From positions 124,001 to 188,000 of the forward strand of contig NZ_JAUSXK010000001.1 of the NCBI RefSeq assembly GCF_030815955.1: a stretch of DNA of 64,000 nt. Direction: 5' to 3'. Shown piece after piece: positions 1 to 64,000 of the stretch (position 1 is its first letter; every line of letters starts with the position of its first letter). The notes beneath the pieces are model-generated. The model worked only from the letters and a program-made list of their open reading frames with translations, was not told the DNA's origin and searched no databases. This DNA comes from Microbacterium murale (GTDB lineage: Bacteria > Actinomycetota > Actinomycetes > Actinomycetales > Microbacteriaceae). The translations under genes and the position numbers were made by a program.

Positions 1-258
1 GCGGTTCTGGCTGTCCGGCATCTCCGCGCTCGCTCCCGAGAGGAACATGCGCAGGAAGTCTCGAGCCTGCTTGTTGCTGAGCGGTGCCTGACGGATCCGC
101 TCGTGCATCGCCTCGAACTCGACCGTGCTGAACACGTACAGGCATCGTTCCTGACCACGGGTGACGACGATGCCGCCGCCGAGGTCCTCGCGGAACTTCG
201 CTGGCAGGATGACGCGGCCTTTGTCGTCGAGCTTCGGTGAATGCGTTCCCAACAACAT
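1..258 (-). CDS. mraZ: Transcriptional regulator MraZ (C-terminus beyond window)
   Basis: This is the N-terminal 86 residues of MraZ, the first gene of the division and cell wall (dcw) cluster in most bacteria. MraZ is an AbrB-like DNA-binding protein that represses its own operon. The protein begins [16 protein letters not shown] and carries the family signature [15 protein letters not shown] second repeat starts near residue 75 and runs off the left edge. The ATG at 258 follows a purine-rich GAGGGGG at 8-11 nt. Three MraZ boxes lie about 45-70 nt upstream. The rest of the dcw cluster (rsmH, ftsL, ftsI and so on) should lie outside the window to the left. The identification is firm. Confidence 0.95.
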
Positions 259-301
259 CGGCCATCACCCCCTCTGTGTCCGGCCAACTTCGAGGTATCC
301 C

Positions 302-328
302 CCACTTTACTCCACTTTGCTCCACTTT
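302..328 (-). promoter_or_regulatory. Three MraZ boxes upstream of mraZ
   Basis: Read on the minus strand there are three direct copies of AAAGTGG, each followed by a 3-nt spacer, at 322-328, 312-318 and 302-308. This exact 10-nt periodicity matches the AAAGTG(T/G) box described for MraZ in mollicutes and the TGGGN repeats known in E. coli. The array lies 44 nt before the mraZ start codon, as expected for autorepression of the dcw promoter. Confidence 0.85.
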
Positions 329-501
329 CATATGAGGAAACGAAGACAGCATGGCATCTCGCACCGACTCAGCACCAATATCCCCCGTGTTTCCGGGGCC
401 GAATCGGGTATGCGATCAGTGGAGGAGGGTGGAGGGAATGCTGCAGATCCGGCGGAGCCTCGGCGAGGCGTAGGCGAACGCAAACGCCAATAGACGCAGA
501 A

Positions 502-530
502 AAGCCCGGATGCTCAATGCATCCGGGCTT
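502..530 (-). terminator. Rho-independent terminator of the DUF3040 gene
   Basis: An 11-bp perfect stem (AAGCCCGGATG paired with CATCCGGGCTT) has a 7-nt loop. On the minus strand it is followed by TTTTCTG. It lies 16 nt after the stop codon of the DUF3040 gene. Confidence 0.85.
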
Positions 531-545
531 CGGGAAGTGGAGAGG

Positions 546-938
546 TCAGCGACCGTCTTGGCGACGATCCCAACGGTCATTCATACGGTCCATGAACGAG
601 GCCGAGTTCTGCGGCGGCTTCGACGCTGAGCCGGTTCGGGCACGGGGCGGACCGCCGACGCGGCGCACCGGAGTCGCCGCAAGGATGACACCCGCGACCA
701 TCGCGGCGAATCCGATCACGCCGACGATGATGCTGGCGACAGGACCGAGCTGGCCACCGAGCGCGACACCCGCGACGAGCGCACCGATGCCGACGAGCAG
801 CAGGACGGCGCCGTACACGAGGTTGCGGTAGCTGAGCGTTCGATCGCCGGAGGGCGCGGTAACAATGTCTGCGTCGTTATGCAGGAGATGACGTTCCATC
901 TCGTCGAGCAGACGCTGCTCCTGTTCAGACAGTGGCAT
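546..938 (-). CDS. DUF3040 domain-containing membrane protein
   Basis: A 130-aa protein of the actinobacterial DUF3040 family. The family signature is visible at the start (MPLSEQEQRLLDEMERHL, about residues 1-18). Two hydrophobic segments follow around residues 40-60 and 65-90, then a charged, Arg-rich cytoplasmic tail (RMNDRWDRRQDGR). The ATG at 938 has an AGGGGGG ribosome site 5 nt upstream. Its position next to mraZ is conserved in actinobacteria (the Rv2169c position in M. tuberculosis). The function is unknown. The location near dcw and lipid genes suggests an envelope role, but this is only inference. Confidence 0.9.
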   Translation of the reverse strand: MPLSEQEQRLLDEMERHLLHNDADIVTAPSGDRTLSYRNLVYGAVLLLVGIGALVAGVALGGQLGPVASIIVGVIGFAAMVAGVILAATPVRRVGGPPRARTGSASKPPQNSASFMDRMNDRWDRRQDGR

Positions 939-1011
939 GACGCCCCCCTTGCTTCAGTGTCTTTCATTCTACGCTCGCAAAACCGCCGAGGCTAGTTATC
1001 AGCTGAGAACC

Positions 1012-1017
1012 TAAGCT
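1012..1017 (+). promoter_or_regulatory. -10 box, leaderless start of prenyl synthase
   Basis: TAAGCT sits 7 nt before the GTG start at 1025 and no Shine-Dalgarno sequence is present. Transcription should therefore begin at or next to the start codon. Confidence 0.6.
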
Positions 1018-1024
1018 GATTATC

Positions 1025-2113
1025 GTGCCCTCCCCCACCCCTGTCCAGGATGCCGTCTCCGCTCGCCTGGATCGCTTCCTGACCGCGCTCGGATCGGAGT
1101 CGCGGGCGTACGGTCCGGATGCCGAGATGTTCATCAGATCCGCCGCGGCCACACTGCGGGGCGGCAAACGTCTGCGAGCACGGTTCTGTCACACCGGATG
1201 GCGCGCAGTAGCGCACTTCTCGGCACGTGATGCCGTCGAGACTGATGCGCTGTGGGACCTCTGCGCGGCACTGGAGATCTTCCAGTCCGCGGCGCTCGTG
1301 CACGACGATCTCATCGACAATTCGGACACGAGGCGCGGCGGTCCAGCGGCGCACCGTTCCCTCGAGCAGCAGCACCGGACTCTCGCGTGGGCCGGTGATG
1401 CCGAGTCGTTCGGGCGAGCGGGCGCGATCCTGCTCGGCGATCTGCTCGTGGCCTGGAGCGACGACCTGCTCGAACAGGGGCTGGCGGACGCGGCGCACGC
1501 CTCCCAGGTGCGACGGGAATACGCGCGCATGCGTCGTGATGTCACCACGGGCCAGTTCCTCGACATCGCCGAAGAGTCGGCCTGGCAGGTCAATCCCATC
1601 GCTGAACACGCCGATCGCGCGTTGCGCGTCGTGTCGCTGAAGTCCGCGCGGTACAGCATCGAGCAGCCACTGCTGCTCGGCGCGCTGCTGGCGGGGGCGG
1701 ACGAATCGCAGCAGGCGGCGCTGCGCCGATTCGGACATCCGGTCGGCATGGCGTTCCAGCTGCGAGACGATGTGCTCGGTGTCTTCGGCGATCAATCGCT
1801 CACCGGCAAGCCGACCGGCGACGATCTGCGCGAGGGCAAGCGCACTGTGCTGATCGCGTTCACCCGCGAACATCTCGATGCGTCGGCGCGTCGACTGCTC
1901 GACGAACTGCTCGGGGACCCGATGCTCAGCGCGGATCAGGTGTCGGCCCTTCAGGCGACGATCACCGGGTCAGGCGCCCTGGCACGGGTGGAGGAGCTCA
2001 TCGACTCCTACGCGCAACAGGCCGATCGCGCGCTCTCGGGCGCGCCACTGGACAATGCCGCAGTCGGCGAGTTGCGAGACCTCGCGCGCGCCGCGACCGT
2101 GCGTACCGCGTGA
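1025..2113 (+). CDS. Polyprenyl synthetase family protein (geranylgeranyl-PP synthase-like)
   Basis: A 362-aa trans-prenyltransferase that condenses isopentenyl diphosphate with allylic diphosphates to make C15-C20 or longer chains for carotenoids, quinones or lipid carriers. Visible motifs are GGKRLRA near residue 42, the first Asp-rich motif in LVHDDLIDNSDTRRG near residue 90, and the second (QLRDDVLGVFGD) near residue 245. The lysine pair region GKPTGDDLREGKRT follows. The length fits the family. The GTG start lies 7 nt after a -10 box, implying a leaderless mRNA. The gene is convergent with the next gene, with only 6 nt between stops. Its location matches idsA2 of mycobacteria. Chain length cannot be set from sequence alone. 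Confidence 0.92.
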   Translation: MPSPTPVQDAVSARLDRFLTALGSESRAYGPDAEMFIRSAAATLRGGKRLRARFCHTGWRAVAHFSARDAVETDALWDLCAALEIFQSAALVHDDLIDNSDTRRGGPAAHRSLEQQHRTLAWAGDAESFGRAGAILLGDLLVAWSDDLLEQGLADAAHASQVRREYARMRRDVTTGQFLDIAEESAWQVNPIAEHADRALRVVSLKSARYSIEQPLLLGALLAGADESQQAALRRFGHPVGMAFQLRDDVLGVFGDQSLTGKPTGDDLREGKRTVLIAFTREHLDASARRLLDELLGDPMLSADQVSALQATITGSGALARVEELIDSYAQQADRALSGAPLDNAAVGELRDLARAATVRTA

Positions 2114-2119
2114 GCTGCG

Positions 2120-2470
2120 TCAGGCGAGAGTGCGGGCGACGCGACGGACAGCGCTCTTGTGACCGTCGAGCAGAGCAGCGATCGGTGTGCGACCGAGTTC
2201 TTCCTCTTCACTGAACAACCAGTCGATCACCTCGTCATCGGTGAAGCCGGCGTCCGTGAGGACGATGATCGTACCGCGCAGCGACGGCAGCGGATGACCC
2301 TCGACGATGAACTGCGCGGGAACGCCGAACACGCCGTTCCGCGTTGATCCGACCAGGTACTGCTCTGAGATCAGCCGACGCACACGCCCCAGCGACTCGT
2401 CAAGGCTCTCGACGAGCTCGGGCATCGTCAGCCATTCGATGGCTGTGGGTTCGGGGGCAGTCTCAGACAC
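2120..2470 (-). CDS. Rv2175c family DNA-binding protein
   Basis: A 116-aa protein of the Rv2175c family. It has an N-terminal winged-helix-like segment (WLTMPELVESLDESLGRVRRLI, residues about 13-34) and a C-terminal helical domain that contains FTDDEVIDWLFSEEEELG. In M. tuberculosis the homologue binds DNA weakly and is phosphorylated by the kinase PknL encoded next door. Here too a PASTA-type Ser/Thr kinase gene lies 1.4 kb away, so a kinase-substrate relation is plausible. The GTG start at 2470 follows a GATAGT -10 box (2477-2482) by 6 nt, so the mRNA is probably leaderless. The target DNA is unknown. Confidence 0.88.
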   Translation of the reverse strand: MSETAPEPTAIEWLTMPELVESLDESLGRVRRLISEQYLVGSTRNGVFGVPAQFIVEGHPLPSLRGTIIVLTDAGFTDDEVIDWLFSEEEELGRTPIAALLDGHKSAVRRVARTLA

Positions 2471-2551
2471 GTTTCGACTATCTCACCTTCGGCCGCGCAC
2501 CGCACATCAAGACTCCTTTCACTTCAGTCACATCAGCCACTTTGATTGACA

Positions 2552-2563
2552 TCTGTATACAGA
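2552..2563. promoter_or_regulatory. 12-bp perfect palindrome upstream of LysM gene
   Basis: TCTGTATACAGA is a perfect palindrome, 37 nt before the proposed TTG start of the LysM protein. It directly follows a TTGACA hexamer (2546-2551). It may be an operator overlapping the promoter. No cognate regulator is known. Confidence 0.4.
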
Positions 2564-2600
2564 CGTGTCAGCGTTTCAGGGTCAGCAAAGGGGGGAAACC

Positions 2601-3812
2601 TTGAGACCGAACACCATGAACAGCCGTGTCAGATACGTCCAGCTCGGCGTTCCAGCTGCAGTTCTGGGCGTGCTCGCGAGTGCGATCAGCACCGCGCCCG
2701 CCCACGCCGCGCCACCGGTGGAGCTCGGCTCCGAGAGCCGGCTCACCGCACTGCCTCGCGTGCTTCCCGCCGCGACGACTCCCACCACCTACACGGTGCA
2801 GGAAGGCGACACCGTCTTCTCGATCGCGCAGCATTTCGGGTTGCGCACCGTTGACGTGCTCACCTGGAATGGACTCGGTTGGCGCTCGGTGATCTACCCG
2901 GGCCAGACCCTCGCCGTCGTCGCACCGGCACCCGCCGCACCGGCACCGGCACCGGCAACTCCCGCCCCCGCAGCCCCGGCCGCTGTCACGAGCACGCACA
3001 CGGTAGTCGCGGGCGACACGCTCTTCGCCATCGCCCAGAAGTACGGCACCTCCGTCGACGCTCTCCTCGCCGCCAACGGCTTGAGCCGCGCCTCTGTCAT
3101 CTATCCGGGACAAGCCATCGCGATCTCGGGCGGGGCGACAGCCGCGCCCGCGGCTCCTGCACCGACTCCGGCCGTCGCACCGGCCCCATCGAGCGGGACC
3201 GCGCACACGGTCGTCGCGGGTGACACGATCTTCGCCATCGCGCAGAAATACGGCACCTCCGTCGACACGATCTACGCGGCCAACGCACTGAGCGCTTCGT
3301 CGATCATCTACCCCGGTCAGGCCATCGTCGTCGCAGCAGCCGCACCGGTGGCGCCCGCGGCACCTGCTCCGGCAGCATCCACGCCTGCCCCCGCCCGGAC
3401 GGCGGTTCTCGACGCAGCGCAGGCGGAGAATGCCGCAATGATCATCCGGATCGGACGCGAGCTCGGAGTCTCCGACCGCGGCATCGCGATCGCTCTGGCG
3501 ACATCCATGGTCGAATCATGGCTGCGCAACCTCGACTGGGGAGACCGCGACTCATTGGGGCTCTTCCAACAGCGACCGAGCACGGGCTGGGGCACGGCGG
3601 CGCAGATCATGGATCGCGACCGAAGCATCCGCGTCTTCTACGGCGGCCCATCCGACCCGAACGGGACGACGACGCGGGGCCTTCTCGACATCTCGGGCTG
3701 GGACGGCATGGCGTTCAAGGATGCTGCGCAGTCCGTGCAGATCTCTGCGTATCCGGATCGCTACGCCCAGTGGGAGGCTCAGGCCTACCAGTGGATCGCG
3801 CTGTATGGCTGA
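2601..3812 (+). CDS. Secreted LysM protein with lysozyme-like C-terminal domain
   Basis: About 403 aa. An N-terminal signal peptide (hydrophobic core near residues 12-30, ending APAHA) is followed by three LysM peptidoglycan-binding domains, each starting TVxxGDT and ending IYPGQ. The linkers are Pro/Ala-rich. The C-terminal ~130 residues look like an actinobacterial transglycosylase-type domain: a catalytic Glu candidate in TSMVESWLRNL, then SLGLFQQRPSTGWG. It probably cuts or remodels peptidoglycan outside the cell. I chose the TTG at 2601 because AAAGGGGGG ends 5 nt before it. A GTG at 2565 and an ATG at 2616 are alternatives. LysM 2 and 3 are nearly identical at DNA level, a recent internal duplication. 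It precedes the PASTA kinase gene, and both act on the cell wall. Confidence 0.88.
   Translation: MRPNTMNSRVRYVQLGVPAAVLGVLASAISTAPAHAAPPVELGSESRLTALPRVLPAATTPTTYTVQEGDTVFSIAQHFGLRTVDVLTWNGLGWRSVIYPGQTLAVVAPAPAAPAPAPATPAPAAPAAVTSTHTVVAGDTLFAIAQKYGTSVDALLAANGLSRASVIYPGQAIAISGGATAAPAAPAPTPAVAPAPSSGTAHTVVAGDTIFAIAQKYGTSVDTIYAANALSASSIIYPGQAIVVAAAAPVAPAAPAPAASTPAPARTAVLDAAQAENAAMIIRIGRELGVSDRGIAIALATSMVESWLRNLDWGDRDSLGLFQQRPSTGWGTAAQIMDRDRSIRVFYGGPSDPNGTTTRGLLDISGWDGMAFKDAAQSVQISAYPDRYAQWEAQAYQWIALYG
2998..3269 (+). repeat. DNA-level duplication of LysM coding segment
   Basis: The segments at about 2998-3063 and 3204-3269, which code for the first ~22 residues of LysM domains 2 and 3, are almost identical in nucleotide sequence and are 206 bp apart. 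LysM domain 1 is much more diverged. Confidence 0.75.
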
Positions 3813-3887
3813 TTCTCAGCCTAATCGGTCGCCGAAAGGGGTGAGCCGCTCCGCGGTCTGTCAGCCACTTCTTCATAGACTCTGTAC

Positions 3888-5834
3888 GTGACGACCAATC
3901 AGCAGGCTGATCCCCTCATCGGGCGGCTTGTCGACGGCCGCTACCGCGTTCGCGCCAGGATCGCGCGCGGCGGCATGGCCACGGTCTACGTCGCCACCGA
4001 CCTTCGCCTCGAACGCAGGATCGCCCTGAAGGTGATGCACGGCCACCTCAGCGACGACTCGGTCTTCCAGAGCCGGTTCATCCAGGAGGCGCGAGCCGCT
4101 GCCCGCCTCGCCGATCCGCACGTCGTGAACGTCTTCGATCAGGGCCAGGACGGCGAACTCGCTTATCTGGTCATGGAGTATCTCCCTGGTATCACCCTGC
4201 GCGAGCTGATGCGCGAGCAGAAGCGCCTGACGATCCCGCAGACGATCACGATCATGGATGCGATCCTCGCCGGGCTCGCGGCGGCCCACAAAGCCGGAAT
4301 CGTGCACCGCGACGTGAAGCCGGAGAACGTGCTGCTCGCCGAGGACGGCCGCATCAAGATCGGCGACTTCGGGCTCGCCCGCGCGACGACAGCGAACACC
4401 GCCACCGGTCAGCAGTTGCTCGGAACCATCGCCTACCTCGCTCCCGAACTCGTCACCCGAGGCACCGCCGATGCGCGCAGCGACATCTACGCACTCGGCA
4501 TCATGCTCTACGAGATGCTCGTCGGCGAGCAGCCGTACAAGGGCGAGCAGCCCATGCAGATCGCCTTCCAGCATGCGACCGAGTCTGTGCCTCGACCGAG
4601 CGCACGCAACCCCGGCGTGCCGGAGCAGCTCGACGAACTGGTGCTGTGGTCGACCGAGAAGTCACCGGATGAGCGGCCGAACGACGCGCAGGAGATGCTC
4701 GATCGTCTGCGCGAGATAGAGCGTTCCCTCGGAGTCTCCCCCGCCGCCGTCGCTCCGACGACCACGCCGATCCGTTCGCAGAGCGACTCCGGCGACCTGA
4801 CCAAGGTCATGCCATCGACGATGGTGATCGAGGACACGACCACGCAGGTGGCGGCGGCGCAGCCCATCGACAACGCGACTCTGTTGCGACGACGTGCGTC
4901 CAAGCGACGCGCCCGCGGTGCGTTCCTGCTGTCACTCGTGCTTCTGCTCGCGGTCGTCGCCGGTGGCGTCGGCTGGTGGTTCGGCTCAGGTCCCGGCTCG
5001 CTCGTGGGCGTACCGTCAGTGTCGGGTCTCAGTTATGAAGAAGCCGCCACCGTCCTGACGGAAGACGGGTTCGTCCCCGTGCGCGGCGAGGAGAACTCGA
5101 CCGAGGTCGCCGCAGATGTCGCGATCCGCAGCGATCCTTCCGAGGGAGAGCGACTCGACAAGGGCACCGAGGTCACCGTCTTCATCTCCGCCGGGCCAGC
5201 GGAGCACGCTCTCGATGCGCTCAATGGAATGACGGCGGATGAGGCGCGTGCCTATCTCGCCGATCTCAACATCGCCGTCTCCGACGACGACCTGCTGCTG
5301 TACTCGAGGGCAGATGACGGCGTGGTGATCAACGCGAGCATCACCCCGCGCGCCGGCGGTGACCCTTACGAATGCGGCGAGGGATGCTCCGCCTTCGAGG
5401 CCGACACCGTGAATCTCATCGTCTCACTGGGCGGGTTGCCCGACGTCGTGGGGATGACGGTGGACGAGGCGTCAGCAGCATTGGGCGAGAAGGACATCTC
5501 GACCACGACGACGGAAGAGTTCCACGACTCCGTCGAGCAGGGGCGCGTCATCAGCGTCATCGAACGCGAAGGCGGCGCGAACTGGCGCCCCGGCGACACG
5601 ATGACCCTCGTGGTCTCCAAGGGACCACAGCTGTTCCCGGTCCCCGACGTCACCGGTCAGAATCGTGATCAGGCGGCGCAGACGCTGCGCGACGCAGGCT
5701 TCGAGCCCACATGGAACCCGCTGTGGTCACCGTTCCCGAACGGTCTGACCGAGGTCACCGGCACCGATCCGGCCGCCGAGACCATGCGCCGCGCGGGCAG
5801 CGAGGTCACTCTGCTGATCCGCAGCGCTCTCTGA
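3888..5834 (+). CDS. pknL: PASTA domain Ser/Thr protein kinase (PknL-like)
   Basis: A 648-aa transmembrane kinase. The kinase domain spans residues ~18-280: glycine loop ARGGMATVY, catalytic Lys48 (IALKVM), HRDVKPEN at 140-147 and DFG at 160-162. A juxtamembrane region is followed by one transmembrane helix at ~345-370 and four extracellular PASTA repeats that bind muropeptides. The third region contains an unusual CGEGC cysteine pair that could form a disulfide. The GTG start lies 6 nt after a TAGACT -10 box (3876-3881), so the mRNA is probably leaderless. The neighbourhood (prenyl synthase, Rv2175c-type protein, DAHP synthase) matches pknL of mycobacteria and corynebacteria. M. tuberculosis PknL lacks PASTA repeats; corynebacterial PknL has them. 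It likely senses cell wall state and phosphorylates the neighbouring Rv2175c-type protein. Confidence 0.93.
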   Translation: MTTNQQADPLIGRLVDGRYRVRARIARGGMATVYVATDLRLERRIALKVMHGHLSDDSVFQSRFIQEARAAARLADPHVVNVFDQGQDGELAYLVMEYLPGITLRELMREQKRLTIPQTITIMDAILAGLAAAHKAGIVHRDVKPENVLLAEDGRIKIGDFGLARATTANTATGQQLLGTIAYLAPELVTRGTADARSDIYALGIMLYEMLVGEQPYKGEQPMQIAFQHATESVPRPSARNPGVPEQLDELVLWSTEKSPDERPNDAQEMLDRLREIERSLGVSPAAVAPTTTPIRSQSDSGDLTKVMPSTMVIEDTTTQVAAAQPIDNATLLRRRASKRRARGAFLLSLVLLLAVVAGGVGWWFGSGPGSLVGVPSVSGLSYEEAATVLTEDGFVPVRGEENSTEVAADVAIRSDPSEGERLDKGTEVTVFISAGPAEHALDALNGMTADEARAYLADLNIAVSDDDLLLYSRADDGVVINASITPRAGGDPYECGEGCSAFEADTVNLIVSLGGLPDVVGMTVDEASAALGEKDISTTTTEEFHDSVEQGRVISVIEREGGANWRPGDTMTLVVSKGPQLFPVPDVTGQNRDQAAQTLRDAGFEPTWNPLWSPFPNGLTEVTGTDPAAETMRRAGSEVTLLIRSAL

Positions 5835-5853
5835 CCGGCGCCCGAAACCCCGA

Positions 5854-5883
5854 AATCGGCCCCTCCTCTCGGAGGAGCCGATT
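5854..5883. terminator. Hairpin between convergent kinase and DAHP synthase genes
   Basis: The arms AATCGGCCCCTCC and GGAGGAGCCGATT pair with one mismatch around a TCTC loop. It lies 20 nt after the kinase stop and 14 nt after the convergent DAHP synthase stop, so it may end transcription from both sides. The T-tracts are weak. Confidence 0.6.
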
Positions 5884-5897
5884 CGACGTGCGATGAA

Positions 5898-7239
5898 TCA
5901 GCGCTTCTCGAGTTCCTCGGCGACGAGGAAGGCGAGTTCGAGGCTCTGCATGTGGTTCAGCCGCGGGTCGCAGAGGCTTTCGTAGCGCGTCGCCAGAGCG
6001 GCCTCGTCGATGTGCTCCGAGCCGCCGAGGCACTCGGTGACGTCGTCGCCGGTGAGCTCCACGTGGATGCCACCGGGGAAGGTGCCGACGGCGCGGTGCG
6101 CCTCGAAGAATCCGCGCACCTCGTCGACCACGTCATCGAAGCGCCGGGTCTTGTACCCGGTGGGCGTGGTGATGCCGTTGCCGTGCATCGGATCGGTCAC
6201 CCAGAGCGGCTGCGCGCCGGATTCGCGAACCGCTTCCAGCAGCGGTGGCAGTGCGTCGCGGATCTTGCCTGCGCCCATGCGGGTGATGAAAGTCAGACGC
6301 CCGGGCTCACGGTTGGGGTCGAGCTTGTCGATCAGCGCGAGCGCCGTCTCCGGCGTTGTGGTGGGGCCGAGCTTCACACCGATGGGATTGCGGATCTTCG
6401 AGAAGTAGTCGACATGCGCACCATCGAGATCACGCGTGCGCTCCCCGATCCAGAGGAAATGCGCCGAAGTGTTGTACGGAGTGTCCGTTCGCGAGTCGAT
6501 AACGCGTCATCGGACTCTCGTAGTCCATCAACAGGCCCTCGTGGCCGGTGAAGAACTCGACGCGCTTGAGCTCGTCGAAGTCTGCTCCGGCGGCCTCCAT
6601 GAACTTGATGGCGCGGTCGATCTCCGACGCCATGCGCTCGTAACGCTGGTTGGCGGGGTTCGATGCGAAGCCCTTGTTCCAGGAGTGCACCTCGCGGAGG
6701 TCGGCGAAGCCGCCCTGAGTGAACGCGCGGATCAGATTCAGCGTGGATGCCGCCGTGTGATATCCCTGCAGCAGACGGCCGGGGTCGGCCCGGCGAGATC
6801 CCTCGGTGAAGTCGTAACCATTGACGATGTCGCCGCGGTAGGCGGGCAGTGTGACGTCGCCTCGGGTCTCCGAGTCGCTGGAGCGCGGCTTGGCGAACTG
6901 CCCTGCCATCCGGCCCATCTTCACGATCGGCATGGAAGCACCGTACGTGAGCACGACGGCCATCTGCAGCACGGTCTTGATGCGGTTGCGGATCTGCTCG
7001 GCGGTCGCGCCGGCGAACGTCTCGGCGCAATCACCGCCCTGCAGCAGGAACGCGTTACCGGATGCTGCGCGCGCGAGACGATCGCGGAGGTTGTCGACCT
7101 CGCCGGCGAACACCAGCGGCGGGAGTGCTGCGATCTGCTTAGACACGTCCGCGACGCGGTCCGGATCGGGCCAGGAAGGCTGCTGCTTGATGGGAAGTGT
7201 GCGCCAAGCATCCAGGGCGGCGTCGTGCTGCTGAGGCAT
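5898..7239 (-). pseudogene. aroG: Class II DAHP synthase, frameshifted as read
   Basis: 3-deoxy-D-arabino-heptulosonate-7-phosphate synthase joins phosphoenolpyruvate and erythrose 4-phosphate in the first step of the shikimate pathway. The 5' part (7239 to about 6501) encodes QGGDCAETF, KMGRMAGQFAKPRS, WNKGF and FFTGHEGLLMDYESPMTR. After MTR the frame breaks. In the next frame the expected IDSRTNTPYN...SAHFLWIGERTRDLDGAH runs on to VKLGPTT and the true C-terminus. One extra A in 6501-6502 (plus strand) explains this; removing it restores a 446-aa protein of normal length. The ATG at 7239 follows a TAAGCT -10 box (7246-7251) by 6 nt. The enzyme is normally needed for aromatic amino acids, so a sequencing error is a strong alternative to a real pseudogene. 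Confidence 0.9.
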
Positions 7240-7277
7240 CTGCCCAGCTTACCGGCCGGGCACGGCCTCCCCCGCCG

Positions 7278-7964
7278 TCAGGATCGCCGAGGCATCCGGT
7301 CCTTGACCGACGAGGCGTACACGTCGTCATACTGCTGCTCACCCAGACGTTGCAGTGCCACCATGATCTCGTCTGTCACCGAGCGCAGGATGTAGCGATC
7401 ATTCTCCATGCCTTCGTAACGGGAGAAGTCCAGGGGTTCGCCGATCACGATCCCCACGCGCACGATGCGCGGCACGGTCCGACCGATCGGCATCGCGATG
7501 TCGGTGTCGACCATCACCACAGGGATCACCGGAACCTTCGCTTCGAGCGCCATCCGCGCGATGCCGGTACGACCGCGGTACAGCTTGCCATCCGGGCTGC
7601 GCGTGCCCTCGGGGTAGATGCCGAGGACATCGCCGCGCCCGAGCACCTGGAGTCCGGTGTTCAACGACGCCTCGGATGCTTTGCCGCCGGAGCGGTCGAT
7701 CGCGATCTGACCGCTCGCTTTCATGAAGAAGCGCGTCGCCCAGCCCTTGATGCCCTTACCGGTGAAGTAGTCGCTCTTCGCGAGGAACGACATCCGCCGA
7801 TCGACCAGCACCGGCAGGAAGACCGAGTCGGACACGGACAGATGGTTGCTCGCGAGGATCGCGGCACCGTTCTTGGGCACGTTGCTGCGGCCCACGATCC
7901 AAGGTCGGAAGATCGCCTTGACCGCGGGGCCGATCACGACGTACTTCATCAGCCAGTAGAACAT
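7278..7964 (-). CDS. 1-acyl-sn-glycerol-3-phosphate acyltransferase (PlsC family)
   Basis: A 228-aa acyltransferase that would transfer a fatty acyl group to lysophosphatidic acid in phospholipid synthesis. The catalytic motif HLSVSD (HX4D) is at about residue 40-45, the glycerol-phosphate-binding motif EGTR near residue 115, and VPVIPVVMV further on. An in-frame GTG at 7994 would add ten residues, but a TAGACT -10 box (7973-7978) lies between it and the ATG at 7964. The ATG start MFYWLMKYV is therefore preferred, with an almost leaderless mRNA. The position next to DAHP synthase and an acyl-CoA ligase matches Rv2182c of M. tuberculosis. The acyl donor is not known. Confidence 0.9.
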   Translation of the reverse strand: MFYWLMKYVVIGPAVKAIFRPWIVGRSNVPKNGAAILASNHLSVSDSVFLPVLVDRRMSFLAKSDYFTGKGIKGWATRFFMKASGQIAIDRSGGKASEASLNTGLQVLGRGDVLGIYPEGTRSPDGKLYRGRTGIARMALEAKVPVIPVVMVDTDIAMPIGRTVPRIVRVGIVIGEPLDFSRYEGMENDRYILRSVTDEIMVALQRLGEQQYDDVYASSVKDRMPRRS

Positions 7965-8146
7965 CGTCACGAAGTCTATCCCCGGGCTCGCCACCGTCTG
8001 TCATGACACCCGTGAAAGGCGGCCGCAAAGTGCGCGACTGAGTCTCAGCATTCGCGTGACCCAATTCCAGAATTGCCCAGTTTCGGGAGCTGTTGTGCCC
8101 TAGACTCATGGAAAACCCGTGCCCGACCGGTACCGAAGGAGTTGCC

Positions 8147-9976
8147 GTGGTTCAATTCGAAGTTCCCGCGATCGTCCCTGCTGATCCCGATGCGAACATC
8201 ACCGACCTGCTTGCCAAGCGCGTCGAAGCCACTCCCGACCGGGCACTGTTCTCGGTGCCCAACGGTGACGGGTGGAGTGACATCAGTGCCGCCGACTTCC
8301 AGACCGCCGTGATCGCCCTGGCCAAAGGCTTCGTGGCTGTGGGGATCCAGCCAGGTGAGAAGGTCGGATTCCTCGCGCGAACCACGTATGAGTGGACGTT
8401 GGTCGACTTCGCGCTGTTCTATGCCGGGGCCGTCATGGTGCCGATCTACGAGACCAGCTCCCCCTCGCAGATCCAATGGATCCTCGAAGACTCCGGAGCG
8501 ACTGCGCTCATCGTCGAATCGGCCAGTCACTTCGCCAAGTTCGACGAGGTCCGAGGCGACCTTCCGCTGATCCGCGAGGTCTGGCAGCTGCACGTCGGAG
8601 CCATAGACTCACTCACCGCTGCCGGGGTCGCGATCGAGGATGCCGAGATCGAGCGTCGTCGCAACATCGCTGTCGGATCCGACATCGCCACCCTCATCTA
8701 CACCTCCGGTTCGACCGGTCGCCCCAAGGGCTGTGTGCTGACGCACAGCAACTTCGTCGAACTCTGCCGCAACTCCGCAAAGTCGCTCAATGCCGTCGTG
8801 GAGACGCCGGGAGCCTCAACGCTGCTGTTCATCACCACGGCGCACATCTTCGCGCGGTTCATCTCGCACCTCAACATCCACGCCGGCGTGCGCACGGGAC
8901 ATCAGCCCGACACGAAGCAGCTGCTGCCTGCCTTGGGCTCGTTCAAACCGACCTTCCTCCTCGCGGTGCCTCGCGTTTTCGAGAAGGTCTACAACTCGGC
9001 GGAGCAGAAGGCCGAGGCCGGCGGCAAAGGCAAGATCTTCCGGGCCGCCGCCGCTGCCGCGGTCGAGCACTCCCGCCTGCTCGAAGAGGGCAAGAAGATT
9101 CCGCTCGGGCTCAGGATCAAGTTCGCGCTGTTCGACAAGCTGGTCTACAGCAAACTCCGCGCGGCCATGGGTGGAAACATCGTCTATGCCGTCTCCGGCT
9201 CTGCTCCTCTCGGGCCGCGCCTCGGACACTTCTTCCACAGCCTCGGCGTCGTGATCCTGGAAGGCTACGGACTCACCGAGACGACAGCGCCTGCAACGGT
9301 GAACCTCGCCGACAAGTCGAAGATCGGAACCGTCGGCCCCGCGCTCCCCGGCGTCGGGGTGCGGCTCGCCGATGACGGCGAGATCGAAGTCAAGGGCATC
9401 AACGTCTTCAAGGAGTATTGGAACAATCCGGAAGCCACCGCCGAGGCGTTCCACGACGGCTGGTTCCGTACCGGTGACATCGGCAGCTTCGACTCGGAGG
9501 GATTCCTCACCGTCACCGGCCGCAAGAAGGAGATCATCGTCACGGCGGGCGGCAAGAACGTCGCACCGGCTGCACTCGAGGATCCGATCCGCGCCAACCC
9601 GATCGTCGGTCAGGTCGTGGTCGTCGGCGACCAGAAGCCGTTCATCTCTGCGCTGATCACCCTGGACTCCGAGATGTTGCCGACATGGCTCGGCAACAAC
9701 GGCCTCTCGACCGGAATGACTCTGGCTGAGGCTTCGAAGAACGAAGCCGTCCGCGCAGAAGTGCAGAAGGCCGTGGACATCGCGAACAGCAATGTGTCGC
9801 GTGCTGAATCGATCCGGAAGTTCACGATCCTCGAGACCGAGTGGACCGAGGACAGCGGACACCTCACGCCGAAGATGTCGATCAAGCGCAACGTGATCAT
9901 GGCGGACTTCGCCGACGAGGTCGCGGCGATCTATGACGAGCCGGTCAACACGACCAACGTCGCGATCGGCGGCTGA
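8147..9976 (+). CDS. fadD15: Long-chain fatty acid--CoA ligase (FadD15-like)
   Basis: A 609-aa ANL-superfamily enzyme that activates fatty acids to acyl-AMP and then acyl-CoA. The P-loop TLIYTSGSTGRPKG is near residue 180. The motif ILEGYGLTET near residue 370 and the hinge region GWFRTGDIGSFDSEGFLTVTGR near residue 440-460 are clear. The GTG start at 8147 has GAAGGAG 5 nt upstream; the -10 box TAGACT is at 8101-8106, giving a leader of about 35 nt. It is divergent from the acyltransferase gene. Both concern acyl lipids, and the order matches Rv2182c-Rv2187 in mycobacteria. Chain-length preference cannot be read from the sequence. Confidence 0.93.
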   Translation: MVQFEVPAIVPADPDANITDLLAKRVEATPDRALFSVPNGDGWSDISAADFQTAVIALAKGFVAVGIQPGEKVGFLARTTYEWTLVDFALFYAGAVMVPIYETSSPSQIQWILEDSGATALIVESASHFAKFDEVRGDLPLIREVWQLHVGAIDSLTAAGVAIEDAEIERRRNIAVGSDIATLIYTSGSTGRPKGCVLTHSNFVELCRNSAKSLNAVVETPGASTLLFITTAHIFARFISHLNIHAGVRTGHQPDTKQLLPALGSFKPTFLLAVPRVFEKVYNSAEQKAEAGGKGKIFRAAAAAAVEHSRLLEEGKKIPLGLRIKFALFDKLVYSKLRAAMGGNIVYAVSGSAPLGPRLGHFFHSLGVVILEGYGLTETTAPATVNLADKSKIGTVGPALPGVGVRLADDGEIEVKGINVFKEYWNNPEATAEAFHDGWFRTGDIGSFDSEGFLTVTGRKKEIIVTAGGKNVAPAALEDPIRANPIVGQVVVVGDQKPFISALITLDSEMLPTWLGNNGLSTGMTLAEASKNEAVRAEVQKAVDIANSNVSRAESIRKFTILETEWTEDSGHLTPKMSIKRNVIMADFADEVAAIYDEPVNTTNVAIGG

Positions 9977-9986
9977 GCAGTCACAC

Positions 9987-10020
9987 GAGAAATGGCCCCG
10001 CCTCGGCGGGGCCATTTCTC
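9987..10020. terminator. Bidirectional terminator between acyl-CoA ligase and def
   Basis: A 16-bp perfect inverted repeat (GAGAAATGGCCCCGCC and its complement) with a 2-nt centre. It ends 3 nt before the convergent def stop codon. The AAAT/ATTT outer part gives U-rich ends on both strands. Confidence 0.85.
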
Positions 10021-10022
10021 AT

Positions 10023-10514
10023 TCAGAACCAGTCGCTCTCGCGCACCTCGCGCATGGCGATCTTGCGATCCTCCGGCGAGAGCCGGGTGAGATAGAGCGT
10101 GCCGTCGAGGTGGTCCGTCTCGTGCTGGAGAGCCTGAGCGAGCAAGCCCTCTCCCTCGAGCACCAGCGGATTGCCGTCGAGGTCGATGCCCTCGACGCGC
10201 GCCCAGGGGTGGCGGAGAGCGTCATGCCAGAGGCCCGGCACCGAGAGGCATCCTTCTCCCGTTGGCACCGGCTCACCGCGCACCTCGGTCAGCACCGGGT
10301 TGAGCACATAGCCGACGTCGCCATCGATGTTGTAGCTGAAGGCTCGCGCTGCCACGCCGATCTGCGGCGCGGCGACACCGGCGCGGCCGGGCAGCTCGAC
10401 ACTGTCGATGAGGTCGGCGACGAGCGCTCGTACTCCGTCGTCGATCTCACCGATCGGTGCGCACACGGTTCGCAGTACGGGGTCACCGAAGACCCTGATC
10501 TCGCGAGCAGTCAT
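10023..10514 (-). CDS. def: Peptide deformylase
   Basis: A 163-aa metalloenzyme that removes the N-formyl group from nascent proteins. All three family motifs are present: GRAGVAAPQ (near residue 43-51), EGCLS (near 88-92, metal-binding Cys) and QHETDH (near 130-135, two metal-binding His and the catalytic Glu). The ATG overlaps the stop codon of the upstream MinD-like gene by one base (TGATG), so the two are translationally coupled. Many actinobacteria have two def genes, so this may not be the only copy. Confidence 0.96.
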
Positions 10515-12424
10515 CAGGCGGCGCTCGCGCGAAGACCCTCGACGAGGGATGCGGCCAGCTCGCGAGCCGCCTGTCGCGTCTCAGGCTGCAGGTTGGCGAA
10601 CACGATCGCTCCACCGCCGGCGATCTGCGAGTCGTACGGCATGCGAACCACGCTCTTCGCACGTGTGGCGAAGTGAGCCTCCAGCTCGTTCAGCCGGACG
10701 AGCGGGCTGCCCGGCGTCGATTGGTTGAGGACCACGATCGAGCGCCGTGCCAGCTCTGCATAGCCGTTCGTCTCCAGCCAGGTCAGGGTCTCGGACGCGA
10801 GGCGTGCCTCATCGACACTGAGCCCGGAGACGATGATGAGCTGGTCGGCGAGGTCGAGGGTGGCTCCCATGACGGAGTGCACGATGCCGGTGCCGGTGTC
10901 GGTCAGAACGAGAGAGTAGTAGTGCGCCGCGACATCCGCGACGTCCCGGTAATCGTCGTCGCTGAATGCTTCGGCGATACGAGGATCCGCGTCAGAGGCG
11001 AGCACGTCGAGCCGCGTGGCATCCCGCACGACGATCGACGAGACGTCGTGATACCCCTTCACCTCGTCATGGATGCGCACGAGGTCGCGCACAGACTTGT
11101 TGTGCGTGCGAACGATGCGGTCGGCCAGCGTACCTCGGTCGGGGTTGGCATCCACCGCGATCACGCGGTCATCACGGGCATCCGCCAGCGCCATGCCGAG
11201 CAGCGCCGTGATGGTCGTCTTTCCGACGCCGCCCTTGCGCGACAGCACCGGCACGAAACGCGCGCCGCCCGCGAGCGGTGCGGAGATCCGTGCGGTGAGT
11301 GCCTTGCGAGCACGAGCGCGCTTGCCGTCGCCGATGTTGATGCGCCGCCCTGAGGCCGCGTACAGGAAATGACTCCACGCACCCTCCGGCTCCGGCTTCG
11401 TGACCTGGTGGGGATCGAGCAGCCGGTCAGCCGTCAAGAGATCGGCGGACTCGCGCGTCGACTGCCCCAGCTGGTCGCCGAGCCGCTTCGAGGTCAGGGC
11501 GACCTCGGGTCGGGAGACGGCCGGTCGCTGCGTGATCGCCGTCGCCGCCGGCTTATCGACCGACTTCGGAGCCTCTTCGGAATTCTTCACAGTCTCGTTC
11601 TTCGCTTTCTCTGCCGGAACGGATGCCGTGGGCACCGGCGTCGGCGATGCTGTGGCATCCTGCTTCAATGCGGCGGCGATCCACGCCGTCGTGGCGCTCT
11701 CCCCACGCCGTGCGGGCTCACGGGATGGCGGCTCGGCGTCGGACGCCTGCTCTGGCTCGACCGCTGATTCGGGAGCCGGTTCGGGCTCTGGCGTCTGTAC
11801 ACGCGCCGGTTCAGGCTTCGGCTCGGGCGCAGCACCGGACGTACCGGAGGTCGCGGTTTGAGCGCGCGGCTTCTTCTTGGGCTTCGGCTTGACCTTCGAT
11901 TCGGGCCCTGCAGGATTCGCCGCGGCGATGATGACAGGGTCCACGATCACGTCAGCAGTCACGGCGGAAGTACCTTCATCCGAGGTCGCACTCGTCGAAT
12001 CACCGGTCGCCACCTCGGGCTCGCCCGCGGGCTCCGAATCCGATGCGGGCTCGGGCTCGACGATGCCCTCCACGATCATTTCGCCTGGCGCGTCCAGCTG
12101 GTCTGCGGACAACTTGCCGGCGGATTCCTCCGCCGGCAGCTCGATGACGATGCCGATCCTGTCGTCATGGATCCGACCGACATTCACGTCAGTCGCCGCT
12201 ACCGCTGCGACGTCGAGCGGCGGGTCGACGATGAGCTCCGAGAGGATCTCACCGTCCACCACTGCGTCGTCCACGAGGTCATCGTCCTCGTCCTGGGGAA
12301 GCGCAACGCTCACCTGCGCCGTCTGTCCGAGGATGCCGATACCCGTGGTGTCCAACGAGGCTGCCTCGTCGAGGATGCCGCGGCTGTCGTCCTCCGCGGA
12401 GTCTGATTCATTCTTCGGTGTCAC
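10514..12424 (-). CDS. MinD/ParA-like ATPase with long acidic N-terminal region
   Basis: A 636-aa protein. The first ~350 residues are low-complexity, rich in Asp, Glu, Pro and Ala, with a Lys/Pro patch (KPKPKKKPR) near residue 180; they look disordered. The C-terminal ~250 residues form a deviant Walker ATPase: [10 protein letters not shown] near residue 390, [10 protein letters not shown], and [12 protein letters not shown]. Such ATPases position division, flagellar or secretion complexes, and the acidic extension is common in actinobacterial members. The GTG at 12424 has GGAGT 6 nt upstream. It is coupled to def by a one-base overlap, which may be chance operon packing. The cellular role is not known. 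Confidence 0.8.
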
Positions 12425-12466
12425 TGTGTCACTCCAAGCTTGTGCGAGCGTGTCGCCCGCCCAAGG

Positions 12467-15400
12467 TTACTGGGCAGGACGTATGACGACCAAAAGGTCT
12501 CCAGCATCCACCTGCTGAGTGACACCGATCGCAAGCCGTTCGACGATGCCGTCCACGGGAGCGGTGATGGCCGCTTCCATCTTCATGGCCTCGATGGATG
12601 CGACGGGCTCGCCGGCACGCACTGCGTCGCCGACCTCGACCTTCAGCGAGACCACACCCGAGAACGGCGCTGCCACCTGACCGGGCTTGGAGGTATCGGC
12701 CTTCTCGACTTCGTGCGCATCGACCGAGATCGATCGATCCCGCACGAACACCGGGCGCAGCTGCCCGTTCAGCGTCGTCATGACGGTGCGCATGCCGCGA
12801 TCATCCGCTTCGCCGATGGCTTCGAGCCCGACGTACAGCTGCACGCCGCGGTCGATCTCCACGAGATGCTCCTGTCCCTGCACGAGACCGTAAAGGTAGT
12901 CGCTCGTGTCGAGGACCGAGAGGTCTCCGAACACCTCGCGCTGCTGTGCGAATTCGCGCGTCGGCGCGGGGAACAGCAGTTCGTTCAGCCGCTGTCGACG
13001 TTCCAGGCTGGAACCGGCAAGCGCCCTTTCGTCGTCAGCGGAGAGCTCGGTGAGACCGGTGCGCACTTCGCGCCCGGCGAGCACCTTGGTGCGGAACGGT
13101 TCGGGCCATCCTCCTGGGAGGTCGCCCAGCTCGCCCGCCATGAATCCGACGACGGAGTCCGGCACATCGTACTTCTCGGGGTTCGCCTCGAAGTCGGCAG
13201 GATCCGCACGCACCGCAGCGAGGTGCAGGGCGAGATCGCCGACGACCTTCGATGACGGCGTCACCTTGGGGACACGGCCGAGGATGCGGTCGGCGGCGGC
13301 GTACATGTCCTCGATGAGTTCGAAGTCATCCGCGAGTCCCAGGGCCTTGGCCTGCTGGCGCAGGTTCGACAGCTGCCCGCCCGGGATCTCGTGGTGGTAC
13401 ACGCGACCGGTGGGACCGGGCAGGCCGGACTCGAACGGCGCGTACTGGTTGCGCACCGCCTCCCAGTAGGGCTCGAGATCCGAGACCGCGTCCAGGTCGA
13501 TTCCGCTGTCGCGATCGGTGTGCGCCAGCGCCGCCACGAGCGACGACAACGAAGGCTGGCTCGTCGTACCGGACAGCGGTGCGGAAGCCGCATCCACCGC
13601 GTCGACGCCTGCGTTGCTGGCCGCGAGCAGGGTGGCGAGCTGGCCACCGGGGGTGTCGTGCGTGTGCAGGTGCACCGGTAGGTCGAAACGCTCGCGCAGC
13701 GCCGTGACGAGCTTCGCAGCCGCCGCGGGCCGCAGCAGTCCTGCCATGTCCTTGATGGCGAGCACATGCGCCCCGGCATCCACGATCTGCTCGGCGAGAC
13801 CGAGGTAGTAGTCCAGCGTGTACAGGTCCTCGGCCGGGTTCAGCAGATCCCCCGTGTAGCACAGCGCGACCTCGGCGATCGAAGTGCCGGTGGCACGTAC
13901 GGCATCGATCGCCGGACGCATCTGAGAGACGTCGTTGAGGGCGTCGAAGATGCGGAAGATGTCGACACCGCTTGCCGCGGCCTCGGCCACGAAGGCCTCG
14001 GTGACCGCGGTCGGGTACGGCGTGTATCCGACCGTGTTGCGCCCGCGCAGCAGCATCTGGATATTGATGTTCGGCAGGGCCGCGCGCAGCTTGTCGAGTC
14101 GTTCCCACGGGTCTTCACCGAGGAATCGCAGCGCGACGTCGTAGGTCGCTCCTCCCCATGCCTCGACCGACAGCAGCCCTGGGGTGAGCTGCGCGAGATA
14201 CGGGGCAGCGGCCACGAGGTCACGCGTGCGCACTCGTGTGGCCAGCAGGGACTGGTGCGCATCGCGGAACGTGGTGTCCGTGATGGCCAATGCGCTCTGC
14301 TCGCGCAGGCTCATGGCGAACCCATCGGGCCCCAGCTCGAGCAGACGCTGACGCGAACCCGGGATCGGCTCGGCACTCAAGTCGATGCTCGGCAGCTTGG
14401 ACACCGGGTCGGCGACACCGGGGTGTGCACCGTTCGGCTTGTTGACGGTGACATCGACCAGCCAGTTCAGCAGTCGCGTGCCGCGGTCCTTCGAGACCCG
14501 ACCGCGCAGCAGATCCGGACGCTCATCGATGAACGACGTGCTGACGTCGCCGGCGATGAACGCCTCGTCCTCGAGCAGCGCCTGAAGGAACGGGATGTTC
14601 GTGGAGACGCCGCGAATGCGGAACTCCGCCAGCGCACGGCGCGCGCGGCCGACGGCAGCCTCGAAGTCACGCCCTCGACAGGTGAGCTTGGAGAGCATCG
14701 AGTCGAAATGAGGGCTGATCTGCGCGCCCTGGTGCACCGTGCCACCATCGAGGCGGATGCCGGCGCCGCCGGGCGAGCGGTATGTGGTGATCTTGCCCGT
14801 GTCCGGACGGAACCCCTGCGTCGGATCCTCGGTCGTGATTCGGCACTGCAGTGCCGCGCCGCGCAGACGGATGTCGCCCTGCTGCAGTCCGAGTTCGGCG
14901 AGTGTCTCTCCGGCGGCGATGCGCATCTGCGACTGCACGAGGTCGACGTCGGTGACTTCCTCGGTCACGGTGTGCTCCACCTGGATGCGCGGGTTCATTT
15001 CGATGAAGACGACTTCACCGGTGCGCTCCCCCGCCGTCTCGAGCAGGAACTCCACGGTGCCTGCGTTCTCATAGCCGATCGAACGGGCGAACGCGATCGC
15101 ATATCCGTGCAGGGCCTCGCGGATGCTGTCATCGAGGTTCGGAGCCGGCGCGATCTCCACGACCTTCTGATGCCGACGCTGAACAGAGCAGTCCCGCTCG
15201 AACAGGTGCACGGTCTCACCGGTCTTGTCGGCGAGGATCTGGACCTCGATGTGACGAGGCCGAACGACCGCCTGCTCGAGGAACATCCGGGCGTCGCCGA
15301 AGGCGCTCTCGGCTTCGCGCATGGCCTCGGCAAGAGCAGGAGCGAGTTCGCCCTTGGTCTCGACACGGCGCATGCCGCGGCCTCCGCCGCCGGCGACGGC

Positions 15401-15874
15401 CTTCGCGAACAGCGGGAAGCCGATGTCATCGGCCTGGGCGACGAGCGCATCGACGTCGGACGAGGCTTCTGTGGATCGCAGCACGGGAACGCCGGCCTCG
15501 ATCGCGTGATGCTTCGCCTCGACCTTGTTGCCGGCCATCTCGAGTACCTTCGACGGCGGGCCGACGAAGACGATTCCGTTCGCCGCTGCCTTCTCTGCAA
15601 GCTCAGGATTCTCGGAGAGGAAGCCGTAACCGGGGTAGATCGCGTCGGCCCCGGATTCGAGTGCCACGCGGATGATCTCGTCGACGTCGAGGTAGGCGCG
15701 CACCGGGTGGCCGCGCTCGCCGATCTCGTATGCCTCATCGGCCTTGAGCCGATGCTGAGAACCCCGGTCCTCGTAGGGGAACACCGCGACTGTGCGCGCT
15801 CCGACTTCGAAAGCGGCTCTGAACGCACGGATCGCGATCTCACCGCGGTTGGCCACAAGGATCTTCTGGAACAT
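12467..15874 (-). CDS. pyc: Pyruvate carboxylase
   Basis: A 1135-aa biotin enzyme that makes oxaloacetate from pyruvate, bicarbonate and ATP, refilling the TCA cycle. The order is biotin carboxylase (ILVANRGEIAIRAFRAA at the start, GGGGRGMRRV near residue 165), carboxyltransferase (TDTTFRDAHQSLLATRVRT near residue 535, metal-binding HLHTHDTPGG near 735), and the biotinyl domain with EAMKM, whose Lys is near residue 1098. The ATG at 15874 has AGAGG 6 nt upstream; a GTG two codons earlier is less likely. It is divergent from parA, and a TAGGCT -10 box reads toward pyc at 15943-15948. The full length and all motifs are intact. Confidence 0.97.
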   Translation of the reverse strand: MFQKILVANRGEIAIRAFRAAFEVGARTVAVFPYEDRGSQHRLKADEAYEIGERGHPVRAYLDVDEIIRVALESGADAIYPGYGFLSENPELAEKAAANGIVFVGPPSKVLEMAGNKVEAKHHAIEAGVPVLRSTEASSDVDALVAQADDIGFPLFAKAVAGGGGRGMRRVETKGELAPALAEAMREAESAFGDARMFLEQAVVRPRHIEVQILADKTGETVHLFERDCSVQRRHQKVVEIAPAPNLDDSIREALHGYAIAFARSIGYENAGTVEFLLETAGERTGEVVFIEMNPRIQVEHTVTEEVTDVDLVQSQMRIAAGETLAELGLQQGDIRLRGAALQCRITTEDPTQGFRPDTGKITTYRSPGGAGIRLDGGTVHQGAQISPHFDSMLSKLTCRGRDFEAAVGRARRALAEFRIRGVSTNIPFLQALLEDEAFIAGDVSTSFIDERPDLLRGRVSKDRGTRLLNWLVDVTVNKPNGAHPGVADPVSKLPSIDLSAEPIPGSRQRLLELGPDGFAMSLREQSALAITDTTFRDAHQSLLATRVRTRDLVAAAPYLAQLTPGLLSVEAWGGATYDVALRFLGEDPWERLDKLRAALPNINIQMLLRGRNTVGYTPYPTAVTEAFVAEAAASGVDIFRIFDALNDVSQMRPAIDAVRATGTSIAEVALCYTGDLLNPAEDLYTLDYYLGLAEQIVDAGAHVLAIKDMAGLLRPAAAAKLVTALRERFDLPVHLHTHDTPGGQLATLLAASNAGVDAVDAASAPLSGTTSQPSLSSLVAALAHTDRDSGIDLDAVSDLEPYWEAVRNQYAPFESGLPGPTGRVYHHEIPGGQLSNLRQQAKALGLADDFELIEDMYAAADRILGRVPKVTPSSKVVGDLALHLAAVRADPADFEANPEKYDVPDSVVGFMAGELGDLPGGWPEPFRTKVLAGREVRTGLTELSADDERALAGSSLERRQRLNELLFPAPTREFAQQREVFGDLSVLDTSDYLYGLVQGQEHLVEIDRGVQLYVGLEAIGEADDRGMRTVMTTLNGQLRPVFVRDRSISVDAHEVEKADTSKPGQVAAPFSGVVSLKVEVGDAVRAGEPVASIEAMKMEAAITAPVDGIVERLAIGVTQQVDAGDLLVVIRPAQ

Positions 15875-15958
15875 GCACACCTCTGATGACTCGTTGTACG
15901 CCGTTTTCGACGCTCACGGGGCGGGGCTGAGTGTTCTCCAAGCCTAGGGGAAGGTAAC

Positions 15959-16780
15959 GTGGTGTCCGTGCACGTACTCAGCGTCAGCTCTCTCAAGGGA
16001 GGCGTCGGCAAGACGACCGTGACTCTCGGACTGGCCTCAGCGGCCTTCGCCCGAGGCGTCCGGACCCTCGTCGTCGACCTCGATCCGCAATCCGATGTGT
16101 CCACAGGGATGGACATCCAGGTGGCCGGCCGGCTCAATATCGCCGACGTCCTGGCGAACCCGAAGGAGAAGGTCGTCCGTCAGGCGATCACATCCAGCGG
16201 CTGGGCGAAGGTGCACCCCGGCACGATCGACGTGCTCATCGGCAGCCCTTCGGCCATCAACTTCGACGGCCCGCACCCCAGCGTGCGCGACGTCTGGAAG
16301 CTCGAAGAGGCACTGGCTGCAGTCGAGAGCGACTACGACCTCGTTCTGGTCGACTGCGCACCCTCGTTGAACGCCCTCACCCGCACGGCCTGGGCCGCGA
16401 GCGATCGCGTCATCGTCGTCACCGAGCCCGGATTGTTCTCCGTGGCTGCCGCCGACCGCGCATTGCGCGCGATCGAGGAGATCCGCCGCGGCCTCTCCCC
16501 CCGTCTTCAGCCGCTCGGCATCGTCGTGAACCGCGTGCGCCCGCAGTCGATCGAGCACCAGTTCCGCATCAAGGAGCTGCGCGACATGTTCGGCCCGCTG
16601 GTGCTCTCCCCTCAGCTGCCTGAACGCACGTCGCTGCAGCAGGCACAGGGCGCGGCCAAGCCGCTGCACATCTGGCCAGGAGACTCCGCTCAGGAGCTCG
16701 CCGCCGACTTCGACCTGCTGCTGGACCGGATCGTCCGCACTGGTCGCGTCCCCGTCCCCGAGAGCGGCGCCCAAGCCTGA
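15959..16780 (+). CDS. Orphan ParA family ATPase
   Basis: A 273-aa ParA-type ATPase starting near a KGGVGKTT P-loop (residues ~12-21). It carries the DLDPQSDVSTG motif near residue 40 and VDCAPSLNALTRTA near residue 136. No parB gene follows and the main parAB locus is usually near oriC, so this is an orphan copy. It lies head to head with pyc and is followed by a terminator, then the two MerR genes and garA on the other strand. This arrangement recurs in Microbacteriaceae. The GTG at 15959 follows GGGGAAGG by 5 nt. Such orphan ParA proteins may place complexes at poles or on the nucleoid, but its cargo is unknown. Confidence 0.88.
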   Translation: MVSVHVLSVSSLKGGVGKTTVTLGLASAAFARGVRTLVVDLDPQSDVSTGMDIQVAGRLNIADVLANPKEKVVRQAITSSGWAKVHPGTIDVLIGSPSAINFDGPHPSVRDVWKLEEALAAVESDYDLVLVDCAPSLNALTRTAWAASDRVIVVTEPGLFSVAAADRALRAIEEIRRGLSPRLQPLGIVVNRVRPQSIEHQFRIKELRDMFGPLVLSPQLPERTSLQQAQGAAKPLHIWPGDSAQELAADFDLLLDRIVRTGRVPVPESGAQA

Positions 16781-16796
16781 TCCGGCTCATACGAAG

Positions 16797-16827
16797 AACG
16801 CGCCCAGCATCGCTGAGCGCGTTTTTT
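16797..16827 (+). terminator. Terminator of parA-like gene
   Basis: The stem AACGCGCCCAGC / GCTGAGCGCGTT (one mismatch) with a 3-nt loop is followed by a run of T ending at 16827. Confidence 0.9.
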
Positions 16828-16837
16828 AGTGGCCGAG

Positions 16838-16932
16838 GTCAGGCGCGGTACGCCTGGCGCGATGTGGGCCGTCAGGCGCTACGCCTGACGCGACGTGCAC
16901 CGTCAGGCGGTACGCCTGGCGCGACGTGCACC
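16838..16932. repeat. Three tandem ~31-bp palindromic repeats
   Basis: Copies lie at 16838-16870 (33 bp, most diverged), 16871-16901 and 16902-16932. Each begins GTCAGGCG, contains the palindrome CAGGCG-N2-CGCCTG (N4 in copy 1) and ends CGCGACGTGCACC (copy 1 differs). The third copy is the 3' end of the MerR gene that stops at 16903, coding for its GARRARRTA tail. The others lie in the gap after the parA terminator. Confidence 0.85.
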
Positions 16933-17448
16933 GAGTTCATCGACCGGGTCGGGCGAGGTGGGGTCGAATTCGACGAGCGTCGACTCGACTTCGCGCAGGA
17001 CCTTGCCGACGGCGATGCCGAAGACGCCCTGGCCACGGCTGACGAGGTCGATGACCTCATCGTTCGACGTGCACAGGTAGACGGATGCTCCGTCACTCAT
17101 GAGTGTGGTTCCCGCCAGATCGCGGATGCCGGAGGCACGAAGCTGATCGACAGCGGTGCGGATCTGCTGCAACGAGATCCCGGTGTCGAGCAGTCGCTTG
17201 ACGAGCTTGAGCACGAGGATGTCACGGAACCCGTAGAGACGCTGCGAGCCGGATCCACTGGCACCGCGGACAGTAGGTTCGACCAGCTCGGTGCGGGCCC
17301 AGTAATCGAGCTGTCGGTATGTGATCCCCGCGGCGCGAGCGGCCACCGCACCGCGGTAGCCGACCTCGTCGTCCATCGCAGGCAGACCGTCCGTGAAGAG
17401 GAGTTCCGTCACGAAGTGCGGGTCGCCTGCTCGCTCATCCGCATTCAT
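16903..17448 (-). CDS. MerR family transcriptional regulator (Rv1830-like)
   Basis: A 181-aa one-domain-plus-helix MerR regulator. The winged helix spans residues ~33-100, with ITYRQLDYWARTELVEP as the recognition region and YGFRDILVLKLVKRLLDTGISLQQIR as the dimer-linking helix. Next to a second MerR gene and an FHA gene, it matches the Rv1827-Rv1830 arrangement of M. tuberculosis, here without the bifunctional nuclease gene. The ATG at 17448 has GGGAGG 7 nt upstream. The last nine residues (GARRARRTA) come from a copy of a 31-bp repeat, so the natural C-terminus may have been extended. Its targets are unknown. Confidence 0.88.
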   Translation of the reverse strand: MNADERAGDPHFVTELLFTDGLPAMDDEVGYRGAVAARAAGITYRQLDYWARTELVEPTVRGASGSGSQRLYGFRDILVLKLVKRLLDTGISLQQIRTAVDQLRASGIRDLAGTTLMSDGASVYLCTSNDEVIDLVSRGQGVFGIAVGKVLREVESTLVEFDPTSPDPVDELGARRARRTA

Positions 17449-17547
17449 ATGAAATCCTCCCTGAAGCATTTAACTCCACGCTAGAGCAGTGCCCCGGCAC
17501 GGGCAATGACATCCGTGCAGCGGCGAAGGTGTGTCGCAACCAGTTCG

Positions 17548-18234
17548 TTACGAAAGCACTCTGGTGAGCGCTTCTTTGACGAAGAGCGAGCGCACCTCGT
17601 CGATCTTCGTGGCAAGTTCCGGCGCCATCTCGCGCGCTTTTCCCCTCGACGTGGCATCCGTTCGACGAAGGAGTGCCGACATCGCCGATTCGATCAGTGA
17701 GACCTCGCGTTCCGCGCTCTGGCGCAGGGTGCGAAGGTGCCGCGGTTCGATGCCGTGACGATCGAGCGCGACGAGGCCGCGCAACAGCGTGACCGTCGTC
17801 TCCGGATAGCTCTCAGCAGCAGCGATGATGCCGGTGCTGATGGCGTCGTTCAGGATCTGAGGGCCGGCGCCGGCCGCAGAGAGGAGCTCGTCACGCCGAT
17901 AACGCCGAGGAGCCGGCGCAATGGACGGCGGCGGAAAAGCCGTCGCTGCCTCGCCGTTCACCTCGGCTTCGTCCAGCTGCTCGCGGATCACGCTCAGCGG
18001 CAGATAGTGATCGCGCTGCAATGTGAGCCCGAGGCGCAGACGGTCGATGTCGGCCTGCGAGAACTTGCGATAGCCCGAATCGGTGCGCGATGGGCTGACG
18101 ATCCCCTGCACTTCGAGGAAGCGCAGCTTGCTGGAGGTGAGATCGGGGAATTCAGGAGTGAGGCGGGCGAGTACCTGACCGATACTCAGAAGACCCGCGG
18201 ACGCAGAGCGATCGCGGGCGTGAAGCGCCACCAT
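17548..18234 (-). CDS. ftsR: MerR family regulator FtsR (Rv1828-like)
   Basis: A 228-aa MerR regulator. The N-terminal DNA-binding domain includes LTSSKLRFLEVQGIVSP and SGYRKFSQADIDRL (residues ~32-65). The C-terminal ~120 residues form the helical domain of the Rv1828/FtsR group. In Corynebacterium glutamicum the homologue FtsR activates ftsZ, so a role in cell division control is likely here. Its start codon overlaps the stop of the upstream FHA gene by one base (TGATG), so the two are coupled. A gap of 99 nt separates it from the second MerR gene. Identification of the group rests on length, the conserved N-terminal sequence and synteny with garA. Confidence 0.85.
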   Translation of the reverse strand: MVALHARDRSASAGLLSIGQVLARLTPEFPDLTSSKLRFLEVQGIVSPSRTDSGYRKFSQADIDRLRLGLTLQRDHYLPLSVIREQLDEAEVNGEAATAFPPPSIAPAPRRYRRDELLSAAGAGPQILNDAISTGIIAAAESYPETTVTLLRGLVALDRHGIEPRHLRTLRQSAEREVSLIESAMSALLRRTDATSRGKAREMAPELATKIDEVRSLFVKEALTRVLS

Positions 18235-18719
18235 CAGTCGTTCGCCGCCGAGAGATCTGCGGTCGAGGCGAAGAAGTTCAGCCGGAACTTGCCGACTCGC
18301 AGTTCGAAGCCGTTCGCCAGCGTGCTGCGATCGACCCGCTCACCGTTGACATACGTTCCGTTGAGTGAGCGCTGGTCGGTGATCTCGAAGGCGGTACCGG
18401 AGCGGGTGATCTCGGCGTGACGACGCGAGACGGTGACATCGTCGAAGAAGATGTCGGCTTCTGGATGGCGTCCGATCGTCGTGACATCGGTGTCCAGCAG
18501 ATAGCGGGCGCCGGCCAATGCGCCCGAGCGGACCAGCAGTAATGCGGATCCTGCAGGAAGCGCGGCGATCGCCGCCTGCTCGACGTCGGTGAGCTCTGCC
18601 CCGAAGGGCACGAAGGAGAGATCGGAGTCGTGTCCGAATGTCTGTGTGGCGTCGTGCCTCTGCTCGCCGTCGCGATGAATCGCGGCGTCGCCTGCCGATC
18701 GGCTGTCGTTGTCTGTCAC
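18234..18719 (-). CDS. garA: FHA domain protein GarA/OdhI
   Basis: A 161-aa cytoplasmic protein with one FHA domain (residues ~65-150) containing GRHPEADIFFDD, VSRRHAEI and LNGTYVNG, the phosphothreonine-binding signature. GarA/OdhI blocks 2-oxoglutarate dehydrogenase when unphosphorylated and is switched off by Ser/Thr kinases at an N-terminal ETTSVF-like motif. Here the corresponding region reads DATQTFG (Thr25 and Thr27), so the site is similar but not identical. The GTG at 18719 has GAGGAGGG 5 nt upstream. It is coupled to ftsR. The dihydrolipoyl dehydrogenase gene (E3 of the same dehydrogenase) lies less than 1 kb away on the other strand. Confidence 0.9.
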   Translation of the reverse strand: MTDNDSRSAGDAAIHRDGEQRHDATQTFGHDSDLSFVPFGAELTDVEQAAIAALPAGSALLLVRSGALAGARYLLDTDVTTIGRHPEADIFFDDVTVSRRHAEITRSGTAFEITDQRSLNGTYVNGERVDRSTLANGFELRVGKFRLNFFASTADLSAAND

Positions 18720-18807
18720 GGTGGCCCTCCTCTCACACCACACTAACTGATCACGCGCCGCCGCCGGGAGGGTCTGTATGAGTCAGCCCCCGCACATCGA
18801 CGTTTCC

Positions 18808-18813
18808 TATGCT
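18808..18813 (+). promoter_or_regulatory. -10 box, leaderless start of CopC-like gene
   Basis: TATGCT lies exactly 6 nt before the GTG at 18820. This supports that GTG over the in-frame ATG at 18778, which lies upstream of the promoter element. Confidence 0.6.
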
Positions 18814-18819
18814 GAGACT

Positions 18820-19467
18820 GTGCGCACTCTCACAGTTCGACGTTCCCCCGCCCCGATCGCGCTGGCCGCGACACTGCTCTTGGCCTTCCTGATGTTGTTC
18901 GCCTGGCCCCAGCCTGCAGCCGCCCACGACTCGCTCGTCGACTCTGATCCGGCCGCAGACTCGACCGTCGAGACGCTTCCCACCGAGCTCACGCTCACTT
19001 TCAGCGCGGCGCTGATCGGCGGCGACGGCTCCACCGAAGTCGTCGTGACCGATGCCGAAGGCAACGATGTCGCCGACGGCGAGCCGACTCTGGATGGCGC
19101 GATGGTCGTTCAGCCACTCGTGTCCGAGGCCCCTGCCGGCGACTATCACGTGATCTGGAAGGTCGTCTCCAGCGATGGTCATCCGACCTCGGGCGAGTTC
19201 GGATTCAGCGTGAGCACCGGCACCGCAGGTGAAGCGCCTCCGGCCGCAGAGGAGACGACCGCGCCGACGGAGGCCGCGACGACGGAGCCCACGGCGCCGA
19301 ACGTTGCGGAGGACCCGGATATGGCTTCCGGGTTCTCGATCTCGATCCCCTGGCTCATCGGCGCAGCCGTGGTGCTGATCATCGCGGCGTTCATCGTGTT
19401 CATGGTCGTGCGCAGCCGGCGCGGATCGGCCTCTCACGCCGATTCCGACGACCCTGCAGAGCGATAG
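18820..19467 (+). CDS. CopC domain-containing membrane-anchored protein
   Basis: About 215 aa. An N-terminal signal peptide (ALAATLLLAFLMLFAWPQPAAA) exposes an N-terminal His (AAAHDSLV) after cleavage. A CopC-like beta-barrel domain follows, with SSDGHPTSGEFGFSV near residue 125, an Ala/Thr/Glu-rich linker and a C-terminal transmembrane helix near residues 180-205. CopC proteins bind copper outside the membrane; the N-terminal His and the SDGH His fit Cu(II) ligands. No CopD partner is visible, so copper handling is inferred from the family only. The GTG start follows a TATGCT -10 box by 6 nt (leaderless). Confidence 0.85.
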   Translation: MRTLTVRRSPAPIALAATLLLAFLMLFAWPQPAAAHDSLVDSDPAADSTVETLPTELTLTFSAALIGGDGSTEVVVTDAEGNDVADGEPTLDGAMVVQPLVSEAPAGDYHVIWKVVSSDGHPTSGEFGFSVSTGTAGEAPPAAEETTAPTEAATTEPTAPNVAEDPDMASGFSISIPWLIGAAVVLIIAAFIVFMVVRSRRGSASHADSDDPAER

Positions 19468-19476
19468 GCTTTAGAC

Positions 19477-20874
19477 ATGCCACATTTCGACGTCGTCATC
19501 CTCGGCGCGGGCCCCGGCGGGTACGTCGCCGCGGTCCGCAGCGCACAGCTCGGTCTGAAGACCGCGGTCATCGAAGAGAAGTACTGGGGCGGTGTCTGCC
19601 TCAACGTCGGCTGCATCCCTTCCAAGGCTCTCCTGAAGAACGCAGAGCTCGCCCACACTCTGAACCACAAGGCTGATTTCTTCGGCATCTCCGGTGAGTT
19701 CACGATCGATTACGGCAAGGCGTTCGATCGCTCGCGCGAGGTCGCCAACGGCCGGGTCAAGGGCATCCACTTCCTGATGAAGAAGAACAAGGTGACCGAG
19801 TACGACGGCCGCGGCACCTTCACCGGTCCCAAGGCCATCTCGGTCGCCAAGACGGACGGCACCACCGAAGAGGTCACGTTCGACAACGTCATCATCGCGA
19901 CCGGCTCCAGGGTCCGTCTGCTGCCGGGCGTCGAACTCAGCGAGAACGTTGTCACCTACGAAGAGCAGATCCTCAGCCGCGAACTCCCGGAATCGATCGT
20001 CATCGTCGGCGCCGGTGCCATCGGCATGGAGTTCGCCTACGTCCTGACGAACTACGGCGTCAAGGTCACCATCATCGAGTTCCTCGACCGCGCGCTTCCC
20101 AACGAGGATGCCGACGTGTCGAAGGAGATCACCAAGCAGTACAAGAACTACGGCGTCGACATCCTGACCTCCACCAAGGTCGAGACGGTCGTCGACAACG
20201 GCTCGTCCGTTACGGTGACGTACACCGGCAAGGACGGCCAGCAGGCATCGATCGAGGCCGGCAAGGTTCTCATGTCCGTCGGCTTCGCGGCGAACGTCGA
20301 GGGCTTCGGGCTCGACAAGACCGGTGTGAAGCTCACCGAGCGCGGTGCGATCGACATCGATGACCACATGAAGACGAACGTCGACGGCATCTACGCGATC
20401 GGCGATGTCACTGCGAAGCTGCAGCTCGCACACGTCGCCGAGGCTCAGGGCGTCGTGGCGGCCGAGACCATCGGCGGAGCCGAGACGCAGACGCTGGGCG
20501 ATTACCGCATGATGCCCCGCGCGACGTTCTGCTCACCGCAGGTCGCCTCGTTCGGCCTCACTGAGCAGCAGGCCAAGGACGAAGGCCGCGAGATCAAGGT
20601 CTCGACCTTCCCGTTCATGGCGAACGGCAAGGCGCACGGTCTCGGCGAGCCCGTGGGCTTCGTCAAGCTGATCGCGGATGCCGAGCACCTCGAGCTCATC
20701 GGCGCCCACATGATCGGCCCCGACGTCTCCGAGCTTCTGCCCGAGCTGACGCTCGCGCAGAAGTGGGACCTCACCGCACTGGAACTGGCCCGCAACGTGC
20801 ACACGCACCCGACGCTGTCGGAAGCGCTGCAGGAGGGCTTCCATGGCCTCGCAGGTCACATGATCAACTTCTGA
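19477..20874 (+). CDS. lpdA: Dihydrolipoyl dehydrogenase (E3)
   Basis: A 465-aa flavoprotein that reoxidises dihydrolipoamide with NAD+ in pyruvate, 2-oxoglutarate and branched-chain dehydrogenase complexes and the glycine cleavage system. FAD motif [14 protein letters not shown] is at the start. The redox disulfide motif [12 protein letters not shown] is near residues 39-50. The second nucleotide motif [14 protein letters not shown] is near 178, and the C-terminal [12 protein letters not shown] carries the catalytic His-Glu pair. The ATG lies 6 nt after TAGGCT (19465-19470), and no Shine-Dalgarno is present, so the mRNA is probably leaderless. A strong terminator follows. It is near garA, the inhibitor of one of its complexes. 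Confidence 0.97.
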
Positions 20875-20891
20875 TACGCAGACACATTTTC

Positions 20892-20934
20892 AAAGAAGGA
20901 AAACCCGTCCGACTCGGCCGGGTTTTCCTTCTTT
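20892..20934. terminator. Terminator of lpdA
   Basis: A perfect 16-bp inverted repeat (AAAGAAGGAAAACCCG and its complement) has an 11-nt loop and A/T-rich ends. It can act for lpdA and for the convergent monooxygenase gene that stops at 20965. Confidence 0.9.
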
Positions 20935-20964
20935 ATGAGGGAACCTCCGCCATCGCGATCCCGC

Positions 20965-22083
20965 TCATAGACCGCGCATGGTGATCAGATCAGCGGTGCT
21001 TCGGCGCAGCGGTGCCGACCCGAGAGCTCTGATCAGGGTGTTGCGGGCGCTCAGACCGAAGCCGTGCAGCGGGTGCCCCATCGTCATATAGAACGACGAG
21101 CGGCGCTGAGCACGCGCGGCAGAGCGCAGTGCACCTCGCTCGTACGCGCTGAAGTCGGGCGCAGCGCTGCGCAATGACCGCTCGATCGCGACAGCGAGCT
21201 GTCGCGCACCGTTCCAGCCGAGGTTCATGCCCTGTCCTCCGATCGGACTGGTCTCGTGCAGTGCGTCTCCGAGGAGCACCGCTCGGCCGACGGCTGCTCG
21301 CGCCGCACGATGCTGCTGCGCGCGAAACGGAGTGGGCGCGATCTCCGTCGCGCGATCAAGACGGACGCCGGTACGCTCCTCGATCTCCTGCGCGAACGCG
21401 GCCCCGTCGCGCAGCCGGTTCAGCGGATCCGACACCACCCATCGTCTCCGCCCCTCCGGAAGCGGGAATGACTCCACGATTCCGCCGGACTCGCAGTACA
21501 GACGCACTCTCGTGCTCGCCCCTTCGTCAGCGACATCCGCCATCGTGTAGGAGCCGCTTCCGCGTCGTTCGCGCCAAGGGATGCCCAGGCGACGACGGAT
21601 CCCGCTCCGCACCCCATCCGCCCCGACGACGATGGATGCCGTGGTCTCGTGGCCCACCCCGCCGGCCTCGATCACCAGGCGCACGACATCTCCCTCGTCG
21701 CGCACGTCACGTACCGCGTGGCCGAGGCGCACAGCATCCGGCTGCAAGTGGGCAAGGCGTTCGACGAGCAGCGCATGCGTGCGGTGCTGCGGGAGGATCA
21801 GCACCTCCTGGCGAGTCGTGAAGGAGACCGAGGCGAGCACTCGACCGTCGCAGAGCACGTCACCGCCGTGCAGTTCCAGCGCCTGACGTCTGGCGTCTTC
21901 TCCGACGCCCACCGCGTCGAGAGCCGCGCGTCCGGGGGGATGTATCCCGATCGCCCGCGACCGGTCATCTCCAGTCTCGCGCTGCTCGAACAGTGCGATA
22001 TCGACCCCGACCTGAGCCAGCAGGCACGCCAGCACAAGGCCGACGGGGCCACCACCCACGATCGCGACGTCATGATCCGGCAT
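20965..22083 (-). CDS. FAD-dependent monooxygenase (SrsC/UbiH-like)
   Basis: A 372-aa aromatic-ring hydroxylase type flavoprotein. The FAD motif AIVGGGPVGLVLACLLAQVGVD is at residues ~7-28, the DG motif in VGADGVRSGIRRRLG near 160, and GDALHETSPIGGQGMNLG near 285. The ATG at 22083 overlaps the 3' end of the upstream methyltransferase gene by 14 nt. With that gene and a type III PKS gene it forms an operon of the same content as srsABC of Streptomyces griseus, where the flavoprotein hydroxylates alkylresorcinols toward quinones. The same reaction is inferred here. The downstream end is closed by the shared lpdA terminator. Confidence 0.85.
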   Translation of the reverse strand: MPDHDVAIVGGGPVGLVLACLLAQVGVDIALFEQRETGDDRSRAIGIHPPGRAALDAVGVGEDARRQALELHGGDVLCDGRVLASVSFTTRQEVLILPQHRTHALLVERLAHLQPDAVRLGHAVRDVRDEGDVVRLVIEAGGVGHETTASIVVGADGVRSGIRRRLGIPWRERRGSGSYTMADVADEGASTRVRLYCESGGIVESFPLPEGRRRWVVSDPLNRLRDGAAFAQEIEERTGVRLDRATEIAPTPFRAQQHRAARAAVGRAVLLGDALHETSPIGGQGMNLGWNGARQLAVAIERSLRSAAPDFSAYERGALRSAARAQRRSSFYMTMGHPLHGFGLSARNTLIRALGSAPLRRSTADLITMRGL

Positions 22084-22786
22084 CTGATACCTCGTACCGC
22101 AGCTCGAGCCGCGCGGGAAGGGCGGTCCGCACCGACCAGCCGCTGGGGATGACTGCGGAGAGTTCGGCCGGCGTATATGCCCGGCGGATGCTGGTGAGCC
22201 CATCGGGTCGGATGAAGGAGCCGGCGAGCAGATTCCTCGCGAACGGCAGCGTCCCTGCGGCGAAGCCCCGGTAGGCGAGCCGGCTGCGTGCGATGTCCCG
22301 ATGGAGGACGACACCACCGTCCGAGATGAGCGCGGCCGAATCCTGGAGCAGTGACGACAGTTCGTCTCCGCTGAGATGATGCAGCAGATGATTGGAGATG
22401 ACGATGTCGAACGTCTCACCGGCATCCACGAGTTCGCTCGTGTACGCGCATCGATACTTCACCCCGCCGCCGCGACTGCGCGCCCACCGCACTGCTCTCG
22501 CGTCGGCGTCCAGCGCGGTGACCTCGATCGCCAATCCGTCCCTGCGCGACCAGTCCGCGAGCGCCCGCGACACATCCCCGCCGCCGGCACCGACGTCGAG
22601 GACACGGATCACCCGCGTTCGCGCCCGTGGACGGATGTCCCGTCGGTACACGGCGCGCCATCGGGAGACGACCGCGTTGATCAGGGGGAACCGCTCGTAG
22701 GTGCGCTCGAGCATCCGAAGATCCGCATCCGGGTCGTCCATCAGCTCACGCGCATCCACCGCACGAGCCGAGAGATCAGCTCTCAT
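22070..22786 (-). CDS. Class I SAM-dependent methyltransferase (SrsB-like context)
   Basis: A 238-aa methyltransferase. The SAM-binding motif VLDVGAGGGDVSRALADW is near residue 64-80, the acidic motif VTALDADARAVRWAR follows near 95, and the motif IVISNHLLHHL is near 133. It lies between a type III PKS gene (overlap 11 nt) and an FAD monooxygenase gene (overlap 14 nt), so all three are translationally linked. By analogy with srsB it would methylate a phenolic lipid or alkylpyrone made by the PKS. The substrate is inferred from context, not from the sequence. Confidence 0.85.
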   Translation of the reverse strand: MRADLSARAVDARELMDDPDADLRMLERTYERFPLINAVVSRWRAVYRRDIRPRARTRVIRVLDVGAGGGDVSRALADWSRRDGLAIEVTALDADARAVRWARSRGGGVKYRCAYTSELVDAGETFDIVISNHLLHHLSGDELSSLLQDSAALISDGGVVLHRDIARSRLAYRGFAAGTLPFARNLLAGSFIRPDGLTSIRRAYTPAELSAVIPSGWSVRTALPARLELRYEVSDAGS

Positions 22787-23939
22787 GGCTCCCCGGCGCG
22801 ACGACGGTCATCAGCGCGCTTTCGGCTGTGAGCCCTGGACCGAATGCCATCGCCGCCACCCGTTCCCCGTTCTGCGCCCCCTCGTCCAGGATCCGGCGCA
22901 GGACGAACAGCACCGTCGCGCTGGACATGTTGCCGTACTCCCGCAGCACTTCCCTCGCCGGCACCATCTGAGCATCTGAGAGGAGCAGTTTCTCCTGCAC
23001 CCGATCCACGATGCTGCGTCCACCGGGATGGATCGCCCAGTGTGCGATGCGCTCGCCGATCGAGTCGTTCTCGAACGCCTCTGCCAGTGTCTCCTCCGGT
23101 GCGTACAACGGCCTGAGCGCATCGTGGATGTGATCGCCGATGAGCTGCGGAACAGCCGTCGACAGGACCATCTCGAATCCGTGATCGCCGATCGTCCACG
23201 CCATGTCCTTCTTGCCCTCGGGGATCATGCCGGTGTGGAAGCGGTCAAGGGCGAGGCCGGGGACGGCGGAATCGAAGACACGAGAGGTGACGATGCCCGC
23301 CGCCGCACCGTCAGCGAACAGCGAGGTCGCGACGATCATGTCCGGGTCGTCGGTGGAGCGCAGGTGCAGCGTGCAGAGTTCGACGCTGACGACCAGCACC
23401 ACGGCATCCGGATCGCCCGCGCAGAACTCGCTCGCCGCACGCAGCGCGGGCATCGAGGCGTAGCAGCCCATGAACCCGAAGTGCTGGCGGCGCACGCCGT
23501 CCCGCAGCCCGAGGGCGCGGACGATCTCGTAATCGGGACCGGGCGCGTAGAAACCCGTGCATGACACGGTGATGACGTGCGTGATATCGGCAGCGGTGAT
23601 GTCGGGGTCGGCATCGAGCGCGCGCCTGGCCGCTTCGACGAACAACCGCCCGGCTTCGCGGATGTAGACCTCGTTGCGCGCCTTCGTGCCCGGCTCGAGC
23701 AGCAGACCCGTGTCACGGTCGAAGAACTGCGGATCGATGACGTCAGCCGTGAAGGACAGCTCCTCCAGGACCGTATGCCGGGTGTCGATCCCCGAACCGT
23801 TGAACGACGCCGAGACGATGCGTTTGGCGAGGCGACTGATCTCGGGTTGCGCGGCGAAGACGTCGCGCACCTCTTCCTGCGCCAGCACTGTCTCGGGAAC
23901 GATCGTCTGGATGGAGCGCAGCACAGGAGAAGGCGTCAT
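22776..23939 (-). CDS. Type III polyketide synthase
   Basis: A chalcone-synthase-like enzyme of about 387 aa. The catalytic triad is visible: Cys in TVSCTGFYAPGPD (near residue 127), His in HWAIHPGGRSIVD (near 304) and Asn in REYGNMSSATVLF (near 337). Type III enzymes load an acyl-CoA starter and extend it with malonyl-CoA, giving alkylresorcinols or alkylpyrones in bacteria. The start is the ATG at 23939; a GTG three codons earlier is possible. No good Shine-Dalgarno is seen. It opens a three-gene operon with a methyltransferase and an FAD monooxygenase, the srsABC arrangement. All catalytic residues are intact. The starter chain and final product are unknown. Confidence 0.92.
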   Translation of the reverse strand: MTPSPVLRSIQTIVPETVLAQEEVRDVFAAQPEISRLAKRIVSASFNGSGIDTRHTVLEELSFTADVIDPQFFDRDTGLLLEPGTKARNEVYIREAGRLFVEAARRALDADPDITAADITHVITVSCTGFYAPGPDYEIVRALGLRDGVRRQHFGFMGCYASMPALRAASEFCAGDPDAVVLVVSVELCTLHLRSTDDPDMIVATSLFADGAAAGIVTSRVFDSAVPGLALDRFHTGMIPEGKKDMAWTIGDHGFEMVLSTAVPQLIGDHIHDALRPLYAPEETLAEAFENDSIGERIAHWAIHPGGRSIVDRVQEKLLLSDAQMVPAREVLREYGNMSSATVLFVLRRILDEGAQNGERVAAMAFGPGLTAESALMTVVAPGSHES

Positions 23940-23985
23940 GTGTGTCACTCAAGCATGTGCACACCTTCAGGGAAAGGGGCTTGCG

Positions 23986-24600
23986 TCAGAAACCCAGGGC
24001 GCGGGCGAGCTTGGACCCGGATGCCGCGTTCCGGCCACCGGCTGCGACGATCGCGGCTTCGACCGCGGTGAAGAAGGCATCACGTCCTGCGGCGTCCGCG
24101 GGCGCTGCGGGCCCCAGCTCCATCTCCCATTCCCGCCATTCGCGCTCTGTTCCGGAGCGGAGATCCGTGGCGCGCACTCGATCGTCGACGAACTCGGCGA
24201 CTACGCCGTCCCGTCCGGTCAGCAGATACGCCGTACGATCGTTGCGGATGCGCGCGAGCGGGGTGAGCGTCTCGGTCGTCCATCGCGAGATCGCTGTGGT
24301 CACGGCATCCGGAACGGCATCGGAATCTCCCAACGGCCAGCCCAGTTCGAGTCGTCCGTCACCCTCGCGCGGACCCTTGATGTGCCAGCCCTCGTCCGGC
24401 CCGCCCGTGCGGCGGCGCAGCGCCACGCCGGAGCGCGACAGCGCGGCGTCCGCCGTGTCGAGGTACTGCGCATCGAGAGCGCGATGCTCGCCGGAGGTCA
24501 CACCGTCCACTCCGGGAATCGCATCCCAGACCGGCAACGGCGTCGCATCGTCGACGTCGTACTTGCGCTCGACCTCGACCGTGCGTGAAGGCTCAGTCAT
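23986..24600 (-). CDS. CYTH domain protein (triphosphate tunnel metalloenzyme)
   Basis: A 204-aa CYTH-family protein. The signature EVERKYDV is at residues ~8-15, followed by alternating charged strands (LDAQYLDTADAALSRSGVALRRRTGG, WHIKGPREGD, RNDRTAYLL, WEMELG) that build the triphosphate tunnel. Bacterial members hydrolyse inorganic triphosphate or short polyphosphates. CHAD-type fusion partners are absent. The start is ATG at 24600 (a GTG is one codon earlier). It follows a small gene whose 3' end is repeated three times, and there is no clear Shine-Dalgarno, so it may depend on readthrough or reinitiation. Substrate is inferred from the family. Confidence 0.88.
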   Translation of the reverse strand: MTEPSRTVEVERKYDVDDATPLPVWDAIPGVDGVTSGEHRALDAQYLDTADAALSRSGVALRRRTGGPDEGWHIKGPREGDGRLELGWPLGDSDAVPDAVTTAISRWTTETLTPLARIRNDRTAYLLTGRDGVVAEFVDDRVRATDLRSGTEREWREWEMELGPAAPADAAGRDAFFTAVEAAIVAAGGRNAASGSKLARALGF

Positions 24601-24606
24601 CACTGA

Positions 24607-24655
24607 TTAATCGTCACTGCTCTTAATCGTCACTGGGCTCTTAATCGTCACTGGG
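24607..24655. repeat. Triplicated stop-codon segment (16-18 bp spacing)
   Basis: TTAATCGTCACTG occurs at 24607, 24623 and 24641; the last two copies share 15 bp. On the minus strand each copy reads CAGTGACGATTAA. The first copy to be transcribed (24641-24655) supplies the SDD-stop end of the 71-aa gene, and the others lie between it and the CYTH gene. Confidence 0.85.
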
Positions 24656-24856
24656 CGTGATGTCGTCACTGGACTCGACGAACCAGAACCCCACCTCAGT
24701 CGGCCCGTCGCTCGCGCCGGTGTTGGCTGCAGCGCTGCCTCGTCGATAGATGACCTGGGTCGCACCGTACGGTGCGATCAGTCTGTCCTGCTCGATGTCT
24801 TCGAGCGGAAGGATCTGCCCGTCGAGCGGGCCGTCATGAAGTCGTGCGATTGCCAT
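24641..24856 (-). CDS. Small conserved protein of unknown function (71 aa)
   Basis: A small acidic protein beginning MAIARLHDGPLDGQILPLED, followed by YGATQVIYRRG, GPTEVGFWFVES and an acidic SDD end. Similar short proteins with an N-terminal HxGPLDGQ motif are, as I recall, common in actinobacteria; none has a known role to my knowledge. The ATG at 24856 lies 6 nt after a TATGGT -10 box (24863-24868), which fits a leaderless mRNA and argues against longer versions of the frame. Its last codons and stop lie in a segment that is tandemly repeated downstream. Confidence 0.75.
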   Translation of the reverse strand: MAIARLHDGPLDGQILPLEDIEQDRLIAPYGATQVIYRRGSAAANTGASDGPTEVGFWFVESSDDITPSDD

Positions 24857-24891
24857 GTGCTCACCATAGTCCTGAGTACGCCGAGCGGTGC

Positions 24892-25374
24892 TCATGCCAC
24901 GGCGACACCGAGCACAGCGCCGATGATCATCCATGGGCCGAACGCGATCCGAGTGGACCGGTTCGCCCGACGGAACGCCATGAGAGCGAGCGCGTAAAGC
25001 GCCCCGAGGACGAAGGCGGATGCCGCACCGACGGCGAGCGCCTGCCAGCCGTGCCATCCCAGCACCAGGCCGATCAGTGCGGCGAGCTTCACATCTCCCC
25101 CTCCGATGCCGCCTCTGCTGGCGGCGCGCAGCACGGCGTAGAGGCCGCCGAGCACCAGCATCCCGATCACGGCACCGATCAGCGGGCCACTGCGGCCCGT
25201 CACGAGCGCGTCGACCCCCACCAGCGCCAGCAGCGCCGCGAGCGTCGGCAGCACGATCCGGTTCGGCAGCCGGTGCGTGCGCGCGTCGATCGCGAGCAGC
25301 CAGACGCCGATGCCGGCCAGCCCGATGTGCACGAGCACGACGATCACGTCGTACGGCGTCACGGCGGAAAGCAT
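24892..25374 (-). CDS. A24 family prepilin peptidase (TadV/CpaA type)
   Basis: A 160-aa polytopic membrane protease that cuts the leader of type IV or Flp prepilins. Both catalytic Asp motifs are present: AIDARTHRLPN near residue 28-38 and GGGDVKLAALIG near residue 92. About five to six membrane segments can be seen. It is the short form without the N-terminal methylase domain. No pilin or Tad genes are in the window, so it must serve a locus elsewhere. The ATG at 25374 lies 6 nt after TAACCT (25381-25386), consistent with a leaderless mRNA. Confidence 0.88.
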   Translation of the reverse strand: MLSAVTPYDVIVVLVHIGLAGIGVWLLAIDARTHRLPNRIVLPTLAALLALVGVDALVTGRSGPLIGAVIGMLVLGGLYAVLRAASRGGIGGGDVKLAALIGLVLGWHGWQALAVGAASAFVLGALYALALMAFRRANRSTRIAFGPWMIIGAVLGVAVA

Positions 25375-25435
25375 GCCCGAAGGTTATGAGAACGGCGGGT
25401 GCCGTGTACTGGCCCTGTGGATAACCCCGGGAGTT

Positions 25436-25726
25436 TCAGAGATCAAGGATGTCGAGATCGATGGTGAGCATGTCTCCCTCTTCGATCCCCTGCGCGTCGC
25501 GGATCGACCTCTTCAGCGGCAGCACGAACGCGTTGTCGCTGAAGAAGATCGATGTCCGCCAGATGGAGGCGCCGATCCTGGCCTGCACTCGCAACGAACC
25601 GAAGCCCCGTTTCGGTGCCGGCAGTTCGCGCAGCTCCAGCGAGAGCTCCTCGGGCATGGTCGCGAAGTACCACGACTCCACACGTTTGTCCCAGCGCGTG
25701 ACCGGGCTCTCGAACTCGATCTGCAT
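25436..25726 (-). CDS. DUF1905 domain-containing protein
   Basis: A 96-aa protein of the DUF1905 family, small beta-rich proteins found alone or fused to other domains. Recognisable parts are ESWYFATMPEELS, GFGSLRVQARIGASIWRTSIF, and AFVLPLKRSIRDAQGIEEGD near the C-terminus. The ATG at 25726 lies 6 nt after TACCGT (25733-25738), so it is probably leaderless. It is divergent from the imuA-imuB-dnaE2 operon and the promoters are back to back. No function is established. Confidence 0.85.
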   Translation of the reverse strand: MQIEFESPVTRWDKRVESWYFATMPEELSLELRELPAPKRGFGSLRVQARIGASIWRTSIFFSDNAFVLPLKRSIRDAQGIEEGDMLTIDLDILDL

Positions 25727-25750
25727 GCATCAACGGTAGCGCGGAACCAG

Positions 25751-25773
25751 TTGTCGGATGTGCGAATTACGAT
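25751..25773 (+). promoter_or_regulatory. PafBC/RecA-NDp-like promoter of imuA-imuB-dnaE2
   Basis: TTGTCGGAT, 8 nt, then TACGAT. The mycobacterial DNA-damage promoter RecA-NDp, used by PafBC, is TTGTCRGTG-N8-TANNNT. Seven of nine positions match in the first element, and the spacing and the -10 box are exact. It lies about 47 nt before the imuA start. No LexA box was found in the same gap. Confidence 0.6.
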
Positions 25774-25819
25774 GAGGGTTCCACTTGCTTTATTCGTAGA
25801 TAAATTCGAGGATGGATGT

Positions 25820-26584
25820 ATGGGCACAGCACTCTCCGCCCCCTCCGCTCTCCCCCGCGAGGGCAACGCCTCCCGCGCACAGGAGGTGCACCGCCTGCGC
25901 GGCGAGATCGCCCGCATGCAGCGGCGGCGCAGCGATGTACCCTTCCTCCCCCTCGACCCAGCCCTGGAGGGGCTACTGCCCGATCCCGGTCTGCGGGTCG
26001 GTTCCTCATACTCCCTCTCGCCATCACCGAGCCTTCTGGGCGCTCTGCTCGCCGCCCCTTCGCAGAAGGGGTCGTGGTGCGCGATCATCGGCATGCCCAC
26101 GATCGGCGTCGAGGCGATGGCAGGCTTCGGCGTCGAGCTGGACCGTCTCGTCCTCGTGCCTGATCCCGGTCCGCGCTGGCTCACGGTCGCCACTGCGCTC
26201 TCGGAGGTGATCCCGCTCATCGCGGTGCATCCGCGCAGCAGGGTCGCCGATGCAGACATCGCCCGGCTGAACGCGCGCCTGCGCGATCGCGGCTGCACAC
26301 TGCTGGTCACAGCGCCCTGGCCGCAGAGCGAGGCGACGATCCGCGTGGAGGAGACCGAGTGGCACGGCCTTGGCGAAGGCTGGGGGCTCCTCGCCGATCG
26401 CACCGTGACTCTGCGCGCATCGGGGCGGCGGCATGAGGCTCCCAGTCGGGTGCGGGTGCGGATGCCTACCTCCCTCGGACGCGTGGATGCCGCACCGGCG
26501 CCCCTGCGCCCGGTGGCGCCTCTACCCGTGCCAGTACCTCACACGATCAGTGCCGGATCCGGCAGTTGGGCGGCGGCCGGATGA
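25820..26584 (+). CDS. imuA: ImuA-type mutasome protein
   Basis: A 254-aa protein directly before imuB and dnaE2. It has weak RecA-like character in the middle (GVELDRLVLVPDPGPRWLTVATALSE, near residues 105-130) and a Pro-rich tail. In bacteria with this cassette, ImuA helps the accessory factor ImuB and the error-prone polymerase DnaE2 in lesion bypass; in M. tuberculosis the gene is imuA'. The start ATG at 25820 is set by the promoter at 25751-25773; the open frame extends further upstream but without support. Its stop overlaps the imuB start by 4 nt (ATGA). Sequence is poorly conserved in this family, so identification relies largely on context. Confidence 0.85.
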   Translation: MGTALSAPSALPREGNASRAQEVHRLRGEIARMQRRRSDVPFLPLDPALEGLLPDPGLRVGSSYSLSPSPSLLGALLAAPSQKGSWCAIIGMPTIGVEAMAGFGVELDRLVLVPDPGPRWLTVATALSEVIPLIAVHPRSRVADADIARLNARLRDRGCTLLVTAPWPQSEATIRVEETEWHGLGEGWGLLADRTVTLRASGRRHEAPSRVRVRMPTSLGRVDAAPAPLRPVAPLPVPVPHTISAGSGSWAAAG

Positions 26585-28104
26585 GCATGCCCCCTCGTCA
26601 TCTCGTGCTGTGGCTGCCGGACTGGCCGGTGCGGGCAGCGCTCGGAGCACCGCCCGCAGATGAACCCGTCGCCGTCGTGCAGGCGAACATGGTGATCGCG
26701 TGCTCGGCATCCGCCCGAGCGCAGGGAGTGCGGCGCGGCCAGCGCCGGCGGCTGGCGCAGACCCGCTCCCCCTCGCTGCGCCTCATCCCCGCAGATCCTC
26801 GCCGTGACGAGCGCGCCTTCCTGCCCGTGCTGCGTCTGCTGGAAGAACTCGTACCCGGCGTCCAGCCGCTGCGCCCCGGTCTTGCCGCGCTGCGCGCCCG
26901 AGGAGCGGCCCGCTACTACGGCGGAGAGGAGCAGGCAGCGCTGCGCCTCATCGACGCTCTCGCCGAGCATGACCATCCCGGCACTCGTGCGGCCATCGCC
27001 GATGGACTCTTCACTGCAGAGCAGGCCGCGCGTCTGGCAGCACCGGCACTCATCGTCACCCCTGGCGGGTCACAGGAGTTCCTCGCCCCTCTTCCCGTGC
27101 AGGCGCTGGGCGACGAAGAGGTGACCGCCCTGCTCGAAAGGCTGGGCATCCGCACCCTTGCGGAGTTCGCCGCCCTCGCCGAGACCGACATCCGCGACCG
27201 GCTGGGTGAGCGCGGGGCGAGGTTGCACGCGCTGGCCTCCGGCGCCGATTCCCGACCGCTGGTGCCGCAGCATCCAGAACCGGAGCTCGCACGCGAGGTC
27301 GTGTTCGAGACGCCCCTCGAACAGGCCGATCAGGTGGCGTTCGCGGTGCGGCAGACAGCGGATGCCGTCACCGCGGCTCTCGCCGAGCTCTCACAGGTGT
27401 GCACCGAGGTACGGATCGACCTGACCGATGATGACGGAGCGATCTCGACGCGGGTGTGGATGCACCCGACCTCTTTCGAGGCGAGCGACCTGGTCGATCG
27501 GGTGCGCTGGCAGTTGGAGTCCCTTCCCGCATCTGCGAAGTCCGATCGCGCATCGGCAGGCATCGCCGAAGTGCGGATCGTGCCGACCAGGGTCGATGAC
27601 AGCGCCCATCACCAGCCCGGCCTCTTCGGACAGGGACCGCAGCAGCGACTGCACCATGCCGTCTCCCGGGTGCAGGCGATGCTCGGTCATCGCGGCGTGG
27701 TCACCCCTGTGGTCGTGGGCGGGCGCCGGCTCGCCGACCGACAGCTGCTTCAACCCTGGGGCGACCGGGTTCCCTCGGAGCGCGATGCCGCACTGCCCTG
27801 GCCTGGCAGCCTGCCTCCGCCGTATCCTTCCGAGATATTCAATCCACCGCTGCCCGCACGGCTGACCGCGGCAGATGGCACGCCGCCGCGGGTGGACGAG
27901 CGTGGCGCGCTCTCCGCCGCCCCCGCTTGGATCGAGGAGACGGCGGTTTCCAGCTGGGCGGGCCCCTGGCCGCTGCGCGAGCGCACCTGGGACAAGGAGC
28001 AGGCCCGCCTCGCACAACGCCTTCAGATCGTCGACGAGTCGCAGCGTGCCTGGCTGGTGCTCTGGGAGGACGACTCCTGGTGGGTCGAAGGGCGGTACCG
28101 CTGA
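26581..28104 (+). CDS. imuB: Catalytically inactive Y-family polymerase ImuB
   Basis: A 507-aa Y-family-like protein. The N-terminal region reads LVLWLPDWPVRAAL where active polymerases have a metal-binding Asp followed by aromatic residues. The usual SIDE motif is replaced by GLAALRARGAARYYGG, so the active site acids are missing, as is typical of ImuB. A helix-hairpin-helix region follows (LLERLGIRTLAEFAAL, near residue 190) and a long C-terminal tail ends in PWPLRERTWDKEQARLAQ. ImuB is the hub that ties DnaE2 and ImuA to the sliding clamp. It starts inside the imuA stop codon and ends with a one-base overlap with dnaE2 (TGATG), so the three are cotranslated. Confidence 0.92.
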   Translation: MSMPPRHLVLWLPDWPVRAALGAPPADEPVAVVQANMVIACSASARAQGVRRGQRRRLAQTRSPSLRLIPADPRRDERAFLPVLRLLEELVPGVQPLRPGLAALRARGAARYYGGEEQAALRLIDALAEHDHPGTRAAIADGLFTAEQAARLAAPALIVTPGGSQEFLAPLPVQALGDEEVTALLERLGIRTLAEFAALAETDIRDRLGERGARLHALASGADSRPLVPQHPEPELAREVVFETPLEQADQVAFAVRQTADAVTAALAELSQVCTEVRIDLTDDDGAISTRVWMHPTSFEASDLVDRVRWQLESLPASAKSDRASAGIAEVRIVPTRVDDSAHHQPGLFGQGPQQRLHHAVSRVQAMLGHRGVVTPVVVGGRRLADRQLLQPWGDRVPSERDAALPWPGSLPPPYPSEIFNPPLPARLTAADGTPPRVDERGALSAAPAWIEETAVSSWAGPWPLRERTWDKEQARLAQRLQIVDESQRAWLVLWEDDSWWVEGRYR

Positions 28105-31100
28105 TGGGCTTCCACAATCCTCCACTGACCTGGAAAGAGCTCGAGCAGACCCTCAGCGGGCGCGCGCCATCCGAGCCGGCAGAGCTTCGACCACGGCCGG
28201 ATCCGGGGCCGATCAGCCGTCGAAGGGTTCCGACGCCTCCGCCGACGGTCATCCCACCCGAAGACGCCGTCCCCTACGCCGAGCTGCACGCCCACACGTC
28301 GTACTCCTTTCTCGATGGTGCCTCATCCTCCGAAGATCTGCTCGCCGAGGCGGCACGGCTCGGACTCACGGCTCTCGCCATCACCGACCACGACGGCTTC
28401 TACGGCGCCGCCAGGTTCGCAGAGGTCGCTGATCTGATGAAGAGCGGACTGCAGACCGTCTTCGGCGCCGAGCTGTCGCTCGGACTCCCCGCTCCACAGG
28501 GCGGCGTCCCCGACCCTGTGGGAGAGCATCTGCTCGTGCTGGCCCGCGGGCTCGAGGGGTACCATCGCCTCGCCGGAGCGATCACCAGGGCGCAACTGCG
28601 CGGTGGTGAGAAGGGGCGCCCGGTCTACGACCTCGATGATCTGGCATCGAGCGCGGACGGGAACTGGACGATCCTCACCGGATGCCGCAAGGGCGGCGTG
28701 CGCCAGGGGCTCGCGGCAGGCGATGCCGCGACGCCGCTGCGCCGCCTCGTCGACCTGTTCGGCAGGGACAACGTCGCCGTCGAACTCTTCGACCACGGCG
28801 ATCCGCAGGACACTCGCCGTAACGACGCCCTCACCGATCTCGCCACCGAACACCGCCTCCCCGTGGTGGCGACGAACAACGTGCACTATGCGACTCCCGA
28901 GCGCGCCGGACTCGCAGAGGCCATGGCCGCGGTGCGCGCGGTGCGCAGCATGGATGATCTGGACGGGTGGCTGCCCTCCCACGGTGCAGCGCATCTGCGC
29001 AGCGGCGCTGAGATGACCGCGCGATTCCAGCGTTACCCCGGTGCGATCTCGCACGGCCTCCTCATCGCCGAGGAGTCCGCCTTCCCGCTGCGACGCGCAC
29101 GACCGGATCTGCCGAGGCAGAAGGTGCCGGAGGGGCACACCCCGATGAGCTGGCTGCGCCGGCTGGTGTGGGATGCCGTCCCCGCCAGGTATCCCCGCCT
29201 CGACGACGACGGGCGAGCCAGGATCGACCGCGAACTGAACGTGATCGAGGAGAAGGATTTCCCCGGCTACTTCCTGATCGTGCACGGGATCGTCGCCGAG
29301 GCGAAGCGTCGCGGCATCCTCTGCCAGGGGCGAGGATCTGCTGCGGCGAGCGCCGTCTGCTATCTGCTCGGCATCACCGCGGTCGACCCGATCCTCTACG
29401 GGCTGCCGTTCGAGCGGTTCCTCGCCAGCACCCGCACCGAAGAGCCCGACATAGATGTGGACTTCGACTCCGGGCGACGCGAGGAGATCATCCAGTGGGT
29501 CTACGAGCAGTACGGGCGTGAACGCGCGGCGCAGGTGGCGAACGTCATCCAGTACCGTCCGAAGAACGCCGTGCGCGACATGGCGAGAGCACTGGGATAC
29601 TCCCCCGGACAGCAGGATGCCTGGTCACGTCAGGTCGACGGCTGGGGTGCCGACCTCATGCCCGTGGACGGCCATGACATCCCCGAGACTGTGCTGGAGT
29701 ACGCCAGCGATGTGCTGAAAGCGCCACGGCACCTCGGCATCCACTCCGGCGGAATGGTGCTCACCGCGCGCCCGGTCGGAGAGGTCGTGCCGGTCGAGCA
29801 CGCCCGGATGGAGAATCGCACCGTCATCCAGTGGGACAAGGACGACGCCGCCTGGATGGGACTGGTGAAGTTCGACCTGCTGGGGCTGGGGATGCTCGCC
29901 GCCCTGCAGAACTGCTTCGAGATCATCGCCGCAACCACCGGGGAGAGCTGGACGCTGGAGACCATCCCCAAGGAGGAGCCGGCGGTCTACGACATGCTCT
30001 GCCGCGCCGACTCGATCGGGGTGTTCCAGGTGGAATCGCGTGCGCAGATCGGCCTGCTCCCCCGGCTGCAGCCCCGCTGCTTCTACGATCTCGCCATCCA
30101 GATCGCCCTCATCCGCCCCGGTCCGATCCAGGGCGGTGCGGTGCACCCCTTCGTACGCCGCAAGATGGAGAAGGACCGCATCGACGAGGAGAATCGTCGC
30201 CGGGCAGCCCGCGGCGAGGCTCCGACGCCACCGATGGAGATCCCCTACCCGCACCCGGTCCTCAAGCCGGCGTTGGAGCGCACGCTCGGCATTCCCATCT
30301 TCCAGGAGCAGCTCATCCAGATGGCCACGACGATCGGCGACTGCACGGCCGACGAGGCTGACACCCTCCGTCGTGCCATGGGCTCCAAGCGCGGTCTGGA
30401 GCGGATCGACAGCATCCGCGACAAGCTGTACGCCGGCATGGCGCGGCACGGCCTTTCTCATGAGCAGGCCGATCGCATCTACGAGCAGATCCAGGCGTTC
30501 TCGAACTTCGGCTTCGCCGAGTCGCACTCCCTGTCGTTCGCGCTGCTCGTCTACGCCAGCTCCTGGCTGAAACTGCACTACCCCGCCGCCTTCCTCGCCG
30601 GTCTCCTGCGCTCCCAGCCGATGGGCTTCTACTCCGCGTCGACGCTCACCGCTGATGCCAGGCGGCACGGTGTGGAGGTGCGCAGGCCAGACCTCCACGC
30701 ATCGGCGGCGACCGACTCCCTGGAGCCCCTGTCTCTGGAAGACCTGACGGATTCCCCCGCTCAGACCGGGCGGGACTCCTGCCGCACGTACGAGCAGCCG
30801 GCTGCGCCCCGTTTCGACAGGAATGCACCGGATGAGTCGGCAGAGCACCGTCGTGACGGCGCCTTCGCCGTGCGCCTCGGCCTCAGCGAGGTACGCGGGA
30901 TAGGAAAGTCGATGGCGGAACGCATCGTGGCAGAGCGGGAGGCGAACGGCCCCTACCGTGACCTGCACGATCTGGTGCGGCGCACGGATGCCACAGCCGC
31001 TCAGCTGGAGTCTCTGGCCACGGCGGGCGCCTTCGAATGTCTCGGGCTGAAGCGCCGCGAGGCGATCTGGCTCGCAGGCGCCGCCGCATCCGACCGCGCC

Positions 31101-31568
31101 CGCTTCCTGCCCGGCACGACCGTGTCGGTGCAGCCTCCGCTGTTCACCGACCAGACGAGCTATGAGCAGCTGGCCGCAGATCTCTCCGCCACCGGCGTCT
31201 CCACGGATGACCATCCGATGGCGCACTTCCGCTCCGCACTGGGCGAGCGGGGCGTGCTCACCGCCGCGCAGCTGCGCGAGCATGAGGTCGGACGGCGCAT
31301 CGAGGTCGCCGGTCTCGTCACTCACCGGCAGCGCCCTGCGACAGCGGCCGGGGTCACGTTCCTGAACCTCGAGGACGAGCACGGACTCGTCAACGTGGTC
31401 TGTTCGACCGGGGTCTGGAACCGCTATCGACGAGTCGCAAGAGACTCGCCGGCGCTGATCGTCCGCGGCATGCTGGAGCGTTCCCCCGAGGGCGTCATCA
31501 ATGTGCTCGCAGACGGATTCCAGGATCTGCGCACCGGCATCGAGCATCGATCCCGCGACTTCCGATGA
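28104..31568 (+). CDS. dnaE2: Error-prone DNA polymerase DnaE2
   Basis: A 1154-aa C-family polymerase used in damage-induced mutagenesis. The PHP domain starts near residue 52 (YAELHAHTSYSFLDGASS, then ITDHDGFYGA). The catalytic Asp pair lies in PDIDVDFDSGRRE near residue 446-458. The finger and thumb regions follow (ALIRPGPIQGGAVHPFVRRK near 670), then a helix-hairpin-helix (VRGIGKSMAERIVAE near 930) and an OB fold near the end. A stretch around residues 870-915 is poorly conserved and longer than usual. The ATG overlaps the imuB stop by one base. The whole cassette makes a translesion machine that raises mutation under DNA damage. Confidence 0.96.
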   Translation: MGFHNPPLTWKELEQTLSGRAPSEPAELRPRPDPGPISRRRVPTPPPTVIPPEDAVPYAELHAHTSYSFLDGASSSEDLLAEAARLGLTALAITDHDGFYGAARFAEVADLMKSGLQTVFGAELSLGLPAPQGGVPDPVGEHLLVLARGLEGYHRLAGAITRAQLRGGEKGRPVYDLDDLASSADGNWTILTGCRKGGVRQGLAAGDAATPLRRLVDLFGRDNVAVELFDHGDPQDTRRNDALTDLATEHRLPVVATNNVHYATPERAGLAEAMAAVRAVRSMDDLDGWLPSHGAAHLRSGAEMTARFQRYPGAISHGLLIAEESAFPLRRARPDLPRQKVPEGHTPMSWLRRLVWDAVPARYPRLDDDGRARIDRELNVIEEKDFPGYFLIVHGIVAEAKRRGILCQGRGSAAASAVCYLLGITAVDPILYGLPFERFLASTRTEEPDIDVDFDSGRREEIIQWVYEQYGRERAAQVANVIQYRPKNAVRDMARALGYSPGQQDAWSRQVDGWGADLMPVDGHDIPETVLEYASDVLKAPRHLGIHSGGMVLTARPVGEVVPVEHARMENRTVIQWDKDDAAWMGLVKFDLLGLGMLAALQNCFEIIAATTGESWTLETIPKEEPAVYDMLCRADSIGVFQVESRAQIGLLPRLQPRCFYDLAIQIALIRPGPIQGGAVHPFVRRKMEKDRIDEENRRRAARGEAPTPPMEIPYPHPVLKPALERTLGIPIFQEQLIQMATTIGDCTADEADTLRRAMGSKRGLERIDSIRDKLYAGMARHGLSHEQADRIYEQIQAFSNFGFAESHSLSFALLVYASSWLKLHYPAAFLAGLLRSQPMGFYSASTLTADARRHGVEVRRPDLHASAATDSLEPLSLEDLTDSPAQTGRDSCRTYEQPAAPRFDRNAPDESAEHRRDGAFAVRLGLSEVRGIGKSMAERIVAEREANGPYRDLHDLVRRTDATAAQLESLATAGAFECLGLKRREAIWLAGAAASDRARFLPGTTVSVQPPLFTDQTSYEQLAADLSATGVSTDDHPMAHFRSALGERGVLTAAQLREHEVGRRIEVAGLVTHRQRPATAAGVTFLNLEDEHGLVNVVCSTGVWNRYRRVARDSPALIVRGMLERSPEGVINVLADGFQDLRTGIEHRSRDFR

Positions 31569-31607
31569 GCGTGTCACCACCTCGCCATCAACTGCTATTT
31601 TCAGAGA

Positions 31608-32426
31608 ATGGTGAATTTAGATCGACGGCTACCCCGCCCCGGCTGCGATCTGCGGTTCTTCGACAGCGGCGGAACCGGTCATGGCGTCGTCTTCACGCAC
31701 GGCGCGGGGGTGGACCATTCGATGTTCGATGCTCAGGCGCGCGCCGCACAGGAGGCAGGGTTCCGCGTCATCTGCTGGGATCTTCGCGGACATGGCGCAT
31801 CCGTTCTCGATGACGGCATCCGCTTTCGCGCAGCGGACGCGCTCGACGACCTCGTTTCGCTCGTCGGCCACCTGGAGCTGGAGCGCCCTACGCTGATCGG
31901 CCACTCCCTCGGCGGCAATCTGTCGCAGACCGTCGTGAAGCGTCATCCCGGACTCGCCGCCGGCCTCATCATCGTCGATTCCACCTGGAACGCCGGGCCG
32001 TTGACGATAATGGAGCGCTTCGGGCTCCGCCTGGCCGCACCGCTTCTCGCGCTGGTCCCCGCGGCAAGACTCCCAGAGCTCATGGCGAAGGCGTCGGCGA
32101 CGACTCCCGCCGGCGTCGCCTACGCACGCGAATGCTTCGCACTGATGCCGAAGCGGGTGTTCCTCGACGTCTGGCGCGCCACGCTCTCGCTGGTCGATCC
32201 CGATCCTGACGCGCTGACGCCCGTGCCACTCACGCTCATCCGCGGCGCAGAGGATCGCACCGGGAACATCACGGCGGCGATGCCGCGATGGGCGGCTGCA
32301 GAGAACATCGCAGAACACGTCATACCCACCGCAGGGCACATCTCACCACTGGATGCCCCGGGCAGGGTAAGCAGCGCGATCCTGAACGCGCTGATCTCCC
32401 AGAGCAGGAGCACAGAGCATGGATGA
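31608..32426 (+). CDS. Alpha/beta fold hydrolase
   Basis: A 272-aa cytoplasmic hydrolase. The nucleophile elbow is IGHSLGGN (Ser100). An oxyanion region FTHGAGVDHSMFDAQ lies near residues 29-43, an acidic residue after LIRGAEDRTGN near 215, and the catalytic His in TAGHISPLDAP near 247. The ATG at 31608 follows TATTTT (31596-31601) by 6 nt, which implies a leaderless mRNA. Its end overlaps the next gene, a GbsR/MarR regulator, by 8 nt, so the regulator may control a pathway that includes this hydrolase. The substrate cannot be named. Confidence 0.85.
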   Translation: MVNLDRRLPRPGCDLRFFDSGGTGHGVVFTHGAGVDHSMFDAQARAAQEAGFRVICWDLRGHGASVLDDGIRFRAADALDDLVSLVGHLELERPTLIGHSLGGNLSQTVVKRHPGLAAGLIIVDSTWNAGPLTIMERFGLRLAAPLLALVPAARLPELMAKASATTPAGVAYARECFALMPKRVFLDVWRATLSLVDPDPDALTPVPLTLIRGAEDRTGNITAAMPRWAAAENIAEHVIPTAGHISPLDAPGRVSSAILNALISQSRSTEHG

Positions 32427-32850
32427 CGAGCGTCAACGATTCGTCAACACGGTCGGCGACCTGCTCACCTCCTGGAACCTCTCCCGCGCCACCGGTCGTG
32501 TATACGGCTATCTGCTCATCAGTGCAGAACCGGCGTCGTCGGATCAGCTCCGCGCAGTGTTGTCACTGAGTACGGGTGCGGTGAGCGCTTCCGTCCGCGA
32601 ACTCGTCTCGTGGGGGCTGGCGCGGACCATTCCGCAACCGGGCAGCAGACGACTGCTCATCGAGGCTGCGGGCGGGTTCGAGCAGCTTCTCGCAGCGAGT
32701 CACGAGCGTGCCCGCGCATTCGTCCGCACTCTGCGTGCCGGAGAGGACGTCGTCGAGGGCGAACACGCTGTCGCCCGCCTGCGCGATGTCACCGACCTCT
32801 TCGAGGCGTACATCGATTCCGGGGAGCGGATGCTGCGCGAGCGCACCTGA
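32419..32850 (+). CDS. GbsR/MarR family transcriptional regulator
   Basis: A 143-aa winged-helix regulator. The DNA-binding part reads [52 protein letters not shown] over residues ~14-65, matching the GbsR-like subgroup of MarR proteins. The C-terminal helices include the pattern AFVRTLRAGEDVVEGEHAVARLRDV typical of actinobacterial members. It overlaps the upstream hydrolase gene by 8 nt and is probably cotranscribed with it. No operator could be assigned with confidence. Confidence 0.85.
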   Translation: MDDERQRFVNTVGDLLTSWNLSRATGRVYGYLLISAEPASSDQLRAVLSLSTGAVSASVRELVSWGLARTIPQPGSRRLLIEAAGGFEQLLAASHERARAFVRTLRAGEDVVEGEHAVARLRDVTDLFEAYIDSGERMLRERT

Positions 32851-32868
32851 CCCCGCCCGCGCGCGATC

Positions 32869-33249
32869 TCACCAGAAGCGCGGTGGCTCCGGCTCAGGGA
32901 CGGTGTCGGCCCCACCCCAGCGGAGCGCCTCGACGCTTGCAGCTTCGGCCGCAGCATCCGCTCCGCGCAGCGCGACATCGGCCTCTGCCGAGCCGGGGCC
33001 GGTCGGATCGACCACGAGCATTGTCTTGATCCCACCTCTCGTCGGGGCGATCACGCATTCGATGACGCGGCCGGTCCAGCCCACGGCGTCCGACACGGAC
33101 GAGGACTCCTGCCGATAGCGGATGCGGGTCTCCAGGTCGGTCACGACGACGACCGAGCGCGAGCCCGTGTCATCGGCCCTCTCGGTCACCTCAACGCGAT
33201 GTCCGTACGGGATCGGTGCCGGCACCGCGATCGTGATCGTCCTGTCCAT
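32869..33249 (-). CDS. Hypothetical protein (126 aa)
   Basis: No family was recognised. The protein is small, without signal peptide or membrane segment. The first 80 residues look beta-rich (TITIAVPAPIPYGHRVEVTE, SVVVVTDLETRIRY, GRVIECVIAPTRGGIKTMLVV), followed by an Ala/Glu-rich tail ending EPEPPRFW. The ATG at 33249 lies 6 nt after a TAGGCT -10 box (33256-33261), the same leaderless pattern as its real-gene neighbours, which supports it being a true gene. It is convergent with the GbsR/MarR gene (18 nt gap). Confidence 0.7.
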   Translation of the reverse strand: MDRTITIAVPAPIPYGHRVEVTERADDTGSRSVVVVTDLETRIRYRQESSSVSDAVGWTGRVIECVIAPTRGGIKTMLVVDPTGPGSAEADVALRGADAAAEAASVEALRWGGADTVPEPEPPRFW

Positions 33250-33343
33250 GGCTCCAGCCTATGAACTTACGGCCCGCAGACAAGTGGAACATTGACGCCT
33301 TCACCATGCGATGCCAAAGTGAGGCACACAAGGAGGTGCTGCC

Positions 33344-33532
33344 ATGCGCGAGTACTCATTCGTGAGCATCCCCATCGCCCGTCGTCGCGGAGGCACTGCG
33401 CTGAAGGGCGACTACCGCGATGTGATCCAGGACAAAGCAGCCAGCGGCTGGGAGTTCGTCCAGGCGATCCCGTTCGACACGGACATGCAACCGCACCTCG
33501 ATCTGGTGTTCACGCGAGAGGTAGGACAATGA
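33344..33532 (+). CDS. DUF4177 domain-containing protein (62 aa)
   Basis: A very small protein with the DUF4177 pattern: aromatic beta strand at the start (REYSFVSIPI), a helix with the LKGDYRDVIQDKAASGWEFVQAIP motif (residues ~20-43), and a closing strand (PHLDLVFTREV). The ATG has a good AAGGAGG site 6 nt upstream. Its stop overlaps the next start (ATGA). The function of the family is unknown. It is cotranslated with a DUF2165 membrane protein. Confidence 0.8.
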   Translation: MREYSFVSIPIARRRGGTALKGDYRDVIQDKAASGWEFVQAIPFDTDMQPHLDLVFTREVGQ

Positions 33533-34041
33533 GACACCCGCTTCGCCTGCTGCAGGCCTTCACGCTGTTCTGCGCCGGACTCTTCGGCCTCTTCGTCTTC
33601 CTGGGCAATTTGATGGACTACGACTCGAACTATCAGTTCGTGAAGCACGTGCTGTCCATGGACACCACCTTCGAGGGCAACGCACTCATGTGGCGCGCGA
33701 TCACTGTGCCATGGGTGTGGACCGTCGGCTACATCGGCATCATCGTCGCCGAGGGGGTCTTCGCCGCACTGGGGCTGATCGGCGGCGTGAAGCTGTTCCT
33801 GCGTCGCGACGCCGACCTCGCGAGCTACGACAAGGCGCGCACCTGGGGCTATGCCGCCTATGCGATGGGCTTCACGATCTGGTTCATCGGCTTCATCGTC
33901 ATCGGGTCCGAGTGGTTCGCGATGTGGCAGTCCAGCAGCTGGAACGGCAAAGACACCGCCATGCCGCTCGCCATCCTCTGGGCAGGCTTCGCCGTGCTGC
34001 TCGCCCTGAACGAGTCGGAGCACGCGGTCGAGGCGAAATAG
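33529..34041 (+). CDS. DUF2165 family integral membrane protein
   Basis: A 170-aa protein with four membrane helices (residues ~8-28, 60-82, 100-122, 140-160). The family pattern is seen in FLGNLMDYDSNYQFVKHVLSMDTTF in the first loop and in the third helix region GFTIWFIGFIVIGSEWFAMWQS. The start was placed at the ATG that overlaps the DUF4177 stop; longer versions of the frame lack support. The TAG stop codon is itself part of the -10 box of the next gene (TAGACT, 34039-34044). Function unknown. Confidence 0.85.
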   Translation: MRHPLRLLQAFTLFCAGLFGLFVFLGNLMDYDSNYQFVKHVLSMDTTFEGNALMWRAITVPWVWTVGYIGIIVAEGVFAALGLIGGVKLFLRRDADLASYDKARTWGYAAYAMGFTIWFIGFIVIGSEWFAMWQSSSWNGKDTAMPLAILWAGFAVLLALNESEHAVEAK

Positions 34042-34050
34042 ACTCGCCCC

Positions 34051-35019
34051 ATGCCGGCACTCCGTCTCGATGCACGCGCGGGACGACTTTATTTCGCCAT
34101 GCAGTCGCTGGCGGGCATCGGCTGGTGGATCGGCGTGTTCTTGAGCGACAGCATCCGCACGCTCACTCTCGGAGAGCTGAGTCCGACGGTCGTCGCGTGG
34201 TTCGACATCCCGTTGTTCGTGATCGGCTCCGCCTTGGTCGCGTGCGGGGTGCGCCGGCTGGTCTGGGTCGTCGCATCGTGGACCGTTCTGGTGAGCGGCG
34301 GCATGGCGCTCTACGCGACGTTCACCGGTCTCGCGGGCTGGGGTGCGCTGCTGATGATCGCTGCGGCGGTCGGCAGCGTGGCGGCAGGCCTGCTGGTATG
34401 GCTCGGCCGACTGCCCACGGAGTGGATCCTGTTCGGCCCGTTCGCCATCCGCCTGGCACCCGTGACGTCCACCTCTGCGCACGTGGCGCGCACCACCGGT
34501 CAGGTGATCGCGTTCTGGGGGCTGTTCCTCGCAGTGTTCCCCGTGATCATCGCATTCGTCGAGCACCGGTGGAATCTGCATCTACCGCTTCCGGATCCGA
34601 CGCGGTGGGCGGGTGCGGCTCTGCTCCTCGCCGCGAGCATGCTCGGCATCTGGTCGGCGGCGGCGATGTCGACGCGGGGCGAGGGCACGCCTCTCCCCTC
34701 CGCGACCGCGCGCCGACTGGTGATCGCCGGGCCGTATCGATTCGTGCGCAATCCGATGGCGTTGGCCGGCATCGCGCAGGGAGTGGCGGTCGGGCTCATC
34801 ATCGGTTCCTGGCTCGTCGTCGTGTACGCACTGTGCGGTTCATTGGTATGGAACTGGATCGTGCGACCGCTCGAGGAGGCAGACCTCGGCAGACGGTTCG
34901 GATCCGCGTATCTCGAGTACGCCCGTGCCGTGCGGTGCTGGCTCCCCCGCCTCACGCCTTTCCTTCCAGACGGTGAACATCCCGTGACTCAGCGGAGATC
35001 CTCAGGCACCGCCTCCTAG
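34051..35019 (+). CDS. Isoprenylcysteine carboxyl methyltransferase-like membrane protein
   Basis: A 322-aa polytopic protein. The N-terminal two thirds hold about six hydrophobic segments. The C-terminal ~100 residues carry the ICMT/PEMT-type motif: AGPYRFVRNPMALAGIAQG near residue 228, then the acidic pair in RPLEEADLGRRFGSAYLEYARAV near 270-292. Such enzymes methylate lipids or small membrane-bound molecules with SAM. The ATG is 6 nt after a TAGACT -10 box that overlaps the upstream stop codon, so it has its own leaderless promoter. Substrate unknown. Confidence 0.85.
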   Translation: MPALRLDARAGRLYFAMQSLAGIGWWIGVFLSDSIRTLTLGELSPTVVAWFDIPLFVIGSALVACGVRRLVWVVASWTVLVSGGMALYATFTGLAGWGALLMIAAAVGSVAAGLLVWLGRLPTEWILFGPFAIRLAPVTSTSAHVARTTGQVIAFWGLFLAVFPVIIAFVEHRWNLHLPLPDPTRWAGAALLLAASMLGIWSAAAMSTRGEGTPLPSATARRLVIAGPYRFVRNPMALAGIAQGVAVGLIIGSWLVVVYALCGSLVWNWIVRPLEEADLGRRFGSAYLEYARAVRCWLPRLTPFLPDGEHPVTQRRSSGTAS

Positions 35020-35029
35020 CCTGGAAGGC

Positions 35030-35674
35030 ATGGATACCGGAGCCGAGAACCTCAACGCCATCGCCGCATGGGCGGTCTCGCTCATGGAGACTCTCGGTGG
35101 ACTCGGTGCCGGTGTCGCCATCGCCGCCGAGAATCTGTTCCCACCGCTTCCCAGCGAGGTCATCCTGCCCCTCGCCGGGTTCGCCGCGGCGCAGGGCACG
35201 CTCGGCCTCGTCGAAGTGCTGATCTGGACCACTGTGGGCTCGATCGTCGGAGCGCTTGCGCTCTACGGCATCGGCGCGTGGCTGGGTCGACGCCGGATGT
35301 ACGCGATCGTCGAGCGGATGCCACTGATCAAGACAGCAGATGTCGAGCGCACGGAGGCATGGTTCGAGCGGCACGGTTCGAAGGCCGTCTTCTTCGGCCG
35401 CATGATTCCGATCTTCCGCAGCCTCATCTCGATTCCCGCTGGTATCGAACGGATGCCGTTGCTGCGGTTCACGCTGCTCACGGCCGCCGGTAGCGCGATC
35501 TGGAACACGATCTTCGTACTTGCCGGCTTCTATCTCGGAGCGAACTGGCACATCGTCGAGGACTACGCCGGCGTGTTCCAGAAGGTCGTCATCGCCGTCG
35601 TGGTGGTGGCTGTCGCCGTCTGGATCGTGGTGCGCGTGCGGCAGGTGCGGCGCAACAGACTGGCTGTCGACTGA
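35030..35674 (+). CDS. DedA family membrane protein
   Basis: A 214-aa DedA/SNARE-associated family protein. Family hallmarks are ENLFPPLPSEVILPLAGF near residues 28-46 and the re-entrant loop motif FFGRMIPIFRSLISIPAGIERM near 122-143. About five membrane segments are visible. DedA proteins are thought to flip undecaprenyl phosphate or phospholipids, supporting envelope integrity. The ATG at 35030 follows TAGCCT (35017-35022) by 7 nt, so it probably has a leaderless promoter, only 10 nt after the upstream gene. Confidence 0.92.
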   Translation: MDTGAENLNAIAAWAVSLMETLGGLGAGVAIAAENLFPPLPSEVILPLAGFAAAQGTLGLVEVLIWTTVGSIVGALALYGIGAWLGRRRMYAIVERMPLIKTADVERTEAWFERHGSKAVFFGRMIPIFRSLISIPAGIERMPLLRFTLLTAAGSAIWNTIFVLAGFYLGANWHIVEDYAGVFQKVVIAVVVVAVAVWIVVRVRQVRRNRLAVD

Positions 35675-35702
35675 CGCGTACGCGGCATGGCAGGGTGGCA
35701 GC

Positions 35703-36542
35703 ATGACCGCAGAATCGACGCTCGCGGAGATCGCCGCGGCACTCTACGCCGGACCGCCGGACGACTTCGTCGCGGTCCGCAACGCACACGCGAAGGCGGC
35801 GTCCGACCGCGATGTCGCCCAGCGCGTGCGCGCCCTGCGGAAGCCGTCCGTGGCCGCGTGGGTCGTGAATGTCTTCGCACGGGAACGCTCCGACGAACTC
35901 GGGGAGGCATTGCAGCTGGCCGCCGAGCTGCGCGAAGCACAGGCCGATCTCGACGCACAGGCGCTCGCCCAACTCGGGCGCCAGCGACGAGCGCTCACGA
36001 TCCGGCTCGCCAAAGAGGCAGCAGACCTCGCCGCAAGCCGTGGAGAACGCATCACACCGGCGACTCTCGACGCCGTCCAGCAGACGATCAACGCGGCGTT
36101 CTTCGACCCCGACGCTGCCGCAGCCGTCGCTTCCGGCAGACTGATTCGCGAACTCCGCGCGTCCAGCGCACTGCCGCTCGAGATGGATGCGCTCGTCGCG
36201 GGCGGGCTCACCGGCGCCGCTCCCCCTCCCGCTGACGAGCTGAGCGAGCGGCGACAGCGGCGACAGGCCGAACGCGCCGTCCATGACGCGGAAGAGGAAC
36301 TCGCCGGCGCGGAACGGGATCTCGCGAAGGCAGAAAGCGATCGGAGCGAGGCGAACCGCCGAGCTGAAGAGTTCTCCGCGCGGATCGGGGAACTCGAAGC
36401 GGAACTCGAGCGGACCCGTCACGAACACGACCGGGCGCGAAGCGACATCGACGCGGCGGATCAGAGCGTGGCCATGATCTCAGAGCAGGTGTCGAGAGCG
36501 GAGCGTTCCGTGCACGAGATGCGTCACGCGCTCGACGAATAA
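35703..36542 (+). CDS. Coiled-coil protein of unknown function (279 aa)
   Basis: A soluble, Ala/Arg/Glu-rich protein. The first ~180 residues are helical with recognisable segments LAEIAAALYAGPPDDFVAVRNAHAKAA and ALRKPSVAAWVVNVFAR; similar N-termini occur in unnamed actinobacterial proteins. Residues ~180-280 form a long heptad coiled coil (ERRQRRQAERAVHDAEEELAGAERDLAKAE and so on). The start was placed at the ATG at 35703. It has no signal peptide or membrane helix. A structural role is possible but no function is known. Confidence 0.75.
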   Translation: MTAESTLAEIAAALYAGPPDDFVAVRNAHAKAASDRDVAQRVRALRKPSVAAWVVNVFARERSDELGEALQLAAELREAQADLDAQALAQLGRQRRALTIRLAKEAADLAASRGERITPATLDAVQQTINAAFFDPDAAAAVASGRLIRELRASSALPLEMDALVAGGLTGAAPPPADELSERRQRRQAERAVHDAEEELAGAERDLAKAESDRSEANRRAEEFSARIGELEAELERTRHEHDRARSDIDAADQSVAMISEQVSRAERSVHEMRHALDE

Positions 36543-36587
36543 CGCTGCTCCCGAAGGAGACGGGATCACCGCCGTACGATTGGCGAC

Positions 36588-37286
36588 GTGGAGAGCGAAG
36601 TGCACAGCATCCGGACCCTCGGCATCCTCGGCGCCGGCAGGCTGGGCACCGTGATCGCTCGACTCGCCGCATCCGCCGGCTATCGCGTTCTGGTGGCGGC
36701 GTCGGGAGATCCCGCGCTCATCTCTCCCGCGATGAAGGCCATCGGCGCGAAAGCAGCGAATGCCGCGACCGTCGTAGCCGACGCGGATGCCGTCATACTC
36801 GCGTTACCGCTCGGAAAGTACCGGATGCTGAACGCCGAGGCGCTGCGCGGCACTCTCGTGATCGACGCGATGAACTACTGGTGGGGCTCCGACGGCATCC
36901 GCGACGATCTGAGTGACGCACGAACCTCGACCAGCGAGCTCGTGCAGGGGCATCTCACCGGCGCACGCCTGGTGAAGGCATTGAGCCATATGGGGTATCA
37001 GGACCTCGAAGATGAGGCGCGTCCAGCCGGAAGCGCGGGACGAAAGGCGATCGCGATCGCCGGCGACGACACGGCGGATGTCGCGATCGTCGCATCTCTC
37101 GTGAACGATCTCGGTTTCGATCCGGTGTTCGCCGGCCCTCTTGCCGCAGGGATCATGCTGGAGCCGGGCGCCGAGGCGTTCGGAGCAGATGTCGATGCGA
37201 CGCAGCTGCGAGAGATGCTCGATCGCTTCCCGACGTCGCAGCGAGGAATCGTCGTGGCGCGGGCTCGGGGCGACCTGCCGCTTTGA
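36588..37286 (+). CDS. NADPH-dependent F420 reductase-like NAD(P)-binding protein
   Basis: A 232-aa Rossmann-fold protein. The dinucleotide motif GILGAGRLGTVIARLAAS is at residues ~9-26 and the family pattern continues with ADAVILALPLGKYRML near 65-80, VIDAMNYWWG near 92 and VKALSHMGYQDLEDEARP near 128. It belongs to the F420H2:NADP+ oxidoreductase group (F420_oxidored), but many actinobacterial members act on other substrates, so F420 use is not certain. The GTG at 36588 is 7 nt after TACGAT (36575-36580), hence probably leaderless. Confidence 0.85.
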   Translation: MESEVHSIRTLGILGAGRLGTVIARLAASAGYRVLVAASGDPALISPAMKAIGAKAANAATVVADADAVILALPLGKYRMLNAEALRGTLVIDAMNYWWGSDGIRDDLSDARTSTSELVQGHLTGARLVKALSHMGYQDLEDEARPAGSAGRKAIAIAGDDTADVAIVASLVNDLGFDPVFAGPLAAGIMLEPGAEAFGADVDATQLREMLDRFPTSQRGIVVARARGDLPL

Positions 37287-37304
37287 GCTGCCGCATCGAG
37301 TGAA

Positions 37305-38177
37305 TCAGGCCGCATCCGCCGAACGCAACAGGATTCGTTCGTCCTCCACGCTGACCTCCCACACCGGCTGCGGCACGCTGGCCGGTCCCCGATCGACTGC
37401 ACCGTCTTCGAGGTGGAATCGACTGCCGTGCCACGGGCAGGTGATGCAGCCGTCCGAATCGAGGGTTCCTTCGTCCAGCGGGCCGCCCGCGTGGGTGCAG
37501 ACGGCCGAGATCGCGCGAAGCTGACCGTCTTGCCGCGTCAGCAGCACCGGCACGTCGTGCACGCTGACCCGGACGAGTGTGCCGTCCAGGATCTCGCTGT
37601 CGGCGGCGACGTCCGTCCAGGATCGCGTCTGCCTCTGGAACGCCGTCCGGTTGACGCCGATGCCGCGCACGAAGGAAAGATGTCCACCGAGGTACGCCGA
37701 GGCGAGTGTGATGCTGAGACCGACGGCGCTGAGGGCCATGCCCGTGCGACGGTGTCCGCTGCGACGCGCGAGCCACGACCCCGCCTGCATCGTCGTGGCG
37801 ACCGCGTTCGACAGCGCATGCACGAGACCGACACGCTTGTCAGCGCCTCGGGTGCTCGACCAGTCCGAAGCACCTGACAACGCCGTCGGCGCGGAAGCGA
37901 GAATGCCGAGACCGACGAGCCGGCGCGCAGCCGCTTCGCTCTCCCGCCCACCGGTGAGGTCGAGCGCGACGGCCGCGCCCCATGCGCCGATCGGAAGATC
38001 AGTCAGCACCGGGTGCAGCTGATGTCCGAGCCAGGATCCCGACAGAGCATTCTTGAACCAGGTGGGGTGCGTCACCGCATCAACCCAGCCGCTGATCGTG
38101 CTCGCCGTGCCGTCCAGCGTCTTCGCGCGCTCGATGCCGCGGATGACGGTGCTCGGCATGCTTGTCGAATCGGTCAT
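37305..38177 (-). CDS. Rieske [2Fe-2S] protein fused to DUF2231 membrane domain
   Basis: A 290-aa fusion. The N-terminal ~185 residues form a DUF2231-like membrane domain (SWLGHQLHPVLTDLPIGAWGAA near residue 45-66) with about four hydrophobic helices. The C-terminal ~100 residues form a Rieske domain with both ligand pairs: CTHAGG near 225 and CPWHGSRF near 245. Such fusions are known in actinobacteria as putative membrane electron carriers, with no defined partner. The ATG at 38177 has GAGGAG 8 nt upstream; an ATG five codons earlier is less likely. It is convergent with the F420-type reductase gene. Confidence 0.88.
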   Translation of the reverse strand: MTDSTSMPSTVIRGIERAKTLDGTASTISGWVDAVTHPTWFKNALSGSWLGHQLHPVLTDLPIGAWGAAVALDLTGGRESEAAARRLVGLGILASAPTALSGASDWSSTRGADKRVGLVHALSNAVATTMQAGSWLARRSGHRRTGMALSAVGLSITLASAYLGGHLSFVRGIGVNRTAFQRQTRSWTDVAADSEILDGTLVRVSVHDVPVLLTRQDGQLRAISAVCTHAGGPLDEGTLDSDGCITCPWHGSRFHLEDGAVDRGPASVPQPVWEVSVEDERILLRSADAA

Positions 38178-38224
38178 TGTGCCACTCCTCACGACGGTGA
38201 CGCCGCCCTGCCTGTCCGTTCTGT

Positions 38225-38905
38225 CTACTCCGACGTTGCCGCCTGGTCAACGGGCTGGAGCTCTGCTCTGGGCACGTGCGAGATCGGGGGCACATTTATG
38301 CCGAGGATGCGTGCGCGTCCAGGCCAGCTCGACTCGCCCACGTACGGGAATTCGAGCTCGAGAAGCGCGGAGTTGTCGAGCGCAGGAAAGATGTCGCGAT
38401 ACCAGTCAGGGTCGAGTCCGACGAGCTCGCAGAGCATGAGGCGCATCAGGGTGGCATGTCCGACCACGAGCACGCTCCCGTCGGGGAACTCGGCCGCGAG
38501 TTCGTCGAGCACCGGCATGGCACGCGCGATGCCGGCGCGACCCGACTCTCCGTCGGGTAGCGGATGCTGCGCCGGCTGCCGTCCGAATCCGGCCCAGTCC
38601 TCAGGGAACGCCGCCGCGAGTTCCGCCGGGGACATCCCCTCACCGCGCCCGAAATCGATCTCCACGAGGCGCTGGTCGATGCGAAGCGGCAGACCTGCAG
38701 CCTCGGCGGCCGGTTCGGCCGTCAGGCGCGCACGACTCAGAGGCGACGCGACGATCGCAGAGAGCTCGGCCGTGCCCGCCCAAGCGGCGAGTCCGGCAGC
38801 CTGCAGCATCGCGTCCGGGACGAGCGCCACATCGGACGAACCTGCGTAGCGATGCTCGGCATGCCACTCCGTTTCGCCATGACGGGCAAAGTAGAGCGTC
38901 GTCAT
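38225..38905 (-). CDS. Histidine phosphatase family protein
   Basis: A 226-aa phosphoglycerate mutase-like phosphatase. The catalytic motif FARHGETEWH is at residues 6-15 (His9), with SPLSRARLTAE near 55 and the second catalytic His in VVGHATLMRLM near 168. The group includes broad-specificity phosphatases and alpha-ribazole phosphatases; the substrate cannot be set here. The ATG at 38905 has GGAGGG 3-5 nt upstream. A much longer open frame runs on in the same frame through the divergent gene but has no coding support. Confidence 0.9.
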   Translation of the reverse strand: MTTLYFARHGETEWHAEHRYAGSSDVALVPDAMLQAAGLAAWAGTAELSAIVASPLSRARLTAEPAAEAAGLPLRIDQRLVEIDFGRGEGMSPAELAAAFPEDWAGFGRQPAQHPLPDGESGRAGIARAMPVLDELAAEFPDGSVLVVGHATLMRLMLCELVGLDPDWYRDIFPALDNSALLELEFPYVGESSWPGRARILGINVPPISHVPRAELQPVDQAATSE

Positions 38906-39031
38906 GCGCCCTCCGATCTGTCTCTCCGATCGTAGGTGCATCACCCTTGCGGATACTGGACGCACGCTCGGGCGAAGTGCTGCGGCGGAGCTATCCTTGG
39001 CCCACGACGTATTGCGATGAAGGAGAACCCC

Positions 39032-40132
39032 GTGTCCGATGCCCTGCGCGATCTCCTTGCCCGTCATGTCGAGGCCGGCACGATGCCAGGGGCTGTCGGT
39101 ACGCTCGGAGAGCGCTACGAGCCGGTCGCCGTGGGACTCGCCGCGCCCGGAGGACAGCCGTTGCAGACCGACGCGATCTTCCGCATCCAATCGATGACGA
39201 AGGCGGTCAGCGCCGTCGCGGCGCTGCGTCTGGTGCAGGACGGCGTGATCGCTCTGGACGATCCGATCGCGACATGGTTGCCTGAGCTGGCCGAGCCTCG
39301 TGTGCTCGTGCATCCTGACGCACCCATCGAGGACTCTCGCCCTGCGCGCCGCCCGATCACCGTACGCCATCTGCTCACCAATCAATCCGGATACGGCATG
39401 ATGACCGCTGACTCTCCCCTTCGGAGAGCGATGATCGATGCCGGGATGGAGGCGGGCGCCGAGCCCGTTGATCGCGGTGCGCAGGATTGGCTCGACGGAC
39501 TCGCTTCGCTGCCGCTGGCCTTCGAGCCGGGCGACGGATGGCGCTACCACCATTCGTTCGGAATCCTGGGTATCCTGCTCGGCCGAGTGTCGGATCTGAG
39601 CACACAGGAAGTGCTGGATGCGACGGTGTTCACGCCGGCGGGCATGTCGGACACCGGGTTCACCGTTCCGCTTGATCAGGCGCACCGCCTGCCCGCCGCA
39701 TTCAGACACGGAGCGGCAGGGCTCGAACAATCGGAGCCGGCTGGTGCCGGCTTCTACGTGGCGCCGGCACCGTTCGACGTGAGTCACGCCGAGTTGGTCT
39801 CGACGCTCGCTGACTATCATGCGTTCCTTCGAGCGCTGGTCGATGGTCGCTTGATCGACGCGGACCTGCGAGACGGCATGCGCAGCGACCAGGTGGATGC
39901 GGCGGCGAAACGTCCGGACAGTTTCTTCCCCGGCTTCTGGGAGAACATGGGCTGGGGCCACGGCGTTTCGGTCGTGACGGACGGTCCGCACCGGGGTCGG
40001 TTCGGCTGGTCCGGTGGTCTCGGCACCGACTTCTTCGTGGACCCTGACGGCACGATCTGCATCGTGATGACTCAGGTCGAGCTGGATGACAGGATCTTCG
40101 CGATGATCGGCGAACTGCAGGGGCTGCGCTGA
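39032..40132 (+). CDS. Serine beta-lactamase family hydrolase (EstB-like)
   Basis: A 366-aa protein of the class C beta-lactamase / penicillin-binding-like family. The SxxK motif is SMTK (Ser54, Lys57). The Tyr motif region is WRYHHSFGILG near residue 170, and the C-terminal strand reads FGWSGGLGTDFFVDPDG near 325. It has no signal peptide, so it is likely a cytoplasmic esterase rather than an antibiotic-inactivating enzyme. The GTG at 39032 has AAGGAG 6 nt upstream, and a TATCCT -10 box at 38992-38997 gives a leader of about 28 nt. It is divergent from the histidine phosphatase gene. Confidence 0.88.
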   Translation: MSDALRDLLARHVEAGTMPGAVGTLGERYEPVAVGLAAPGGQPLQTDAIFRIQSMTKAVSAVAALRLVQDGVIALDDPIATWLPELAEPRVLVHPDAPIEDSRPARRPITVRHLLTNQSGYGMMTADSPLRRAMIDAGMEAGAEPVDRGAQDWLDGLASLPLAFEPGDGWRYHHSFGILGILLGRVSDLSTQEVLDATVFTPAGMSDTGFTVPLDQAHRLPAAFRHGAAGLEQSEPAGAGFYVAPAPFDVSHAELVSTLADYHAFLRALVDGRLIDADLRDGMRSDQVDAAAKRPDSFFPGFWENMGWGHGVSVVTDGPHRGRFGWSGGLGTDFFVDPDGTICIVMTQVELDDRIFAMIGELQGLR

Positions 40133-40175
40133 GCAGATCTTTCTTCGCGAGCGTCTTGAAGAGTACCTTGTGAGC

Positions 40176-41066
40176 GTGTCGACAGATTCGATGAGCGAGC
40201 CGATGTCGGTTCCCCCGGCATCCCTGGATGCTGCCCTGGGCGACATCGACTGGACGATACCGCCGGCCGGGTCGAGGAGATCCTGGTTCTCCGCCCCCAG
40301 CGGCGAACTGGCGATGCTGTCACTGGGTGATCCTGGGCAGCCGCGCGTCGTGCTGGTGCCGGGTGCGACAGGCTCCAAAGAGGACTTCGCGCTGATGCTG
40401 CCGATCCTCGCCCAGGCCGGCTACTTCGTGCAGTCGTTCGACCTGGCGGGTCAATACCAGTCGCACGCAGCGGGCGCGGACTCGGCGTACACGCATCAGC
40501 TCTTCGTCGAGGACCTCATCGCCGTCCTCGAATCCGGCGGACCCGCGCACCTTCTGGGCTACTCGTTCGCCGGCACGATCGCTCAGCTCGTGGCCGTGCA
40601 CCGCCCGGATCTCCTCCTCTCCCTCGCGCTCCTGACGACGCCGCCGAGCTCCGGCAATGTCTTCGAGAGCATGCGCTTGCTGGGGCGCCTCGCACCGTTC
40701 ACGAGCGCGCGCCGTGGTGCCGCTCTCATGATCTGGGGCATCGTGACGAACAAGAATCGCGTCCCGCCCAGGCGGCTCCACTTCGTGCGATCGCGTTTCG
40801 CTCTCACCAGTCGGCGCAGTGTCGAGGAGATCGTCGGGCTGATGATGAGATCACCGGATCTGCGGAGTCGTGTGCGGGACCTGCCTCTGCCGAAACTCGT
40901 CGCCGCCGGATCACGCGACCTGTGGCCGCTGTCCGCGCACGAGATGTTCGCTCGTGACATCGGAGCGGAATTCCGCAGCTATGCGACGGGACACAGCCCG
41001 AGCGAGACCACGCCGCATCAGCTCAGCGCGGACCTGCTCGACCTGTACGCCCGATCCGGGGGCTGA
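40176..41066 (+). CDS. Alpha/beta fold hydrolase
   Basis: A 296-aa hydrolase. The nucleophile elbow is LLGYSFAGT (Ser130), the oxyanion region LVPGATGSKEDFALMLP lies near residue 60-76, and the acid and His candidates are in AAGSRDLWPLS near 238 and YATGHSPSETTP near 262. The GTG at 40176 lies 6 nt after TACCTT (40164-40169), supporting a leaderless start; a GTG two codons earlier is directly adjacent to the box and less likely. It follows the beta-lactamase-family gene by 43 nt. No substrate can be named. Confidence 0.83.
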   Translation: MSTDSMSEPMSVPPASLDAALGDIDWTIPPAGSRRSWFSAPSGELAMLSLGDPGQPRVVLVPGATGSKEDFALMLPILAQAGYFVQSFDLAGQYQSHAAGADSAYTHQLFVEDLIAVLESGGPAHLLGYSFAGTIAQLVAVHRPDLLLSLALLTTPPSSGNVFESMRLLGRLAPFTSARRGAALMIWGIVTNKNRVPPRRLHFVRSRFALTSRRSVEEIVGLMMRSPDLRSRVRDLPLPKLVAAGSRDLWPLSAHEMFARDIGAEFRSYATGHSPSETTPHQLSADLLDLYARSGG

Positions 41067-41067
41067 T

Positions 41068-41826
41068 TCACTGGGCCGCTGGCATCCCGATGCGTGCGCG
41101 GCGACGGGCCTGCCGCCGCCGATGCGGGGCTTGCTGAGGCATGTGCAGCCTGACGGTAGGCAGCACGAAGCTGAGCCGCCTCCGGAGTGACGCCCAGTCC
41201 TTGAACGGTCGTGCCGACACGTCGACGACGAGGTCACGGTCGCGCAGCACGGTCATGCCGGGGCGTATGTGGAACGACAGGTCGAAGTCGTCGTGGATGT
41301 TCTGCTCATTCCGATGCACTTCGCCGCTCAGCATCCGCCAGGCGTCGGTGCGCATCGCCATGTTCGAGCCGAACAGCGGCGCATGCCCGAGGAACGGCGT
41401 GAGTACCGCATACATGCCGCCGATGTAGAGGTGCTCCCCCATCCATCGCACCAAGGGGGTGGATCCGTAGAATCGCGGGTCGCCGGTGAGGAAGTCGAGC
41501 TCGGGGCGGCTCTGGAACCTCTGAACGATCCTCTCGATCCAGTCCCGACCCGGGCGGGAATCGGCGTCCAGACGGCCGATGATGTCTCCCGATGCCGCGT
41601 CATAGCCGGCCGATGCCGCCTGCGGTATTCCTGGAACGGGTTCGGCAACGACTCGGGCTCCGTACCGCTCTGCCACTGCCGCCGTGTCATCAGTGCTGCC
41701 GTTGTCGACCACGATGATCTCGTCCGCTCGGCGGGTCTGCTCCCCGAGGGCCTGGAGGCACAACTCCAGCAGGCGCGCGTCGTTGCGCACCGGTATGACC
41801 ACGGAGATGGAGAGGTAGGTCGTCAT
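41068..41826 (-). CDS. Family 2 glycosyltransferase
   Basis: A 252-aa GT2 enzyme. The N-terminal nucleotide-sugar domain is clear: VVIPVRNDARLLELCLQALGEQT, then DEIIVVDNGSTDDT near residue 36-50, and the metal-binding RLDADSRPG near 86-92. An acceptor region includes QNIHDDFDLSFHI near 180. The C-terminus is strongly basic (RRRQARRRARIG). It has no membrane helices, so it probably acts at the inner face of the membrane. The ATG has GGAGG 3 nt upstream and follows the DMT transporter stop by 7 nt, so the two form an operon. Sugar and acceptor are unknown. Confidence 0.87.
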   Translation of the reverse strand: MTTYLSISVVIPVRNDARLLELCLQALGEQTRRADEIIVVDNGSTDDTAAVAERYGARVVAEPVPGIPQAASAGYDAASGDIIGRLDADSRPGRDWIERIVQRFQSRPELDFLTGDPRFYGSTPLVRWMGEHLYIGGMYAVLTPFLGHAPLFGSNMAMRTDAWRMLSGEVHRNEQNIHDDFDLSFHIRPGMTVLRDRDLVVDVSARPFKDWASLRRRLSFVLPTVRLHMPQQAPHRRRQARRRARIGMPAAQ

Positions 41827-41833
41827 CGTCCTC

Positions 41834-42724
41834 CTATTGTGCGCGTGCTGCGGCAACGACCGTGGACCTCGACGCGCGCGCCTCGCTCGTCAGCACCGCG
41901 GCCACTCCTGCACCGCACAGCGCGAATCCGATGAGCGTGACGATCGTGAGTGGCTCGCCGAGGAGAAGCGCTCCCGCTGCCGCGGTCGTCGGAGCGACGA
42001 GGAAGAGGAGGGCGTTCAGCGCGGTGATTCCCACCCGGCGCAGCAGCCACCAGTACAGTCCGTATGCCGTGAGCGCCGGGAAGACAGCGGCGAATCCGGA
42101 CGCGAGCCAGAACGAGGCGGATGCCGGTGGCACGAGCGCACCGAAGATCGCGGCGACCGGCACCAGCGCCAGGGCGGTCACTGTCACGTGGATGGTCAGT
42201 GTGACGAGCGTTCCCGTCCGAGGTTCGGAGCGGCGCTGGAGGAAGGTGCCGATGATCAGACAGACCATCGCGAGGGCAGGCCAGAGATAGGCGGCCGGGT
42301 GCGCGGTGGAATCGTCGAGCTGGGAACGCACGACCAGCAGGACCCCGGCCGCGCCGATCATGAGCCCGGCCCATTGCGCCCCGCGGACTCGCAATCCCAG
42401 CAGCGGACCGACGAGCATCGCGACGACGAGCGGTTGCACGGCATCGATCAGCGCCGTCGTACCGGTGGCGACGCCTTCCGCGATCGCCGCATACACGGCC
42501 GTGCAGTATCCGAACTGCGCGAAGAGGCCGATGAGCGCCTGGTGCCGTACGTCCGCTCGCGTCACGCCTCTGCCTGCACCAGTGAATGCGACGACCGCGA
42601 GCAGGACAGCGGCGAGGGGAACGAACCGCCACACGAGCAGAGTCAGCGGCGAGACATCGACTGAGGCGATCGCCGGAACGAGAAAGCCGGAGCTCCAGCT
42701 CAGGACGAAGGCCGCACCGGCCAT
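41834..42724 (-). CDS. EamA/DMT family transporter
   Basis: A 296-aa permease with ten predicted membrane helices in two EamA repeats (repeat one starts AFVLSWSSGFLVPAIASVDVSPLTLLVWRF, repeat two near residue 145). Members export amino acids, metabolites or drugs. The ATG at 42724 was chosen because the divergent promoter region with a TATAGT -10 box on the minus strand (42744-42749) lies just upstream; longer versions would cover that region. It is divergent from a TetR gene and shares operator-like palindromes with it, so the TetR probably controls this exporter. It is followed closely by a glycosyltransferase gene. Confidence 0.88.
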   Translation of the reverse strand: MAGAAFVLSWSSGFLVPAIASVDVSPLTLLVWRFVPLAAVLLAVVAFTGAGRGVTRADVRHQALIGLFAQFGYCTAVYAAIAEGVATGTTALIDAVQPLVVAMLVGPLLGLRVRGAQWAGLMIGAAGVLLVVRSQLDDSTAHPAAYLWPALAMVCLIIGTFLQRRSEPRTGTLVTLTIHVTVTALALVPVAAIFGALVPPASASFWLASGFAAVFPALTAYGLYWWLLRRVGITALNALLFLVAPTTAAAGALLLGEPLTIVTLIGFALCGAGVAAVLTSEARASRSTVVAAARAQ

Positions 42725-42742
42725 GACGGTCACGCTTGCACG

Positions 42743-42794
42743 AACTATACCGATCTGTTTACTCACCCAATTGACTATACAGGTTGGTATACTC
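42743..42794. promoter_or_regulatory. Two operator-like elements in DMT/TetR divergent promoter
   Basis: GACTATAC-N6-GTATACTC (42773-42794) is an imperfect palindrome with 7 of 8 matching positions per arm. A weaker copy AACTATAC-N6-GTTTACTC lies at 42743-42764, exactly 30 bp upstream. The first overlaps the TetR -10 box (TATACT, 42788-42793), the second overlaps the -10 box toward the DMT gene. Confidence 0.65.
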
Positions 42795-42800
42795 AATGCC

Positions 42801-43397
42801 ATGGCCGTCTTCATTCCCGAACTCGCCCCACTCACCCCAGGTGCCGCCCGTGTGCTCGACGCTGCCTCACGGCTCTTCTACGAGCAGGGCATCCACGCGA
42901 TCGGCGTCGACACGATCGCCGAAGCCGCCGGCGTCACGAAGAAGACGCTCTACGACAGGTTCGGCTCGAAAGAGGCGCTGGTCGTCTCGTACCTGCAGCA
43001 CCGGGATGCGCGCTGGCGTGCGCATGTCGCCGACCATCTCGCGCGGGCGCCCGAGCCCGGGGCGGCACGCATCCTCGCCGTGTTCGACGCGGCGATCAGC
43101 TGGTCGGACGAGAACAGTCCGAAGGGTTGCAGCGCGATCAACGCCCGCGCCGAGATCGGCGACGGTCACGACGGGCACCCTGTCTTCCCTGAGGTCTCCC
43201 GTCAGAAGGCGTGGCTGCTCGAGCTGTTCGTCGAGCTGTGCCGCGAGGCCGGCGTCTCAGACGCCGAGTCGACGGCGCAGGGCATGATGCTTCTCTATGA
43301 GGGCGCGATCGTCACTGTCGGCATGGAGACCTTCGCACAGCCGTTCGAGGTGGCACGAGGGCTGGCGGCCCGGATGCTTGCTCAGGAGCTCGCCTGA
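42801..43397 (+). CDS. TetR/AcrR family regulator (divergent from DMT transporter)
   Basis: A 198-aa repressor-type protein. The helix-turn-helix spans residues ~15-60 (ARVLDAASRLFYEQGIHAIGVDTIAEAAGVTKKTLYDRFGSKEALV). The ligand domain contains SDENSPKGCSAINARAEIGD near residue 100, a pattern frequent in regulators of drug and metabolite exporters. The ATG at 42801 lies 7 nt after TATACT (42788-42793), which is embedded in an operator-like palindrome, so autoregulation is likely together with control of the divergent DMT gene. Longer forms of the frame would start within the promoter region and are rejected. Confidence 0.9.
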   Translation: MAVFIPELAPLTPGAARVLDAASRLFYEQGIHAIGVDTIAEAAGVTKKTLYDRFGSKEALVVSYLQHRDARWRAHVADHLARAPEPGAARILAVFDAAISWSDENSPKGCSAINARAEIGDGHDGHPVFPEVSRQKAWLLELFVELCREAGVSDAESTAQGMMLLYEGAIVTVGMETFAQPFEVARGLAARMLAQELA

Positions 43398-43422
43398 CCC
43401 ACTCCCACGCCCCGGCGTGACG

Positions 43423-43791
43423 TCAGCCGCAGAACGCGGAAGCCGAGTCCTTGAGCTGATCGATCGCCTCGATCGTCTCCGGCGCCTGCAGATCGGTCAT
43501 TCCGCCGATCTGCTGCGCACCTGAGCTGATGAGGTCGCCGAGCTGTCCATCGACATCAGCCGCGAGTCCGTCGAGCGTCGTGACGAGCTGGTCGCGGGCT
43601 GCGTCGACCTGCTCTGCCGATGCGCCGCCCTGGTCGAGCAGGGTCTGATACTGGGCGTAAGCGTCGTCGATCGTCGTACAGGTCGCCTCGACGTCGACGC
43701 CCAGGGCGTCACCCGCGACCTGCGCCACTTGCGAGCACCCCGCGAGAAGACCGGCGGCGAGCAGAAGCGGAACGATGACGATGCGGCGCAT
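43423..43791 (-). CDS. Small lipoprotein of unknown function
   Basis: A 122-aa exported lipoprotein. The signal peptide ends in the lipobox LLAGC (Cys19). The mature part is acidic and helical, with two further Cys (ATCTTIDDAY and the end SAFCG), which could form a disulfide. The helices (YQTLLDQGGASAEQVDAARDQL and LDGLAADVDGQLGDLISSG) resemble a coiled bundle. The ATG at 43791 is 6 nt after TACCCT (43798-43803), so it is probably leaderless. It is convergent with the TetR gene. No family was recognised. Confidence 0.82.
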   Translation of the reverse strand: MRRIVIVPLLLAAGLLAGCSQVAQVAGDALGVDVEATCTTIDDAYAQYQTLLDQGGASAEQVDAARDQLVTTLDGLAADVDGQLGDLISSGAQQIGGMTDLQAPETIEAIDQLKDSASAFCG

Positions 43792-43854
43792 TCTCCGAGG
43801 GTAACGACCCGACCTGTGGGACTACCTGACCGCACCGTGGCGTCGCGCCACCTG

Positions 43855-44214
43855 TCAACCCGGGCCGTCGGGGTGTTCGAGATCGTAGGCACGGGCGACC
43901 TTCTGGGGAACGACCATGCGCCACGCGTCGACGACGAACTCGCGCGCCTCGCTCGGCTCCAGCGACGCGAGATCGGCATGCACCCAGTTGAAGCGCAGGT
44001 CCGTCTCCGACGGCATCTGGAACTTGCGCGGATCGCCGCCGACGAGGGCAGCCCGCTCCTCCTTCGGGAAGGCAAAGCCCATGACGCTCTCGTCGAGCGA
44101 GAACGCCACATACACGATCTGGCCGACGCGGAACTTCAATCTCCCGCGCACATGCACTTGGTACGAGCGCTCCAGATCGGCACCCAGCGCCCGGACGTCG
44201 TCGATCACCGCCAT
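43855..44214 (-). CDS. MmcQ/YjbR family protein
   Basis: A 119-aa protein of the MmcQ/YjbR fold, a small alpha/beta family. The recognisable parts are FRVGQIVYVAFSLDESVMGFAFPKEERAAL near residues 28-57 and RFNWVHADLASLEPSEAREFVVDAWRMVVPQKVA near 73-106. Some annotations call it DNA-binding, but function is not established. The ATG at 44214 is 7 nt after TAAGGT (44222-44227), so leaderless. Confidence 0.87.
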   Translation of the reverse strand: MAVIDDVRALGADLERSYQVHVRGRLKFRVGQIVYVAFSLDESVMGFAFPKEERAALVGGDPRKFQMPSETDLRFNWVHADLASLEPSEAREFVVDAWRMVVPQKVARAYDLEHPDGPG

Positions 44215-44236
44215 GGTGATGACCTTACTCAGGCAC

Positions 44237-45181
44237 TCAGACGTCGACGGCGAGCGTCGGCGAGAGAGACCGGGAGACGCATGGGTAGATCGTCATCGAC
44301 CGCTCGTCGCTGTTGAGCGAGTCTCGGTGCTCCGGCTCGCCCTCGAGCACGTTCATCGCGCACGAACCGCAGATGCCGCGAAGGCATGAGCCCTCGACGG
44401 GGATGCCCGCACCCTGCAGGCTTTCGAGCATCGAGCGCCCAGCGGGCACCTCCACGGTGACGTCCGATTGCGTGCAGACCACGGTGAAGGGTGCGTTCGG
44501 CCGGTGCTCACGCTGTCGGGGTTCGAAGCGTTCTACGTGGATGCTGCTCCCCTCGGGCAGCAGTCCGGCCAGTTCAGTGAGTTCGTCGATGAATGCCTGA
44601 GGACCGCAGGCGTAGACGGCGGTGCCAGGCGAAGCTCGGGAGAGAAGGGCGGGCAGATCCAGCCGTCCGGATTCACCGCTGACGTGCGTCGTGACCCGCT
44701 CGCCGAGTGCGCCGAGCTCGTCTGCGAATGCGATGTCGTCGCGGTGGCGAGTCGCATACGTCATCTGCCATTCCGCGTTCTGCGCCGCGAGGTGACGTGC
44801 CATCGAGAGGATCGGCGTGATGCCGATTCCCGCGGCGAGAAGGAGGTATGACGGCGCTTCCGCGAGAGCGAACAGATTGCGCGGTGGACGCACCCAGACC
44901 AGACTGCCCACCCGTAGGTACCCGTGGATGTAGTGCGAGCCGCCGCGCGAGCGCGGCTCACGGCGGACGGCGATCCGGTAGGCGGTGAGATCCGCGGGAT
45001 CGCCGCACAGCGAGTACTGGCGTTCATGCCGAGTGAGCAGCTGTACGTCGATGTGCGAGCCCGGCTGCCACAGCGGAAGGCTCGATCCGTCCGGGGATTC
45101 GAGACGGATGCTGACGATCGATGGGGTCTCGGTGACGAGTTCGCGCACGACGAGCGCCGTCATGCCTGCTCGGGAGCGCAT
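44237..45181 (-). CDS. PDR/VanB family oxidoreductase
   Basis: A 314-aa reductase of the phthalate dioxygenase reductase type. An FMN-binding ferredoxin-reductase domain (WQPGSHIDVQLLTRHERQYSLCGD near residue 38-62) is followed by an NAD-binding part (YLLLAAGIGITPILSMAR near 112) and a C-terminal plant-type [2Fe-2S] ferredoxin (GSCLRGICGSCAMNVLEG near 260-276, then a fourth Cys in IYPCVSRS). It passes electrons from NADH to a partner oxygenase. No oxygenase gene is nearby; instead it directly follows a PPOX-type flavoprotein gene with no gap (ATG right after the TGA). It may serve a distant oxygenase or that flavoprotein. Confidence 0.92.
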   Translation of the reverse strand: MRSRAGMTALVVRELVTETPSIVSIRLESPDGSSLPLWQPGSHIDVQLLTRHERQYSLCGDPADLTAYRIAVRREPRSRGGSHYIHGYLRVGSLVWVRPPRNLFALAEAPSYLLLAAGIGITPILSMARHLAAQNAEWQMTYATRHRDDIAFADELGALGERVTTHVSGESGRLDLPALLSRASPGTAVYACGPQAFIDELTELAGLLPEGSSIHVERFEPRQREHRPNAPFTVVCTQSDVTVEVPAGRSMLESLQGAGIPVEGSCLRGICGSCAMNVLEGEPEHRDSLNSDERSMTIYPCVSRSLSPTLAVDV

Positions 45182-45808
45182 TCAGTACAGGGCCCGGTAG
45201 GCGCCGGCCATCGCATCATTGATCTCGTCGCCGACAGCGGGGGCGAACCCTGACATGCTCGCCCAGATCTGACCGGAGCTCGGCACCCCGTCCGCGAGAT
45301 CCTGCATCTCGGGATCCCACAGTCCACCCCGCAGCAGTGCGCGACCGCAGTGCAGATAGACCTGTTCGGTGCGGATGACGATCGCCAGATCCGGGACGGC
45401 ATGGTCCTGCTCCAGCATCGCCAGCAGCGAGGAGTCGTTCGTGATGGTCGCCGTGCCGTTGATGCGCAGCGTCTCGGTCATGCCGGGCACGAAGCAGAGC
45501 AGCCCGACATGGCCGTTCTCAAGGATGTTGGTCATGGAATCGGCGATCTTGTTCCCGAGCCGATCGGGGATGACCACCGTGCGCTCGTCGAGCGCGCGAA
45601 CGAAGCCCGGGTAGTCACCGCGCGGTGAACAGTCGCAGTTGCCGGACGCGTCCGAGGTCGACAGGCAGCAGAACGGGGAATGCGCCAGGAAGGCCAAGCA
45701 GTTCTCGTCGAGGAAATCGGTGATCTTCTGCCTCGTCGGGGCACCCGGTTCTCCGAGAGTCGATCTGAGGTACGAGAGATCGACCGCGGGAAGATCGGAG
45801 ACGTCCAT
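45182..45808 (-). CDS. PPOX-type FMN-dependent flavoprotein (MSMEG_1061 family)
   Basis: A 208-aa protein of the pyridoxamine 5'-phosphate oxidase-like split barrel family, MSMEG_1061 subgroup. Recognised parts are KITDFLDENCLAFLAHSPFCCLSTSDASGNCDCSPRGDYPGF (residues ~25-66), VVIPDRLGNKIADSMTNILENGHVGLLCFVPGMTETLRINGTA, and the C-terminal LHCGRALLRGGLW. It binds FMN or a related flavin and is probably a redox enzyme of unknown substrate. The ATG at 45808 lies 6 nt after TAGGGT (45815-45820), so it heads a leaderless two-gene operon with the PDR-type reductase. Confidence 0.88.
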   Translation of the reverse strand: MDVSDLPAVDLSYLRSTLGEPGAPTRQKITDFLDENCLAFLAHSPFCCLSTSDASGNCDCSPRGDYPGFVRALDERTVVIPDRLGNKIADSMTNILENGHVGLLCFVPGMTETLRINGTATITNDSSLLAMLEQDHAVPDLAIVIRTEQVYLHCGRALLRGGLWDPEMQDLADGVPSSGQIWASMSGFAPAVGDEINDAMAGAYRALY

Positions 45809-45949
45809 GCACCGACCCTATTCGAGCCCTCCGGGCCCGTCAGCGTCGCACCAGCACAGCGTCTACGGGTGTGACTGTGCTCTGGACACATCGACGGGGC
45901 AGGGGTCTCCCCCAGCATCCCGCCCCATGATGGACGTGCGCGGTGCAAG

Positions 45950-46489
45950 CTATCCCAGCTGCGCGGCCCCGAAGCCGACGCTGAACTGCACGCACCACAG
46001 CGAGACGCTGCGGTAGGCGCCGAGGTCGACTTCTGCGGGGATGTCGTATATCTGGTTGCCCTGATTGCCCTTTATGACGCCGAGGTCGAAGTAGGCGGCA
46101 TCACCTGCCAGGAACCAGCCGTCGAACCCCTCGACCGCATCCGCAGCGCTGAGCCAGACGTGCACGTCCGGGCCATTGCTGGTGTCGAGGTTCTCGATCG
46201 CGAGCACACGCGTACCGTCCGGGTTCTCGATGATCGTGGCGGTGCCCGTCGTCGTGTGTTCCTGGCTGACGAAGGCGCCCGACCGGAGTACCACCGGCAC
46301 CGGGTCGGGCGTCGGAGTCGCGGATGAGCCGGGGGCTGGAGATACATCCGGCCGGGAGCTCTGGGCCGTTGGGAGAACCTCATCGACCCGCACATCCGTG
46401 AACAGCAGCCACGGCTGGAACACGAGAACCCCGATGACCAGGACAGCAGACGCCACGATGCCACCGATGATGACGAGCGTCCGCTTCAT
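45950..46489 (-). CDS. DM13 domain-containing membrane-anchored protein
   Basis: A 179-aa protein. One N-terminal membrane anchor or uncleaved signal (LVIIGGIVASAVLVIGVLVFQPWLLF, residues ~4-29) is followed by a Ser/Pro/Thr linker and a DM13 domain from residue ~75 (RSGAFVSQEHTTTGTATIIENPDGTRVLAIENLDTSNGPDVHVWLS, then WCVQFSVGFGAAQL at the end). DM13 domains are proposed to take part in extracellular electron transfer or binding, with a conserved Cys (here in LWCVQ). The ATG at 46489 is 6 nt after TATGAT (46496-46501), so leaderless. It lies just downstream of the siderophore operon, without evidence of being part of it. Confidence 0.87.
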   Translation of the reverse strand: MKRTLVIIGGIVASAVLVIGVLVFQPWLLFTDVRVDEVLPTAQSSRPDVSPAPGSSATPTPDPVPVVLRSGAFVSQEHTTTGTATIIENPDGTRVLAIENLDTSNGPDVHVWLSAADAVEGFDGWFLAGDAAYFDLGVIKGNQGNQIYDIPAEVDLGAYRSVSLWCVQFSVGFGAAQLG

Positions 46490-46526
46490 GGGCGCATCAT
46501 AGCGGCGCGTCCTGGGCGAACCTGGC

Positions 46527-47378
46527 TCAGCCGACCAGGGGTCCGCCCACGCGCCAGTATCCGAGGAATGCGACTCGTTCCTTGGAGATGCCCAGGTCTC
46601 GGGTGAGATAGCGGCGAACTCGAGTGATCGAGCCGGCTTCACCGGCGAGCCACGCGTAGAACTCGCCGTCGTCGCGTGCCATCGTTCCTCGGGTTTCGCC
46701 CCAGTCTCGTACCGCTGTCTCAACGCCGGTCTCGGGTTGCTTGCCGCGGATCGAGACCCTCACATTCGCATTCCGCGGTGCGTCCTGCGAAAGCACGTCG
46801 TCTGCGTGATCGGTGACTTCGAGGAGCACGTCGGCATGGGCCTCGGGTGCCAGAGATCGGAGGATGTTCCTCACTGCCGGATACGCGGTCTCATCGGCCA
46901 CGAGGAGGAACCGTCGGGCCTCTCCTGGGTTCCAGTGGATGCCGTATCCGGTCCGACCCATCCGGGCGTCGGGGCCTGTGACGACCAGCTGATCACCGGG
47001 GCGTGCGGATGCGGCCCAGGCCGAAGCCGGGCCTGCGGGCTCATGAAGGAAGAAGTCCACGTCGATCTCGCCCTGCTCGGAACGGATCGCCGACGGCGTG
47101 TATGTGCGCAGCACATTGCGCTCCGCTTCTGCCAGTGCGCGCCAACGCGAATACCACTCCGAAGGATGGGGAGTGGGCTCGTCGAGCAACCCGAACTCGG
47201 CGATGCCGCCGCCCGAGAGGGGCAGCACGATCTTGATGCGCTGATCCAGACCCCAGGGCGCGAAGTGACGCAGTGATTCCCCTGCCAGGGTGAGGCGCAG
47301 GAATCGCGGACTCAGACGACGGCTCCCCCGTACCTCGACACGAAAGGCGCTGTAGGCCCACGGGCGTTCGGATGTCAT
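46527..47378 (-). CDS. Siderophore-interacting protein (ferric-siderophore reductase)
   Basis: A 283-aa FAD/NAD(P)H flavoprotein that reduces imported ferric siderophores so that iron can be released. The FAD-binding region includes LSPRFLRLTLAGESLRHF near residue 21 and RTYTPSA near 90. The NAD-binding and C-terminal SIP signature is WLAGEAGSITRVRRYLTRDLGISKERVAFLGYWRVG at the end. Its start overlaps the ATPase stop by one base (TGATG), which makes it the last gene of the five-gene iron uptake operon. Confidence 0.93.
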   Translation of the reverse strand: MTSERPWAYSAFRVEVRGSRRLSPRFLRLTLAGESLRHFAPWGLDQRIKIVLPLSGGGIAEFGLLDEPTPHPSEWYSRWRALAEAERNVLRTYTPSAIRSEQGEIDVDFFLHEPAGPASAWAASARPGDQLVVTGPDARMGRTGYGIHWNPGEARRFLLVADETAYPAVRNILRSLAPEAHADVLLEVTDHADDVLSQDAPRNANVRVSIRGKQPETGVETAVRDWGETRGTMARDDGEFYAWLAGEAGSITRVRRYLTRDLGISKERVAFLGYWRVGGPLVG

Positions 47379-48211
47379 CACCGCTCCCCTCGATTCGGCG
47401 TTCCGCGCAGGGGAACCACCAACGGTCCGCCGGTGACAGGATCCGGAATGACGACGTTCGCGAGTCCGAACACCTCCTGTACTCGCACGCTGGTGATGAC
47501 TTCTTCCGGGGTTCCTTCGGCGAGGATGCGTCCGTCTCGCATGGCGATGACATGGCTGGCGTAGCGGGCCGCGTGGTTGAGGTCGTGCAGCACGGCGACG
47601 ATGGTGCGGCCCTGCGCATTCAGATCGGCGAACAATTCCATGAGATCGACCTGGTGGGCGACATCCAGGTATGTGGTCGGTTCGTCGAGCAGGAGCAGGT
47701 CCGTCTGTTGCGCGAGAACCATGGCCACCCAGACCCGCTGGCGTTGGCCGCCCGAGAGCGCATCCACCGGCCGCGGTGCCAGCTCGGCGGTGCCAGTGGC
47801 CGTCAGAGCCTCTCGGATCGCCTGTTCGTCGGCATCCGACCACTGGCGGATCAGGTTCTGATGCGGATACCGGCCGCGAGCGACGAGGTCAGCGACGGTG
47901 ATGCCGTCCGGGGCGATCGCACCCTGCGGCAGCAGCCCGAGGCGCCGGGCGACCTCCTTCGCCGGGAAGGACGCGATCGTCTGCCCATCGAGGATGACCT
48001 GGCCGCGAGTGGGCGTGAGGAGACGTGACAGGCCGCGCAGCAACGTGGACTTTCCGCATGCGTTGGGGCCGATGATCACGGTGAATGAGCCCGGCGGAAT
48101 CGTCACGGAGAGATCACTGATGACCTCTGAGCGATCGTACGAGAGGCTGATCCGGTCTGCGGCCAGGCGTGCAGACTCGGTGGCGATAGCGGGGGCAGGG
48201 GTATCAGGCAC
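47378..48211 (-). CDS. Iron-siderophore ABC transporter ATP-binding protein
   Basis: A 277-aa FecE/FepC-type ATPase. Walker A is GPNACGKSTLLRGLSRLL near residue 50, the signature motif LSGGQRQRVWVAMVLAQQ near 148, Walker B LLLLDEPTTYLDVAHQ near 170, and the switch His in VAVLHDLNHAARY near 205. A GTG start at 48211 overlaps the permease gene by 8 nt. It drives uptake through the two FecCD permeases encoded just upstream. Confidence 0.95.
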   Translation of the reverse strand: MPDTPAPAIATESARLAADRISLSYDRSEVISDLSVTIPPGSFTVIIGPNACGKSTLLRGLSRLLTPTRGQVILDGQTIASFPAKEVARRLGLLPQGAIAPDGITVADLVARGRYPHQNLIRQWSDADEQAIREALTATGTAELAPRPVDALSGGQRQRVWVAMVLAQQTDLLLLDEPTTYLDVAHQVDLMELFADLNAQGRTIVAVLHDLNHAARYASHVIAMRDGRILAEGTPEEVITSVRVQEVFGLANVVIPDPVTGGPLVVPLRGTPNRGER

Positions 48212-49263
48212 GACGGCGGATCTCCAGGATGATCATGAGGACGAGATAGGCGCCGCCGACGGAGACGGTGACGACGCCGACAGGCAGAGTCACCGGCAGC
48301 ACATGCTGGGCGACGAGATCGGAACCGAGCAGGAGCAGTGCGCCGAGCAGGGCGGACAGAGTGAGCGACAGATGAGGCGTGCGCGCCACAAGCCGCGCAA
48401 TCTGCGGTGCGGCGAGGGAGACGAAGGCGACCGGTCCCGCGATGCTCGTGGCGGCTGCCACGAGGGCGACGCCGATGAGCAGTGAAAGCGTGCGGACGAT
48501 GTTCGGCCGGACGCCGGTCGCCGCCGCCATATCATCACCGAGATCGAGTTGCCTCAACCGCGGAACGAGCAGGAAGGCGGCTGCGGCGAAAGGGAGAGAG
48601 CACAGCAGTGCGCCGGCCAGGGGCGCGGCCTTCACACCGTTGAGGGTTCCGGTACCCCACGCGGAGGCGAACATCGCGGTCTCCAGCTCGATCTGCAACA
48701 GCATCCAGGTGTTCAAAGACGCCAGGATCGCCGAGACGCCGATCCCGATCACGATGAGGCGGAATCCCTGGACACCTCCGCGATAGGCCAACAGCCAGAT
48801 GGCTGCTGCGGTGAGGATCCCTCCCGCCAGGGCGCCGATCGTCCGGACGGGCCAACTGGCCGAGACGAAGACGAGCGCGAGGAGCATTCCGGTGAACGCT
48901 CCGTTCGACAGGCCCAGGATGTCGGGGCTGGCGAGCGGGTTGCGGGTCACCGTCTGGAACAGTGCTCCGGCGATGGCCAGCAGCGCGCCGAGACCGATCG
49001 CGGGCGAGGGTACGAGGCAATCGCCAGTCGATGACCACCGTGCGCTCCATGGCATCACCGCCTCCGAGGAGGGTCTGTACAACCATCCCCGGCGACACGG
49101 CATAGGTCCCAAGCCCCAGGGACAGCACACCCAGGATGAGAATCACTGCGAGTGCGGCGATTCCGGTGGCGACGCTGCGCATGCGCAGCGGTAGCGTGAT
49201 CGGCCCGAGACGCAGCATGAGACGCCTATGCCCGACATCGAGCGCTGGAGCGAGCGGACTCAC
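48204..49263 (-). pseudogene. FecCD family iron-siderophore permease, frameshifted as read
   Basis: The second permease of the operon. The GTG at 49263 overlaps the stop of the first permease (GTGA). The N-terminal part in this frame is a normal FecCD start with the first helix (VATGIAALAVILILGVLSLGLGTYAVSP) and ends with VVIDWRLPRTLA. From there the reading frame is lost, and the rest (GLGALLAIAGALFQTVTRNPLASPDILG and on to VGVVTVSVGGAYLVLMIILEIRRRA) is in another frame. One extra base in the G run at 49002-49004 explains it. Removing it gives an intact 352-aa permease. All other operon genes are intact, so a sequencing error is plausible. Confidence 0.88.
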
Positions 49264-50309
49264 AGTGCACTCGCCTTCCGGCGTCGCGCGAGCAGGATCA
49301 GGACCGGGGCACCGACGAACGCGGTGACGATTCCGACCGGGATCTCCGCCGGGGCGATGATCACCCTGCCGAGAACATCCGCAAGAACCACCATGACCGG
49401 AGCGAGCACGGCCGAGAGCGGAACGATCACGCGCTGATCGACGCCGAACAGCCACCGCACGATATGCGGCACCATGAGACCCACGAAGGAGATGGGGCCG
49501 GCCAGCGCCGTCGCCGCCCCGGCGAGGAGGGTGACCGCCACGATCACTCCGACTCGGATGCCCGCGACGTTCGCGCCCTGGGCACGGGCGACATCATCGC
49601 CGAGAGCGAGTGCGTTCAGCCCCGGCGTGAGAACGAACGCGACGGCAAGACCTATGCCGATGAACGGAAGCACGGGAAGGATGACATCGAGCCCACGACC
49701 CAGCAGTGAGCCGGCATTCCAGCTGCGCATCGACTCGAAGGCCTCCGGGTTGCTCAGCGTCAAACCCGTGGTGATGCCGGCGAACACCGCCCCCAATGCC
49801 ACACCGGCGAGAGTGAGCCGAATCGGGTCCGCTGCACCACGCCCTGAGGAGCCGATGAAGTAGACCGCGACAGTGACGACGAAAGCACCGAGGAAGGCGA
49901 GCCACACGAAGGCGGAGACGTCGCGCAGGCCCAGGAACGCCACCCCGATCGCGATCGCGAGTGCCGCACCCGCGTTCACCCCCAGGATTCCGGGGTCGGC
50001 AAGAGGGTTGCGCGTGAAGGCCTGGATGAGCGCGCCGGCGACTCCCAGAGCGGCACCTGCGGCGAGACCCGCGACGGTACGCGGGATCCGCAGATCGAAG
50101 ACGATGTAGTCGGTCTCGGCCGTGCCTTCTCCACGCAGCGTCTCCAGAACCGTCTGCGGCGAGAGAGTGTTGGCGCCGACCGCCAATGAGAGCACCAGCG
50201 CGAGCGTCAGGGCGAGAAGCAGGAGGAGCACTCCCCACGACGCGCGGCCTCGCCCCGTGCGCGACGGAGGTGCGGCTCCGCCTGGCGCCGCCACCGTGAC
50301 AGCAGTCAA
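49260..50309 (-). CDS. FecCD family iron-siderophore ABC transporter permease
   Basis: A 349-aa integral membrane subunit with about nine to ten helices. The family patterns are clear: FDLRIPRTVAGLAAGAALGVAGALIQAFTRNPLADPGILGVNAGAA (residues ~70-115) and GAATALAGPISFVGLMVPHIVRWLFGVDQR near 265-290. It is paired with a second FecCD permease downstream to form a heterodimer. The annotated TTG start at 50309 overlaps the stop of the binding-protein gene; an internal GTG a few codons on is an alternative. Confidence 0.93.
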   Translation of the reverse strand: MTAVTVAAPGGAAPPSRTGRGRASWGVLLLLLALTLALVLSLAVGANTLSPQTVLETLRGEGTAETDYIVFDLRIPRTVAGLAAGAALGVAGALIQAFTRNPLADPGILGVNAGAALAIAIGVAFLGLRDVSAFVWLAFLGAFVVTVAVYFIGSSGRGAADPIRLTLAGVALGAVFAGITTGLTLSNPEAFESMRSWNAGSLLGRGLDVILPVLPFIGIGLAVAFVLTPGLNALALGDDVARAQGANVAGIRVGVIVAVTLLAGAATALAGPISFVGLMVPHIVRWLFGVDQRVIVPLSAVLAPVMVVLADVLGRVIIAPAEIPVGIVTAFVGAPVLILLARRRKASAL

Positions 50310-51241
50310 CGAGTCTCTTCGAGGAACTGCTCGATGTCGTCGAGCACCGCCTGCGCACCCTTCGGACCGACACCGGAGACCCAGTAACCGGTGTCGACGA
50401 GCGTGACAGACGCGAAGGCATCTGCGTTCTGCGTGATCGCGGCAGGCACGGTCGATTCGTCGGCGACATCGGTGGTCGTGACGAATACGTGGTCGGCCTG
50501 AGCGTCCAGGATGTTCTCCGGGGAGATGTCGGCCTGCAGACCATCAGCCCAGTCCCGCTCGGGAATCGTGAATCCGACACACTCGAGCAGGCTGCCCGCG
50601 AAGGAGACGGGGCCATAGAGGCTCAGCGTCGTCTCGTCGCGGGGGCGGATCAGCTGGACGGTCTCGCCGTCGACGTCGAACTCCCCCGCCAGCTCCCCGC
50701 AGCGGTCGTCCACTGTCATCAGAAGATCTTCCACGTCATCCTCACGGCTGAGCGCTTCGCCGATGAGGAGAGCATTCTCACGCCAGGGGTCGGCGTGAGT
50801 CGCGATGAACACAGTCGGCGCAATGGCCGCGAGCTGCTCGTACAGCCCCGAGTGACGCGCCTCAGTTCCGAGAATCAGGTCGGGCTTCAACGCTGCAATC
50901 GCCTCGAGGTCGGGCTCGGGGACGGTTCCCACCGGCTCGATGCCCTCAGCATCCAGATACGACGGGATGCCGGAGACGTTGCTCGCAACCGCTGCACCCA
51001 CCGGAGTCACTCCCAGCGCGACAGCAGTATCCAGCTCGAGGGGCTCAAGCGTGATGACGCGCTGCGGATCGGAGGGAACCTCGGCGACGCCGCGCGCATG
51101 CTCGACCTCGTGGGTCGCGGCGCTCTCCCCTGGGGTTTCCTTCGCAACGGACGAATCGGACGAGCACCCGGCGAGCATCAGCAGAGCTGAGGTCGACGCC
51201 GCAATCAGAACGAGCGCGCGACGGGAGTGATGGGAGGGCAT
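50306..51241 (-). CDS. Iron-siderophore substrate-binding lipoprotein
   Basis: A 311-aa FecB/FepB-type lipoprotein. The signal peptide ends in the lipobox LMLAGC (Cys ~26). The periplasmic-binding fold is seen in GVAEVPSDPQRVITLEPLELDTAVALGVTPVGAA near residue 50-85, PEPDLEAIAALKPDLILGTEARHSGLYEQLAAIAPTV near 125-160. It captures ferric siderophores at the outer face of the membrane for the two permeases. It is the first gene of the operon, with a DtxR/IdeR-like box 47 nt upstream of the ATG, so iron should repress it. Confidence 0.94.
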   Translation of the reverse strand: MPSHHSRRALVLIAASTSALLMLAGCSSDSSVAKETPGESAATHEVEHARGVAEVPSDPQRVITLEPLELDTAVALGVTPVGAAVASNVSGIPSYLDAEGIEPVGTVPEPDLEAIAALKPDLILGTEARHSGLYEQLAAIAPTVFIATHADPWRENALLIGEALSREDDVEDLLMTVDDRCGELAGEFDVDGETVQLIRPRDETTLSLYGPVSFAGSLLECVGFTIPERDWADGLQADISPENILDAQADHVFVTTTDVADESTVPAAITQNADAFASVTLVDTGYWVSGVGPKGAQAVLDDIEQFLEETR

Positions 51242-51287
51242 GGAACAGCCTTTCGGACGTCGGGGAGAGAAGCAGGCAGATGTGCGC

Positions 51288-51306
51288 TTAGCTAAGGCAA
51301 CCCTAA
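51288..51306. promoter_or_regulatory. DtxR/IdeR/DmdR-like iron box
   Basis: TTAGCTAAGGCAACCCTAA matches most positions of the 19-bp consensus TTAGGTTAGSCTAACCTAA. It lies 47 nt upstream of the siderophore-binding protein start and probably overlaps the operon promoter. Iron-loaded DtxR-type repressor should bind here. Confidence 0.75.
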
Positions 51307-51369
51307 CAAACTCGCAGATTCCCCATGCGCCAGTGCCACATCTTGCGCAACGTCTTCGTCAGGGACCAG

Positions 51370-51927
51370 CTATACCTCGGGTCCCAGATGCGGCGATGGA
51401 CGACTACGTCTACCGAAGAGGCGACGTCGGCTGCGCTCGTCCACTCCGGTCTCTTCACGTACCTTCTTGCGGGCGGCCTCAGCTCGTGCCGCCCGGCGAT
51501 CAGCCCAGGCGGCAACCGTGGTTTCGACGTCACGGGGCATGGTGATCAGAGGCGGACCGGCCGGGAGCTGGTAGCGGGCACGGATCACCCGCTCGTTGAA
51601 CTGCTCGATCTCGGTCCGCACAGCCGCCTCGTTCGATAGCTGGTCGAGCTGCTCGTCCAGCACGGCGTCCTCCTTGCGCAGCTGGATGGATGGCGGCAGC
51701 ACCGCCATCCCCTCTCGTTTCATGAGGTTCTTGAGCCACCAATCAGGATCATGGTGATCGGGAAGCTCGAGAGGCTTGCCACTCCCGGGCAGGTCATCGA
51801 ATTCGCCTCGTTCGATCGCCCTGCGTATCTGCATGTCGGCGATCAGCGCAATCGCCACCTCTGTATCGAACGCGAAGGCAGCAGGGTTGCAGAACCGGAG
51901 GGGCGGTACCGAATCCTGTTCTGCCAT
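51370..51927 (-). CDS. DUF1992 (DnaJ homologue subfamily C28-like) protein
   Basis: A 185-aa soluble protein. The DUF1992 motif is IRRAIERGEFDDLPGSGKPLELPDHHDPDWWLKNLMKREGMAVLPPSIQLRKE over residues ~33-86. The domain also occurs in eukaryotic DNAJC28 without a J domain; its function is not known. A positively charged helix (ADRRAARAEAARKKVREE) and a basic tail follow. It lies upstream of the iron operon on the same strand but the operon has its own iron box, so cotranscription is not needed. It is divergent from a TetR gene. Confidence 0.87.
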   Translation of the reverse strand: MAEQDSVPPLRFCNPAAFAFDTEVAIALIADMQIRRAIERGEFDDLPGSGKPLELPDHHDPDWWLKNLMKREGMAVLPPSIQLRKEDAVLDEQLDQLSNEAAVRTEIEQFNERVIRARYQLPAGPPLITMPRDVETTVAAWADRRAARAEAARKKVREETGVDERSRRRLFGRRSRPSPHLGPEV

Positions 51928-51998
51928 CAGCGCTCGCTCCCCTCGCGTCTTCAGTCACCTGTATTATGTCACGTGTATTGAAAACTTTAGGAGCCGAG

Positions 51999-52601
51999 AT
52001 GCCGAAGCAGGTTGACCACCGAGAGCGACGTGAATCGATCGCCCGAGCACTGTGGAGGATCGTCGACCAGCAGGGCTGGGCACGAGCGACCATGCGCGAG
52101 GTTGCCCGCGAAGCGGGGGTCTCGCTGGGACAACTGCAGCACTACTTCGTCTCGCGCGCGGAGATGTTGACCTTCGCGATGGAGCATGCGGCGGAGCAGA
52201 CCTCCGACCGAGTCGAGCAACATCTCGATTCGCTCGACCAACCTCCGCATCCTCGCGAAGTGCTGCGGGTGGTTCTGACCGAACTGCTCCCCCTCCAACC
52301 CGACGCTCGGGCCACCAGCCGCATGAACGCGGCCTACGTCCTTGAAGCGATGCACGACCCGACGCTGCAGCGGCAGATCGGCATCGGACTACGCGATGGA
52401 CGCGCGATGATCGAGAGTCTCATCCGCCAGGCGATGGAGCATGGGCAGATCCCCCCGGACCGTGACCCGAAGATTGAAACAGATCTCATTCTTGCGCTGA
52501 CCGGTTTCGCAACCCTTCTCGAACTCAACGTTGTCGAACCGCAAGAGGCGCTCGCGGCCATCGATCAGCACCTCGACCGACTTTTTCGTGCCGAGTCATG
52601 A
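51999..52601 (+). CDS. TetR/AcrR family regulator
   Basis: A 200-aa regulator. The helix-turn-helix lies at residues ~8-55 (RRESIARALWRIVDQQGWARATMREVAREAGVSLGQLQHYFVSRAEML). The ligand domain has the BetI-like C-terminal pattern (ALTGFATLLELNVVEPQEALAAIDQHLDRLF). The ATG at 51999 has AGGAG 5 nt upstream. A CAC(C/G)TGTATT direct repeat at 51956-51965 and 51970-51979 overlaps a TATTAT box and may be its operator. The target could be the divergent DUF1992 gene or itself. It is convergent with a second TetR gene (30 nt gap). Confidence 0.87.
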   Translation: MPKQVDHRERRESIARALWRIVDQQGWARATMREVAREAGVSLGQLQHYFVSRAEMLTFAMEHAAEQTSDRVEQHLDSLDQPPHPREVLRVVLTELLPLQPDARATSRMNAAYVLEAMHDPTLQRQIGIGLRDGRAMIESLIRQAMEHGQIPPDRDPKIETDLILALTGFATLLELNVVEPQEALAAIDQHLDRLFRAES

Positions 52602-52631
52602 CCCCGGAGCCAGAACGCGCGCTCGTCCCGC

Positions 52632-53267
52632 TCAGGAGAGCTGCTGGCGCACGTAACTGAGGAGAACGCTGCGAAGCTCGGCCATCAGGGCGTCTCGTTC
52701 TGCTCCCGTGGCATCCGTGATCAGCGGCACCATGCCGCGAACAAGTTGAATCACCACGGTCGCAATGCGTGCGACGTCGGCCGGTTGATGGTCGGACAGG
52801 ACCAGACCGAGGAGGTGAGCGACGCTCTGATGGATGCTGGCCTGGATCGGGGCGACGGCTTCTCGGAGGCCGGCCGGCATATCCGTCCTGGAGAAGATCG
52901 CCTTGAAGCCCGGGTGGGCGAGATTGAAGGCCATCAGCGGCCCCAGCACAGTATCGACGAGCTCGGGGAGACTGGTGTCGACGACTCTGTCGGTCGCGAA
53001 CACTTCGCCGCGCAGCGCCGTCAGCTTCAGTGCGTAGTGCTCGGCAAGCGCGTGGGCGATGTCGCCCTTGTTCTTGAAGTACTGGTAGAGCGAGCCAGGT
53101 GAGATGCCGGCCTCCGCAGCGATCGCGTTGGTCGTAGCCGAATCGTAGCCATCTCTGGCGAATACCGCTGCGGCCGCGTGCAGGATCAGCTCAATGCGCT
53201 GTTGGCCTCGAGCCTGCCTACGGGGCTGAGCCCGCGCATCCCCTGCGCTTTCATCCTTGCCCGCCAT
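52632..53267 (-). CDS. TetR family regulator of the MMPL exporter
   Basis: A 211-aa regulator. After a charged N-terminus, the helix-turn-helix spans residues ~20-65 (RIELILHAAAAVFARDGYDSATTNAIAAEAGISPGSLYQYFKNKGDIAHAL). The ATG at 53267 has AGAGGGGG just upstream. It is divergent from an MMPL transporter gene and the shared region contains two nearly identical 20-bp palindromes. Repression of the exporter and of itself, lifted by the exported compound, is the simplest reading. Confidence 0.9.
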   Translation of the reverse strand: MAGKDESAGDARAQPRRQARGQQRIELILHAAAAVFARDGYDSATTNAIAAEAGISPGSLYQYFKNKGDIAHALAEHYALKLTALRGEVFATDRVVDTSLPELVDTVLGPLMAFNLAHPGFKAIFSRTDMPAGLREAVAPIQASIHQSVAHLLGLVLSDHQPADVARIATVVIQLVRGMVPLITDATGAERDALMAELRSVLLSYVRQQLS

Positions 53268-53293
53268 TCCCCCTCTTTTCCAACGACTAGACA

Positions 53294-53341
53294 ATGCGAG
53301 CATTAGCTCGTATATTCCTAAATGCGAGTATCTACTCGTAT
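53294..53341. promoter_or_regulatory. Two 20-bp palindromic operators in TetR/MMPL region
   Basis: ATGCGAG-N6-CTCGTAT occurs at 53294-53313 and 53322-53341. The arms are the same in both copies and only the centre differs. The copies are 28 bp apart. The second overlaps a TATAAC -10 box toward the MMPL gene. They are the likely binding sites of the adjacent TetR protein. Confidence 0.8.
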
Positions 53342-53410
53342 AACTTAGCAGGCTTCGCGGATGCCCGCCTTCCGACTCGTCCACGCCCGACAAGCCCAAT
53401 GGAGAAGTCC

Positions 53411-55666
53411 ATGACCAGCCTCCCGCCCCCAGCCACTGCCCTCGAGCGCCTCGGTGACCTGAGCTACCGACGGCGGTGGCCGGTGCTGATCGTCGCACTG
53501 ATCGTGCTCGCCGGCCTTGCGGCCGTCGCCGCCGGCGCACTTTCGTCCTTCGTGCTCAACCGCTGGGAGGCCGCCGGCACCGAGTCGGTGGCGGCGCAGG
53601 AGGTTCTGCGCGACGAGTTCGCCACCGGCAACTCGAATCTGATCCTCCTCGTCACCGCCGCTGGCGGCGACGTGGACGATCCCGTCGTCACTGCCTCCGC
53701 GACCGCGGTCGCCGACGAACTCGCCGAGGAGGAAGCGGTGAACGAGGTGTGGTCGTACTGGTCGCTCGGCGGCGATACGACTCTCCGCAGCGAGGACGGC
53801 GCGTCGGCCATGGTCCTGGCGCACGTCACCGGCGATGCGACCGAAGCCCGCGCAGCAATCGCCGAATACATACCCGCTTACACGCGAGACGACGGTGCGA
53901 TCACCGTTCGGGTCGCGGGTGCGGAGGCTGCATCCACGCAGATCAGTGCGCAGGCAACGCAAGACTTCCTCCGAGCCGAAGTCATCATCATCCCGCTCAT
54001 GCTCGTGCTGCTGATCTTCATCTACCGCCGCGTGAGCTCTGCGCTGCTGACCCTCGGAATCGGCCTCTTCTCGGTCGTTGCCACTCTCGCAGGACTGCGT
54101 GCTCTGACTTCCGTTGTCGAGATCGCCAGCTTCGCCTCCAACATCGTGCTCGTCATGGGGATCGGACTCGGCGTCGACTACAGCTTGTTCGTCATCTCTC
54201 GCTTCCGGGAAGCGCTCGGCCGCGGCTCAAGCGTCCGTCTCGCCCTTCGGGAGACTCTGAACACGGCGGGGCGCACTGTCGTGTTCAGCGGACTGACGGT
54301 CGCAGCATCGGTCGCCGTGCTGCTCGCACTGCCCTTCCCGTTTCTGCGCTCCTTCGCCTATGCCGGTGTACTCACAGTCATCACCGCCGCCGTCGGCGCG
54401 CTCGTGATCCTGCCCGCCGCACTCGCCGTCATCGGCGAGCGCGCGGCCCGGCGCGGCGTCACGGTTCCGGAATCGAAGCCTCCGGAACAGGGAGGCTGGT
54501 ACCGGGTAGGTGCGCGGGTCATGCGCCGTCCGATCCTGTGGGGCGGCGGCGCACTGGTCGCACTACTCGCCTTGGCGTCACCAGCCATCGGTCTGCAGAT
54601 CGGGGTGCCCGACGTTCGCGTGCTCGCTCAGGGCGCCTCCGTGCGCGACACATACGATCAGCTCCGCGACGACTTCACCACCGAAGCCAACGACGCCATC
54701 CAGGTGATCGAGACCGGCGGCGCATCGCCGACTGATGCCGATCTGGGGGCATACGCTGCCGAGCTATCCAGTGTCGACGGCATCGCGCAGGTGAACTCCT
54801 CTGTCGGCGTGTACTCCGAGGGCGCCCGAATCGCTGCGGGAGATGATCGACTGACATCCCGCGACACCGCACGACTCGATGTGATCCCGACCCGGGACGC
54901 TTTGTACGGCACCGGTGGCGACCGTCTCGTCGCCGATATCCGCGCGCTCGACAGCCCCTTCGAGACCTTCCTCGTCGGTGGCTACCCTGCTCAGCTCGCC
55001 GACTTCCGTGAGGCTCTGCTCGAGCGGCTGCCCCTCATCGCCGGGCTCATCCTCGCCGTCACGTTCGTGCTGTTGTTCCTGCTGACCGGCAGCCTCCTCC
55101 TACCGCTCAAGGCGACGGTGCTGAACCTCCTCAGCATCGGCGTGATGTTCGGTGTCCTCACTACGGTGTTCCAGAACGGTTTCCTCGCCGATGTGATCGG
55201 GTTCACTCCCGTGGGAAGCCTTGACCCGGCATTCCCGATCCTCATGTTCTGCGTCGTCTACGGACTCTCCATGGACTATGAAGTCTTCATGATCTCCCGC
55301 ATCCGCGAAGAGTACGAACGCACCGGCGACAACCAACGCGCCGTGCTTGTCGGACTCCAACGCAGCGCACCCCTCATCACCGCGGCCGCACTCACTCTGG
55401 CCGTGTCGTTCGGTGTCTACGCCACCAGCTCCGTGATGTACCTCCAGATGGTCGGCATCGGCGTCGCGGTCGCGATCATCGTCGACGCGACCGTCATCCG
55501 CGGCATCCTCGTCCCGTCATTCATGCGACTCGCTGGACGGGCCAACTGGTGGGCCCCCGCCTTCCTCACCCCGATCTTTCGGCGGTTCGGTCTTCGCGAA
55601 GAGCCGGTCGGCACGTTCGACGCGCGACCTCCGGCGATGGTGAAGCGGATCGCGAAGGCGCGCTGA
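53411..55666 (+). CDS. MMPL family RND-type transporter
   Basis: A 751-aa transporter with two repeats of one helix, a large extracellular loop and five helices (first repeat helices at ~25-50 and ~180-330; second at ~380-400 and ~545-700). Conserved parts are ASFASNIVLVMGIGLGVDYSLFVISRFREAL near residue 240-270 and FCVVYGLSMDYEVFMISRIREEYERTGD near 612-640; the VDYS and MDYE motifs carry the proton-relay Asp and Tyr. Family members export lipids, siderophores or drugs by proton motive force. The ATG at 53411 has GGAGAA 4 nt upstream. The divergent TetR and two operators suggest a ligand-induced efflux system. Confidence 0.92.
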   Translation: MTSLPPPATALERLGDLSYRRRWPVLIVALIVLAGLAAVAAGALSSFVLNRWEAAGTESVAAQEVLRDEFATGNSNLILLVTAAGGDVDDPVVTASATAVADELAEEEAVNEVWSYWSLGGDTTLRSEDGASAMVLAHVTGDATEARAAIAEYIPAYTRDDGAITVRVAGAEAASTQISAQATQDFLRAEVIIIPLMLVLLIFIYRRVSSALLTLGIGLFSVVATLAGLRALTSVVEIASFASNIVLVMGIGLGVDYSLFVISRFREALGRGSSVRLALRETLNTAGRTVVFSGLTVAASVAVLLALPFPFLRSFAYAGVLTVITAAVGALVILPAALAVIGERAARRGVTVPESKPPEQGGWYRVGARVMRRPILWGGGALVALLALASPAIGLQIGVPDVRVLAQGASVRDTYDQLRDDFTTEANDAIQVIETGGASPTDADLGAYAAELSSVDGIAQVNSSVGVYSEGARIAAGDDRLTSRDTARLDVIPTRDALYGTGGDRLVADIRALDSPFETFLVGGYPAQLADFREALLERLPLIAGLILAVTFVLLFLLTGSLLLPLKATVLNLLSIGVMFGVLTTVFQNGFLADVIGFTPVGSLDPAFPILMFCVVYGLSMDYEVFMISRIREEYERTGDNQRAVLVGLQRSAPLITAAALTLAVSFGVYATSSVMYLQMVGIGVAVAIIVDATVIRGILVPSFMRLAGRANWWAPAFLTPIFRRFGLREEPVGTFDARPPAMVKRIAKAR

Positions 55667-55797
55667 CGACACAACCCGGGCCTCGAAGAGCTCAGATCCG
55701 CCTGCGTTCGCATATTTCAGTATGCGCCGGTGCTGTTCAGGTGTCGATCGCCGTCGACCCGCGGAGAAAGCGCCATGTGATTCCCGGGACGAGGCCG

Positions 55798-56616
55798 TCA
55801 GATTGACGTCAACTCGATGAAGAGGCCGAAGTGGTCGCTCGCCCAAACCCCGTCCACCGGCTCATCGTGGACCAGGGAGCATGTCTCGATCTGCAAGGCC
55901 GCAAGCCCGTCAAGTCCACTTCGCACGAGGAGGTGATCGATCTGCCGGTACGGCCAGTTGCGCATTCCCGCCGTCAACGGATTGCGGACCGGATCGATCG
56001 TCACACACGGCTCGAACGGATGGACCGCATCCCATGCCCGCTGATACGACGTGCTCTCCCCGGCGAGCGACTGAAGCCCGGTGAGGAACCGCAGGCTGCT
56101 CGCGTGCGGTTCGGCGTCGAGATCACCGCCCAGCACCACCGGAATGTCGGGATCGCACGTGGCCGCGACCCTGCGCGCGACGACGACGGCCTGCCGTTCC
56201 CGCTCGCTCTCGCGATCCACGGCGGCGTCGGGGAAGTGATTCACGATCACAAGGTCTCCGATGGGCGATGTCACGCGAACGATCAACGCAGCCCACGCGA
56301 ACTCATCGATCGGTGGACCGCCCTCAGTGAGATCGACCTCCTCGATCAATGTCATCGGCCACCGGCTCGCAATCGAGATCCCACTGGACTCCTGGGCTGA
56401 TCTGGCTGCCGAATGCACGACGTTCCAGTCCGACGGCACCAGATCGCGGGTCTGATCGTAGTCGGAAGACCAGACCTCCTCCTGAAACAGAACGATGTCG
56501 GGTCGCAGGCTGACGACACCGCGTGCGAGAACTTCCCGACGATCTTCCCAGCCGGCCCGTCGCGCATAGATGTTGTGAGTGTAGATCCGCACACGGCGAC
56601 CAGTCGACTCTGACAT
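55798..56616 (-). CDS. Endonuclease/exonuclease/phosphatase family protein
   Basis: A 272-aa metal-dependent phosphoesterase fold. Expected motifs are present: THNIYARRAGWEDRREVLA with the first metal region near residue 13, PDIVLFQEEVWS with a metal-binding Glu near 45, VIVNHFPDAAVDRESERERQ near 120-140, VVLGGDLDAEPHASSL with catalytic Asp near 158, and WASDHFGLFIELT at the end with the Asp-His pair. It has no signal peptide. Substrate may be DNA, phospholipid or inositol phosphate. The ATG at 56616 is 6 nt after TAAGAT (56623-56628), so leaderless. The gap of about 130 nt before the preceding MMPL stop holds nothing recognisable. Confidence 0.88.
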   Translation of the reverse strand: MSESTGRRVRIYTHNIYARRAGWEDRREVLARGVVSLRPDIVLFQEEVWSSDYDQTRDLVPSDWNVVHSAARSAQESSGISIASRWPMTLIEEVDLTEGGPPIDEFAWAALIVRVTSPIGDLVIVNHFPDAAVDRESERERQAVVVARRVAATCDPDIPVVLGGDLDAEPHASSLRFLTGLQSLAGESTSYQRAWDAVHPFEPCVTIDPVRNPLTAGMRNWPYRQIDHLLVRSGLDGLAALQIETCSLVHDEPVDGVWASDHFGLFIELTSI

Positions 56617-56713
56617 GTGCCGATCTTACAAAGAAGCGGGCGCCACTTCGTGGCAGAACGATCTCCAGGTGACAGAAGCGAGTAATACGCGCCCTGGTCG
56701 ACTTCGCAACCCG

Positions 56714-56730
56714 CTTCAGCCCGGATTCAG
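56714..56730 (+). promoter_or_regulatory. TTCAG direct repeats upstream of response regulator
   Basis: CTTCAG at 56714-56719 and ATTCAG at 56725-56730 are spaced 11 bp, one helical turn, which is typical for OmpR-type regulators binding as head-to-tail dimers. They lie 24-40 nt before the response regulator start. The same CTTCAG motif recurs upstream of the PepSY-like gene. Confidence 0.65.
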
Positions 56731-56753
56731 CGTTGAGCGGCCACACTGGAGGA

Positions 56754-57431
56754 ATGCGGATCCTGGTGGTGGACGACGAGGTGCGCCTGGCCGACGGTGT
56801 GCGCCGCGGTCTCGAGGCCGAGGGGTTCGCCGTCGATGTCGCACACAACGGCGTCGACGGACTCTGGCGGGCGCGGGAGACGCGCTACGACGCGATCGTG
56901 CTCGACCTGATGATGCCGGGCATGAGCGGGTGGAAGGTGTGCGAGGCGCTGCGCGCCGAGGAGAACTGGACACCTGTGCTGATGCTCACCGCGAAGGACG
57001 GCGAGTGGGATCAGGTCGAGGCGCTGGAGACCGGGGCCGACGACTACGTCACGAAGCCGTTCTCGTTCGCGATCCTGGTGGCACGCCTGCGCGCGCTCGT
57101 CCGCCGCGGCGCCGTCGCGCGCCCGGCGATTCTGGAAGCGGGCGATCTGCGGCTCGACCCCGCCGCGCACCGCGTCTGGCGCGGCGAGAGCGTCGTCACG
57201 CTGACCGCGCGGGAGTTCTCCGTACTGGAGTACCTGATGCGCCATCGCGGCCAGGTGCTGTCGAAGCGCGCCCTCATCGACGGCGTCTGGGACGACGACT
57301 TCGACGGTGACCCGAACATCGTCGAGGTGTACGTCGGGCACCTTCGCCGCAAGCTCGACAAGCCGTTCGGCCGCGAGGCGATCGAGACCATCCGCGGTGC
57401 GGGCTACCGGCTGGCGGCAGACGGTGGCTAG
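56754..57431 (+). CDS. OmpR/PhoB-family response regulator
   Basis: A 225-aa response regulator. The receiver domain has acidic residues at VVDDE (7-9), the phosphorylation site Asp51 (VLDLMMPG), Thr79 and Lys101 (TKPFS). The winged-helix DNA-binding domain spans residues ~125-222 (LTAREFSVLEYLMRHRGQVLSKRALIDGVW, then NIVEVYVGHLRRKLDKPFG). The start ATG at 56754 is preceded by CACACT and GGAGGA; it may be leaderless or weakly ribosome-bound. Its gene overlaps the histidine kinase gene by 8 nt. Direct repeats upstream suggest autoregulation. Confidence 0.94.
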   Translation: MRILVVDDEVRLADGVRRGLEAEGFAVDVAHNGVDGLWRARETRYDAIVLDLMMPGMSGWKVCEALRAEENWTPVLMLTAKDGEWDQVEALETGADDYVTKPFSFAILVARLRALVRRGAVARPAILEAGDLRLDPAAHRVWRGESVVTLTAREFSVLEYLMRHRGQVLSKRALIDGVWDDDFDGDPNIVEVYVGHLRRKLDKPFGREAIETIRGAGYRLAADGG

Positions 57432-58758
57432 CCGCGGCCGGCGCCCGGTTCGCGGTTGGCGTTCGGTGCGCGGCAGGACGACGCTCGGGGCGACGGTCGT
57501 CGTCGCGGTCGCGTTGATCGTCGGCGCCTTCTCGTTCTACGGCGTTCTCAGCGCCAGCATCCATGGCAGCACGGAGCGCGCGGCGGAGCAGCGCCTCGAA
57601 GAACTCGCCGGACGTCTCGACGGCGCCGGCGGAGACGTGATCGACGCGATCGATGACGAGATCGTGCAGCTCATCGAACCGGACGGGTCCGTCCGCGTCG
57701 CCAGCGAGGATGCCCGCGAAGCGCTGGGATCGAACGCGCTCCCCGTCTCCGACGACGCGCAGACGCTCATCGTCGACGAGGAGCAGATGCTTGTGGTCTC
57801 GGAAGACCTCGACGGCGACCAGAGTCTCGTGCTCGCCGTCTCGATGGAGGACGACGCGGACACCCTGGCGACGGTCTCGACCCTGCTGGCCGTCGCTGTT
57901 CCGCTGCTCCTGCTCCTCGTCGCGGTGACCACCTGGCTCGTCGTCGGCCGCGCGCTCCGCCCGGTCGAGCGCATCCGCGAGCACGTCGACGGCATCACCG
58001 CCGAGCGCCTCCACCAGCGCGTGCCGGTGCCGGACACGGCGGATGAGATCGCCGCGCTCGCGACCACCATGAACGGCATGCTCGATCGGCTCGATGCCGC
58101 CGCGACCGCACAGCGGCGATTCGTGTCGGACGCGTCGCACGAGCTGCGCTCTCCGCTCGCGACCATCCGCCAGCATGCGGAGCTCGCTCAGGCCCATCCC
58201 GACGTGACGAGCATCGGCGAGCTCGCGGAGGTCGTCTCGGAGGAGGGGTTGCGTCTGCAGGGCATCGTAGAGTCGCTGCTGCTGCTCGCCCGGCTCGACG
58301 AGGGCGCGAGTACGCACGACGAGGCGATGGACCTCGACGACATCGCACTCGGCGAGGTGCGGCGGTTGCGCGCGGCGGGGCTCGAGGTCGACGGCTCCGG
58401 CATCCACGCCGCGCAGGTGCACGGCGACCCGCGCCTGCTGGGTCAGCTGGTGCGCAATCTCTCCGACAATGCCGCCCGCCACAGCCGTGGCCGAGTCGCG
58501 ATCAGCGTGACGCCATCGGATCGGTACGTGTTCGTCACGGTCGAGGACGACGGCGCCGGCGTGCCGGCTGAGGAGCGGGAGCGGATCTTCGAACGCTTCG
58601 TCCGGCTCGACGAGGCGCGCAGCCGCGACGCCGGGGGCAGCGGACTCGGCCTCGCGATTGCACGGGGCATCGCAGCGTCAGCTCACGGCACTCTCGTCGT
58701 GGACGACTCGCGCTGGGGCGGCGCACGCTTCGTGCTCGCACTGCCACTCGGCGCCTGA
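57424..58758 (+). CDS. Two-component sensor histidine kinase
   Basis: A 444-aa sensor kinase. Two membrane helices (~23-45 and ~157-180) enclose a ~110-residue extracellular sensor loop that is highly acidic (EELAGRLDGAGGDVIDAIDDEIVQ, LIVDEEQMLVVSEDLDGDQS). A HAMP domain follows. The phosphoacceptor is in FVSDASHELRSPLATIR, with His near residue 239. The ATP-binding domain has NLSDNAARHSRG near 343, DDGAGVPAEERERIFERF near 377 and GGSGLGLAIARGIA near 405. The GTG at 57424 overlaps the response regulator. The acidic sensor and the acidic PepSY-like protein next door point to cation or cationic-peptide sensing, which is inference. Confidence 0.93.
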   Translation: MASRGRRPVRGWRSVRGRTTLGATVVVAVALIVGAFSFYGVLSASIHGSTERAAEQRLEELAGRLDGAGGDVIDAIDDEIVQLIEPDGSVRVASEDAREALGSNALPVSDDAQTLIVDEEQMLVVSEDLDGDQSLVLAVSMEDDADTLATVSTLLAVAVPLLLLLVAVTTWLVVGRALRPVERIREHVDGITAERLHQRVPVPDTADEIAALATTMNGMLDRLDAAATAQRRFVSDASHELRSPLATIRQHAELAQAHPDVTSIGELAEVVSEEGLRLQGIVESLLLLARLDEGASTHDEAMDLDDIALGEVRRLRAAGLEVDGSGIHAAQVHGDPRLLGQLVRNLSDNAARHSRGRVAISVTPSDRYVFVTVEDDGAGVPAEERERIFERFVRLDEARSRDAGGSGLGLAIARGIAASAHGTLVVDDSRWGGARFVLALPLGA

Positions 58759-58787
58759 CCAGGCGGATCCGCGGTTCCTGAAGAAGC

Positions 58788-58814
58788 CTTCAGGATGCTT
58801 CAGGGAGGCTTCAG
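58788..58814 (+). promoter_or_regulatory. Triple CTTCAG repeat upstream of PepSY-like gene
   Basis: CTTCAG occurs at 58788, 58798 and 58809, with spacings of 10 and 11 bp. The array sits at about -30 to -50 relative to the PepSY-like start codon and just upstream of a GACGAT -10 candidate (58826-58831) that lies 6 nt before the ATG at 58838. This fits activation by the adjacent response regulator. Confidence 0.7.
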
Positions 58815-58837
58815 CGCCCTCGCGAGACGATCGTGAC

Positions 58838-59662
58838 ATGGACGACAAGACACCCACTCCCGACCAGACCCCCGACCACACGCCTCACATCCCGGAGTCC
58901 GCGCCCGATGCTCAGACGGTTCCCGTGGCGCCGACGTCGGGCGAGGCGCCGCATCCGGCGGCCCCAGCAGCTACTCCTGCTCCCGTTCACTCCGAGGGGA
59001 AGCCCGGACGCAAGCGGGCGCTCCTCATCGGCGGTGGCATCGCGGCGGCCGTGCTGCTCGCCGGCGGCGGCATCGCGGTCGGCGCGGCGATCGGAGACGA
59101 GTTCGGCGATGACGACGGTTCATCGATATCCGACGACGCTGGCCACGATGATGCGCACGACGATGACGCGTCCCGCGACGACGGCGGCCACGACGACAGC
59201 ACTGACGACGGTGCGTCTTCGAACGGCAGCGGTTCGGGCACCGGCATCGGAACGGCATCGGCCGATGAGTTGATCGGCATCGCGGATGCCGCGCGCGGCG
59301 CAGCTGAGGGCGACGTCACTTCGATCGACGCGAAACGAGACGGCACCTGGGAGGTGCAGTTGACGAACGCCGCAGGTGACGAGACCGATGTCCGCGTCGA
59401 CGAAGAGCTCGCCGCATCCGTCATCTCGACCGACCCGGCCGACGGCGACGACACGGCCGCCAGTCTGAGCCTGGACGACGAGACGATCCGCGAACTGGTC
59501 ACCGCCGCGCTCGCCGAAACCGACGGGATGATCACCGACCTCGACGTCGACGGCGACGAGGTAAGCCCGTACGACGCGTCCGTCCTCACGTCAGACAACC
59601 GCTCGATCGACATCGACTTCAGCGCGGACTTCGCCGTCGTCGGCACCGACATCGACGACTGA
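58838..59662 (+). CDS. Membrane-anchored PepSY-like protein with Asp/His-rich stalk
   Basis: A 274-aa protein. A Pro/Thr/Ala-rich cytoplasmic start (~50 residues) is followed by a single membrane helix (LLIGGGIAAAVLLAGGGIAVGAAIG, ~62-86), then an extremely acidic stalk with Asp, His and Ser (DDDGSSISDDAGHDDAHDD and more, ~90-130), and a C-terminal PepSY-like domain (ADAARGAAEGDVTSIDAKRDGTWEVQLT and a second half around 210-265). Asp/His clusters often bind divalent metals. It is the third gene of the two-component locus with its own probable promoter and CTTCAG repeats, so it is a likely target, perhaps a feedback partner of the kinase. The stalk and domain boundaries are estimates. Confidence 0.82.
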   Translation: MDDKTPTPDQTPDHTPHIPESAPDAQTVPVAPTSGEAPHPAAPAATPAPVHSEGKPGRKRALLIGGGIAAAVLLAGGGIAVGAAIGDEFGDDDGSSISDDAGHDDAHDDDASRDDGGHDDSTDDGASSNGSGSGTGIGTASADELIGIADAARGAAEGDVTSIDAKRDGTWEVQLTNAAGDETDVRVDEELAASVISTDPADGDDTAASLSLDDETIRELVTAALAETDGMITDLDVDGDEVSPYDASVLTSDNRSIDIDFSADFAVVGTDIDD

Positions 59663-59695
59663 GCGGGTCGCGTCCTGCACCGCTGGCGTCGGGGA

Positions 59696-60943
59696 TCATC
59701 GCAGCCGACTCGCAGTATTCGCACGTCGGAATCGAGGATGGGTGAGGACGAACACCGTGACAATGAGCATGATCGCGGCTGCGGTGATGACGGGCAACGG
59801 CGCCCAGAGGCCGTAGAGCGCCGTACCGGCAGTGGGGGCGATGACAAAGGTGAGTCCAGTCGTCGCACCGATTACTCCGGCGAGACCGCCCTGTTCTTCT
59901 CTGCCGATCAGGAGGGTGGGGCCGGCGGTGTAGCCGGGCATGGCGATGCCCAAGCCGAGTCCGACCAGCAGGACGGCGGCGAACAGCAGCACCGAACCTG
60001 CGTCGACGATCAACACCAGGAAGCCCATGAGCGCGATCACGCCGCCGACGCGTAGCAGGGTCGCAGGCTTCCAGCCGCTGCGAGGAACGACGACGGTCTG
60101 CGCGAGGACCATACCGACGCCCGCGGCGAGGAGTGCGCCGCCGGTGACCAGGCCTGTGGTTGCTGCATCGAGTCCGAGGCGGTCTTGGACGATGAACCCT
60201 GTGATGACTTGGATGAATCCGAGTGCGGTGAACATTCCGAATCCGGCGAGCAGGAACGGCCACACGCGCGGGTCGAGTGGACTGATGCGTACAGGCGCCT
60301 GGATGAGTTCGTGGCGGGGTTCGCGGCGGAGGCGGAAGACGATGAGAGCGAGGCCGACGGTGAGGAGGATGGGTACGGCGATGAGCGGGCTGATGAGTCC
60401 GAACGCCGAGAGGAGTCCGCCGACGATGGAGCCACCGATCATCGCTATGCCTTGCACTGCACCGACCGCGGCCATGCCCTTCACTCGAGCGCTCTCATCG
60501 GTCGTGACGTCGGCGATGTAGGCCTGCGCCGTGGGCGGCACTGCTGCGATCGCCGTGCCGAAACCGATCCCGCGCAGTATCACGAACAGCACGAACAGGA
60601 GTGTTCCGGTGATCGCGCCGGTCATGCCGAGCCAGGCCAGCACCGCGAACAGTGCCATGGTGACCACGGCGAGGCAGAAGGCGGCCACGAGTACGGGCTT
60701 GCGTCCCCAGGATTGGGAGCGGCGTCCCCAGAACTGGCTGGTGAGCACGATCATGATCGCGGCCGCGCTGATGGTGACCCCGATCTGCCATTCGGCAAGC
60801 CCTACCTCGCGCGACAGGGGCGCGATGATCGGGTTGAGGGTCATCTGGCCGAGGTAGATGAGGAATACGGCTCCCAGCAGCAGCGGAATCTGCGAGCGCG
60901 ATGTTGTCGGCCGCGTTGCCGTGTCGGTGGTCGGCGGGGTCAT
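59696..60943 (-). CDS. MFS transporter
   Basis: A 415-aa major facilitator with twelve predicted helices. The loop between helices 2 and 3 contains the MFS motif A remnant GRRSQSWGRKPVL near residue 73-86. Family features include LRGIGFGTAIAAVPPTAQAYIADVTTDESARVKGMAAVGAVQGIAMIGGSIVGG. The ATG at 60943 overlaps the fused ECF ATPase stop (ATGA), so it is the last gene of the ECF operon. It probably exports or imports the same or a related compound. The role is inferred from linkage. Confidence 0.9.
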   Translation of the reverse strand: MTPPTTDTATRPTTSRSQIPLLLGAVFLIYLGQMTLNPIIAPLSREVGLAEWQIGVTISAAAIMIVLTSQFWGRRSQSWGRKPVLVAAFCLAVVTMALFAVLAWLGMTGAITGTLLFVLFVILRGIGFGTAIAAVPPTAQAYIADVTTDESARVKGMAAVGAVQGIAMIGGSIVGGLLSAFGLISPLIAVPILLTVGLALIVFRLRREPRHELIQAPVRISPLDPRVWPFLLAGFGMFTALGFIQVITGFIVQDRLGLDAATTGLVTGGALLAAGVGMVLAQTVVVPRSGWKPATLLRVGGVIALMGFLVLIVDAGSVLLFAAVLLVGLGLGIAMPGYTAGPTLLIGREEQGGLAGVIGATTGLTFVIAPTAGTALYGLWAPLPVITAAAIMLIVTVFVLTHPRFRRANTASRLR

Positions 60944-62427
60944 CGGATCTCCTTGGAAGACATGTCCTGTGCGGTCGTGGCGGTGACGTCGGAAACAGAG
61001 TCGGGTATGGCAGGGGCGAGGGTGAGTTGGCAGTCGGCGGTGAGAGCGAGGAGGTCGTCGTCGTGGCTGATGAGCAGGACGATGGCGCCGTCGTCGGCGA
61101 CGCGGCGGATCTGGTCGGAAATGGACTGCAGGTGGCGGCGATCGACGCCGGAGCTCGGCTCGTCGAAGACGACGATCCGGCGGCCGGCGACGCGGACGGC
61201 CGCGACGACGAGGCGCTGCTGCTGACCGCCGGACAGTGACAGCGGATGCCGTTCGGCGAAAGCAGTGAGGTCGAGGGCGTCGAGGATCTCCTCCGTCTGA
61301 GGTGCCCGGCTGTGGGCGGCGGCGAGGTGGATCTCGGCCTGAACGCTGTCGGTGAACAGCTGACGCTGCACGTCTTGCATGACGATCGCGCTCGCCCGCT
61401 GCCGCGCTCTGGCGCCCAGTACCTTTCCGTCGAGGCGTACGACGCCGGTGCTGCGCTGCAGGCCAGTCACTACCCGGGCGAGGGTGGTCTTTCCTGCGCC
61501 GTTGACGCCGCGAATCGCGGTGACCGTACCGGCGGAGAACGCGATGCGGTCGATATCGAGCACCGCGCGCCCGCCGAGGTGACAGCGGATCGCCTCGAGT
61601 TCGAGCTCGGCTTCGGGAACATCGGACGCGTCGACGCCACCGGCGATGCTTGGTCCGGAGGCCGGGACGACGGGCAGATCGACCGCGGCCACGACTCCCC
61701 GCAGCCCCTCACGCGCAAGCTCCTCGTCCGGCACTGCGCGGAACTGAGCGGCGGTCCATTCGACGTCGATCGCACCGTCACGCATGACGATCACGCGGTC
61801 GACGAGGTCCTCCAGGTAGCGGATGCGGTGCTCGGCGACCACGATCGTCACTCCCCTGGCTTTGAGGTCTGCAAGGGTGACCGTCAGCCGGCGCACGGCG
61901 TCGGCTGAGAGGTTCGAGCTGGGCTCGTCGAGCAGGAGGATGCGGGGCCAGTGCGCGGTCGCGGCGACGATCGCGACCTGCTGCTGCTGCCCGCCGGACA
62001 GATCCCGCAACCGCTGTCCGACCGGCACGCCTGCGGAGAGGTCCACGACCGCCTTGGTGACCCTGGTCCGGATCTCCTCGGGTTCGACGCCGAAGTTCTC
62101 CATTGCGAAGGCGACCTCTTCCGGGACGCTGTCGGTGAAGAACTGACGCCGGGGATGCTGCAGCACCGTCCCGGTGAGGAGGCCAATCGCATCGAGTTCC
62201 GCGTCAGCGGTGATCAGCCCGTCGACGGTGACGATGCCGGCGAGGATGCCGTCGTCGTGGAAATGCGGGATGAGACCGTTCATGAGCCTCAGGGCAGTGG
62301 ATTTGCCGGACCCTGACGCACCGCACAGAATCACGAACTCGCCGGGGACGACATGCAGGTCGAGGTCGCGCAGGCTCGGCTGCTCGGCGTGTGGATAAGT
62401 CCAGTAGGTGTGGTCTATGCGGATCAT
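60940..62427 (-). CDS. Fused ECF transporter ATPase (two ABC domains)
   Basis: A 495-aa protein with two ABC domains, equal to EcfA and EcfA' in one chain. Domain 1: Walker A GASGSGKSTALRLMNG near residue 36, signature DLSGGQQQQVAIVAATAHWP near 140, Walker B ILLLDEPSSNL. Domain 2: GVNGAGKTTLARVVTG near 308, LSGGQQQRLVVAAVRVAG near 405, RIVVFDEPSSGVDRRH. Both catalytic cores look intact. It energises the T and S subunits encoded upstream and overlaps the T gene by 4 nt (ATGA). The fused form is common in actinobacteria. Confidence 0.95.
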   Translation of the reverse strand: MIRIDHTYWTYPHAEQPSLRDLDLHVVPGEFVILCGASGSGKSTALRLMNGLIPHFHDDGILAGIVTVDGLITADAELDAIGLLTGTVLQHPRRQFFTDSVPEEVAFAMENFGVEPEEIRTRVTKAVVDLSAGVPVGQRLRDLSGGQQQQVAIVAATAHWPRILLLDEPSSNLSADAVRRLTVTLADLKARGVTIVVAEHRIRYLEDLVDRVIVMRDGAIDVEWTAAQFRAVPDEELAREGLRGVVAAVDLPVVPASGPSIAGGVDASDVPEAELELEAIRCHLGGRAVLDIDRIAFSAGTVTAIRGVNGAGKTTLARVVTGLQRSTGVVRLDGKVLGARARQRASAIVMQDVQRQLFTDSVQAEIHLAAAHSRAPQTEEILDALDLTAFAERHPLSLSGGQQQRLVVAAVRVAGRRIVVFDEPSSGVDRRHLQSISDQIRRVADDGAIVLLISHDDDLLALTADCQLTLAPAIPDSVSDVTATTAQDMSSKEIR

Positions 62428-63128
62428 GTCAGCGGCGCCGGAAGGATCAGGGCCGCCGTGACGAGCACGGCGACAACGAGGACGAGGATGAGGTCGGCAT
62501 TTCCCAGGCGCGGCGGGTGCATGGCCGTGGGGATGCGGTGCGAGCCGAGCCCGCGGAGAATGGCGGAGGCCGAGAGATCTTCGCTGGCGCGCAGACTCGC
62601 GGCGATCATAGGCACGGTGAACCGCTCCAGGGTGAGGACCGGGTGGCGCAGCAGCCCGCTCGCGCCTGCGAGCCCGCGCAGCCGCATCGCATCCAGCACT
62701 GACGCGGCCTCGGAACTGACCACGGGGAAGAACCGCAGCATGACAGCGAGGGTCACCGAGATCGGACGTGGGATCCGCCAGGCCCGGAATGCGGCGGCGA
62801 GCTGAGTCGGAGAGGTCGTGCCGATCAGGTGCATACCGACGCCGATCGCGGCGGCGAAACGGATCAGGTAGGTGCACGCGAGTGCCACGATCGCTGTGAA
62901 GGCGTTTGGCCACCACAGTGGCAGCATCCAGCCGAGAACTCCCATCACCGTCGCGGTCGCCATCAGCCCGAGCGCGCGCGTCCATGCTCGCTCCGACAGA
63001 GCGAGTATGACTGCCACGAGCAGCACGAACGGGACGAAGCGCAGCCCGCCAGGACTCATCACGGCGATGCTGCAGACCAGCACCAGAAGAATCTTCGACC
63101 GCGGATCCAGACCCCCTTGGCGCCGCAT
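62424..63128 (-). CDS. ECF transporter T component (EcfT/CbiQ-like)
   Basis: A 234-aa integral membrane protein with about five to six helices. It carries the T-component coupling motifs: near residue 155 the ERF/ARG-like DAMRLRGLAGASG and near 200 the second Ala-Arg-Gly-type segment ASAILRGLGSHR, which contact the ATPase. The ATG at 63128 follows the S gene by 22 nt; a TTG overlapping the S stop would add nine residues. It links the substrate-binding S subunit with the fused ATPase. Confidence 0.88.
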   Translation of the reverse strand: MRRQGGLDPRSKILLVLVCSIAVMSPGGLRFVPFVLLVAVILALSERAWTRALGLMATATVMGVLGWMLPLWWPNAFTAIVALACTYLIRFAAAIGVGMHLIGTTSPTQLAAAFRAWRIPRPISVTLAVMLRFFPVVSSEAASVLDAMRLRGLAGASGLLRHPVLTLERFTVPMIAASLRASEDLSASAILRGLGSHRIPTAMHPPRLGNADLILVLVVAVLVTAALILPAPLT

Positions 63129-63150
63129 GACGGCCGCGGGAGGCTCGGTC

Positions 63151-63801
63151 TCAGGCAAGGCCGGCTCTCTGGAAGTGCTTGCGCAGCAATCTGGTGCCCA
63201 GCAGTGCGCCGAGGAAGCCGCAAACGACGGTCGCCGCGACCATCCCGAGTACCATCGGCGCCGATACGAGCTGATCGAAAGCTGCGATGTACTCCTGGCC
63301 CATGCCCTCCATGCTCCCGGAGTGCAAGTATGCGTCGCGGTCAAGGAAGAACGGGATCCAGGGCCCGACGAACCACGCGGAGAACACCGTGTACGCCCAG
63401 ATCGTCGCCCACTTCGACCGGTAGTTCCCGGCCCACAGGATCAGCTCGGCAAGGACGGATACGCCGATCGTGACGAGGGTGCTCTGCCAGGGCTGCCCCA
63501 TCATGAGGTAGAGGAGCGCCACGACAAGACCGAACAGAGCGGCCATACCTGCGTGCCGGACGCGGGTGAGGAAGAGAATGTAGGGAATGCCGGCTGCGAT
63601 GGCGGACAGCGGCAGGGTGAGCAGCATCACCACGGGGCTGATGACGCCGAGCATCGCGACCGCGAACACGATCACGAAGTAGATGACGGCGAAGATCGCG
63701 ACGTTGAGCAGGTCTCGGGCGGAGAATCGCACAGCGAACGGAGATCGAGTCTTCACTGGGGCGGGCGTCACTGTTGAGGACGCCAGGGTGTGGTCGGTCA
63801 T
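63151..63801 (-). CDS. ECF transporter S component (MptD/Trep_Strep-like)
   Basis: A 216-aa substrate-binding membrane subunit with six helices. The N-terminal region before helix 1 reads FSARDLLNVAIFAVIYFVIVFAVAMLGVISPVV (residues ~28-60), and helix regions AGIPYILFLTRVRHAGMAALFGLVVALLYLMMG and KWATIWAYTVFSAWFVGPWIPFFLDRDAYL follow. This matches the MptD / trep_strep group of S components seen with paired ABC half-transporters in firmicutes. In streptococcal and lactobacillal relatives such ECF systems import haem. Substrate here is unproven. The ATG at 63801 has AAAGGA 9 nt upstream; the frame is open further but without support. Confidence 0.85.
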   Translation of the reverse strand: MTDHTLASSTVTPAPVKTRSPFAVRFSARDLLNVAIFAVIYFVIVFAVAMLGVISPVVMLLTLPLSAIAAGIPYILFLTRVRHAGMAALFGLVVALLYLMMGQPWQSTLVTIGVSVLAELILWAGNYRSKWATIWAYTVFSAWFVGPWIPFFLDRDAYLHSGSMEGMGQEYIAAFDQLVSAPMVLGMVAATVVCGFLGALLGTRLLRKHFQRAGLA

Positions 63802-63830
63802 CGAATCAGGTCCTTTCAAGGGTGGGTGTT

Positions 63831-64000
63831 TCAGTCGTGTGAGGCGAGCTGCCAACCGGTGGCGTCGACGCGCTCGGTCCAGTAGCGGGCGTACGCGCCG
63901 CCGGCGGCGAGCAACTGCGCGTGGGTGCCGGTCTCGCGAATGCCGCCCTCGCCGTCGAGCATGATGATGCGGTCGGCGGTCATGATCGTCTGCAACCGGT
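63831..64000 (-). CDS. ABC transporter ATP-binding/permease, C-terminal end (cut by window)
   Basis: Only the last ~56 residues are present: [38 protein letters not shown] and a short tail ending LASHD. This is the end of the ATPase domain of an ABC half-transporter (the D-loop/H-loop downstream strand with GxxxExGTHxxLL). The remainder lies to the right of the window. It is 29 nt upstream of the S component gene and on the same strand, so it is part of the same operon. A second half-transporter is expected further upstream. Confidence 0.85.

Follow-up and report, generated by a model that had tools for sequence, protein, structure and literature searches.

Our analyses point, with a probability of roughly 0.6, to a DNA damage-induced mutasome operon in Microbacterium murale that is controlled by two switches in tandem, one of PafBC type and one of LexA type, with the LexA arm weakened. 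The operon lies in a 64,000-nucleotide stretch of DNA (i.e., the window, the whole stretch that was analyzed) from a genome of 4.11 Mb in one contig. The sequence, its conservation, and the presence of both PafBC and LexA are established here. The features discussed below are given in window coordinates, except for the last one.

25751 to 25773, forward strand: P1, a predicted PafBC/RecA-NDp-type promoter, whose register is the same in 75 of the 76 distinct loci of the genus and whose columns are near-invariant in the window clade
25785 to 25813, forward strand: P2, an inferred SigA-type promoter, with an invariant TTG and the same spacing as in relatives
25794 to 25809, no strand assigned: TCGTAGATAAATTCGA within the P2 spacer, a putative LexA-type operator in degenerate form, 11.4 bits, orthologous to canonical boxes
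25808 to 25811, forward strand: GAGG, 8 nt ahead of the ATG, which may serve P1 transcripts as a ribosome-binding site (read from the sequence)
25820 to 26584, forward strand: imuA' (NF058630, 170 bits), ATG at 25820 and TGA at 26584
26581 to 28104, forward strand: imuB, a Y-family relative lacking the Asp-Glu pair (IMS domain, 43 bits)
28104 to 31568, forward strand: dnaE2, an error-prone polymerase (NF004225, 1371 bits)
L032:17-1030: PafB of the host genome, whose recognition helix was compared with those of 30 Microbacterium genomes (L315 to L344)

The three genes form a compact cassette, as an earlier note on this DNA had described. The ATG of imuB (26581) overlaps the end of imuA' by 4 nt (ATGA), and that of dnaE2 (28104) overlaps the end of imuB by 1 nt (TGATG). 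An ImuA' family protein, an ImuB protein, and a DnaE2-type polymerase are thus encoded side by side. ImuB was expected to lack the catalytic acids; PGLAAL of ImuB stands against WDEAYL of 4dez (DNA polymerase IV), so the Asp-Glu pair is missing, and the first catalytic Asp falls outside the aligned part. The window imuA' is 73 to 93% identical (best segment) to those of eight Microbacterium-named loci. A DUF1905 gene (25436 to 25726, minus strand) diverges from imuA', with its start 25 bp from P1, and the upstream sequence differs (by eye) in several close relatives. A chalcone/stilbene-synthase-type (type III polyketide synthase) gene is located at 22776 to 23948 on the minus strand, followed by apparent methyltransferase and flavin monooxygenase genes (judged by eye).

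P1 consists of the −26 element TTGTCGGAT (25751 to 25759), an 8-bp spacer, and the −10 sequence TACGAT (25768 to 25773), from which we infer a transcription start near 25780. The promoter was found where the earlier note had placed it, with two mismatches to the consensus taken from that note (TTGTCRGTG-N8-TANNNT) and agreement at seven of the nine bases of the −26 element. It carries GAT where the consensus reads GTG; the T at position 9 is unusual, and the A at position 8 is shared with the recA site in 19 of 30 genomes. On its own, this match is weak evidence and does not exceed chance. When up to three mismatches were allowed, the window held 36 matches versus 26.8 ± 5.1 in shuffled sequences (7 of 100 shuffles reached 36), and two matches, P1 and one at 32560, had two mismatches. 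A matrix built from 14 repair-gene and similar sites of the host genome ranked P1 fourth among 127,956 window positions. By a matrix built exclusively from the recA NDp sites of 29 other genomes, P1 scored poorly, with 161 of the 127,956 positions doing equally well; that matrix was set aside as overtrained, but the poor score still counts against the PafBC reading.

We regard P1 as real because it is conserved, and not because of the match in a single window. An imuA' match was present in 97 of 99 Microbacterium genomes, of which 70 (30 plus 40) were fetched and combined with the eight named loci into 78 rows, 76 of them distinct. The pattern TGTC-N-G-N10-TA-NNNT, with an 8-bp spacer before the −10 sequence, precedes imuA' in 75 of these 76 regions, window included (34/34 in the window clade and 41/42 elsewhere in the genus; only TANNNT was allowed as the −10 sequence here, and also CANNNT in the family pattern below). 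Shuffled sequences gave 0.001 to 0.002 occurrences per locus in that register. The distance from the pattern to the best downstream LexA-type site is 16 to 23 bp across the genus. Among the 33 unique rows of the window clade, TGTC, the next G, and TA each hold about 2 bits per column, versus 0.1 to 0.3 bits for the four furthest-upstream bases. Because the gene upstream of imuA' varies among relatives (by eye), the conservation of P1 belongs to imuA'.

The window clade additionally carries a near-invariant GATGTNCGAA inside the P1 spacer. This invariance, together with the resemblance of the block (3 mismatches) to a sequence found at the LysM gene that adjoins lexA, could mean that a different regulator binds the P1 block, or that the block is a LexA half-site. 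We consider this very improbable: a genome search with the extended block (up to three mismatches) gave no standout second copy (seven matches including itself versus five for the control), the maximum of the LexA matrix over the block is low in most loci, and recA and repair genes share the same TGTC..TA register. The same genome counts ruled out the extended block as a motif common to many genes. The LysM promoter adjoining lexA has, in the window clade, an extra TTCGAACATCTGTCAA-like stretch (genome C1:291586-291607, minus strand; by eye), which is the stretch that resembles the GATGTNCGAA block.

It is very likely that P1 belongs to the PafBC (RecA-NDp) promoters. We read it so because of its fixed register in the genus, the like sites at recA and repair genes, and the presence of pafB and pafC in the genome; this agrees with the assignment in the earlier note. 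PafBC has been described as working with the housekeeping polymerase at a −26 motif, with single-stranded DNA as its activator (PMC11804915), and RecA-NDp is reported to extend into other Actinobacteria (PMC8223512). The host genome encodes two adjacent WYL proteins, followed by apparent tatA and tatC genes (by eye). The pair matched the solved Arthrobacter PafB and PafC, the mycobacterial complex, and also the Pfam WYL, WCX, and PafC HTH domains; a search of NCBIfam returned no name for either protein. The host recA is preceded by the RecA-NDp-type site ATGTCGGAGGTCGCTCGTACGGT, and such a site was found in all 30 genomes compared. A genome-wide search with RTGTCGGWG-N8-TANNNT (up to one mismatch) detected 58 sites in the host genome versus 11 for the reversed pattern. 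Genes for repair or replication lie behind 11 of 34 sites that were chosen by eye from the genome match lists and inspected, the other 23 preceding genes of other or unclear function. In a profile scan of ten of these 11 genes, UvrB, exonuclease III, RecF, Tag, LigA, and SSB scored above the cutoffs; UvrA, PcrA, a RarA-like ATPase, and FtsK were best matches below the cutoff, three of them ending at the locus edge. A −26-type element, ATGTCGGTGGCCCGTGGTGTGGT, also stands on the reverse strand directly before the lexA start (genome C1:291701-291723, minus strand), and its core is retained in most of the 30 genomes (by eye).

The recognition helix of PafB reads LEKMFERDK or LDKMFERDK in all 30 Microbacterium genomes, with Leu at the F42 position and Lys at the R44 position, whereas the solved Arthrobacter and mycobacterial PafB proteins have F and R there. 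This substitution coincides with the A that many −26 elements of the genus carry at position 8. R44 of PafB has been called strictly conserved, and a mutant in both arginines was reported to resemble a deletion (PMC6789036).

Downstream of P1, the sequence TCGTAGATAAATTCGA (25794 to 25809) resembles a LexA operator. The earlier note had reported that no LexA box was visible and had proposed LexA-independent control; the first statement is contradicted by this box, and the second is not supported, the box being degenerate here but occupying the place where relatives keep a canonical one. We scored sites with a LexA matrix built from 96 boxes (30 from recA and 66 from the imuA' regions of relatives, the window box being left out). 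With both strands counted, TCGTAGATAAATTCGA is among the best four of 127,970 window positions, which represent two sites (itself included) because the matrix is palindromic. With three mismatches it departs from the LexA consensus TCGAACNNNNGTTCGA, which most relatives outside the window clade match canonically. At the orthologous place, the rest of the genus mostly has TAGAAC-N4-GTTCTA, with boxes such as TAGAACATCTGTTCTA.

The scores suggest that the imuA' operator has been weakened in the window lineage. Within the host genome, the imuA' box scores 11.4 bits and the recA box 25.0 bits. For the window and the 10 distinct relatives closest to it, the imuA' boxes range from 10.7 to 16.3 bits, compared with 18.4 to 31.4 bits in the genus outside the window clade, and recA boxes range from 19.7 to 28.1 bits in 30 of 30 genomes. 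Scores below 17 bits were found at 16 of 34 loci in the window clade and at 0 of 42 other genus loci; the other 18 clade boxes reach at least 17 bits. Coevolution of LexA with its boxes was ruled out as the cause of the drift, the recognition helix being identical in 30 of 30 genomes (the residue after the helix varies, Gly or Asn). On a RecA plus LexA tree of the 30 genomes, in which several forks are weak, the 17-bit cut requires four changes, which does not point to one single loss. A whole-genome search with the strict LexA consensus was uninformative: there was no exact match among those listed, and the 646 matches per strand with up to two mismatches (versus 134 for the control) were dominated by TCGA-rich DNA.

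It could be argued, in line with the earlier note, that LexA no longer binds the imuA' promoter in this lineage and that PafBC alone drives the operon, given the gap between the imuA' and recA boxes of one genome, the low scores at 11 of 11 close-lineage loci, and the strong conservation of P1. We consider this unlikely. The arms TCG.A and TTCGA of the box are still conserved across the window clade. Moreover, the best boxes of the lexA-LysM region score 6.5 to 20.1 bits; because sites of such strength are the best beside lexA, a low score need not mean weak repression. In Streptomyces venezuelae, LexA is reported to bind the dnaE2 box TCGTACGTACGTTC, which has the same left arm, although less tightly than other boxes (PMC9380542). 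A weakened but present LexA arm is the reading that we prefer.

The opposite alternative, ordinary LexA control in which P2 and the operator do the work and P1 is minor or silent, draws on the wider distribution of boxes. In other Microbacteriaceae genera (28 genomes sampled out of 83 with an imuA' match), a strong LexA box, T[CA]GAA-N5-GTTCGA (e.g., TCGAACATATGTTCGA), precedes imuA' in 28 of 28 loci. Across the class (40 genomes sampled out of 80 with an imuA' match), a LexA site of at least 18 bits was found before imuA' in 33 of 40 loci; two loci have weak sites (6.1 and 11.3 bits), and five have none nearby, perhaps because their genes lie inside longer operons. The RecA dependence reported for M. 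tuberculosis imuA', imuB, and dnaE2 (PMC8151990) fits the same picture. In the window lineage, however, P1 is better conserved than P2, and both the −35 and −10 sequences of P2 look poor; we therefore give ordinary LexA control little credence, and less than PafBC acting alone. The −26 element itself has a narrower range. In 14 of the 28 other-genus loci it ends one base into the LexA box, as in ATGTCGGTGGCAATTGACATATTCGAACATATGTTCG; one further locus has a similar element 53 bp upstream, and 13 have none. Outside the family, 1 of the 40 class loci had the pattern in this register, even when a looser pattern was included, which counts against the two-switch reading. The pairing of predicted PafBC and LexA sites is common to much of the family, with the Microbacterium element about 21 bp further upstream than in the other genera.

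P2 reads TTGCTT (25785 to 25790), 17 bp, GAGGAT (25808 to 25813), and six bases to the ATG. The TTG is invariant in the 33 unique clade rows, and relatives have TTGAAT-N17-TAGAAT or TTGACA-N17-GAATAT with the same spacing. These features suggest a leaderless SigA promoter whose spacer holds the LexA operator and which would be weak in the window lineage, where GAGG may now double as a ribosome-binding site for P1 transcripts.

In the tandem arrangement that we favor, PafBC bound to single-stranded DNA would, upon damage, enable the housekeeping RNA polymerase to use the −26 element and TACGAT at P1. P2 would start at the imuA' ATG, with the LexA operator in its spacer. Because the operator adjoins the expected P1 start on the downstream side, LexA would damp both promoters. 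Decay of the operator would imply that control has probably moved toward PafBC in the window lineage, leaving LexA repression only loose. Here the start sites, binding, induction, and the dominant arm are inferred from sequence. A stronger version, to which we give some chance but one well below even, holds that in one Microbacterium lineage induced mutagenesis is passing from LexA to PafBC: the mutasome operator decays, the recA operator stays intact, P1 gains a conserved block, and the old −10 sequence doubles as a ribosome-binding site. If so, mutagenesis would answer single-stranded DNA through PafBC, and LexA cleavage would be unneeded. The lineage offers a natural promoter series in which the PafBC-type element is constant and the LexA operator next to it ranges from canonical to eroded; with this series one can ask, in environmental bacteria, which damage sensor controls mutagenesis and whether the balance evolves.

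A literature search that covered mainly open-access journals listed no paper on PafBC/LexA control of the cassette in Microbacterium. The pairing of the two pathways on this cassette is already known: the mycobacterial genes are described as being under both the LexA/RecA and PafBC responses (PMC10421592, citing Adefisayo et al. 2021), so that the contrast drawn in the earlier note with mycobacteria as mainly LexA controlled is outdated. In M. smegmatis biofilms, dnaE2 is reported to be induced mainly via recA and not pafBC (PMC12702967), which counts against the two-switch reading. Because dual control is known in mycobacteria, the news lies in the layout and the fading LexA site, namely, the tandem layout of the genus, the fused layout of the family, and a lineage with an eroded LexA operator. 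The mycobacterial system has the same cassette and both damage pathways, but it is described as split (PMC10421592), whereas the window has a single three-gene operon, with the −26 element separated from the LexA promoter and with an eroded LexA box. In S. venezuelae, the error-prone polymerase operon dnaE2-dinP is under LexA, and one of the boxes has a TCGTA left arm, as here; an initial search described in that source saw no conservation of the M. smegmatis PafBC motif in S. venezuelae (PMC9380542), whereas the window has a −26 element. Another parallel is recA itself, where a LexA promoter and a PafBC-dependent RecA-NDp promoter are described in tandem (PMC8223512, PMC11804915), as at imuA'. 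Such tandem damage promoters were found at recA in 30 of 30 genomes of this genus, with the order reversed: the LexA box lies upstream at recA, and the −26 element lies upstream at imuA'.
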